A stretch of DNA of 33,098 bases, from IMG/VR virus record IMGVR_UViG_3300009151_000228, positions 1-33,098 of that record; one strand, 5' to 3'. The stretch is from a virus. A program made the translations under genes and the position numbers. The notes under the pieces were generated by a model that saw nothing but the letters and a program-made list of their open reading frames with translations, ran no database searches and had not been told where the DNA came from. Positions 1 to 33,098 of the stretch are shown here, in pieces; within the stretch, counting starts at the first letter, position 1; every line of letters starts with the position of its first letter.

Positions 1-1754
1 AACAGATCCCCCGCCACCGCCCACAGTTGTGGGTTGCCTTGCAACAGCAGAGACATTGCGTCAAGGGACTCCTGCCGTTTGGTCATGTAGCTCGGGCCGG
101 TTGTCACCGCAACGTCGTAAGTCCCAACGCCGGGGTTGTAGATCTTCTTGATAACGATGCCCTGCTCGTTCTGGATCTTCTTAACCGGCATCGGCTGCGA
201 AGGATCAATCATGGCCTGATCGGTTTCCCCGTCCACACCAATGATGCGCGCAACGCGCTGGGTGTCGTAGATCTTCGGAATCATATCAACCAACTGCCGT
301 GTGGCGTAACGGATAGCCCGCGCCAAGTTGTCCACATAGTGGTAGGTGCCGGTGTCGGACTGCTTTTCCCGTGCCAGAATGGCTTTTCCAGACCGCTCGT
401 TGCTGGTGGCCCCAAGACTGCTGTCGTACTGGCCTGTCGAGCTTTTAATGTCATCGGACGCGCCCGCCTTGGCCTGCAACAGACCGCTTGAGGCCATCGG
501 TGGCTGCGCCCGTTGTGGCAGTGGCAACGGGCCGCCCTGACCGTCTGTAACGTCTGGATTGACCTCCAGATAGGGCCAATTGTTGATGTTGGCGGTTTTC
601 CACTGCTGCTCATAACCCTCAAACTGACCACCGTAACCGATGAATGGTGCTTTCGGGGCAAGTGCTAACATCTCTGCTTCTTGGCTAACCCAGTAGTTGT
701 ACATACGTTGCGCGTCTTTCGCGTTTCGCACCAGACCGCTGACGTACATCCGACCATCTATCTCAAATTCGTTGCCCACAACCCTGATAACGGGGATATA
801 TTTACCCGCCCAGTCTTGCTCTTCCAGCACCTCAAAACCGTTGGTTTTGCACCATTTGACCCGTTTTACGTCCACATCTCGCGTCTTGATGGGTTTCAAG
901 CCCATCATTTCGGCTTGTTTTGCCTCCGGCGAACCGACCATCGCGGTGATGCCGCCGTGGTACATGTTCAGTTTCTTGGCCTCATGCTCGATGTAAAAAT
1001 ACTCGGCAATCCGCACCGTGTCTTGGTTGATCCAAGCGTTTAATTGACCATCCCCGACACCGTAGGCAAGGCTAGACAAGGGTGAGGCATCGGGAAACTC
1101 GCGCTCGTACTCGTCTTTGGTAATTTCTTGGTTAATAAAGCACCATTCCGCGTCAGATCCGCACGGATCTTGGATGGTTGGGTCCATATAGACGCTAAAA
1201 CTGTCCCTAATACGGCCAATTCGCAGATCCTGCTCAAAGCTGTTTTCGTCGCAATATTCGGTCAAAATGCGAAAATAACCCTCGCCAAACGTGACTTGAT
1301 TGTCGCAGGCGGTGTCGTAGGCCACGTCAGCGTCGGAGATGTACTCAATATGACGCACAATCCCGTTGAATATCTCGGCTACCTCGACATCGGCCTTATC
1401 ATCAGCAGGGATCACCTTGCCGCTTGGCCGATTTTGTCTTTGGTCATTCGTAACTTGCAGCACATGCTGCGGTAGCTTGTTGATGGTCAAGCAGGGTCTG
1501 GCGTTGATCGTCTGGCCCTGCACCGAGCCACGGGTTGCCAGCACATCGGCAGGCCACTGCCACTGGTTATCAGGGCTGGCAGCGCGAAAGCGCAGGTCGT
1601 CCAGTTCATCTTCGCGGGAGTCGGAATATGCCGAGATCGCCATTGTCAGGCGAGTACGCATGGTCGCCAGCATCTCGCCGTTGCCACGGTCGGACTTGGT
1701 GCCGCCGGAGGCTACCGCGCCCGCTTCGTTGATGCCTGTGTCTTGATAGGCCAC
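1..1754 (-). CDS. P22-type portal protein, C-terminus cut by window edge
   Basis: This is the portal: a dodecameric ring at one capsid vertex through which DNA is packaged and ejected and to which the neck proteins attach. The frame opens with GTG at 1754 and stays open to base 1, giving about 584 residues with the C-terminus outside the window. The GTG shares a base with the TAG of the upstream 44-aa gene (TAGTG), which argues for translational coupling and for this start. Residues such as ARPCLTINKLPQHVLQVTND near residue 90, the DNQVTFGEGYFRI segment and the late LLQGNPQLWAVAGDL stretch are typical of the P22 gp1-like family, whose members are about 700 residues. It lies downstream of the large terminase, as in P22. 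Assignment from family memory and gene order; high confidence. Confidence 0.9.
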   Translation of the reverse strand, partial: MAYQDTGINEAGAVASGGTKSDRGNGEMLATMRTRLTMAISAYSDSREDELDDLRFRAASPDNQWQWPADVLATRGSVQGQTINARPCLTINKLPQHVLQVTNDQRQNRPSGKVIPADDKADVEVAEIFNGIVRHIEYISDADVAYDTACDNQVTFGEGYFRILTEYCDENSFEQDLRIGRIRDSFSVYMDPTIQDPCGSDAEWCFINQEITKDEYEREFPDASPLSSLAYGVGDGQLNAWINQDTVRIAEYFYIEHEAKKLNMYHGGITAMVGSPEAKQAEMMGLKPIKTRDVDVKRVKWCKTNGFEVLEEQDWAGKYIPVIRVVGNEFEIDGRMYVSGLVRNAKDAQRMYNYWVSQEAEMLALAPKAPFIGYGGQFEGYEQQWKTANINNWPYLEVNPDVTDGQGGPLPLPQRAQPPMASSGLLQAKAGASDDIKSSTGQYDSSLGATSNERSGKAILAREKQSDTGTYHYVDNLARAIRYATRQLVDMIPKIYDTQRVARIIGVDGETDQAMIDPSQPMPVKKIQNEQGIVIKKIYNPGVGTYDVAVTTGPSYMTKRQESLDAMSLLLQGNPQLWAVAGDL

Positions 1755-1888
1755 TATTTCTTCTTGCCTACCGCAGCGCGCTTGACAGCGTAAGCAATGG
1801 CAACGGCCTGCTTAATTGGCTTGCCCGCAGCGACCTCGGCCTTGATGTTCTTACGGAAGGCTTGCGGCGTCTTTGATTTGACTAACAT
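1754..1888 (-). CDS. small basic phage protein, 44 aa
   Basis: A 44-residue lysine- and alanine-rich protein that starts MLVKSKTPQAFRKNIKAEV and ends in a KKK tail. It is too short for an obvious domain. Its ATG at 1888 follows the TGA of the upstream gene by one base (TGATATG), and its own stop overlaps the portal GTG start. That arrangement, and similar tiny basic genes between terminase and portal in other podoviruses, makes it likely to be real. Function unknown; a role in the capsid or in DNA packaging is only a guess from position. Confidence 0.65.
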   Translation of the reverse strand: MLVKSKTPQAFRKNIKAEVAAGKPIKQAVAIAYAVKRAAVGKKK

Positions 1889-1889
1889 A

Positions 1890-2036
1890 TCACCTCTTCT
1901 TCGCAGTTTTGGCCGATTGCATAAACGCTTTGGCCGTCGGTGCGCCGGGTGCCCCAGGCTTACGCATCTTCTCTTTGCTGCCCGCAGCGATGCGGGCCTG
2001 CTTGGCGTTAATATTGCTGTAGAGTCCGGGTTTCAT
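1890..2036 (-). CDS. small basic phage protein, 48 aa
   Basis: A 48-residue basic protein beginning MKPGLYSNINAKQARIAAGS, with repeated GAPGAP and a KTAKKR end. This N-terminal sequence recurs as a small gene next to portal or terminase genes in many phages, with no assigned function. The ATG at 2036 overlaps the TGA of the upstream 89-aa gene (TGATG). A second in-frame ATG lies 12 bases upstream at 2048, but the overlapping start is preferred. Likely co-translated with its neighbours in the packaging operon. Confidence 0.65.
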   Translation of the reverse strand: MKPGLYSNINAKQARIAAGSKEKMRKPGAPGAPTAKAFMQSAKTAKKR

Positions 2037-2305
2037 CAGCACTTCCATCGTTTGAGAGAGGCTTTTGCACGTTCAGCGGGGCCGCTGGCGTTCCTGACTA
2101 CCCCCGACATCCTGGCGCAAAATGACGCTTTGCGCCCTTTGTCGGCGGCGGTCTTGGGACTTGGCGCGGGTGCTTTCAAATTGCTGCCGGTGGCTGCGTT
2201 GTACTTGGCTCGGCCCTTGGCCGTGAGTCCAGCGCCCTTGCTCACCGGGAGTTTCTCGCCGCGACCCACCGCTAGAGACACGCTTTTCTTCACGATCCCA
2301 TCCAA
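2036..2305 (-). CDS. DUF6321-like small phage protein, 89 aa
   Basis: An 89-residue basic protein with the segment SLAVGRGEKLPVSKGAGLTA followed by GRAKYNAATGSNLKAP and a KGRKASFCARMSGV motif. This pattern matches a widespread small phage family that I recall as DUF6321. No biochemical role is known to me. It overlaps the 3' end of the large terminase by 16 bases and lies before two more tiny basic genes and the portal, so it is probably part of the packaging and head transcript. The family name is from memory; that the gene is real is fairly sure. Confidence 0.75.
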   Translation of the reverse strand: MDGIVKKSVSLAVGRGEKLPVSKGAGLTAKGRAKYNAATGSNLKAPAPSPKTAADKGRKASFCARMSGVVRNASGPAERAKASLKRWKC

Positions 2306-3807
2306 GAGTTGGTTACGCTGTTTGACTGAGAGTTTATCCGGCGCGCGGGTTCCCTATACTCGCGGTGCGCGACGGGGAATGCAAAGGTCACCGCCAGCGC
2401 GTCGGCGGCGTCCGGTGAGGCCAGTCCTCGACTTCGCATCTCTTTTTTCCCCTCAAGGAAAATCGTACCACTACTGTTGGGCTTCTTCATCGGGCCTGTC
2501 AGGTCGGCCTTTAGCTGCCGGTCCTCTGAAATACTGGCAGTCTTTAGCCAATCCTTCATTCCACCCCATATTTCAGCACGTTTGTTGCCCCACATAATGG
2601 AATTCTTGGCCTTCCAGCCAAAGTTTACCCCACGCACCTTATACCGCTGCTCGTTTAGCCTGTCAAGTATGCCATACCCGAGTCCACCCTCGTCAATTAC
2701 CGTCAAAGTAGGCTTGTATTCGTCAATTGCGTCGATCACCCGCCCCACAATGGTCATGGTGTCCTCGCCCGAGTAGCGTTTTATCGCCACCAAGTCGCGC
2801 CCTTGACGGACCACGATAACCGTCGAGTCAGCACCGCCTCGCGCTGGGTCAATTCCCATAACCACAGGTGCGGTGGAGTCCTTGTATCTTGGTCTTTTTG
2901 CTGCATCGTCCACCAGCATCGCCGAGATGAACTGATCCTCACCCGCGCTCGGGAATTCACCATACACCTCCACCTTGGCTTGCGGACTGTCCTCGCCGTA
3001 CTCCTCGATAATCTGCTCGTACACCGCCTTGTCGGTGTCCTCCACCGTTCTTGCGTCCACGGTGCGGGTGTTCCAGAACGCTCTCTTGGCGTGGAAGCAC
3101 TCAAAGAAGTACCCCTCATTGCGCCGGGGGTTGCTGAAAGCAAACCAGTATCTATTCGGTGTGTTCTCGGTGAAGAACCCGGCGCCCACCTCCCAGATCG
3201 GGTTGGGAATGCCGCTCGACTCATCAAAGATCAGCATCATGCCGTCCTGGTTGTGAACGCCCGCGTAGCTGTCGGGGTTCTCAGCCGACCACAGCTTGCC
3301 CTCGGCCGCCCAGTAACGTGTGCCTTTCTTCAGATCCCGCTCGACCAACTCGCGTAGCCACTGCGCCGGCACCAGCTTGGTTGCGCTGATCTCCCACCAG
3401 TGGTTGTTGATGACCATCGCCGACCACTTGGTCAACTCAGCCCATGTCACCGAGCGCAACTGGTTCTCCGAGTTCGCGCTGATGACAACGCTGCCCCCGA
3501 TGCGGGTGGTCAGCATCCACAAGACGAGCCAAGATACCAAGGCCGACTTACCAATCCCCCGACCGCTGCTGACCGCCTCTCTTAGCGTGGACATGTCCAC
3601 GCGGTTCTCTTTTATATGTTGCTTGATGTCGCGCAACACCTCGCGCTGCCATTTTCTCGGACCTTTGAAGTTTGCAAGCGGGGTGTTCTTCTGGCCCCAA
3701 GGAAAAGCCAGCAGCACAAACGCCTCCGGGTCGTCGCAGATCTGCGGCGACCACAACTCAACCATGAGCTTTTGTTCGTCCTCGGAGGTGTAGATGGGGA
3801 GTTGCAT
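2290..3807 (-). CDS. terL: terminase large subunit (packaging ATPase and nuclease)
   Basis: TerL is the DNA-packaging motor: it cuts concatemeric phage DNA and pumps it into the procapsid through the portal. The 505-residue product has an N-terminal ATPase with Walker A SGRGIGKS (81-88) and Walker B LIFDES (192-197). A C-terminal RNase H-like nuclease follows, with acidic residues at D320 (MGIDPARGGADST), D372 (VIDEGG) and the SPDAADAL motif near 464-471. The length is close to P22 gp2 (499 aa). The ATG at 3807 overlaps the TGA of the 106-aa gene upstream. All key motifs are present, so the enzyme should be active. The P22-like neighbours suggest headful packaging, which is an inference. Confidence 0.95.
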   Translation of the reverse strand: MQLPIYTSEDEQKLMVELWSPQICDDPEAFVLLAFPWGQKNTPLANFKGPRKWQREVLRDIKQHIKENRVDMSTLREAVSSGRGIGKSALVSWLVLWMLTTRIGGSVVISANSENQLRSVTWAELTKWSAMVINNHWWEISATKLVPAQWLRELVERDLKKGTRYWAAEGKLWSAENPDSYAGVHNQDGMMLIFDESSGIPNPIWEVGAGFFTENTPNRYWFAFSNPRRNEGYFFECFHAKRAFWNTRTVDARTVEDTDKAVYEQIIEEYGEDSPQAKVEVYGEFPSAGEDQFISAMLVDDAAKRPRYKDSTAPVVMGIDPARGGADSTVIVVRQGRDLVAIKRYSGEDTMTIVGRVIDAIDEYKPTLTVIDEGGLGYGILDRLNEQRYKVRGVNFGWKAKNSIMWGNKRAEIWGGMKDWLKTASISEDRQLKADLTGPMKKPNSSGTIFLEGKKEMRSRGLASPDAADALAVTFAFPVAHREYREPARRINSQSNSVTNSWMGS

Positions 3808-4127
3808 CAGTCTTTAGGCCGGTTGTAGTCGATCACATCCTGCTCCATGATCTTGTGTAGTCGCTCCTCAGCTTTTAGCGCCGCCTCTTCTGTCTTATAT
3901 GTAGGGAAGTCAATACCCGACTTGATGGCCGAACGCATAGCGTCTGGTACCGAACGCACATCGTTACCCCAGTACAGCGGCAGTATCATGTGCCCCTTGT
4001 CCGTCCCAACTACCGAACCCATGAACGTCGTCAGCGACCCGTCGGGGTGCTTTAGCGCGTTGCCGGTCAGCAGGTTTGAGCGGTGGTAATCAATAGCCGC
4101 CTGCTCTTGAGGTGTTAGGTTAGCCAT
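3807..4127 (-). CDS. 106-aa phage protein between the terminase genes
   Basis: A 106-residue hypothetical protein lying between the small and large terminase genes. The chosen start is the ATG at 4127, which sits inside the last codons of the small terminase gene; an upstream in-frame ATG would lengthen the overlap. The central part (HPDGSLTTFMGSVVGTDKG, then a hydrophobic PLYWG) and the end (FPTYKTEEAALKAEERLHKI) resemble a module seen in phage virion-associated proteins, where 'DGS...GTDKG...' is followed by an 'AYAERLH'-like helix. Function not known. Context suggests packaging or head morphogenesis. Confidence 0.7.
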   Translation of the reverse strand: MANLTPQEQAAIDYHRSNLLTGNALKHPDGSLTTFMGSVVGTDKGHMILPLYWGNDVRSVPDAMRSAIKSGIDFPTYKTEEAALKAEERLHKIMEQDVIDYNRPKD

Positions 4128-4503
4128 TGACAACGCGCTCCCGTGCCTGCTCGAGCGCGGCCAGCACACTGATCTTCTGGTAGACGTCCACGCTGATCTC
4201 CTGCTTGGCGGTCCAGCCGTGAACGTGTTGAAGTATCGCCAGACTCGCCTTGGCGTCGCCCTGCTCAGACGCCTCGTTTAACTTTCTAGCGGTGCGGATC
4301 TCATTATCCGACTTCCCCTTCTGCGCGGCCAGTTCCGCCAATGGGTCAAGTTGGCATAATTGTCGGTACTCATTGGGCAGCAGTCCTGCGGCCAACGCCA
4401 AACTATCACCCTTCAGTCCCATAGCAGCAGCACTATAGATCGCCTCCAAGCGCGACTCTGTAGCGTGTACCTGTCTAACTGTTAGCGGTAACGACTTGAA
4501 CAT
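4120..4503 (-). CDS. terS: probable terminase small subunit
   Basis: A 127-residue mostly helical protein upstream of the large terminase, where the DNA-recognition subunit normally lies. Residues 17-50 (ESRLEAIYSAAAMGLKGDSLALAAGLLPNEYRQL) read as a helix-turn-helix typical of small terminases. The later segment around AKASLAILQHVHGW resembles the 'AKWWLEHR/hgw' helix of the same class. It would bind the pac site and load TerL. It is the first gene of the leftward packaging transcript; the 677-base control region lies just upstream. I see no convincing -35/-10 pair on this strand. The assignment rests on position and the helical pattern. Confidence 0.75.
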   Translation of the reverse strand: MFKSLPLTVRQVHATESRLEAIYSAAAMGLKGDSLALAAGLLPNEYRQLCQLDPLAELAAQKGKSDNEIRTARKLNEASEQGDAKASLAILQHVHGWTAKQEISVDVYQKISVLAALEQARERVVNG

Positions 4504-4638
4504 GGTGCGGTTATAACACGAATGCCAATATGACAGTTATGACCAATTGGGCTGGGAAACATTTTTTAAAAAAAAATCGTTTACGAACGCTGCCCTGACC
4601 TGCACGGCGGGGCGCGGGCCCTCCCCCCCCGTCTAAAG

Positions 4639-4686
4639 TTAGCAGGCACTCACATACAGGTACAGGTTAGCAGGTGCTCACATACA
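4639..4686. repeat. two 20-bp direct repeats, 28-bp spacing
   Basis: TTAGCAGGYRCTCACATACA occurs at 4639-4658 and 4667-4686, with two adjacent mismatches (CA against TG), just upstream of the 8-bp tandem array. The copies face the same way and start 28 bp apart, close to two and a half helical turns. They lie on the small-terminase side of the control region and could be binding sites for a late activator or the packaging complex; that role is inferred. Confidence 0.75.
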
Positions 4687-4700
4687 TCTGCAAGCTCGGA

Positions 4701-4808
4701 GCCGGTCAGCCGGTCAGCCGGTCAGCCGGTCAGCCGGTCAGCCGGTCAGCCGGTCAGCCGGTCAGCCGGTCAGCCGGACGAGCCTTGAGCCGGTCAGCCG
4801 GACGAGCC
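4701..4808. repeat. 8-bp tandem repeat array (GCCGGTCA x9)
   Basis: Nine perfect copies of GCCGGTCA run from 4701 to 4772, followed by a variant GCCGGACG. The last 20 bp of this block (GCCGGTCAGCCGGACGAGCC, 4765-4784) is repeated at 4789-4808. The array is in no supported gene. Such arrays can be iterons, operator arrays or slippage-prone spacers. An 8-bp period puts successive copies on different helix faces, which is unlike ordinary phased operators. Confidence 0.9.
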
Positions 4809-4832
4809 CAACACCATGCGCCCTTTGCCATG

Positions 4833-5133
4833 TGACAATTTGCACCCAGGTCAATAGGTGGCTAAATTGTCGTCTATTGACCTGGGTAGATTGTCAGCGT
4901 TGTCAATTGTCATTTGGTTTTCGGTCGCTGAAATTCGCGGCGCGCGCGGCGGGCGCCGTTGGCGGCCGCCCCTATCTGGGAGATTTATAAAACCATTATC
5001 TTTTGTGACAATCAGGACAATAAAAGCCCATTCGCCGTCCGCCTACTATGGGACGGCGTTAGAAACTATTTGACGGCCGCTGACAATACGCGACAATCGT
5101 TTGACAATTTACTTGACATGGCCAAAATTGTCA
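4833..5133. promoter_or_regulatory. TGACAAT heptamer array, candidate origin or operator region
   Basis: Seven exact copies of TGACAAT in either orientation (4833, 4890, 4906, 5006, 5081, 5102, 5127) and four one-mismatch copies (4866, 4899, 5015, 5091) lie within 301 bases. For both strands of 300 bp, chance would give about 0.04 exact copies. The copies at 5081, 5091 and 5102 are 10-11 bp apart, so they face the same side of the helix. The last copy lies between the -35 and -10 boxes of the early promoter. This looks like a multi-site binding region for one protein: a repressor, a replication initiator or both. Confidence 0.8.
4844..4887. repeat. 14-bp inverted repeat within the heptamer array
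   Basis: ACCCAGGTCAATAG at 4844-4857 is the exact reverse complement of 4874-4887, with a 16-base spacer that holds one heptamer (ATTGTCG). Further heptamers in opposite orientation flank both arms, so the dyad extends imperfectly over about 4833-4896. It could extrude as a cruciform or bind a dimeric protein. There is no T-run after it, so it is not an intrinsic terminator. Confidence 0.85.
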
Positions 5134-5142
5134 GATTATAAT
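5113..5142 (+). promoter_or_regulatory. sigma70 promoter for the early rightward operon
   Basis: A consensus -35 box TTGACA (5113-5118) and consensus -10 box TATAAT (5137-5142) are separated by 18 bases. The first gene starts 39 bases further on. A TGACAAT-type heptamer (5127-5133, reverse orientation) sits in the spacer, so a protein bound there should compete with RNA polymerase. With both hexamers perfect, this is the best candidate for the promoter used first after infection. Confidence 0.85.
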
Positions 5143-5180
5143 GAGCGCGCAGCATCCACAATAACCTAGGAGAATCTAAA

Positions 5181-5390
5181 ATGCTGAAAGCCCGCTTCAA
5201 AATCGCAGAATCAACTATCGCCCGCGCAATTATCATTGTGACCGCTACATTGGACGACGCGCCCGCAATCGTGATCGAATCAGACGGCCGTTACACCACA
5301 ATTGTGGCGAGCGCGCAGATTGTGATGTTCGTAATCGGCGAGGTTGCCAATCTGGGCGAGTCTGGTCTGCAATTCGTCGCCGAAGTCTAA
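5181..5390 (+). CDS. hypothetical protein, first gene of early operon, 69 aa
   Basis: A 69-residue protein beginning MLKARFKIAESTIARAIIIV, with alternating hydrophobic beta-like stretches (IIIVTATL, IVIESDGRYTTIVAS, IVMFVIGEV) and no domain I recognise. It follows the strong promoter directly and has a clear ribosome-binding site (CCTAGGAGA, 5166-5174). As the first gene after infection it may act on the host, but nothing in the sequence shows how. A perfect hairpin follows its TAA-TAG stops. Confidence 0.7.
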   Translation: MLKARFKIAESTIARAIIIVTATLDDAPAIVIESDGRYTTIVASAQIVMFVIGEVANLGESGLQFVAEV

Positions 5391-5400
5391 TAGCATCATC

Positions 5401-5420
5401 CGGGCGCCATTCGGCGCCCG
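5401..5420 (+). other. 8-bp stem hairpin after first early gene
   Basis: CGGGCGCC and GGCGCCCG form a perfect 8-bp GC-rich stem with a 4-base loop (ATTC). No U-run follows, so it is more likely an attenuator or an mRNA-stabilising element than a full terminator. The AATAAACTGGAGTC leader of the next gene begins 9 bases later. Confidence 0.7.
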
Positions 5421-5445
5421 CTCATAAAATAAACTGGAGTCTAAT

Positions 5446-6108
5446 ATGCAGGTACACCTAACACTCAAAAGCGCAAACAGCAAAACAGGCCCGATTCCCG
5501 TATCAACTACAGAACGCGCATCCTGCCCCCCCGACTGCGCGATGCGTGACGCTTGTTACGCCGCGAGCGGCCCGCTCGCCTTGCATTGGGCCGCCGTGTC
5601 CAATGGAACCCGTGGCACGGATTGGGCGGCGTTTACTGCCATGATCGCGCAATTGCCGGCCGGCCAAGTCTGGCGCCATAACCAAGCTGGCGATCTTCCC
5701 GTCACGCCGGCCGGCACGGTCGATGCCGTTAAACTTGGCCAACTGGTACACGCCAACACCGGCCGGCACGGATTTACCTACAGCCATCACCGCGATGCCG
5801 AATCGATCAATTGGATCCGTCACGCCAATAACTGGGGTTTCACGGTCAACCTATCGGCCAATGATCTAGCAGATGCCGACACGCTTGCAGATCATCATGC
5901 CGGCCCGGTCGTCGTCGTGCTGCCCAGCACCCAAACAACTAACACCAAAACACCGGCCGGCCGTGCGGTCGTAGTCTGTCCTGCTACCCAGAGGGACGAT
6001 GTCACATGTGCCTCTTGCCAATTGTGCCAGCGCCAGCGGGACGTGATAGTGGGGTTCCCGGCGCATGGTACGCGCCGGCGCGTGATCGATATCAAGCTGG
6101 CAGCGTAG
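5446..6108 (+). CDS. cysteine-rich phage protein (DUF7227-like)
   Basis: A 220-residue protein of a phage family that I recall as DUF7227. The N-terminus has TTERASCPPDCAMRDACYA (two Cys then a third, about residues 27-37) followed by GPLALHW. The C-terminus has VCPATQRDDVTCASCQLC (four Cys), then VIVGFPAHG and a basic RRRVIDIKLA tail. The seven cysteines in two clusters suggest zinc or iron-sulfur binding. The two-cluster layout and the final IDIKLA faintly recall the Gp37/Gp68 (DUF5131) radical-SAM-like phage proteins, but no CxxxCxxC core is present, so no enzyme activity is claimed. It is preceded by TGGAG, 10 bases before the ATG. The gene is very GC-rich with repeated CCGGCCGG palindromes. 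Confidence 0.75.
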   Translation: MQVHLTLKSANSKTGPIPVSTTERASCPPDCAMRDACYAASGPLALHWAAVSNGTRGTDWAAFTAMIAQLPAGQVWRHNQAGDLPVTPAGTVDAVKLGQLVHANTGRHGFTYSHHRDAESINWIRHANNWGFTVNLSANDLADADTLADHHAGPVVVVLPSTQTTNTKTPAGRAVVVCPATQRDDVTCASCQLCQRQRDVIVGFPAHGTRRRVIDIKLAA

Positions 6109-6118
6109 TGCTCAACTG

Positions 6119-6141
6119 GTAGCGGCCGCGCCGGCCGCTAC
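6119..6141 (+). other. 10-bp stem hairpin after the Cys-rich gene
   Basis: GTAGCGGCCG and CGGCCGCTAC pair perfectly around a 3-base loop, 10 bases after the stop of the preceding gene. A weaker GGCGC/GCGCC stem follows near 6143-6158. There is no U-run. Together with 5401-5420 and 6703-6720 it forms a pattern of one GC hairpin between successive early genes, perhaps to set mRNA processing or stability. Confidence 0.65.
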
Positions 6142-6178
6142 CGGGCGCGCATTGCGCCGACAACCTAGGGAAATCATC

Positions 6179-6253
6179 ATGATGGAAACTCTAGCCAATA
6201 TCTGCGGCATTGGCGCAATAATCGTGTTCGTTTACTTGATGATAGGAGATTAA
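6179..6253 (+). CDS. tiny predicted membrane peptide, 24 aa
   Basis: The frame encodes 24 residues, MMETLANICGIGAIIVFVYL plus MIGD, most of which would form one transmembrane helix. A CCTAGGG leader lies 10 bases upstream of the first ATG (6179), and a second ATG follows directly. The next gene's ribosome-binding site (AGGAG) lies within its last codons, which suggests coupled translation. Tiny membrane peptides of this kind are common in phage early operons and are often missed. Function unknown. Confidence 0.5.
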   Translation: MMETLANICGIGAIIVFVYLMIGD

Positions 6254-6256
6254 ATT

Positions 6257-6445
6257 ATGCCACTAGTCTACAGCGTTACCTATACACAATACAGCCCGCA
6301 GCATAGGGCGAACTTCCAGAACAGCGCCTGGGTGAGCGGCGCTCGCGGGCAATCGCTCACGCTCGCCGGTTGCCAGCGCATCCTGAGGAGGACGCATCCC
6401 GGCGCCGTGGTCGTGCGCCGTGACACTTGGACCGACGGGAGATAA
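6257..6445 (+). CDS. hypothetical protein, 62 aa
   Basis: A 62-residue basic protein (MPLVYSVTYTQYSPQHRANF at the start, VVVRRDTWTDGR at the end) that I do not recognise. It has an AGGAG ribosome-binding site 8 bases before the ATG at 6257. The stop lies 2 bases before the next start. The alternating hydrophobic and polar N-terminus suggests beta structure. Its place in the early operon is all that can be said about its role. Confidence 0.6.
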   Translation: MPLVYSVTYTQYSPQHRANFQNSAWVSGARGQSLTLAGCQRILRRTHPGAVVVRRDTWTDGR

Positions 6446-6447
6446 TC

Positions 6448-6669
6448 ATGTTGACAATCGAAGAGCAGGAAAGGCAAGCGTACCAAGCGGGCGATACCGC
6501 CCTGGCGGCGGCGCTGGCAGCGCGAATTGACGCCGAGGACGCCCTCGCGGGCGAAGCGTACACGGCTAAAGAATTGCAGGATGAGATCGGGCATCTCAAG
6601 CGTATCCTGCGCGATGCGCTCGCGGATGACAGCTGGCGCGAGCGGGCGGCGGCGGCTATTGCGGGCTAG
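6448..6669 (+). CDS. acidic helical protein, 73 aa
   Basis: A 73-residue Ala/Glu-rich protein beginning MLTIEEQERQAYQAGDTALA. It is almost wholly helical by composition, with heptad-like spacing of Leu and Ala around KELQDEIGHLKRIL, so a coiled coil is plausible. The ATG at 6448 is chosen because a GGGAG site lies 7 bases before it; an upstream in-frame ATG at 6427 would lie inside the previous gene. Function unknown. Confidence 0.6.
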   Translation: MLTIEEQERQAYQAGDTALAAALAARIDAEDALAGEAYTAKELQDEIGHLKRILRDALADDSWRERAAAAIAG

Positions 6670-6702
6670 TACCCGGCCGGCAGCGCCCCTAGGGTGCTAC
6701 CG

Positions 6703-6720
6703 GACGGGCACTTGCCCGTC
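6703..6720 (+). other. 7-bp stem hairpin before the clamp-like gene
   Basis: GACGGGC and GCCCGTC pair around ACTT. Directly after it comes ATTAATAAACTGGAGTC, nearly the same leader that follows the hairpin at 5401-5420. The repeated order hairpin, leader, start codon suggests a duplicated intergenic control cassette. Confidence 0.65.
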
Positions 6721-6741
6721 ATTAATAAACTGGAGTCAATT

Positions 6742-7323
6742 ATGATAATGATCGACCGTAATAAATTGAAGGCGGCGGCGCGGTTCGCGGCCGATTCTAA
6801 GGACCTGCGCCCGTCCCTGCACGGCGTGCTGGTCGAAGCGTCCCCGGCGGGCGTGCGCCTGGTCGCCACTGACGGGCACGCTATGCTGGTCGTGCGGGCG
6901 GCGGCGGACAGCGACACCGAAACGTGGACGGGCATTGTGCCGGCGGACGTTATCAAGGCGGCGTTGGCTTGGAAGGGCAATAAAACGCTCCCGATCATCC
7001 TGATCCCGGGCGAGCCTGAGTGCCGGCTGACACGCGCCACGGGCGAGGCGCTGGTGTTCGTCCCCGTGGCCGGGCCGTTCCCGGACTATAGGAAAGTCAT
7101 CCCCAAGGCGCCGGACGGCACTGCGTCGTTCTACGATCCTGACTTTTTGGTCCGGTTCAAGCGCGCCGCCGAGGATCTCGGGAGCGAGAAAGGGCTGTTC
7201 GGCCTGCGGCAGGGCGGCAACGGTTCCGGCTTGGTCTACCTGACCGCCGACGCAGTGGGCGTGGTCATGCCGATGCGGTCCGGCGGGTTGGACATGGCCG
7301 AGTGCCAGTGGGCGGCAGCATGA
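6742..7323 (+). CDS. DnaN-like sliding clamp protein, short form, 193 aa
   Basis: Probably a DNA polymerase processivity clamp. LHGVLVEASPAGVRLVATDG (27-45) matches the 'L.GVLLE...RLVATD' strand pair of the bacterial beta clamp. FPDYRKVIP (113-121) matches its hallmark FPDYRRVLP, and VVMPMR (174-179) matches the beta-clamp C-terminus VVMPMRL. The product is 193 residues against about 366 for the three-domain clamp, so about two domains remain, joined near the usual domain II-III border. A ring of six domains would then need a trimer, as in PCNA or T4 gp45. The start at 6742 has a TGGAG site 9 bases upstream. It lies in the early operon, away from the polymerase at 9850-11712. The clamp identity is inferred from motifs; that it forms a ring is not shown. 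Confidence 0.65.
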   Translation: MIMIDRNKLKAAARFAADSKDLRPSLHGVLVEASPAGVRLVATDGHAMLVVRAAADSDTETWTGIVPADVIKAALAWKGNKTLPIILIPGEPECRLTRATGEALVFVPVAGPFPDYRKVIPKAPDGTASFYDPDFLVRFKRAAEDLGSEKGLFGLRQGGNGSGLVYLTADAVGVVMPMRSGGLDMAECQWAAA

Positions 7324-7481
7324 GCGACCTCGAAGCATTAACGCTGGCGCTGACGCTGGCCCTGACGGCGCCCACTGAGGCTAAGATGAACGCCTGCCTC
7401 GCCATCGCGGCGGGCATACCCTGCACGCCCGGAGAGGAGGCGCTGGCGAAAGCGGCGGCGCTGGCGGCGGCGCTAGAGTGA
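7320..7481 (+). CDS. small Leu/Ala-rich protein, 53 aa
   Basis: The ATG at 7320 overlaps the TGA of the clamp-like gene (ATGA), giving 53 residues that begin MSDLEALTLALTLALT and end AAALAAALE. It is helical and low in complexity, with two cysteines (NACL, IPCT). No domain is recognised. The coupling to the clamp-like gene suggests it is translated; its role is unknown. Confidence 0.55.
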   Translation: MSDLEALTLALTLALTAPTEAKMNACLAIAAGIPCTPGEEALAKAAALAAALE

Positions 7482-7537
7482 TCGCGCTCGGGGCGGTCCT
7501 AATCCTAGCGTTACTTGCAATAGTGTTTGACATGTAA
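7478..7537 (+). CDS. possible tiny membrane peptide, 19 aa
   Basis: A GTG at 7478 that overlaps the TGA of the previous gene opens a 19-residue frame (MIALGAVLILALLAIVFDM if GTG is read as Met), which is essentially one transmembrane helix. It ends at the foot of the terminator hairpin. The overlap and the wholly hydrophobic composition favour a real peptide, but the length makes this uncertain. Confidence 0.4.
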   Translation: MIALGAVLILALLAIVFDM

Positions 7538-7561
7538 AAAAGGGGCCGAAAGGCCCCTTTT
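7538..7561. terminator. bidirectional intrinsic terminator between convergent operons
   Basis: GGGGCC (7542-7547), loop GAAA, and GGCCCC (7552-7557) form the stem. AAAA precedes and TTTT follows, so the hairpin has a U-run when read in either direction. It lies just after the last rightward early gene and 3 bases before the stop codon of the leftward primase gene, and should end both transcripts. Confidence 0.9.
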
Positions 7562-7564
7562 CTA

Positions 7565-9793
7565 TTACTTGACCATCGTCAGGGCCGGCGGGCCACCTTC
7601 TACGGTCCGCCGTAGCTCTGATTTTGATAGCGTAGCCTGCTCGGGCGCGGCGAACACGTGCTTCTTGGACGGAAACTCCGCGCTGGCAACGCGCCCACAG
7701 TCAATCCAGCCCGCTTCCTTCAGGGCGTGAAGTAGCTGCGATTGGAACACCTTGAACCCGGCGGGGCCGGTCAGGCGGTCGCATAGCGCGTGAAACGGGC
7801 TGCCAATGATCCCACGGGCGAACTCGCCACGGCGCGCGCGCAATTCGTCGACAAGGAAGGATTCACCGGCGGACATGGACTGTTCGCACAGGTTGAGCTT
7901 GAAGTCAGTCACGAACGGGGCGGCGGCGGGGTTGAACTTCGACACGTCACGGCGGGCGAGAAAGCCGGCCACGGCGGCGAAACCGCCGGACTGATACCAG
8001 TCCCACATCTTACGGGCGGCGGTGGGGGCCATCTTAGGGGCGGAGGACCACACGCAGAACCACCGGCGGTCCTGTGAGGCCAGTGAGATGGGTACGGGAT
8101 CGTTTGAAAACGCCAGAACGAACGCCCGGTTCAGCATGTCATACGGGGCGAGGCCCTTACGGTTCACGCTCAGCATCTCAGGCGGGGCTGCGATGATCGG
8201 CTTCAGATGATTCGCCAGCGCCCGACGCTCACGCACATCCGGCTCCTTCAGTTCGTTCAGGACGATGATCTCGGCTTCCAGTTGATAACCCCATTGCGAC
8301 GCCACGCTGGAGGTGTCCATCATCCCACGGTTACGAAGGGACGGGCCACAGACGGCCCACAGGAACGGCGCCCACATCGTATCCTTACCGCAACCCTCAT
8401 CCCCGGCGTGGAGGACGGCATGGTTGATCTTGACGTTGGCATGTTGCGTCTTGTAGGCCATGACGTCAAACAGATGCTCCCGCTCGGCGGCCACGGGGAC
8501 CAGCGCGGCGCAGTGGTCGAGCCACGGGGTGATATCGCCCTCGCCCACGGGGGGCCGGGCGTCGCGCCAGCGGTTGCCGTACACATCACCGTCACGGTGA
8601 CACAGGACCGTCTCGCCGGCGGCGTAGGTGATCCCCACCAGCGCACGGGCGCCCGACACCTGCCGAAGCTCATCAAAGGAGATGGACGCCTGCACCTGAC
8701 GATTGCTGTGCGTTGAGAGGCAATTTATATGACGAAACAAGGCGTTGAACGTCCCACGGGTGATCTCACGGCGGGTTATCAGGTCAAAATACCCGTCGTC
8801 GGACTGCACGTAGGCGAAGCGGTTATACCAATCCGCCTTATCGACGCGCCCGATCTCCTTATATTCCACGGCGGCGATGGCGGCGGCGGCGTCTTCGGTA
8901 AACATGGTCGCGGGGGTCAGCTTGGCAAGGGTTGAATGCATGATGGTGGTCAGTAGCTCATCCCGTAAGCCAGTGGCATGGACGGGACCGCCTTGGTCAG
9001 CCACCCACTGCAAAAAGGTGGCGCTACCCCACTCGGCGCAATGCTCGTGCAGGCACTTGTAGGCGCGGTTGACGGGCATGTACCGGCCCTCAGTCTCGCC
9101 GGAGGTGTGCGCGTCGGCGTTCGGGCAGGTCACACCCCACCACCCGGCGGCGTTGCCTTGTGCGAGGAGGTGGCCGGACTCGGACAGCCACGCCAGCACG
9201 TCGTCGGTGCCGTCGTCATCCAGCGCGGCGCGCAGGGGCGCGGCGGTGTCGGTGGGGCCGGGGGTGACACCAAGGGCGGTGCAGATATCGGTCAGGGTGA
9301 ACTCCCGTTCAGGGTGAAACTCCACGAGGACCGACGCGAAGTTGTCCCGGCCCTCCTTGAGGTTGATCGAGCCGGGGAGGCGGAAATTCCTCACGGGGTT
9401 GATCGCCCCGCCGTCAGTGTACCCCGCCACGGCAATGGCCTTGATGGCGGCGGCGAAGTCACCACAGGTGGGTTGCTCGGAGAACACGTACCCGTACTGG
9501 TAGTTGCCGGGGGATGTCTCAATGATCCATGTCGGGGCCAGTGGCGGGATCTTGGACTTGGTGCCCACGTCATCCAGCACCATTACGAGGACATACTCGC
9601 AGTTGCTGATGCTGGCGGCAAGCCCCGAGCGCATACGGTCCACGATGAAAGATCCGGTGTTGCCGTACCATGCACGGCCGGCGGCCATGCGGTGGGTGGG
9701 CAGATGCGGCACCCACGCCTTCTTTTTCTGCTCTACGACGAGAAATGTTTCACCCTCTGGGGCCAATCTTGTGATAAATTCCAAGAACTCCAT
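7565..9793 (-). CDS. AEP primase / SF3 helicase fusion (DUF5906-type)
   Basis: A 742-residue replication protein that should both prime and unwind DNA. The N-terminal half looks like an archaeo-eukaryotic primase domain: VLVMVLDDVGTK (68-79), then WIIETSPGNYQYGYVF (89-104) and RNFRLPGSIN (135-144). A possible zinc site lies at C223, C247 and C252 with nearby histidines (H229, H251). The C-terminal half is a superfamily 3 helicase: Walker A GDEGCGKD (464-471), Walker B IIVLNE (509-514) and motif C LAFSND (560-565) with arginines at 576-577, as in the DUF5906 family of phage NrS-1-type primases. It is the last gene of the leftward replication operon. Its leader AACCTAGGGAGA precedes the ATG at 9793 closely. 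Confidence 0.88.
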   Translation of the reverse strand: MEFLEFITRLAPEGETFLVVEQKKKAWVPHLPTHRMAAGRAWYGNTGSFIVDRMRSGLAASISNCEYVLVMVLDDVGTKSKIPPLAPTWIIETSPGNYQYGYVFSEQPTCGDFAAAIKAIAVAGYTDGGAINPVRNFRLPGSINLKEGRDNFASVLVEFHPEREFTLTDICTALGVTPGPTDTAAPLRAALDDDGTDDVLAWLSESGHLLAQGNAAGWWGVTCPNADAHTSGETEGRYMPVNRAYKCLHEHCAEWGSATFLQWVADQGGPVHATGLRDELLTTIMHSTLAKLTPATMFTEDAAAAIAAVEYKEIGRVDKADWYNRFAYVQSDDGYFDLITRREITRGTFNALFRHINCLSTHSNRQVQASISFDELRQVSGARALVGITYAAGETVLCHRDGDVYGNRWRDARPPVGEGDITPWLDHCAALVPVAAEREHLFDVMAYKTQHANVKINHAVLHAGDEGCGKDTMWAPFLWAVCGPSLRNRGMMDTSSVASQWGYQLEAEIIVLNELKEPDVRERRALANHLKPIIAAPPEMLSVNRKGLAPYDMLNRAFVLAFSNDPVPISLASQDRRWFCVWSSAPKMAPTAARKMWDWYQSGGFAAVAGFLARRDVSKFNPAAAPFVTDFKLNLCEQSMSAGESFLVDELRARRGEFARGIIGSPFHALCDRLTGPAGFKVFQSQLLHALKEAGWIDCGRVASAEFPSKKHVFAAPEQATLSKSELRRTVEGGPPALTMVK

Positions 9794-9823
9794 GTACTTC
9801 TCCCTAGGTTGTTACTGCGAGTT

Positions 9824-9851
9824 AGCCCCCGCCAAAAGCGGGGGCTTTTTT
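9824..9851 (+). terminator. plus-strand intrinsic terminator in the leftward operon
   Basis: AGCCCCCGC (9824-9832) and GCGGGGGCT (9838-9846) form a perfect 9-bp stem with a 5-base loop, followed by a run of six T (9846-9851) on the plus strand only. On the minus strand no T-run follows, so the leftward polymerase-primase transcript should pass. It faces against the genes around it and would stop antisense transcription before it enters the polymerase gene. Confidence 0.75.
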
Positions 9852-11712
9852 ATTTGCCGTACCTCGACATCCGTTTGACATCTACCGCCAGCGGTAGACC
9901 CGCCGCCCAATCAGGCGGTGTTGTCATCACCCGCCTTACTTCCTCCTCGTCGCCACCGTCCACCACCACTTCATCGTGGACATGCAGCACGACGCCATCC
10001 AGTTGCCGCAGCGTATGCCGCAGCAGATCGTTCGACACAGCTTGCGTGACATTTTCCACGGCCAAACCGCGCCAGAGTCGGGCGCGAGGCCACTCGGTCG
10101 CATCGGCTGCCGGTTTCCAAGCGGCCTTTGCGTAGGAGACACCATCGGATTCTAATCGGGCGAAGGGATAACATAATACACGCCCCGAGGGGAGCATGTA
10201 CCACAGATGCCGCCCGTCAAACATATAGACTACCCGGCCGGCGTGGAACTCATGGCCCTTGTGGCGCAGGGCGCTGGTGTAGGCTTCCTCCAGATCCTGC
10301 CCGTGCTTAATTGCCCACGGGTTGGCACGGCGCCACAGGCGGATTGCGCGGTCCACGTTGTCCACCTTCACACCGTAGACCCGCCCAAAGGTGGCGAACG
10401 ACCCCGCGCCACCCAAGAACCCTAGGGCCAACTCCTGCACCTTGCCGCACTGCCGCTGGTCGCCGGTAACCTCGTCATAGGCCACACCGAAGGTCGCCAT
10501 CGCGTTGACCTTGTAAGGGTCCAACCCTGACCGGAACACCTCCAGCTTGGCCTCGCCTGGAGGGCAGTTGGACAACCACGGGTTGACCCGCCCCTCGATG
10601 GCGTTCCAATCTGCTACGATGAAGTGCTTTGCGGGCAACAGCGCAGGACGAAGCATTCCCCGCAGCACATCGGTAATGCGCTTGCCGTGTAGGGGGACGA
10701 TCTCATGCCCGCGCACCATCGACTGCCTTACCGCTTCAGGGTCTTTGGCAGTCTTACGGGTAAAGTTGTGGACTTGGGCGCCGTAAGAACTGGCGCGCCC
10801 AGTCGCACTCCCTCCAGCGAATACAAAGGCACCTCGTACACGGCGGTCCTCGACATCAGCCAGACTCGCAAGGCGGCTGAACTTCGCAATCGAGGACGCC
10901 CATAGGTCATCCGCGCACTGTATGACTTCCTTAACATCCGGGTCTAGCCTTTCGTAGTTGAGTAGATTCGCACGGACTGCCTTGTCAATGGAGTAGCGTT
11001 CGCCATTCCACATTAGCTTCTTGGCCTCGTCATCCACCCGCGCCAGCACCCACTCGCGCATCTTGGGGGATCGAACGGAGGTGATCTCGCCCTTGGTGAT
11101 CTCCGCGACGATTGCTTGAATCTCCTCCAGTTCGGCAGCGGCATACTTGACCGCCGCGTGGCATAGCTCTAGATCCACCAACACACCACGGTCGTTGATG
11201 CGCTCGTTGACATGGTAGTCGGCCAACTCGGTGTCAGACAGGGGCCGCAGGGACTTGGACAGGTCGCGCATGGCGCGCACATCCTGAAGGCAATACTCGT
11301 ACAGTTCGGGTAGAAGTTTGGTGTCATACGGTGGGTGGCAGCACTTACGCACCAGCAACTTGCCACGGTGGTCTTTCTTCATGCTGGCACCCGCGAAGCG
11401 GCCGGCGTCCTCCAAGCTACCCGGCGCGCAGTTGGCGCGGGCTTGCGCGGCGGTGCAGTAGAACTGCTCTAAAGGGATGTTCTGCTGCAGCACGTACCAG
11501 AAGATCAGACGCTCAAATGCCGCATTGTGAGCGCGCACCTGATGGTCGCCAATGACGGGGAACGGCTGACCGGGCAGCCATAGCTGCACCGGCTCGTCAT
11601 CATATGCGTAGGACATGCACAGCACATCGGTGCTGGCGTCTTGGGCGTAATTGTAAACGCCTGCGACGGTGAGGTCGCAGGCGCTACGGGTCTCAAAGTC
11701 AACCCAGATCAT
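9850..11712 (-). CDS. family A DNA polymerase with 3'-5' exonuclease
   Basis: The replicative polymerase, 620 residues. The exonuclease domain has DFETRS (D5, E7), the NxxF motif at 63-66 and an Exo III aspartate in YCLQDVRAMRD (D144). The polymerase domain has motif A VADWNAIEGR (D368), motif B RQCGKVQELALGFLGG (420-435) and motif C VLHVHDEVVV (HDE 579-581). It lacks a 5'-3' exonuclease domain, as usual for phage enzymes. Motif A carries WNAIE in place of the common YSQIE, with the metal-binding Asp kept. It lies between the 211-aa gene and the primase-helicase in the leftward replication operon. Its stop overlaps the T-run of the opposing terminator. All catalytic residues are present. Confidence 0.95.
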   Translation of the reverse strand: MIWVDFETRSACDLTVAGVYNYAQDASTDVLCMSYAYDDEPVQLWLPGQPFPVIGDHQVRAHNAAFERLIFWYVLQQNIPLEQFYCTAAQARANCAPGSLEDAGRFAGASMKKDHRGKLLVRKCCHPPYDTKLLPELYEYCLQDVRAMRDLSKSLRPLSDTELADYHVNERINDRGVLVDLELCHAAVKYAAAELEEIQAIVAEITKGEITSVRSPKMREWVLARVDDEAKKLMWNGERYSIDKAVRANLLNYERLDPDVKEVIQCADDLWASSIAKFSRLASLADVEDRRVRGAFVFAGGSATGRASSYGAQVHNFTRKTAKDPEAVRQSMVRGHEIVPLHGKRITDVLRGMLRPALLPAKHFIVADWNAIEGRVNPWLSNCPPGEAKLEVFRSGLDPYKVNAMATFGVAYDEVTGDQRQCGKVQELALGFLGGAGSFATFGRVYGVKVDNVDRAIRLWRRANPWAIKHGQDLEEAYTSALRHKGHEFHAGRVVYMFDGRHLWYMLPSGRVLCYPFARLESDGVSYAKAAWKPAADATEWPRARLWRGLAVENVTQAVSNDLLRHTLRQLDGVVLHVHDEVVVDGGDEEEVRRVMTTPPDWAAGLPLAVDVKRMSRYGK

Positions 11713-11717
11713 ACTAT

Positions 11718-12353
11718 CTACGCAGCGGCCCGACGACGACGAGTCGGTGCTGGTGTCTCAGGCTCAGGCGCAACCGCGTCCGGTGCCGCATCGTGGTCAG
11801 GCGAGAGCCAGTCCACAATGCCAAACACCGGCGTGAAGATACGCCCGTAGGACTTGTGCTGATAATGCTCCTTGCCCAGCTCGACAACGGGGATCGGACG
11901 CGACGGGTCTTTATCCACCGCTTCAGCAATCGCCACGGCCAACTCCTGCACCGCACGTTTGCCACCGACTGACGTTGTGGTGAACCGCGCTTCCATCCCG
12001 GCATCTTCACCGGACACGCACTTCAGCGCGCAACCCACCTGTGTCTCCCAACCCTTCTTCGCCTGCGGCGGGGCGGCTTCCAATTCAGGCAACGGTTCCT
12101 GAATCGTCACCATCTTCTCGCCCAACACCTCACCGTCACCCCACGCGATGTAGCCGTGGACGAACGAGAAAGGGTTGACGGCCCAACGACTGCCCTGCTC
12201 CACCTCGGTCTGATCTGCACCAAAGACCCAGTGGCCGGTCTTGTCCATCTTGATGATGACAACACCGGAGGGACCGACAACGGCTTCCATCTTGCGAAGG
12301 GCCGTGGTCAGCGCGGGGAGGTTTGCTTTGGAAAAGGCTACGATATTTGACAT
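11718..12353 (-). CDS. hypothetical protein, 211 aa; possible ssDNA-binding protein
   Basis: A 211-residue protein that begins MSNIVAFSKANLPALTTALR. The start at 12353 is fixed by TAGGAG 7 bases upstream; a longer frame reaching further up would overlap the nuclease gene and is Arg-rich in an unnatural way. The body has beta-rich stretches (GVVIIKMDKTGHWVFGAD; WAVNPFSFVHGYIAWGDGEV) and a Pro/Ala-rich tail ending in TRRRRAAA. In many phage replication cassettes the gene between the DUF2800 nuclease and the family A polymerase encodes an OB-fold SSB-like protein (DUF2815). I see no direct similarity here, so an SSB role is inferred from position only. Confidence 0.75.
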   Translation of the reverse strand: MSNIVAFSKANLPALTTALRKMEAVVGPSGVVIIKMDKTGHWVFGADQTEVEQGSRWAVNPFSFVHGYIAWGDGEVLGEKMVTIQEPLPELEAAPPQAKKGWETQVGCALKCVSGEDAGMEARFTTTSVGGKRAVQELAVAIAEAVDKDPSRPIPVVELGKEHYQHKSYGRIFTPVFGIVDWLSPDHDAAPDAVAPEPETPAPTRRRRAAA

Positions 12354-12363
12354 GACTTTACTC

Positions 12364-13452
12364 CTAGTTAAGTTTATTAAGAGCAGCAACCAATTGCTGC
12401 CCGATTTGCAAAACCGCTGGCCTCGGATCTGACTCCGGTGCCAACGTATCGCCCGAGGATAAAGTAACAACCTCCGGCAGATTCTTTGTCTTCTTCTCAG
12501 CCTGAGCAGGCGAGAGAAGTTCCTTCTTGTACGGGTCAATACCCTGCGCGGTCAGGGCGGCTGCGGCCTCCTGTTCATCCACCCACTGGCGCCGGCCTTT
12601 CTTTGCAACCAACTTCCAGCCAGGTATCTTATACCCCTTCTCCAACTTGGTCTGCACCAACTCGTTGACACTTTCAATCCAACCCTGCAACAGCACAGCG
12701 TTGGACGCATACGCGCCCAGCATGTCGTCGTCGATGGTGTCGAGCTTGACCTTCAGCGCACGTTCAACCGCGCCGGTCATCTGGGGGCAGGTTGGCCGTG
12801 CGGGGCAGAACTTGCAGTGGGTGCCGGCCTTCAAGGGCGCGTTGGGTTGCGCGCTGACCTTAACGGCTTGCTTGAGTTCTTTCTCAAATGCCTTGATGCG
12901 GGCGGGTGTGGTCGTCCATTGACGCAGCACCGGCGGCTGGATAATGACGCATTCAATGACATCCGCGCCGTCAAACACCCACGCCACTTCTTTGGTCCGC
13001 ATGGCAGCAGCGGCGTAGTACATCAACTGTTCGTTTTGCTCGGCGTCCACCGCAATGCCATCACCGAACTTCCAATCGATGACGTAGGCGGTGTTGCCAA
13101 TGCGGCCCAGCACATCGCAGCTACCAAAAGCACCGGGAAGGAACTTGCCAAAGTTGACGCGAGTTTCGGTGGCGAACTTCATCTCGTTGTCAGGGTCAAT
13201 GGTGTCCAAGAGGTCAAGGGCCACTTGCACCTTGTCATCGAACATTGTTTGGTCGAGGGTCTGGCCCTCGTAGGTCATGCCGATCACTTCTTCACCGGCC
13301 AGATACTCGGTGATGGCGGTGTGCAGGAGCGTACCCTTATCAGCGTACACGCTGGAGGGCGACGGTGGGGCCAGTTGCACCAGTGCGACTGAGCCGGGGC
13401 AGTTCATTACGCGCTTGGCGGTCGAGCCGCCGACGACTGTGGAGTGGTTCAT
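12364..13452 (-). CDS. Cas4/RecB-type PD-(D/E)XK nuclease (DUF2800-like)
   Basis: A 362-residue nuclease of the Cas4/RecB class. RVMNCPGS (Cys18) and the later CKFCPARPTC (C213, C216, C222) supply four cysteines for an iron-sulfur cluster. GTLLHTAITEYL holds H44. The active site shows D113 (GSCDVLG), the D126-x-K128 pair (VIDWKFG) and the QxxxY helix at 142-146. This matches DUF2800 proteins, which sit with family A polymerases and VRR-NUC/SNF2 genes in phage replication modules. It probably processes DNA ends during replication or recombination. The ATG overlaps the stop of the upstream gene (13449-13452). Confidence 0.9.
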   Translation of the reverse strand: MNHSTVVGGSTAKRVMNCPGSVALVQLAPPSPSSVYADKGTLLHTAITEYLAGEEVIGMTYEGQTLDQTMFDDKVQVALDLLDTIDPDNEMKFATETRVNFGKFLPGAFGSCDVLGRIGNTAYVIDWKFGDGIAVDAEQNEQLMYYAAAAMRTKEVAWVFDGADVIECVIIQPPVLRQWTTTPARIKAFEKELKQAVKVSAQPNAPLKAGTHCKFCPARPTCPQMTGAVERALKVKLDTIDDDMLGAYASNAVLLQGWIESVNELVQTKLEKGYKIPGWKLVAKKGRRQWVDEQEAAAALTAQGIDPYKKELLSPAQAEKKTKNLPEVVTLSSGDTLAPESDPRPAVLQIGQQLVAALNKLN

Positions 13453-13817
13453 GCAAACTCCTCCTCTGCGTATTCAGCGGCGAGATCCGCAACCCAATGC
13501 GAATCACGCAGATGCTCGACGAGCATCGCCTCGACCGTCTTGCGCTCACGCGCAATCCGAGTCTCCAACGAAAAAGTGTCGTTGCTCATACTGGCAACCA
13601 GAAGCTCGTAAGCGTAGGAAGGATCGCGAGTATCAAGCAGATAGTCGTACAGGTCAAATTGGGCGCGTCCGTTCTTCGGGTACCGGCCGTACTCAAAGAT
13701 GGTTTCGATTACCGATTCCAACGCCAGCTCGTAGTCACGCTCGGTCGGCTGGTGGCGTGAATAGCCTTGCAGGGGGCCGCATACGCGGCAGTCGGTGGCA
13801 CCACACATACAGTTCAT
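13449..13817 (-). CDS. hypothetical protein with N-terminal Cys cluster, 122 aa
   Basis: The first gene of the leftward replication operon encodes 122 residues. It opens MNCMCGATDCRVCGPLQGY: four cysteines in 12 residues that could bind zinc, followed by an acidic helical body ending AAEYAEEEFA. No family recognised. AAAGGA lies 7 bases before the ATG at 13817. Being closest to the divergent promoter it may be made early. A DNA-binding or adaptor role is possible because of the Cys cluster, but this is a guess. Confidence 0.7.
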   Translation of the reverse strand: MNCMCGATDCRVCGPLQGYSRHQPTERDYELALESVIETIFEYGRYPKNGRAQFDLYDYLLDTRDPSYAYELLVASMSNDTFSLETRIARERKTVEAMLVEHLRDSHWVADLAAEYAEEEFA

Positions 13818-13886
13818 TTAGATTCCTTTATTGAAGTGGAGAAAAAATAATACCACACTTTTATTTTATGTGGTAAAGTTTTTTAC
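13818..13886. promoter_or_regulatory. divergent AT-rich promoter region with inverted repeat
   Basis: This 69-base AT-rich spacer separates the leftward replication operon from the rightward 7-deazaguanine/nuclease operon and must hold both promoters unless they are read from elsewhere. TACCACA (13851-13857) and TGTGGTA (13869-13875) form a 7-bp inverted repeat with an 11-base spacer, a likely operator. On the minus strand a TATTAT box lies 18 bases from a weak TTACCA box. I find no good plus-strand pair. Confidence 0.5.
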
Positions 13887-14375
13887 ATGATTCATTACCA
13901 CGGACTACCAATCACACCGGCAACCGCCGCGTTGCCTGCCATAAACGCGGGACACGCGTTTGTCAGCTTTCGTCACCCAGACCAGTTGGGAGTCGCCGTG
14001 CAAGTATGCCAGTCCTTTGCGGTAGACAACGGGGCTTTTTCCGCGTGGAAAAGTGGCGCGCCTATTGTTGACTGGCGCCCGTACTATGTTTGGGCTGAAC
14101 AATGCCGCCGCGTACCCCATTGCGACTTTGCCGTCATACCAGACGTAATTGATGGCGACGAAACCGCCAACGATTGTTTGCTGGATGAATGGCCGTTACC
14201 GTCGTGGTTTGGTGCGCCGGTATGGCACATGCACGAATCATTAGATAGGTTAGAACGCCTGGCGTTGGTCTATCCGCGTGTTTGCTTGGGCAGCAGCGGC
14301 GCGTATGCAATAGTGGGGGGGGGATTTATGGTGGCGGCGCATGAACGCGGCTATGCAAGTTGTTTGCACCGCTGA
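13887..14375 (+). CDS. TGT/DpdA-like protein, N-terminal part (frameshifted)
   Basis: This frame gives 162 residues, but only about the first 145 match the expected protein; the end after GSSGAYAIVGG is out of frame. The full family, about 238 residues, runs MIHYHGLPITPATA, FAVDNGAFSAW (D47), FAVIPDVIDGD (79-91), PVWHMHE (111-117), LGSSGAY (134-140), then KLHGLRM and SADSTNIGRN, which lie in the next frame. The VDNGAF motif resembles the catalytic DSGGF of tRNA-guanine transglycosylases, and the fold looks like the same TIM barrel, so a DpdA-type enzyme that swaps DNA guanine for a 7-deazaguanine base is likely. It heads an operon with a QueF-like and a YhhQ-like gene. No clear ribosome-binding site is seen. 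Function is inferred from motifs and context. Confidence 0.7.
   Translation: MIHYHGLPITPATAALPAINAGHAFVSFRHPDQLGVAVQVCQSFAVDNGAFSAWKSGAPIVDWRPYYVWAEQCRRVPHCDFAVIPDVIDGDETANDCLLDEWPLPSWFGAPVWHMHESLDRLERLALVYPRVCLGSSGAYAIVGGGFMVAAHERGYASCLHR
14315..14323 (+). other. run of nine G, frameshift point in the TGT/DpdA-like gene
   Basis: Nine consecutive G fall where the protein similarity passes from one frame to another. With eight G the reading would continue IVGGDLWWRRMNAAM into the C-terminal half without a stop. Such a run is prone to polymerase slippage, replication slippage and sequencing error, so it may be an on/off switch, a slippage site or an artefact. Confidence 0.85.
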
Positions 14376-14604
14376 CGGCGCACCGTTGGTGAAGTTGCAT
14401 GGCTTGCGAATGCTTAACCCCAAAGTGTTTAGCCTGTTGCCTTTGGCTAGCGCGGATTCTACAAACATAGGCCGCAACATTGGCATTGATTCAAACTGGG
14501 CCAAAGGCCACTATTTACCTCCAACTAAAGAAGCAAGGGCGCAGGTAATGCGCTCACGCATTGAAGCGTACAACGCACCGGCTACCTATAAGTTTATGAC
14601 ATGA
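14341..14604 (+). CDS. TGT/DpdA-like protein, C-terminal part (frameshifted)
   Basis: An 87-residue frame that carries the C-terminal half of the TGT/DpdA-like protein: VKLHGLRMLNPKVFSLLPLA, then SADSTNIGRNIGIDS and PPTKEARAQVMRSRIEAY. It is in the +1 frame relative to the N-terminal part. The same frame is open upstream to 14314, through DLWWRR, so the ATG at 14341 is probably an internal methionine and not a true start. No ribosome-binding site precedes it. Its TGA overlaps the next gene's ATG (ATGA), as expected for a gene that is normally read to its end. It could also be made separately as a split subunit. Confidence 0.65.
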   Translation: MNAAMQVVCTADGAPLVKLHGLRMLNPKVFSLLPLASADSTNIGRNIGIDSNWAKGHYLPPTKEARAQVMRSRIEAYNAPATYKFMT

Positions 14605-14843
14605 ACACATACGAAACCAACTTTTTTTGCGTCTGTCCTATCAACAAAGTGCGGGTGTGTTACCAATTAAAGATTACCACTAAAGACATTATTGCCGTGG
14701 AAGACTTATTGGCGCACATTGCGCGTTGGTACGAGTCAGGTTTTCACGAATCCATAGCTGACCATTTGCATGAAACTTTTGGGGGCGACCAAACCTTAAT
14801 CGCCGACCACCATTCAGTCACCATAACCACTAGGAGAATGTGA
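14601..14843 (+). CDS. QueF-like T-fold protein, 80 aa
   Basis: An 80-residue protein resembling a minimal T-fold enzyme of the QueF group. FFCVCPINK (C12) matches the catalytic 'CP' cysteine of QueF, AVED (E34) the substrate-binding glutamate, and GFHESIADHL (H49, E50) the FHE motif. HHSVTITT (70-77) forms a final strand. The NADPH-binding E(S/L)K(S/A)xK motif of the nitrile reductase is absent, as in archaeal QueF-like amidinotransferases, which turn the preQ0 nitrile into the formamidine of archaeosine. A phage protein of this type could convert preQ0 in DNA to an archaeosine-like base. The start is coupled to the TGT/DpdA-like stop, and the transporter gene begins 2 bases after its own stop. 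Assignment from motif spacing; moderate confidence. Confidence 0.6.
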   Translation: MNTYETNFFCVCPINKVRVCYQLKITTKDIIAVEDLLAHIARWYESGFHESIADHLHETFGGDQTLIADHHSVTITTRRM

Positions 14844-14844
14844 A

Positions 14845-15321
14845 ATGACGTTTATTACCGTTGTTGCGTATGCCGTAGCCATGCTGGTTGCCAATCTTAC
14901 CGTAGCCGCGTTTGGGCCTGCCGTGGCGCCGCTTAATGCGTTTTTTTTAATTGGTTTGGATTTAACTTTGCGGGATTGGTTGCACACTCGGTTGCGTGTG
15001 CGGCAGATGGCCGCGCTTATAGCTTTGACGGGGGTGTTGACCTACCTTTTAAACCCTGCTACGGGGTTGATCGCCATAGCAAGTATGTGTGCGTTTAGCG
15101 CCGCCGCGCTTGCGGATTGGGTAGCGTTTGCCAAACTGCGTGGCTCATGGATGTTCCGCGCTAATGGATCTAACGTAGTTGGCGCGGCAGTAGATTCAAT
15201 ACTATTTCCTACGATAGCTTTTGGTGTGCTTATGCCCGAGATTATCGCCGCGCAGTTTGCCGCAAAATTAATTGGTGGCGCCGTATGGGCATACGCAATA
15301 GGGCGATATGTTAGAACGTGA
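14845..15321 (+). CDS. YhhQ/VUT-family queuosine precursor transporter
   Basis: A 158-residue integral membrane protein with five to six hydrophobic segments. Hallmarks are VANLTVAAFGPAVAPLNAFF (15-34), DLTLRDWLH (39-47) and SNVVGAAVDSILFPTIAFG (109-127). These are typical of the YhhQ/VUT family, which takes up preQ0, preQ1 or queuine across the inner membrane. Family members are usually 200 residues or more, so this is a short form, like a subclass that starts directly at 'ANLTVA.FGP'. A CACTAGGAGAA site precedes the ATG at 14845. It follows the QueF-like gene and overlaps the VRR-NUC gene by 14 bases. In a phage the obvious use is to raise 7-deazaguanine supply in the infected cell for DNA modification. 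Confidence 0.85.
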   Translation: MTFITVVAYAVAMLVANLTVAAFGPAVAPLNAFFLIGLDLTLRDWLHTRLRVRQMAALIALTGVLTYLLNPATGLIAIASMCAFSAAALADWVAFAKLRGSWMFRANGSNVVGAAVDSILFPTIAFGVLMPEIIAAQFAAKLIGGAVWAYAIGRYVRT

Positions 15322-15589
15322 CATCGAACGCTACCTTGTACGCCGCGTTGCAGAGCGTGGGGGTCGTGCATATAAATGGGTGTCACCGGGCCATGTCGGG
15401 GTGGCCGACCGCATTGTCATGCTGCCCGGTGGCCGCGTGTGGGTGGTGGAACTCAAGACTGTAAAGGGACGCTTGTCACCGCTACAGAAGGTGTTCGCCG
15501 CCGACATGGCGCGCATGGGGATAAATTACATCGTGATTAGATCAAAGGAGGAAGTAGATCAATGGTTCTTAGACCTTACCAAGAGTTAG
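15308..15589 (+). CDS. VRR-NUC domain nuclease
   Basis: A 93-residue stand-alone VRR-NUC nuclease. It has E3 in the first helix, GVADRIVMLPGG with D34, the E48-x-K50 pair in VVELKTVKGRLSP and Q60 in LQKVF: the full PD-(D/E)XK site. Small phage VRR-NUC proteins act on branched DNA such as Holliday junctions and often lie beside an SNF2-type helicase, as here, where the helicase gene overlaps the last 28 bases. The start overlaps the transporter by 14 bases. Likely role: resolving replication or recombination intermediates before packaging. Confidence 0.9.
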   Translation: MLERDIERYLVRRVAERGGRAYKWVSPGHVGVADRIVMLPGGRVWVVELKTVKGRLSPLQKVFAADMARMGINYIVIRSKEEVDQWFLDLTKS

Positions 15590-16845
15590 CTGCGGATTTC
15601 CTGTACGAGTCAGACCGGGCGATGATACTTGCGCCTGTCGGTGCTGGCAAGACCGCCATCACCCTGACCGCCATACGCGACATCGTGCGTGATGGCCATG
15701 CCAAACGGTTCTTGGTCCTCGCCCCCAAGCGCGTCTGTCTGGAGGTCTGGCCGCAGGAGGCGAGGATCTGGGCGCCGGGGCTGACCATCGCCGTTGCTGT
15801 CGGCACCCCGCGCCAGCGAGAGGCCGCCTTTGTCATGGGCGCGCACATTACCGTCACCAACTACGACAACCTGCAATCGCTGCCCGAGTTGGACTTTGAC
15901 GCTATCGTGTTCGACGAGCTAACCCGGCTAAAGAACGCCTCCGGCAAACGATTCAAAGCGTTGGCGAAAGTCATCGATTCCATCCGCATCCGCTGGGGGC
16001 TGACCGGCAGCTTCACCTCCAACGGACTGGAGGACACTTTCGGCCAGTGCAAGATCATCGACCAGACGTTGCTCGGGCGTAGCAAAGGCGCGTTCCTGCA
16101 ACAGTACTTTCATTGCATCAACCGGGACTTCGGGGATTGGGAGCCGGCCAAGGGGTCACTGGAACAGGTGATGCAGCGCATTAAACCGGCCACCTTCGTC
16201 TTGGACGCGGGGGAGTACAAGGACAAGCTGCCGCAGCTACACACGGTGGAGGTGCCCTGCGACATGGACATGACCGAGTACAAGGCCATGAAGAAGGACT
16301 TTGTGGTGCAATTCCCCTCCGACCAGGCGGTTGCCACCAACGCATCGGTGGTCACGCAGAAGCTGCAACAGATGGCATCGGGGTTTGCCTACGCCGAGCG
16401 CGGCGCGGTGTGGTTCTCCGCGCACAAGTTTGACGCGCTGGATGACCTATTGACCGAGAACCAACACGCCAACACCATCATCGCCTACCAGTACAAGGAG
16501 GAGCTAGCCGAGTTGCGCCGCCGCTATCCCCACGCGTTGACGCTGGATGACGCGGGGGCCATTGAGCATTGGAACGCGGGGCGCGTCCCGTTGCTGCTGG
16601 TGCATCCCAAGTCTGCCGGGCATGGGCTGAACCTGCAATTCGGTGGCTGCCACATGGTGTTTTTGTCCCTGCCGTGGTCGTTGGAACTGTATGAACAGAC
16701 AGTGGGGCGGCTGCACCGTAGCGGCCAGAAGCATGACGTGTGGTGCTACGCCATCCAGACGCGAGGCACCATCGACGAGAAGATCCTGCGGGCGCTGCGC
16801 GACAAGCGGTCGCTATCAGATGTTGCGATGGAGGAATTGAAATGA
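15562..16845 (+). CDS. SNF2/DEAD-type superfamily 2 helicase
   Basis: A 427-residue superfamily 2 ATPase. It opens LRPYQELAADFL (Q-like motif), Walker A PVGAGKT (25-31), motif Ia VLAPKRVCLEVWPQE, motif II DELTRLKN (118-125, DELT in place of DEAD/DEGH), motif III LTGSF (147-151) and motif VI QTVGRLHRSGQ (379-389). The HRSGQ ending marks it as SNF2-like. Phage members pair with VRR-NUC and family A polymerase genes and probably remodel or unwind DNA during replication. AAGGAGG lies just before the ATG at 15562, inside the upstream gene. All core motifs are present. Confidence 0.92.
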   Translation: MVLRPYQELAADFLYESDRAMILAPVGAGKTAITLTAIRDIVRDGHAKRFLVLAPKRVCLEVWPQEARIWAPGLTIAVAVGTPRQREAAFVMGAHITVTNYDNLQSLPELDFDAIVFDELTRLKNASGKRFKALAKVIDSIRIRWGLTGSFTSNGLEDTFGQCKIIDQTLLGRSKGAFLQQYFHCINRDFGDWEPAKGSLEQVMQRIKPATFVLDAGEYKDKLPQLHTVEVPCDMDMTEYKAMKKDFVVQFPSDQAVATNASVVTQKLQQMASGFAYAERGAVWFSAHKFDALDDLLTENQHANTIIAYQYKEELAELRRRYPHALTLDDAGAIEHWNAGRVPLLLVHPKSAGHGLNLQFGGCHMVFLSLPWSLELYEQTVGRLHRSGQKHDVWCYAIQTRGTIDEKILRALRDKRSLSDVAMEELK

Positions 16846-16997
16846 AGAAATGGCAAGAGCAGTTACGGGCCGCGAAAGCGGAGTTGGTCATCCGTCACCG
16901 CACGTTACGCGCTGCGGAACGGGCGTTTACGAGGTGCCTGGATGAAATATCAAAGTTGGAGAACAAAATTGAAAATTACGTGGCGCGAGTTAAATAA
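16842..16997 (+). CDS. short coiled-coil protein, 51 aa
   Basis: The ATG at 16842 overlaps the TGA of the helicase gene, giving 51 charged, helical residues (MKKWQEQLRAAKAELVIRHR at the start, DEISKLENKIENYVARVK at the end) with heptad spacing of hydrophobic residues. It probably forms a coiled coil. Translational coupling to the helicase supports it; function unknown. Confidence 0.6.
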   Translation: MKKWQEQLRAAKAELVIRHRTLRAAERAFTRCLDEISKLENKIENYVARVK

Positions 16998-17151
16998 CGT
17001 CCTATCAACCAAAACCGAGGGGGAAGTATGGAACATGTTGCAAGAGGAAAAGAAAGACCACAACCGAATAGCGGTGCTAATCAGGCTGCACCAGAGGTAT
17101 TGCAGTTTGCGCGACTCACGGGAACGGCTGGAATTAATAAGGTCGCTGTAG
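16942..17151 (+). CDS. small conserved phage protein (WRELN type), 69 aa or shorter
   Basis: The segment TWRELNNVLSTKTEGEVWNM, followed by RIAVLIRLHQRYCSLRDSRE, matches a small protein common in phage replication regions and usually about 55-60 residues. In this sequence the only ATG that gives the whole motif is at 16942, which overlaps the previous gene by 56 bases; an unusual start nearer 16978 is possible. Basic and helical, perhaps nucleic-acid binding. Real on the strength of the conserved pattern, with an uncertain start. Confidence 0.6.
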   Translation: MKYQSWRTKLKITWRELNNVLSTKTEGEVWNMLQEEKKDHNRIAVLIRLHQRYCSLRDSRERLELIRSL

Positions 17152-17264
17152 CGCGTCAGCGCCACGGCAAGCCGTTTGCCTTTGAGTCAGGGGCAACGTG
17201 GAAGCCCCGGTCAGTTCCGTTGCTTACGGAGTGGCTCCAATCACGAGGGAGGGATGTGAAATGA
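17028..17264 (+). CDS. hypothetical basic protein overlapping its neighbour, 78 aa
   Basis: A 78-residue basic frame (MEHVARGKERPQPNSGANQA at the start, LLTEWLQSRGRDVK at the end). Its first 124 bases overlap the 16942-17151 gene in another frame. In its favour, GAGGGGG lies 5 bases before its ATG, and its TGA overlaps the ATG of the next gene as ATGA, the pattern used all along this operon. The part after 17151 is the only coding candidate there. The start may lie further downstream. Function unknown. Confidence 0.45.
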   Translation: MEHVARGKERPQPNSGANQAAPEVLQFARLTGTAGINKVAVARQRHGKPFAFESGATWKPRSVPLLTEWLQSRGRDVK

Positions 17265-17701
17265 TCCCCACAAAGACCTACCCGCTCTACGCAATCATGG
17301 GAGGGGAAATAAGTGACAAGGAGCGCATCGCCGAACTAGCCGACGCCTTCAACCGAGTCTGCGCGGAGAACGCTGATTTCGTAGCGCAGTCGGTTACTGA
17401 CGAGGAACGCATCGCGAAACTGGAAGCGCAAGTGAAGCATTGCGAGGGACACGCGGCTGAACTGGAGGCTGAGGTCAGGGCGGTGGCTACGATGGAGGCT
17501 TACGCGGTATGCGCGGAAATTTGCCAAGAAGAATCAACCGACAACGGGACCGCGCAAAAGATTGAAGCAAGAATCCGCGCCCTGCAACCAGAGCGCAGGA
17601 AGGGTGAGCGGAGAGACCCGCCGTATTATGGTGAGTCTGCAAGATGGCTTAACCCTCTTGCGTGGGAACGCACTGGCAAAGACAGGAGGCAAGCGAAATG
17701 A
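17261..17701 (+). CDS. coiled-coil protein, 146 aa
   Basis: A 146-residue protein starting MIPTKTYPLYAIMGGEISDK, with a long charged helix (RIAKLEAQVKHCEGHAAELE and on) and a basic end (RRKGERRDPP, GKDRRQAK). The ATG at 17261 has GAGGGATG upstream and overlaps the previous stop. It resembles host-variable phage helper proteins made of one coiled coil with a basic tail. No function can be assigned. Confidence 0.65.
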   Translation: MIPTKTYPLYAIMGGEISDKERIAELADAFNRVCAENADFVAQSVTDEERIAKLEAQVKHCEGHAAELEAEVRAVATMEAYAVCAEICQEESTDNGTAQKIEARIRALQPERRKGERRDPPYYGESARWLNPLAWERTGKDRRQAK

Positions 17702-18105
17702 AACTGGAAGATTTTCAAACGCCGATTGCAGACGCGATCTGGGACCGCTACTCAGAAGATGGGGATGATTTCAGTTACGACATGTACCTATCCCATCAAG
17801 CTGTCGAAAAGAAACTCGCCCTCGCGGTTGCTGCGTTGAAGGAGTTTGATCCATACCGCGTTGGCTACGGGAATTCACTCAGCCACGATGCTCTTAATGC
17901 CTCGTGGAGGTCAGCCAAAGAAACACTCTCACAGATTGAGGAGGGGAACGAGCAGCCAGCGCAGGGGGTGGTTAGCGTGCCGGTGGAGCCAACTGTGGAA
18001 ATGAAACGCGCAGGTACGCTTACTTTAAAAGGCGCGGCTGATTTCCCCGAATGGCAACAGGCGGAATGCGTCTACAAAGCCATGCTTGCAGCGAGGCCGA
18101 AATGA
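17698..18105 (+). CDS. hypothetical protein with modular C-terminus, 135 aa
   Basis: A 135-residue protein coupled to the previous gene (ATGA at 17698). The C-terminal part, VPVEPTVEMKRAGTLTLKGA then AECVYKAMLAARPK, is a short module found at the ends of many unrelated proteobacterial phage proteins. The N-terminal part (DAIWDRYSEDGDDFSYDMYL) is acidic and unrecognised. Function unknown. Confidence 0.7.
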   Translation: MKLEDFQTPIADAIWDRYSEDGDDFSYDMYLSHQAVEKKLALAVAALKEFDPYRVGYGNSLSHDALNASWRSAKETLSQIEEGNEQPAQGVVSVPVEPTVEMKRAGTLTLKGAADFPEWQQAECVYKAMLAARPK

Positions 18106-18127
18106 CTAAATTTAAACGGAGCGAGTG

Positions 18128-18319
18128 ATGGATGATGGAATAGTAGGTGATGGAATAGCAGGAGCTTTTTTTGCTGGTATAGCCATTGTTAGTTTGTTGG
18201 CATTGCTCTTTTGCTGGGGGTTAAGCGAAGGCGAGGCCAGCGTCCAAAAGAAGTGCGATGCCTACGGCAAGGCAAAGATCGGTGATGTGGTGTATGAGTG
18301 CAAGAAGGTGACGACATGA
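18128..18319 (+). CDS. small single-span membrane protein, 63 aa
   Basis: A 63-residue protein with one membrane helix (AGAFFAGIAIVSLLALLFCWGL) after a short acidic start and a lysine/cysteine-containing tail (KKCDAYGKAKIGDVVYECKK). The ATG at 18128 overlaps an 8-codon frame that ends TGA. The topology would put the tail in the periplasm or cytoplasm according to the charge rule; the two cysteines could pair if periplasmic. It may act in superinfection exclusion or lysis, but there is no direct sign of either. Confidence 0.6.
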   Translation: MDDGIVGDGIAGAFFAGIAIVSLLALLFCWGLSEGEASVQKKCDAYGKAKIGDVVYECKKVTT

Positions 18320-18459
18320 ACGACGAAACAATTGAACTGGTAAAGAGACACCGTGAGGCAGCACATCAGCAGGGTGTGATCGTGGGAATTGGCTGCACTG
18401 CTGGGGCATTCTTGATTGTTGCTGTGCTTGTTAAACTAATGGGGGTGACCTGTGGATAA
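18316..18459 (+). CDS. small membrane protein, 47 aa
   Basis: The ATG at 18316 overlaps the previous TGA. It encodes 47 residues: a charged N-terminal helix (MNDETIELVKRHREAAHQQG) then one hydrophobic segment (VIVGIGCTAGAFLIVAVLVK). Together with the gene before it this makes a pair of single-span proteins. Function unknown; a holin-like or membrane-sensing pair is possible. Confidence 0.55.
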   Translation: MNDETIELVKRHREAAHQQGVIVGIGCTAGAFLIVAVLVKLMGVTCG

Positions 18460-18640
18460 AGTGATGGTGGGCGTTAGAGAATACAACGAGGCAATGAATG
18501 TAAAGCTCACGTATGAAAAGGAAAGGCCGGTCATTCTTGCCTACAACGAGGCTGGCTACAACAACACGCAAGTGGATCTAATTGACTTGCTGGCATGGGT
18601 GCGGGACAACATGCCAGAACTGGAGAAGAACGGTGGGTAG
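18452..18640 (+). CDS. small conserved phage protein, 62 aa
   Basis: A 62-residue protein whose pattern MDKVMVGVREYNEAMNVKLT, ILAYNEAGYN and VDLIDLLAWVRDNMPEL recurs in betaproteobacterial phages without known function. The GTG at 18452 (8-base overlap with the previous gene) gives the full pattern and has GGGGGTGA upstream; an ATG at 18464 would lose four residues. Acidic and helical at the C-terminus. Confidence 0.65.
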   Translation: MDKVMVGVREYNEAMNVKLTYEKERPVILAYNEAGYNNTQVDLIDLLAWVRDNMPELEKNGG

Positions 18641-18773
18641 ACCAGCGCCAACTCAACCCGCTTGCAATACCTGTTGGCATAACCCAGCGGTCAAACTAGT
18701 GACCGTCCCCTCTGGCGTTAAGCGATGGAAATGCCAGCACTGCATTGACGCATCTAAAAGGAAACCGAAATGA
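18633..18773 (+). CDS. zinc-ribbon-like protein, 46 aa
   Basis: A 46-residue protein with two CxxC knuckles, ACNTCWHN and KCQHCIDA, 21 residues apart, the layout of a zinc ribbon. The chosen GTG at 18633 has GGAGAA 6 bases upstream and overlaps the previous gene by 8 bases; an ATG at 18582 in the same frame would lie deep within that gene. The tail is Lys/Arg-rich (ASKRKPK), so nucleic-acid binding is plausible. Confidence 0.6.
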   Translation: MGRPAPTQPACNTCWHNPAVKLVTVPSGVKRWKCQHCIDASKRKPK

Positions 18774-19141
18774 ACCAAGGCCAGACGTTTAATGATCCCT
18801 TTGGGATAGTAAAGCCCAACCGCAAACCGTGGTACTGGCAGCCCCGCGCCAAGGAACCGCAGACGCAGTATCCGGTCTACGTGCCAACACTCAACGAGCC
18901 GTGGATCACGGTGCGGTTCGTTGCGGCAAAGAACCGCCCCAGCGCGGCCATTGGGAACTTAGCCGAGATCCGCGAGAAGCTGATGTCAAAGCTGACCGAC
19001 ATTCCACGGCCGGCGTCCGAGGTATCGAAGGACGCCTGCGTCACCTTGGAGCAGTCCCTAAACGCCCTGCGCCGGATGGCCGCAGAGGGATCTATCGGCA
19101 GGACAAAGGCATATAAGAAATGGCGGTATTTCAGCCTATAG
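18770..19141 (+). CDS. hypothetical protein, 123 aa, last gene of rightward operon
   Basis: A 123-residue protein (MNQGQTFNDPFGIVKPNRKP at the start, SIGRTKAYKKWRYFSL at the end), coupled to the previous gene by ATGA. The middle (EIREKLMSKLTD; LEQSLNALRRMAAEGSI) is helical. No family recognised. It ends 11 bases inside the convergent endolysin gene, with no terminator between them. Confidence 0.65.
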   Translation: MNQGQTFNDPFGIVKPNRKPWYWQPRAKEPQTQYPVYVPTLNEPWITVRFVAAKNRPSAAIGNLAEIREKLMSKLTDIPRPASEVSKDACVTLEQSLNALRRMAAEGSIGRTKAYKKWRYFSL

Positions 19142-19529
19142 AGAACGTCTGGCGGCGAGGCGCCGCCGCCGGCGTATTCGGGATGCTGACATGGGTCCAT
19201 CGGTCAAACTCTTTGATGCACTGGTCAAAGGGCAGATCCGAATCAACGATGGTCTGCACCACCTCTTTGGGTGTCATCCCCGGCACTCGGAGGTCAGCAG
19301 CGCAACCCAGTCTATGCTGGCTTGTGTCCTTGCTGCCCACCGCGTCATTGACCGCTTTGCTGCGGTAGGCCGAGTTAATCATAATCGGCTTGAACCGCAG
19401 CAGCTCCTTTACCTTTTCTAGAAACTCAGCCAGCCGTTGCAGGTTAGCCAACGCCGCGGCATCTGGCGTGTTGTCTAGCGTCCGGTGGTCGGTGTAGGTC
19501 AGCTCAGCCAGGGTGAAATGCGGGGTCAT
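19131..19529 (-). CDS. M15-family peptidoglycan peptidase (endolysin)
   Basis: The lysis enzyme, 132 residues. INSAYRSKAVNDAVG, SKDTSQHRLGCAADL (H72, D79) and FDRWTHVSI (H113) give the SxHxxGxAxD and WxH zinc ligands of the M15 D-Ala-D-Ala carboxypeptidase / L-Ala-D-Glu endopeptidase group. It cuts the stem peptide or cross-link of the cell wall at the end of infection. There is no signal peptide, so it needs a holin; the small membrane protein just upstream overlaps its start (ATGA). It is the last gene of the long leftward late transcript. A GC hairpin near 19151-19167 lies in its 3' part, without a U-run. Confidence 0.9.
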   Translation of the reverse strand: MTPHFTLAELTYTDHRTLDNTPDAAALANLQRLAEFLEKVKELLRFKPIMINSAYRSKAVNDAVGSKDTSQHRLGCAADLRVPGMTPKEVVQTIVDSDLPFDQCIKEFDRWTHVSIPNTPAAAPRRQTFSIG

Positions 19530-19693
19530 TTATCCGCTTTGACCGCGCCACCCAGACCGAGCGCAGCAGCAACGCCCTGCGCCAGCAATTGGTACTGTGG
19601 CGGGACCAGCGGGATGCCAACCGCAAACAGCACTCCCAGACCTGCCAGTGTTGATGGTTCTCCGAAACGCTTTTTAAGCCAGCCCATAGTCAT
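19526..19693 (-). CDS. holin-like small membrane protein, 55 aa
   Basis: A 55-residue protein with a basic start (MTMGWLKKRFGEP), a hydrophobic stretch (TLAGLGVLFAVGIPLV), a turn and a second weaker hydrophobic segment (LLAQGVAAALGLGGAV). It sits directly before the endolysin gene and overlaps it by 4 bases, the classic holin position. The start at 19693 overlaps the upstream TGA and has AAGGA close by; a second ATG lies two codons further in, which would allow the dual-start control seen in some holins. Role from position and topology. Confidence 0.65.
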   Translation of the reverse strand: MTMGWLKKRFGEPSTLAGLGVLFAVGIPLVPPQYQLLAQGVAAALGLGGAVKADK

Positions 19694-20223
19694 TTTCCTT
19701 TTGTTGGAATATCACCGCCAACTGGGTTAACTGCTCCCACCGGCGCAGCGGTAAACGCGGTGGTTCCTAATGCTACACGACCATTATTCCAAGGTGATTC
19801 GTTGATTGGTCCGTAACAGTTGGCAAGCTGCACACCGTTGACTTTTTTGGCTTGCTTGTCGCACAAAAATGACCATTGGTTGGACATCCCCGCATCCGCG
19901 CTAGTCACGAACGATCTAGGGGTCATGGACACGGTGGCCCAACTCGGGGCTTGAGGATACTCGGTGACGGTCGAGAACAGGGACCAGACTTTCCCCGCCG
20001 GGGCTTTGCAAGAACCTTTCATCAGTTTGCCGTTGGCGATAGCTTTGCCGGTCAGCACAGGACAGACCGCCATGCCTTCTTGAAACTCCACACCATCCAC
20101 GCGGATAGTCTTGCCGGTTGGTACGCTGGCAGAAGCAGCGCACAGGGCAAACTCGCCGTCGCAAAGCATCAGGTCAGCAGCGGAGGCATTTAAGGAAAGA
20201 AGCAGGAGCCAGAGCAGTTTCAT
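19690..20223 (-). CDS. secreted Cys-rich protein in lysis region, 177 aa
   Basis: A 177-residue protein with a clear Sec signal peptide (MKLLWLLLLSLNASA, cut before ADLML). Six cysteines in the mature part (C21, C28, C54, C72, C121, C136) would allow three disulfides, so it should work in the periplasm or outside the cell. No family is recognised. It lies between two small membrane proteins of the lysis cassette. It has no lipobox, which argues against an Rz1-type spanin. It might modify the wall or the outer membrane, or block receptors. Function unknown. Confidence 0.75.
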   Translation of the reverse strand: MKLLWLLLLSLNASAADLMLCDGEFALCAASASVPTGKTIRVDGVEFQEGMAVCPVLTGKAIANGKLMKGSCKAPAGKVWSLFSTVTEYPQAPSWATVSMTPRSFVTSADAGMSNQWSFLCDKQAKKVNGVQLANCYGPINESPWNNGRVALGTTAFTAAPVGAVNPVGGDIPTKGK

Positions 20224-20225
20224 AA

Positions 20226-20411
20226 TCAGCCTTTTAAAATGATGTGAATAAGCAGAAGAATAATTGCACCAGTCGCTGCAATCCCAATCTCTTCAATCCT
20301 CTTCAGTCGAGCATTGCAAGCCCTCATCTCCACTTGAATTGCTTGATACCGCAACTCACACTTGTCGATGTGGCTTTCAATCTTCAGATCAACTTCATTG
20401 ACTGTCGTCAT
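20226..20411 (-). CDS. XhlA-like coiled-coil membrane protein, 61 aa
   Basis: A 61-residue protein: a charged helix with heptads (VDLKIESHIDKCELRYQAIQ, then ARLKRIEEIG) followed by one C-terminal membrane segment (IAATGAIILLLIHIIL). This layout is that of the haemolysin XhlA group, which works with holins in phage lysis. The ATG at 20411 overlaps the tailspike stop (ATGA) and is preferred over an in-frame ATG six codons upstream. It is the first gene of the lysis cassette. Confidence 0.65.
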   Translation of the reverse strand: MTTVNEVDLKIESHIDKCELRYQAIQVEMRACNARLKRIEEIGIAATGAIILLLIHIILKG

Positions 20412-21973
20412 GGCCCAGCATTCCTCCATGATCCACTACTATAAAAATAAAGACGGTTATTGGTAGTGTCAATTACCATTGGTGCCCAAGGCGTTAGCGT
20501 CGGAGAACTAGTCGGTGCGCCAGCGCAGGTGGTCACGCAAAGCATCCCGTTAGGCTCGGTGGTTCCAATGGCTCCAGCACCGCAAAATACTGTCCCATTA
20601 GACGTAACTGAAAACTGCTGTGCGCCTACAGCGTTGTCAGCGAGAATCAGGTTTCCAGTTTGCCCCGCCATGCCGCTGAACTGACCAGGGATGTTTGCCA
20701 CAGCTTGAGAAATTGAACGAAACCCACCAAAGAATTTATTTGCTATTGGAAAACCAGAAGCGTCTGTGCAACCAACATACGTATCAGAATCATATCCGGC
20801 TCCACCATTGTTCACGATAGTCGTTAGATTTGTGCAACTTATAAATTGCCACGGGTACGAAGTGACATTTTTCTGCGTGTCTATCGTATTATTTTCAAAC
20901 CGGCAACTTATGACCGCAAAATTATTTGCGCCAGTCAACGCCAAAAATCCGGTGCCGCAATTCTCAAGGTTGCCGCCCATCCAAATAGACCCATTACCTT
21001 GATACTGACCTACTGAAACGCCTATGGAAGTTGCGCCAACGGTGGTGCGGTCGCCAAACACAGAACAGTTAATAAAGGTGTTGTCTGTCCCGTTTGCTGA
21101 TCCAGTTGTGACTATTTTGAACCCGTTTTGAATGTGATTGATGTCAATGTTTTTAAAGGTATTGAAAAAGGTAGACGCGTTCCCACTATCAATCACGACG
21201 CCGACATCCGTTCTGCCAGTTTCTATACTGCCCTCAATGTAAATGTTTTCAAACACACCACCAACTATGCCTTTAGTGCTTATAGCGGTTGCTGTTTTCT
21301 GAGACATCAAAATGCCCATGTCCCTGCATCCAAGGCCACGCTTTATAGAACTAGGGTTATTTCCAAACTGCAAACAGACACCCGCACCGCTATGCAATAT
21401 TCTAGTGCCTTGGTTCCCGCAACCCTGCAAGATAATCTCATCGGGGATGGTAATTGTTGCGGTGCTTGCATAGTCTCCCAACGGGAAAAACACCGTCCCG
21501 CCAGTTGCAGCCAATGAAGTAATAGCGGCTTGAATCGCTGCTGTGTCTGATGTGCTTCCATCAGCAACAGCACCAAAATCTTTGACCGATACAAAATCGC
21601 GCAACTTGCTTTGTTCTGTCCTGGCAACCGCTCCGGTGCCTGCTTGTATAAAACCAATCATTGACGAGCCGCTTGATGCCGCCAGAGCTGGAACCGTTGC
21701 AACGCCGCCGATAGTATCAGCAGTCCATATCAGTACGTCAGTTGAGTCTTTTAGTGTGAATTTGTAAAGACTAGTTCCTAACCAGATACTTGCTTCGCCA
21801 CGGCTATCGAGAATAACCGGGTTGGTGTTAGGTGTTGCGCCTCCTTGATCGGTGTAGGTCACAAGCGGTGTGGTGGTGCCAGCCGCGTAGGTGTAGACTT
21901 TGCCACCCGATAGAGGCACACCTCCTGCGGTCAAGAACTGCATAAAGGGTGACGGTGTGAGAGATGCGCTCAT
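20408..21973 (-). CDS. tailspike with pectate-lyase-type beta-helix
   Basis: A 521-residue receptor-binding tailspike. The N-terminus (SLTPSPFMQFLTAGGVPLSG, then GGKVYTYAAGTTTPLVTYTD and NPVILDSRGEASIWLG) is the virion-attachment domain shared by many podovirus fibres. From about residue 128, VSVKDFGAVADGSTSDTAAI begins a Pectate_lyase_3 right-handed beta-helix that ends near residue 400, followed by a C-terminal domain (LYFYSSGSWRNAGP). Such spikes bind and often cleave surface polysaccharide. No catalytic pair can be fixed by eye. It lies at the end of the ejection-gene block. The gene is less GC-rich than its neighbours, which fits exchange of host-range modules. Confidence 0.88.
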   Translation of the reverse strand: MSASLTPSPFMQFLTAGGVPLSGGKVYTYAAGTTTPLVTYTDQGGATPNTNPVILDSRGEASIWLGTSLYKFTLKDSTDVLIWTADTIGGVATVPALAASSGSSMIGFIQAGTGAVARTEQSKLRDFVSVKDFGAVADGSTSDTAAIQAAITSLAATGGTVFFPLGDYASTATITIPDEIILQGCGNQGTRILHSGAGVCLQFGNNPSSIKRGLGCRDMGILMSQKTATAISTKGIVGGVFENIYIEGSIETGRTDVGVVIDSGNASTFFNTFKNIDINHIQNGFKIVTTGSANGTDNTFINCSVFGDRTTVGATSIGVSVGQYQGNGSIWMGGNLENCGTGFLALTGANNFAVISCRFENNTIDTQKNVTSYPWQFISCTNLTTIVNNGGAGYDSDTYVGCTDASGFPIANKFFGGFRSISQAVANIPGQFSGMAGQTGNLILADNAVGAQQFSVTSNGTVFCGAGAIGTTEPNGMLCVTTCAGAPTSSPTLTPWAPMVIDTTNNRLYFYSSGSWRNAGP

Positions 21974-21975
21974 AG

Positions 21976-24900
21976 TTATGGCCTTTCAGGTGCAAGTTGG
22001 TTAATCATCAATGCGCCCGGTGCAACTGTACCTGAGAACCGAGATGGTTTTTTGACCCCCGCCGGTGCGGCAGAGGGTCTGGCGCGGGCTATCATTGCGG
22101 CAGCGGATGGCGAATTGGCAAGCTCCACACCGATCTGCGCGGCCAGTTTATCGTCCGTTAAACCTTTCATCCGGCGCATAACCGCGTTCGCCAGCGCAGC
22201 TTCGCGTGACAACGCCATCACGGGCGGGCCGGCGGCAGTAGTGGCTAACCCACCCGCGCCACCACCCGCAGCGTTGCCGGTAGTCGCCAACTTTTCAAAT
22301 TCTGCGCCTTGTTCAATCTCGCGCTGTATCTTTTGAACTATAGCTCGGACTTCAGGCAGACCTTTAGTCAGGTCATCCATTCGTTTAGCGGAGTCCAGCA
22401 TGTTTTTAGGAAACGCTTTTTGGGTGTCCTCAATCAAGGTCTTTACCCGTGCGCCTTCTTTTGCTTCCGCAAATATCTTCGCCGCCGTGGTGGGGTTGGC
22501 CGCCCGCAACGCGGTCATAATAGTGCGCTCGTTGTTCACCAGATGCTTGAGCGGATCTATAGTGTTTAGCGCGTCCTGCATAACCCCCCGCGCCAACGCC
22601 GCCTTGGCCGGCTGGTCCATCCGCCGCAAGGCTTGATTCATAACCGCATCCGACGCGATAACAGACTTACGCAATTCGCCGGTCGTACGGAACGACAATC
22701 CTTTAGTAGCTTCGTCTAATGCAATATTTTCCGCCGCAATTTTAACTGTTTCGGCGGCTTTTGCTTTTGCTACCGCCGCTGTTTCCGGCGCAAATGTTTC
22801 CGCCACTTTACTCGGCAACGCCGCAAGTTCGCCCGTTTTTGTTTTTGCTGCAGCGCCAAGGGCGTCTAATTTGTCACCAATGCCCATGCCGGCGTTGTCT
22901 AGAACGTCCAACACCTTGCGGTGGGCAAACATAAATGCATCGTGCGCGGCAACGTCCAGCACACCTTTGATGCCCACTTTGGAAAAGTACAATCCTTCGA
23001 TACCGTCTTTAAGTGCTTGCACCGCCGCAGGGTTGTCACCGAGCATGTTTACAAATTGCTTGGCTTCGCTTTCGCCTTTAAAAAATGAACTGGTAACATC
23101 TTCTGGTTTGATGCGGTCTTCGTTAAGCCCCGTGCGGCGGAATAGATTTTCTTGTACACCTGTTTTAAATTTAGGCACGTAATTGGTTTTGTACTGATTC
23201 ACCGCCGCTGCGTACGCGGTCTTTGCTTCCGGCGTAAGCGTGGCTGAGTCTTTCACCATCTTGGTGATTACATCTTGCAACTGAGCTAAATTACGCAGCT
23301 TCGGGTCTACGTTGGGGGATATTTTGGCGTCACGAACCGCTGCGTTTATAGCCGACCGAATAGCGTCTAAGTCTTCAAGCGTTGCCATTGCGGGCGGCGC
23401 GGCTTGCGGTGCCTTGGATACCAAAGGTGCAAGGAAACCACCACCACCAGTTTCCGGTGTCGCTGGTGCCTCATTCTTAAGTTTCAACAACCGGCTGATA
23501 ATAGGATGCGCTGTTTTTGGGTCAAACTGGGATAGCGACTTTCCCAGTATTTCTTCTGCTTTAGCTACCAAAGGTTCGGCGCTGACCTCCGCGTTACCGG
23601 CCAATTTAAATGCGTCATCATACAACCGTTTGTTTTCAGCTTTGGCCGCTTTCCGTTCTGTTTTGGCTTCGCCCGATATGATGTCGCCGAGTGCCGGCTG
23701 ATTAGGGTCCGCAACACCATGCGCTTGCTGCGCGGTGGTATTTTTGGTGATTAAGCCAGAAGTTGCTGCGGCTTCTTTTTCAGCTAACGTAGCTTCTGCT
23801 TTGGCTAACTCCTCAGCACGGGCGGTCTGCTGCGCCACTAAAGTATTCTGCTCCTGCGACATTGCGGTATTGACCGCACGGCGGGGCAGATTAGGTGAGC
23901 CAAGGTTAGGCGGCATATTGGACTGTTGCAGCGCGTTGACGCTTTCGGTAGCCCCTGCTAATTGATTGACTTGGCTTTCTTGCAACGCATTTGTTCTTGC
24001 CTTGTATATGTCCGCCACCGCTGTGTTGGCAAACTGTGATGACTTTGCAAGTGCCGCCAGACCGCTGCTTTTTAGCGCAACCGCAACCTGCTCAATGGGC
24101 ATTCCTTGCTCTAGCATCGCTATCGCCTGATCCATCTTGGCAATATCCGGTGTGCCTTTGATCGGATCAGAAGAGAAGGCGGACATGACGGCGCGGTTCT
24201 TTATGGCCTCCGCACCGCCGGGTAGCACCGATTCAACAAGGTTCCGCCCAGCGGTGTAACCCGCTTTTGCGGTTGCTTTGGCTACGTCTACTGCCGGTTT
24301 TACATAAGGCACTTGCAACGCCATGTTGCCCGCCACCCGCGCCGTTGGCATAACAGCGTTTAACGGGTTGGTGTATTGCCCTGCGGTGCTTAGGACTTTC
24401 CCTGCGGTGGACAACGCGCCTGACGCGCTTGCAGCGGCCTCCATGCCCGGTACACCGGACATCGCGCCGGCCACAATGGGGCCACGCGAAGCCGTTGCCA
24501 GCTTAGTGGCAGCCGCGCCGCCGCCGGTGAATAGGGTCGAGAGATCCGCCGCCGCGCCTACAGGATCGTTGTACAGCGTGTCTTTTATCCGGTCCAGCGA
24601 ACCGTACTTTGCTTTGTACACGCCGCCCACCGCATTGGCAGCGGCAACAGCTCGTTGCCCCGCTGCAAGGGCTTCCGGTGATTCGCTCTTGTTGACAAAA
24701 TCCACCAACGCTTGTGGCAACACATTCTGCAACGCGCCGGCGCCGATATCCATAATATTACCTATGGTGTTGTTGCCTTTTGTGTCAACAACATTAACGA
24801 CGGCGTTTAATATTCCTTTACCCAAACGAACCGCAGAGGAAGGTATGTTGGACAGAAAGCCACCCACGCTGCGACCAGTGGGTATCCCCGACGGGGCGGC

Positions 24901-25017
24901 GGATAAATGTGGGTTTTGCCGTATGACTTCATTTTGCACTTGTTCTTGCGATGCCCCTGCCGGCCCGTCAATTTCGTAAGTTTTACCATCCGGCGCCGAA
25001 ATGCTGTAGGTGGTCAT
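21976..25017 (-). CDS. large internal virion / ejection protein (gp16-like), 1013 aa
   Basis: A 1013-residue protein, the third of three in a row in the place of P22 gp7, gp20 and gp16, the proteins ejected into the cell with the DNA. The start MTTYSISAPDGKTYEIDGPA with GASQEQVQNEVIRQ is a short N-terminal module common in phage internal proteins. The rest is Ala-rich and helical with long charged coils (about residues 390-420 and 840-930) and a hydrophobic patch near 50-80. The ATG at 25017 overlaps the upstream stop; an in-frame ATG seven codons earlier is less likely. No lytic transglycosylase motif was found by eye. Role from gene order and composition. Confidence 0.75.
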   Translation of the reverse strand: MTTYSISAPDGKTYEIDGPAGASQEQVQNEVIRQNPHLSAAPSGIPTGRSVGGFLSNIPSSAVRLGKGILNAVVNVVDTKGNNTIGNIMDIGAGALQNVLPQALVDFVNKSESPEALAAGQRAVAAANAVGGVYKAKYGSLDRIKDTLYNDPVGAAADLSTLFTGGGAAATKLATASRGPIVAGAMSGVPGMEAAASASGALSTAGKVLSTAGQYTNPLNAVMPTARVAGNMALQVPYVKPAVDVAKATAKAGYTAGRNLVESVLPGGAEAIKNRAVMSAFSSDPIKGTPDIAKMDQAIAMLEQGMPIEQVAVALKSSGLAALAKSSQFANTAVADIYKARTNALQESQVNQLAGATESVNALQQSNMPPNLGSPNLPRRAVNTAMSQEQNTLVAQQTARAEELAKAEATLAEKEAAATSGLITKNTTAQQAHGVADPNQPALGDIISGEAKTERKAAKAENKRLYDDAFKLAGNAEVSAEPLVAKAEEILGKSLSQFDPKTAHPIISRLLKLKNEAPATPETGGGGFLAPLVSKAPQAAPPAMATLEDLDAIRSAINAAVRDAKISPNVDPKLRNLAQLQDVITKMVKDSATLTPEAKTAYAAAVNQYKTNYVPKFKTGVQENLFRRTGLNEDRIKPEDVTSSFFKGESEAKQFVNMLGDNPAAVQALKDGIEGLYFSKVGIKGVLDVAAHDAFMFAHRKVLDVLDNAGMGIGDKLDALGAAAKTKTGELAALPSKVAETFAPETAAVAKAKAAETVKIAAENIALDEATKGLSFRTTGELRKSVIASDAVMNQALRRMDQPAKAALARGVMQDALNTIDPLKHLVNNERTIMTALRAANPTTAAKIFAEAKEGARVKTLIEDTQKAFPKNMLDSAKRMDDLTKGLPEVRAIVQKIQREIEQGAEFEKLATTGNAAGGGAGGLATTAAGPPVMALSREAALANAVMRRMKGLTDDKLAAQIGVELANSPSAAAMIARARPSAAPAGVKKPSRFSGTVAPGALMINQLAPERP

Positions 25018-26675
25018 TTGGTGGTCGCCTTGCCCCAACCAGATGACGGTGTGGCTGCGCTGGGGACATTTGTCGCCGATGCAGCGGCAGCGCGGGTGAA
25101 TAAACTACTAACAGCTTTATTCGACCCACCACCGGATTCATATTGGTCTTGCAAACCCTTAACTTGCCCCGCAATCAGTTTTTGCCATTTATTGACTACA
25201 CCTGCAAGTTGTTCAGGCGAGTTGGCTTCGCCGACTTCTTTTCGCATTTCTGTGCGGTCGCCCAATGCCCCAGCGGTTCCCAAAATTGCTTTAGTTAATT
25301 CATCCGCTACCACGTTTCTAACCGCCCCAAAATCAGTTGGTGCGGGTTTGCCCGTCCACCTTGCAATTTGGTTGCCCATTGCGTTGGTAAATTGAAGACT
25401 ATCATTACCCAAATCTTTAGCGGTGTCTTTAAATACATCCAGATGGTCTTGCACAACGTTAAGGGACCGTAGAGTATTGCCTAAACGCCCCGAAGTAAAC
25501 GCAGTCTCAATCCCTTGCTTAGTTTTGAATTGCGTTGCGTCATAGGTAGGATCTACCATATTGACCAATTGCATAAGACTGTCCCCACGCGTCGTACTAC
25601 GTCCGGGTGGGGCAGCGCGGTGGTCTGTGATGGCCGCTACTTGTGAAGCTACGTTGTACGGTAGCGCAGCCAACATGGCATCGCCGGTTAACCTTTGCGC
25701 AATCGCGTCTTTTATTGACAACTTAGCGCCGCCAAGGGTTGGTTCCGTAGCCGCCGCTGGGGCGGGTGCGGCCGGAACAACACCTAAATTGTGTTGCCTT
25801 GACGCGGCCCCACTACTGCCCATGCCTACTGGAAAATGATCTTGTATCCCAGTTAAATTAAACGGGTCCGCACCAACGGCGCGAATGCCTAACCCAGCTT
25901 GGCTTATGTCTGCGTTACGGTCGGCTACATTTGCGGTGCGCGTTTGGGCCATAGTCATGCCGGGGGCCAAATTATTAAACCCAGTGGGTGTTTGCCCAAA
26001 CCCTTGCGAGAATGGTGCGAAGTTTATAAAATCTACGCCGCCGGTGGGTGTGTTCACTTGACGTATGTCCGGTGTCAACGCCTTAAGCCTATCCGCCGCA
26101 GTGCCTGCCATTAAGGCCAATATTGGCGCCCGTTGTTCCATAGGTACGGCTAAAAGCGCGGTTTGTGTGCGGGTGGCCTCGGCCATACTCAAACCTTGGT
26201 TTTGCACCGCGTCGCTTATGGCCGCACGAATATCCTCGTCAGACGCCCCGTTGGGATTAGTAGACAGCCGGGACAAATTTTCAAACGCATGTTGCGCTCG
26301 ACTCACCGCCATTTTATCGGTAAGGTTTTGTGTTTGCGCGGTCCTATATGCCCTGTCACCGGGTTGTGCAAGTATGTCTCCGCGCAGTTTATCTTGTGTT
26401 AATCGTTCGCTTTGCATTTTTGACGCTACATCTGGCTTACCAGCCCGCTGGTAAGCGCGATATATCTCTTCGGGTGTAGTTGCAACCCGTAGATCGCCGA
26501 GCAACTGATTCGTCAGTTCGTCCTCGCGTTTGGCTTTCGCCAACGTGTACTGAGAGAGAGCGTTCTGGTTCTCTTGCGCCCTAGCCGCCGCCGCCTGATC
26601 CTGCCCACGCACAAAGGCGTTGCCGATGCTCTCCGACCCCGGTGGGGTCAGCAATCCGAAGTTGAGTTCAGCCAT
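25014..26675 (-). CDS. internal virion / ejection protein (gp20-like), 553 aa
   Basis: A 553-residue mainly helical protein. It begins MAELNFGLLTPPGSESIGNA, with a charged Gln/Ala-rich coil in the first 150 residues. The C-terminal third (LVNMVDPTYDATQFKTKQG; LRSLNVVQDHLDVFKDTAKD; KPAPTDFGAVRNVVADELTK) is a conserved module of phage internal and ejection proteins. A Pro/Ala-rich linker lies near residue 300. It sits between the gp7-like and gp16-like genes, as gp20 does in P22. It probably helps form the conduit across the cell envelope. Assignment by order and pattern. Confidence 0.75.
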   Translation of the reverse strand: MAELNFGLLTPPGSESIGNAFVRGQDQAAAARAQENQNALSQYTLAKAKREDELTNQLLGDLRVATTPEEIYRAYQRAGKPDVASKMQSERLTQDKLRGDILAQPGDRAYRTAQTQNLTDKMAVSRAQHAFENLSRLSTNPNGASDEDIRAAISDAVQNQGLSMAEATRTQTALLAVPMEQRAPILALMAGTAADRLKALTPDIRQVNTPTGGVDFINFAPFSQGFGQTPTGFNNLAPGMTMAQTRTANVADRNADISQAGLGIRAVGADPFNLTGIQDHFPVGMGSSGAASRQHNLGVVPAAPAPAAATEPTLGGAKLSIKDAIAQRLTGDAMLAALPYNVASQVAAITDHRAAPPGRSTTRGDSLMQLVNMVDPTYDATQFKTKQGIETAFTSGRLGNTLRSLNVVQDHLDVFKDTAKDLGNDSLQFTNAMGNQIARWTGKPAPTDFGAVRNVVADELTKAILGTAGALGDRTEMRKEVGEANSPEQLAGVVNKWQKLIAGQVKGLQDQYESGGGSNKAVSSLFTRAAAASATNVPSAATPSSGWGKATTK

Positions 26676-26677
26676 GA

Positions 26678-27451
26678 TTAATAATCTCCCCGCGCTACTG
26701 CGGCGCTTAACTCCGCCCCCGTAGGACTATAAGTGTATCCGCCACCATCTGGGGACGCCCCGCGCCCATACCCGCCATAGTACCGCCCCAGCATGTTGGC
26801 CGCACCGCCGTAGGCTGAGTTACGCAGCCCCGCTCCGGCCATCGCCGCGTTGCCTGTGTTGGCCGCGCTGCCCATCAAAACGTTGCCAATATTACCCGCT
26901 GTGTTTGACCCCAGCGTGGCAAGATTACCCGCCGCAGTCTGGCCGGTTCCGGCAACTCCTGACAGGCGGTTAAAATCGGTGTTCTGCGCGTTGGTGTTGG
27001 CGTTAAAGCCGGTCACATAGCGATTGAAAGCATTCTGGTATTCCTGCGAACCCATGCCTTGCCCAAACTCAGTTGCAGCTTTGATATTCGCCCCCGACAG
27101 CCCCCGACCTCTGGCGGCCATTGAAGCGTTCACCCCTCGCATTCCTTGGTCAAACCGAAATCCGTAGCCGGGGTCTGTGTTCTGGTTGTAGTCAAAGTTA
27201 AACTGAGGCGCGGCGCTAAACCGACCCCCAGGTTGCAATCCGGCGCCCAGTTGGTTGACCGCACCCGTGCCGGCCGCAAGAAACGGTTGTTGGTTGGCTT
27301 GCGCGATGTCGAACTGACGGCGCTGCTCGGCGATAGACGCATCCGAGGCTTGCCCCGACGCTCGGGCGGCGGTGTCAGCGGCGTTAGAAGCAGAGTCCGC
27401 GCTAAACAACGAACTTCCTATGATTGCAGCGGGTAGCATCCATGCGGACAT
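26678..27451 (-). CDS. DNA-transfer / injection protein (gp7-like), 257 aa
   Basis: A 257-residue Gly/Ala/Asn-rich protein. A hydrophobic start (MSAWMLPAAIIGSSLF) leads into DSASNAADTAARASGQASDA and a Gln-rich helix, then FNFDYNQNTDPGYGFRFDQG and EYQNAFNRYVTGFNANTNAQ. This is the pattern of phage DNA-transfer proteins like P22 gp7, which leave the virion with the DNA. It starts the three-gene ejection block. The glycine/tyrosine-rich end is low in complexity. Fairly sure. Confidence 0.8.
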   Translation of the reverse strand: MSAWMLPAAIIGSSLFSADSASNAADTAARASGQASDASIAEQRRQFDIAQANQQPFLAAGTGAVNQLGAGLQPGGRFSAAPQFNFDYNQNTDPGYGFRFDQGMRGVNASMAARGRGLSGANIKAATEFGQGMGSQEYQNAFNRYVTGFNANTNAQNTDFNRLSGVAGTGQTAAGNLATLGSNTAGNIGNVLMGSAANTGNAAMAGAGLRNSAYGGAANMLGRYYGGYGRGASPDGGGYTYSPTGAELSAAVARGDY

Positions 27452-27452
27452 A

Positions 27453-27797
27453 TTAATGTTCCTTAGTTAGATTTTGCGCGATTAACCTAGCCTGCGCCAT
27501 ATCGTCGGGTAAAGTTACTTCCGCATCCACTTCATCCGCATCCGTGCAATCCGTAGCATGAATGCAATACCATACCACTTCCGTAAGTGTCTTTACGCCG
27601 TGGTGCGCGTTTGCGTTAATAGTCAAGCAAGCTGGCGCGTGGACAACTTTGCGCGTTCCATCAACGATAAGTTCAATAGATCCACTAGCCAGTACGGACA
27701 AATGGTCAAACTTATGCCTGTGGTGCAATAGCACATAATCAGCAGGCATCCGCAATTCCTTGGCATATACACCCCCGCCAAAATGATGCAGAATCAC
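27453..27797 (-). CDS. cupin-domain protein, 114 aa
   Basis: A single-domain cupin of 114 residues. LLHHRHKFDHLSVLASGSIE gives three histidines (H26, H28, H32) and the first cupin motif, and INANAHHGVKTLTEVVWYCI gives the second (H65/H66, with H80 close behind). The metal site therefore seems intact. It lies within the virion operon between a beta-rich small protein (4-base overlap) and the ejection genes. Similar cupins occur there in other phages with no proven role; binding or changing a sugar is the usual guess for cupins near receptor proteins. Confidence 0.8.
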   Translation of the reverse strand: MILHHFGGGVYAKELRMPADYVLLHHRHKFDHLSVLASGSIELIVDGTRKVVHAPACLTINANAHHGVKTLTEVVWYCIHATDCTDADEVDAEVTLPDDMAQARLIAQNLTKEH

Positions 27798-28129
27798 GTT
27801 ACCTCCCGCCCAGAAGCGCGGATAGTGATGGCCGACGCAGTTCCGGCTATCGTTGAGATAAATCCCCCATTATCAAGCACTTGGCCTACTATTTCGGGGA
27901 AAGTATACACTTCGGAGGCGGCCAACGAGCGGGCCTTGGTAATCAGGTTGCTGTTGCCCGGTGTGTCACCCAAGGTGACCAAATTGATGCTTAAAGTTGC
28001 CGCGCCGCCGCTGTAGTTGGTGGCCGTGAACTTGTCAATAATTGTGGTCACATTGGATGCGGCGTACTGCTGAGTTTGACTCGACTCGGCAATCTTGGCG
28101 GGGATCAAAACTTTAACGGTAACGGTCAT
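27794..28129 (-). CDS. beta-rich small virion protein, 111 aa
   Basis: A 111-residue protein, Thr/Ser/Ala-rich and beta-strand-like throughout ([20 protein letters not shown], then ATLSINLVTLG and ITIRASGREVT). Small proteins of this style in phage structural operons are often decoration or fibre-associated proteins; no family name is certain. The ATG and stop are coupled to both neighbours. Confidence 0.65.
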   Translation of the reverse strand: MTVTVKVLIPAKIAESSQTQQYAASNVTTIIDKFTATNYSGGAATLSINLVTLGDTPGNSNLITKARSLAASEVYTFPEIVGQVLDNGGFISTIAGTASAITIRASGREVT

Positions 28130-28293
28130 GTTTTTTTCTCGTTTTTTAATGCTAACGTCAATTCATCCTGATAAACGCTTTCCTCAATGAATTCAGGGGC
28201 AAGATTTTGTTCGGCAAGCATTGAAATAATTGTTTCTTGGCTCATGCCTTCGTAACCAATCAAAGCACCGTTGACCCTAGCAAATAATTTCAT
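28126..28293 (-). CDS. hypothetical protein, 55 aa
   Basis: A 55-residue acidic protein, [20 protein letters not shown] and on, ending ALKNEKKT. The ATG at 28293 overlaps the stop of the long fibre gene (ATGA) and is preferred over an in-frame ATG nine codons earlier that lies within the fibre gene. It may be a fibre chaperone or adaptor, judging only by its place directly after the fibre gene. Function unknown. Confidence 0.55.
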
Positions 28294-30476
28294 CGCACTC
28301 TCCTTGCGCTGATCCGACACTTATAAACAGGTGCGGCCCCTAAATTGTAGTCAGCATAAACTTTAAGATAATAAGTTGTGGTTGAAGCTATGCTTGCTCT
28401 CCACGCTGGGATGGATTGATTAAACCCCGGCATACTTAAAATTGACCGCGCAAACGCGGTATCACAAGTGTTGTCTCCTCCTAATAAATTGGTTGTATTG
28501 TTGCCCGATGCGGTGCCAATCCAAGATATTGCTTCAGACCAGTTTGCGGTTCCTCCGTTGGTGCAAAAAATTGTGTACGAAATGTCCCAATCTCCAGCAG
28601 TCAACGATATGGATGTTGCGTCACCAAAAACCCCTGTTGCGGGGTAGTTTGCGTAAGTTGAAATATAGGATGAAACATACTCACCAACGCTTCCAGCATT
28701 TGCATTGTTGTTTGTAGTTGTGCCGACAATTCCCGCTGTGGAAGAAGGCGTAATTGTTGACGAAGCGGTAATGGTAGTGAATGCGCCTGTTGTCGCTGTT
28801 GTTGCTCCTACTGTGCCGTTGATGTTTAACGAAGCTGTCCCGCTTAACGTCCCGCCTAGCGTCAAACTGCCAGAAGTCGTAACCGTCCCTGTAAGCGTCA
28901 ATCCGTTGACCGTTCCTGCGCCGCTAACGCTTGTGACCGTTCCGCCCCCAGCAGGGGTTGACCATGTACCATCCCCACGCCAGAAGGTTGAGGAACTAGC
29001 GGAAGTGCCGGAATTCAGATTCGTGACTGGCAGGTTGCCGGTGACCTGCGTCACTAGACTGACCCCGCTCAAGGTGCCGCCCAGCGTCAAACTCCCCGAG
29101 CTTGTGACCGTGCCGGTCAGGGTAATGCCGTTCACAGACCCGGTGCTGCCCACACTGGTGACCGTGCCGCTGCCTTTGCCGTTAAAGGTCGTCCAGTCCG
29201 TTGATGTCAGATAACCGCTTACAGACGTTGTGGCAGCAGGCATTGAGATTGCTGGCGTTGCGCCGCCAGAGGACACCACTGGCGAGGTTCCCGTTACGCT
29301 GGTGACAGTCCCCTGGGGGTTGGCAGCCGTTGTGATGCCGGTCACCCGCCCGTAGGTGTCAATGGTGACGACGGGGATAAGCGACACAGATCCGGTCGTC
29401 CCCGGTGTTGCAACCCCCGAGGCCAGGTCAATGACCGGCGTTGCGCCGCCGGTGCTGGTAATCCGGCCTGCGGTGCCGGAAACACTGGTCACCGTGCCGC
29501 CCGAGCCAGTTGCGGACAGAGTGCCGGTAGCAAAGGACACGCCGGTGCCGATGGTGACATTGGAGAACCCACCTGCACCGTTGCCGTACAGGATTGAGGT
29601 GCCGCTGGTCGCCGGCGCGTAATCGGTGCCGGAGGCAGCCGCGCTGATTGCGGTGCCGTTGCCCTTTAGCACCCCGGTGATGGTCGTGGAAAGCGTCAAA
29701 GCAGGAGTTGCCCCACCTGAACTGGTGCCTGCTAAACCATTGGCGCTTGCAACCGAAACAGCGGTGACGGTTCCTGTCGTTGGAGTTGACCAAGTTGGCG
29801 TTCCAGCCGTTGCGCTGGTTAAAACTTGTCCGGTTGTACCCGCAGCCGTGTACGCAAGCGCGGTTCCTGTTCCATACACCACCGCCCCCGCTGTCGGCGT
29901 TGCGGTGCTATTTGTGCCGCCGTTGGCAATCGGCAAGGTGCCAGAAACGTGCGTTGTAAGGCCGATCTTTCCCCAGCTTGGAGCAGTCGTAACGCCGCCA
30001 GAAATAAGCGCGTTGCCTGTTGCGATATCTGACAGCTTTGCAAATGTCGTTGCGCCACTTGCATAGATAATGTCACCAACGGCGTATGCAGTTAAACCAG
30101 TGCCGCCGTAACTTGCCCCAAGCGTTCCTGTCACATCGTTGACCAGACTCACCGCGCTAAAGGTTGGGTTACCCGCCGCGTTGCCGTGCAGCACCGTGGT
30201 CGTGGTGCCTTGGTTGGTCATGCTGATATTAGGCGCAGTGCCGCCGCTGGATACTATTGGCGCGGTGGCCGTTACCGTGGTAATAGCGTTGCTCAACGCG
30301 CTTATGTCTGCGGGTGGTGGCCCCAGTTGCAATTCATCCAACGTAGTAGCGTTGGACCCGCTGCCCGTCAAAACAAACAGATTCTGAAAAAACCGATACC
30401 ATTCCCGCGACATGAGGCCGGTACGTTCGTCAATGAATGACACCCTTGGCGCGGGAATCTTGGTAATGTTAGCCAT
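28290..30476 (-). CDS. repetitive tail fibre protein, 728 aa
   Basis: A 728-residue fibre. The N-terminus ([20 protein letters not shown] then [17 protein letters not shown]) is a conserved podovirus attachment segment. The long middle is built of Gly/Thr/Ser-rich repeats such as [16 protein letters not shown] and LTLGGTLSG, which should form a thin beta-structured shaft. The last 110 residues ([16 protein letters not shown] onward, ending CRISARRVR) look like a globular tip. It follows the gp10-like gene by an 8-base overlap, where P22 has the tail needle, so it may be the needle or a fibre. Two 110-bp blocks near the shaft end are near-duplicates. Confidence 0.8.
28840..29173. repeat. duplicated 110-bp block in the fibre shaft
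   Basis: Bases about 28840-28948 and 29064-29173 encode nearly the same stretch: GTVTSV, then [20 protein letters not shown] against [20 protein letters not shown], then TLSG. The peptides match better than the DNA. The separation suggests an old duplication kept by selection on the protein. Such blocks can recombine and change fibre length. Confidence 0.7.
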
Positions 30477-31905
30477 TTGTTGGAGTCACAAACAGTTCAG
30501 CGCCCGTGATGGCAATCTTGACTGGATCAGTCCCCGACACCTCATACACTCGGTCACGGATCTTCTCGGTCATCCCCAGTCGCCGCCAGATGGTGCGAAA
30601 GCCATACTGGCCTATGGCGCCCATCGACTTCCAATGCTCGTTCGACCAAGTATGCCCTGCGTCATCCGACCAACGCAGCATGACCTGAGGGTCACTACCT
30701 TGCCCCGAATTCAAACCTACGCCTGTTTCGCAATCTAATTGCAGGCTATGCTGGGCGGTGCGTTTCAAGTTGTTCTGCCCTGTGGGCAACGCCCGCCATG
30801 AACGCAACCAGCGTTGTATTTGACCGTCATCCGCAAACACGTTCAGATCAAAAGCGTACACCCTGCCGTCTTGATAATCACCAACTACAATCTGGTCGTT
30901 GAACGACATCTGGCAGTTGCTGCGGTGGCGGGTGAACTGCCCATTTGCAAAACCCGCACGTTCGTGCCAGATCTGCGTCGATACGTCGTACACCCAAGTA
31001 GCACCTGCGGAAGGAAAAATCAGCACATAGAACGGATGCCCGCCTTGCTGGTAGGTGTACCCAATTGCGTCTGTGATGTCGCCATAATTCTGGATGGCGA
31101 ATTCAAGGGCGTTATTTGAAATCCGCGCCGGAGTGTATCCATTTATGCGGTATATAATTCCCCGCCCCCGAGCGTCCGAGCCAAGAAAAAATACGCTGTT
31201 GTCCAGCTTGGCAACCGAGTACGCGGCCTCGCAGCCCACCTCCATAAACGCGCCTTGAATCCGCGCCATCGGAAAGTCAGGCGTCCCCGCGTCGTACCAG
31301 ACCTCGACACTGGTCGTGCCAAACAAAAATATCTCAAGGTGGTCTACGATTAGGGCTATTACATTGTCTGGATAACCTTCCGCGCTGGCAAAATCCAGCG
31401 GATTTATCGCGGTGCCGTCCAGTATGGAGGTAACCCAAAATTTTTGCGTGTTTGGTTCGGTAAATACAAAATAACCATCTATGTACCCAACCGACCCTGC
31501 GCCGGGAAAATCAGAATCTGTAATTGGGCCAAGCACATTGGTCGAGGTGTTGTAGATGTACCCATCTGGGTTACACGCGATGAATATCTGAGTCCCATTG
31601 TCTGCCATGCTGACAGGCCCGCTTCCCGATACCGGCCCTATTAAAGTTGCAACCCAAGCGGTGTTTAAACTGTAAAATTGGCTGCCAGATACCACATAAG
31701 CCACACCATTGGTAACCCACATTCCGCGAATAGGGCCGCTGCCAACCGTTGCCAACACCCGAAGACCGGGGCAACGCTGGAGGAATCCCGCTTCTTTGCC
31801 CCCGCTGCCCTCCGGCACAACTTCTGGAAACAAGTTGACCATGCGGTTATCCGCCGCATTGACCGACCGGGCGACATAACTGCCGCCTAGAATCGGGGTC
31901 TTCAC
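30469..31905 (-). CDS. packaged-DNA stabilisation protein, P22 gp10-like
   Basis: A 478-residue neck protein close in size to P22 gp10 (472). It begins [20 protein letters not shown], then [20 protein letters not shown], and carries repeated beta-propeller-like strands ([45 protein letters not shown]). The C-terminal [16 protein letters not shown] is a family hallmark. It plugs the portal after packaging together with gp4 and carries the tail fibre or needle. The gp4-like gene ends immediately upstream. Confidence 0.92.
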
Positions 31906-32619
31906 TTAGTAATTACCTGCGTAGATGTTAAACCGCTGGCGGGTTGCCACGATGCTGTAGGGCAGGCTCATCACATCATCGGGGTTGTTGATTCGCTTGA
32001 TGTTGCGCTTGGAGGACATGGCGATCCGCTGCACTTGGGGCGGCGGTTCAATGCCAAATTCAGCCGCAATCTCAGCCGCCAGGTTAAATCGAAACGCCCG
32101 CAGGTAGCCCGGTGGCACCACCAGCACCGTAGCCAAGGTGGCGGGTTCCACCAATTCGGTAACGCTGATGAAGTGCCATTCCAACGCCTTAGTCGGCACC
32201 GGATAGATGTACATGCTGATGTTTGGCATGTCCATGTTGATCCAGATGATCTGCGGGTAGGTCGAGGTAACGGTCTTCACCGCAATACCATCGTACTGCT
32301 GTTGGTTGATAATTTTGATGCCAAAACTAATGTTGTTGCTTGGGTCTCGGAAATACGTCGAGTCATCCAGCAACACCGGACGGTTGCCCACAAAATCGCC
32401 AGTGGGGCCAAGGGTTCGCGTTTTTTGACCCGCAGGCCAAGTGAACTGCTGGTCTTGCGTGGAAAATACCGACAACCGTTCTGCCGACCAACTATCCAGC
32501 ATCTGGTTCATCGCGGTCAACGCATCGGCAGAAGTCTCAGCCGAAGGCACTTCGCCTTCTGCTAACTGGCCGATAAGCCGCAAGGCCCCGTTGATCTGGT
32601 CGCCGGCAGTTGTGCTCAC
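31906..32619 (-). CDS. head-completion / tail accessory protein, P22 gp4-like
   Basis: A 237-residue protein of the gp4 class, longer than P22 gp4 (166). Its start (GTG at 32619, overlapping the previous TGA) gives STTAGDQINGALRLIGQLAE and SADALTAMNQMLDSWSAERL, the typical N-terminal helices. FRFNLAAEIAAEFGIEP and SLPYSIVATRQRFNIYAG lie near the C-terminus. It binds the portal ring and is the base for gp10. No muramidase motif is evident by eye, although P22 gp4 has been reported to have such activity. Confidence 0.88.
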   Translation of the reverse strand: MSTTAGDQINGALRLIGQLAEGEVPSAETSADALTAMNQMLDSWSAERLSVFSTQDQQFTWPAGQKTRTLGPTGDFVGNRPVLLDDSTYFRDPSNNISFGIKIINQQQYDGIAVKTVTSTYPQIIWINMDMPNISMYIYPVPTKALEWHFISVTELVEPATLATVLVVPPGYLRAFRFNLAAEIAAEFGIEPPPQVQRIAMSSKRNIKRINNPDDVMSLPYSIVATRQRFNIYAGNY

Positions 32620-32789
32620 GCTGCAATCTCCTTACGAGGACGCCCTCGCGGTTTCGCCAATTCGTTGACCTCGTACTCTGGGTCGCCCAATTCGTAGCGT
32701 TCCCAACCGTTCTTTTCGTCGGAAACAGCTTCGGCTTCTGCAATAGCAACCTTAGTGCCGTGGACCGGATGACGCATGTAGATGACCAT
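32616..32789 (-). CDS. small AT-hook-like protein, 57 aa
   Basis: A 57-residue protein, MVIYMRHPVHGTKVAIAEAE, then an acidic middle and LAKPRGRPRKEIAA at the end. PRGRPRK is an AT-hook core, which grips the minor groove of AT-rich DNA. The start at 32789 has AAGGA 6 bases upstream, and the TGA overlaps the gp4-like GTG. Small AT-hook-like genes before gp4 occur in other P22-like phages. A role with packaged DNA or only as a spacer gene is not decided. Confidence 0.7.
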   Translation of the reverse strand: MVIYMRHPVHGTKVAIAEAEAVSDEKNGWERYELGDPEYEVNELAKPRGRPRKEIAA

Positions 32790-32805
32790 TCTATGTCCTT
32801 AAAGA

Positions 32806-32829
32806 CCGCCCCATATCGCTATGGGGCGG
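32806..32829 (-). terminator. 10-bp hairpin after the virion protein gene
   Basis: CCGCCCCATA and TATGGGGCGG pair perfectly around TCGC. Read leftward it follows the stop of the small virion gene by 7 bases and is followed by TCTTT, a weak U-run. It is probably a partial terminator or an mRNA 3' end that lets the highly expressed head genes be made in excess of the neck genes. Confidence 0.6.
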
Positions 32830-32836
32830 ATGTTGC

Positions 32837-33098
32837 TTAAGCTACCCGATAAACCGAGTATGCCGCCGTGCCGGTTTTGCGGAACAGGAACTGCGCCGCG
32901 CCACCAACACCAGCCGCACTGCCGGTAATAGCAACCAAAAGGTTACCAACCGAAGTAATACCAGTGCCAACAACGAACGTCAAAATTCCAGAACTAGTAC
33001 CCAGGTTAACGACGTTCAACAGAAAACAACTGTTAGTTTTCATGTTGGTCATAACAGCGTCAATCGCTGCCGCGGTAGGCATCGTGTAGGATGCTGCC
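32837..33098 (-). CDS. small virion (decoration-like) protein, 5' end outside window
   Basis: The frame enters from the right edge with no start in the window before MPTAAAIDAVMTNMKTNSCF; residues AASYT precede that methionine, so it is internal. The visible 86 residues (FLLNVVNLGTSSGILTFVVG, then TGITSVG, and the end AQFLFRKTGTAAYSVYRVA) are of the beta-strand type seen in phage capsid decoration or fibre-head proteins ('F.V.N......LT...G.G......'). By the P22 order, the coat gene should lie just beyond the edge. Function inferred. Confidence 0.7.
   Translation of the reverse strand, partial: AASYTMPTAAAIDAVMTNMKTNSCFLLNVVNLGTSSGILTFVVGTGITSVGNLLVAITGSAAGVGGAAQFLFRKTGTAAYSVYRVA

Follow-up and report, generated by a model that had tools for sequence, protein, structure and literature searches.

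Known phage systems for 7-deazaguanines in DNA

Phages with dpdA as their only gene of the 7-deazaguanine pathway are already known, as are phages that encode QueF or QueF-L. The virion DNA of phage MED16 contains dADG, and dpdA is the sole pathway gene in its genome (PMC8306585); in CAjan, a Seuratvirus like slur01, the presence of dPreQ0 requires dpdA, and the DNA of Streptococcus phage Dp-1 carries dPreQ1 (PMC6884629). Phages with YhhQ homologs have also been mentioned, without a pattern being described (PMC6884629). Outside phages, QueF-L takes as its substrate preQ0 already in tRNA, uses free ammonia, and proceeds through a Cys thioimide (PMC5485725). The literature leaves open how dpdA-only phages complete the base (dADG, dG+). 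Additional phage 7-deazaguanines are the subject of a 2023 NAR paper, which reportedly names DpdL, DpdM, and DpdN.

We analyzed one IMG/VR virus record in full (33,098 bases; hereafter, the window) and favor, with some reserve, the view that three of its genes form a salvage-type 7-deazaguanine DNA modification operon, in which a YhhQ-family protein would supply the base, a DpdA would exchange it into DNA, and a small T-fold protein would tailor its nitrile. As far as the literature consulted shows, the new elements are the constant link of dpdA to a minimal T-fold family, the fold assignment of that family, the cassette's size and modular makeup, and a break of the dpdA frame at a G tract.

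A modular cassette of small genes

In the window, the head genes (portal, head closure Hc3) are P22-like, and genes for a polymerase, a primase, an exonuclease, RusA, and a helicase belong to a replication module. The cassette consists of three plus-strand genes with a 3' end at 15321: a DpdA/TGT-like gene with its ATG at 13887, a gene for an 80-aa QueF-like T-fold protein (14601 to 14843), and a gene for a 158-aa YhhQ/Vut_1 (DUF165) membrane protein, a putative preQ0/preQ1 importer (14845 to 15321). The first two share 4 bases (14601 to 14604) and the last two are separated by 1 base (14844), in agreement with the same-strand arrangement described in an earlier note on this DNA. A gene for a VRR-NUC nuclease (15308 to 15589, plus strand; Pfam E = 3e-4, below the cut-off; phrog_93 E = 1.5e-27) overlaps the end of the transporter gene and commonly adjoins the cassette, which does not need it. 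Downstream lies a plus-strand gene for an SNF2-type helicase (15562 to 16845) of the replication module.

Elsewhere in the window, an A9 run (4568 to 4576) and a C8 run (4623 to 4630), both apparently noncoding, lie between leftward terminase genes and rightward genes, and the region from 5446 to 6108 strongly matches DUF7227 (Pfam E = 6e-83), a family of unknown function. Three large leftward ORFs (1020, 553, and 728 aa; 21976 to 30476) flank a DNA ejection gene; they match nothing in PHROG, and nothing in Pfam above the cut-off, and are probably internal virion or ejection proteins.

Searches with the 80-aa protein family alone, with dpdA no part of the query, retrieved 111 loci, and dpdA adjoins the 80-aa gene, on either side of it, in every one of them (84/84 loci of viruses or phages, counting the window, and 27/27 genome loci). 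This pairing is far beyond chance and bears out the proposal of a conserved operon. Among 160 loci retrieved with DpdA or YhhQ queries, dpdA and yhhQ directly adjoin each other in 114 and follow the order dpdA-queF-like-yhhQ in 30 (144/160 in total, which is not an unbiased estimate, half of the loci having been retrieved through YhhQ); 15 others have dpdA without yhhQ in the available stretch, and 1 has yhhQ alone. On a tree of 187 DpdAs (FastTree, with many weak branches), about 17 changes of state are counted for the T-fold gene and about 8 for YhhQ. Given this repeated gain and loss, the cassette is modular and its middle gene, the QueF-like one, is optional, the approximately 17 gains and losses being what is expected of an optional tailoring step. 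Five Pseudomonas-type loci (L034, L047, L059, L062, and L083) have a window-type DpdA allele beside a Pseudomonas-type T-fold gene, which suggests that dpdA alone has been exchanged. Cassettes of this kind occur in hundreds of phages, environmental ones and those of Pseudomonas. With two or three small genes, the cassette is easily expressed and assayed; the phage contigs that carry it number well over a hundred, and it also occurs in Pseudomonas prophages.

The dpdA frame is broken at a nine-G tract

Gene 1 had previously been read as a single ORF, a reading that missed a broken frame. The frame that opens at 13887 ends at 14375, and the conserved C-terminal half (KLHGLRML...SADSTN) lies in another plus-strand frame, at about 14323 to 14604 (listed ORF, 14341 to 14604). 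The two halves join at a run of nine Gs (14315 to 14323), where relatives are in frame. The N-terminal part (13887 to 14322), with the DNGAFS and PDVIDG motifs that are invariant in relatives, aligns, up to about 14321, with positions 11 to 161 of the PHROG 887 profile (E = 8.5e-43), and the C-terminal part, with HGLRML and SADSTN, aligns with positions 173 to 256 (E = 1.5e-13). Because phrog_887 matches both halves in succession, we read dpdA, on this profile evidence, as one gene split by a frame break and not as two genes. As assembled, it is out of frame at the G9 tract and yields no intact DpdA; this genome copy would therefore lack the modification, unless the tract is in reality shorter or slippage restores the frame.

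In relatives (L010, L017, L023, and L085), the frame runs uninterrupted across the point of the break, and the window-type set has 155 full-length dpdA genes and a single broken one, that of the window; a search by exact DNA pattern across the window's G tract found no sibling contig. Compared with L085 and L010, both halves of the window's gene give pS values of 0.78 to 0.85 and pN values of 0.14 to 0.16, i.e., silent sites near saturation with few replacement changes, indicative of strong purifying selection. With both halves under such selection, the break is recent, reversible, or an error.

Homopolymers are the usual site of indel errors, and together with the selection on both halves and the 155 full-length genes, this speaks for a reading that we put at slightly less than even odds, namely, that the ninth G is an assembly or sequencing indel, in which case dpdA of the phage would be intact and the cassette fully working. 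Natural variation at such tracts is nevertheless possible, as in a second lineage, at another G tract, the gene is intact with G8 in L017 to L019 and broken with G9 in L020 (98.3% identical to L017, with further differences besides the tract).

We think it rather unlikely that the G9 is real and dpdA freshly inactivated, e.g., by selection from modification-dependent restriction, with the other two genes as leftovers. GrwAB attacks 7-deazaguanine DNA, and phages that escape this restriction have changes in dpdA (PMC12137116), so a real break would link the modification to a known gain from dpdA loss; broken copies without a G tract are also found in L051 and L111. Against this, few copies in the family are broken, and the window's genes 2 and 3 are intact. 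Both L051 (5243 to 5959; dpdA with a frame break and an in-frame stop) and L111 of Pseudomonas cichorii (4939 to 5888; dpdA with a frame break, T-fold gene broken) are degenerate cassettes.

A minority reading, which we hold to be improbable, is that hypermodification is phase variable in this phage group, slippage of the dpdA G tract setting it ON with G8 and OFF with G9 and giving mixed modified and unmodified virions. GrwAB restriction and the dpdA escapers provide a biological motive for such a switch, which would hedge between ordinary restriction enzymes, under which ON is favored, and modification-dependent systems like GrwAB, under which OFF is favored.

Of 212 distinct dpdA genes, only 4 have a G/C run of at least 7 (G9 in the window and L020, both broken; G8 in L017 and L016, both intact), a count that rules out a family-wide contingency tract. 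Since breaks also occur elsewhere without one, the tract is a hot spot, of mutation or of error, that is confined to two lineages and does not characterize the DpdA family. A programmed -1 frameshift was likewise ruled out: a +1 or -2 shift is required, and relatives lack such a site at this position.

The 80-aa protein is a minimal T-fold domain

The product of gene 2 belongs to phrog_37496, an unannotated PHROG family of unknown function. A scan with the single sequence found nothing; a four-sequence alignment was required, which recovered 134 relatives in viral contigs (the best 80 of the 134 being kept), and a wider alignment recovered 27 in bacterial genomes (Pseudomonas, Janthinobacterium, Massilia, Roseateles, and a Nitrosomonadales MAG). 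The AlphaFold (AF2) model has a beta-beta-alpha-alpha-beta-beta topology (pLDDT 96.7), and its best PDB matches in Foldseek are the archaeosine synthase QueF-Like (5k0p, TM up to 0.82; 5jyx, E = 3.7e-4), followed by GTP cyclohydrolase I. The fold thus supports the earlier note's description of this product as a QueF-like T-fold protein. The protein gave no match to Pfam PF14489, hhalign of the family against QueF was not significant (probability 1.7%), and the T-fold profile found no relative among PDB sequences. There being no profile link to QueF, the QueF-like assignment derives from the fold and a few residues, and we do not claim membership in QueF or QueF-L proper, two of whose defining sequence features are absent.

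Within the family, Cys12, Pro13, and Glu50 are present in 67/67 sequences, Glu34 in 99%, and His49 in 97%, besides His70 and Arg79, which are invariant and the family's own. It thus has a Cys followed by Pro, as at the QueF nucleophile (Cys55 Bs, Cys21 Pc), and a His-Glu pair at the second helix; judging by their order and context rather than by coordinates, we infer that Cys12-Pro13, Glu34, and His49-Glu50 correspond to the Cys-Pro, Glu, and Phe-His-Glu motifs of QueF. The general acid/base Asp of QueF and QueF-L (Cys+7 in QueF) is absent at the equivalent spacing in the 67 sequences, which mostly have Ile or Val there; at Cys+3, they mostly have D, N, or S/A-D (N in the window). The NADPH motif (E-S/L-K-S/A-h-K) is likewise absent from the 67 sequences, in which E34 is followed by D/H/E/Q and then L/I, with no Lys at +2. 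A QueF-type reduction is therefore not supported, the closest fold being that of the amidinotransferase QueF-L.

We propose the following route. YhhQ would increase the cell's supply of preQ0/preQ1, as its family suggests. DpdA, a short TGT homolog, would then swap guanine in phage DNA for preQ0, with Asp47 and Asp190 (L010 numbering) as the catalytic pair. Finally, Cys12 of the T-fold protein, expected by analogy with QueF-L to act on preQ0 already in DNA, would attack the DNA-borne nitrile to form a thioimide, which with ammonia would yield a product that is probably 2'-deoxyarchaeosine; this chemistry and product are predicted from the observed fold and cysteine. The modified DNA would be expected, judging from PMC6884629, to resist G-sensitive restriction enzymes. 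We found no mass spectrometry in the literature on any phage with the T-fold gene, whose cultured carriers include Epa33, RHph_X2_30, and Mae-JY30.

A different role for the T-fold protein, as a nitrile hydratase (dADG), a reductase (dPreQ1), a CDG decarboxylase, or a noncatalytic partner of DpdA, is possible, and we give it appreciable, though not leading, weight. The missing equivalent of the catalytic Asp and the family's own His70 and Arg79 speak for such a role, as do the facts that no enzyme for dADG formation is known and that phage Dp-1, with an HHpred-predicted QueF-L, proved to make dPreQ1 (PMC6884629). Its variants meet separate objections: the E-S/L-K NADPH motif of a reductase is absent, MED16 carries dADG without a T-fold gene, and the Cys-Pro and His-Glu of a catalytic protein are kept in 67 sequences. 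The T-fold protein was ruled out as the dADG enzyme of MED16, which has no homolog of it, and this mildly favors a T-fold product other than dADG. Under the proposed route, phrog_37496 becomes a testable candidate for the post-DpdA step, a minimal 80-aa T-fold enzyme always beside dpdA.

DpdA, the transporter, and the source of preQ0

Relatives of the window-type DpdA recovered with tblastn include those of Salmonella SPN3UB, SEN1, and SW9 and Acinetobacter AB3P2. The family profile matches MED16 DpdA (E = 6e-65; L010 DpdA is 38.5% identical to it), and comparison with the slur01 DpdA profile gave a probability of 97% (E = 9e-11), with DNGAFS aligned to DSGAFS and SADSTN to SCDSSS, i.e., at both catalytic Asp motifs. 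D47, D190, and H171 (L010 numbering) are invariant in 29 DpdA relatives, both Asp residues also being found across the two frames of the window's gene; the His would be equivalent, via the slur01 alignment, to His196 of 9g. For L010 DpdA, AlphaFold gave a weak TIM barrel (pLDDT 75.6), too weak to identify a TGT; its top Foldseek matches are generic TIM barrels, with no TGT on top. The DpdA profile found no relative among PDB sequences. The MED16 and slur01 matches sustain the earlier assignment of gene 1 to the TGT/DpdA family and show, at the sequence level, its homology to experimentally tested DpdAs; guanine exchange is its predicted activity. That it acts on tRNA and not on DNA, as the database label of phrog_887 (queuine tRNA-ribosyltransferase) would have it, is very unlikely, given that the nearest tested homologs (MED16, Seuratvirus) modify DNA, that full-length TGT is already present in 6/6 tested genomes carrying relatives, and that the short DpdA stops before the C-terminal zinc region of TGT.

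The gene 3 product scores above the cut-off of Pfam Vut_1 (PF02592; 46.7 bits, cut-off 27.2) and below that of the stricter NCBIfam equivalog TIGR00697 (25.7 bits, E = 8.5e-6; cut-off 50.95). The family identification of the earlier note therefore stands, and a role in preQ0/preQ1 uptake is putative.

Searches for the QueC and QueD families gave no match in the record, a virus contig that may be incomplete, consistent with the earlier statement that the window has no preQ0 synthesis gene. The conclusion drawn from this, an obligatory import route, was overstated: QueC is present in 6/6 tested genomes carrying relatives (among them the MAG with a YhhQ-bearing copy) and QueF in 14/14, so such hosts would normally make preQ0, with YhhQ as an added supply and not the sole source; MED16 DNA, moreover, is modified without a YhhQ match (PMC8306585).

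Comparison with known systems

The DpdAs of the MED16/SEN1/SW9 type (cluster DpdA/TGT_1, PMC8306585) are of the same family as that of the window and, like it, phage borne without preQ0 synthesis genes; MED16 differs in having an intact dpdA and, by profile search, neither the T-fold gene nor YhhQ. Acinetobacter phage AB3P2 has a DpdA 62% identical to that of L010 and a YhhQ-family gene overlapping the end of dpdA, but this and other DpdA-YhhQ pairs lack the T-fold gene in between. QueF-Like of Pyrobaculum calidifontis (5jyx/5k0p) shares with the 80-aa protein the T-fold, one conserved Cys, and the absence of the NADPH motif; it is longer (109 aa), shows no sequence-level match, differs in the spacing of the catalytic Asp, and acts on tRNA, whereas DNA is the predicted substrate of the window's protein.

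Finally, the Dp-1 cluster (QueF, FolE, QueD, QueE, QueC, QueT, and TGT/DpdA) also sets a TGT/DpdA beside a queuosine precursor transporter (QueT) and a QueF-family T-fold protein. Within 3306 to 4728 of the Dp-1 locus (L118), the QueT gene lies immediately upstream of the TGT/DpdA gene. Unlike the window, Dp-1 has its own preQ0 synthesis, a true QueF with the NADPH motif, and a transporter of an unrelated family; the pairing of transporter and transglycosylase in Dp-1 thus arose with another transporter family.
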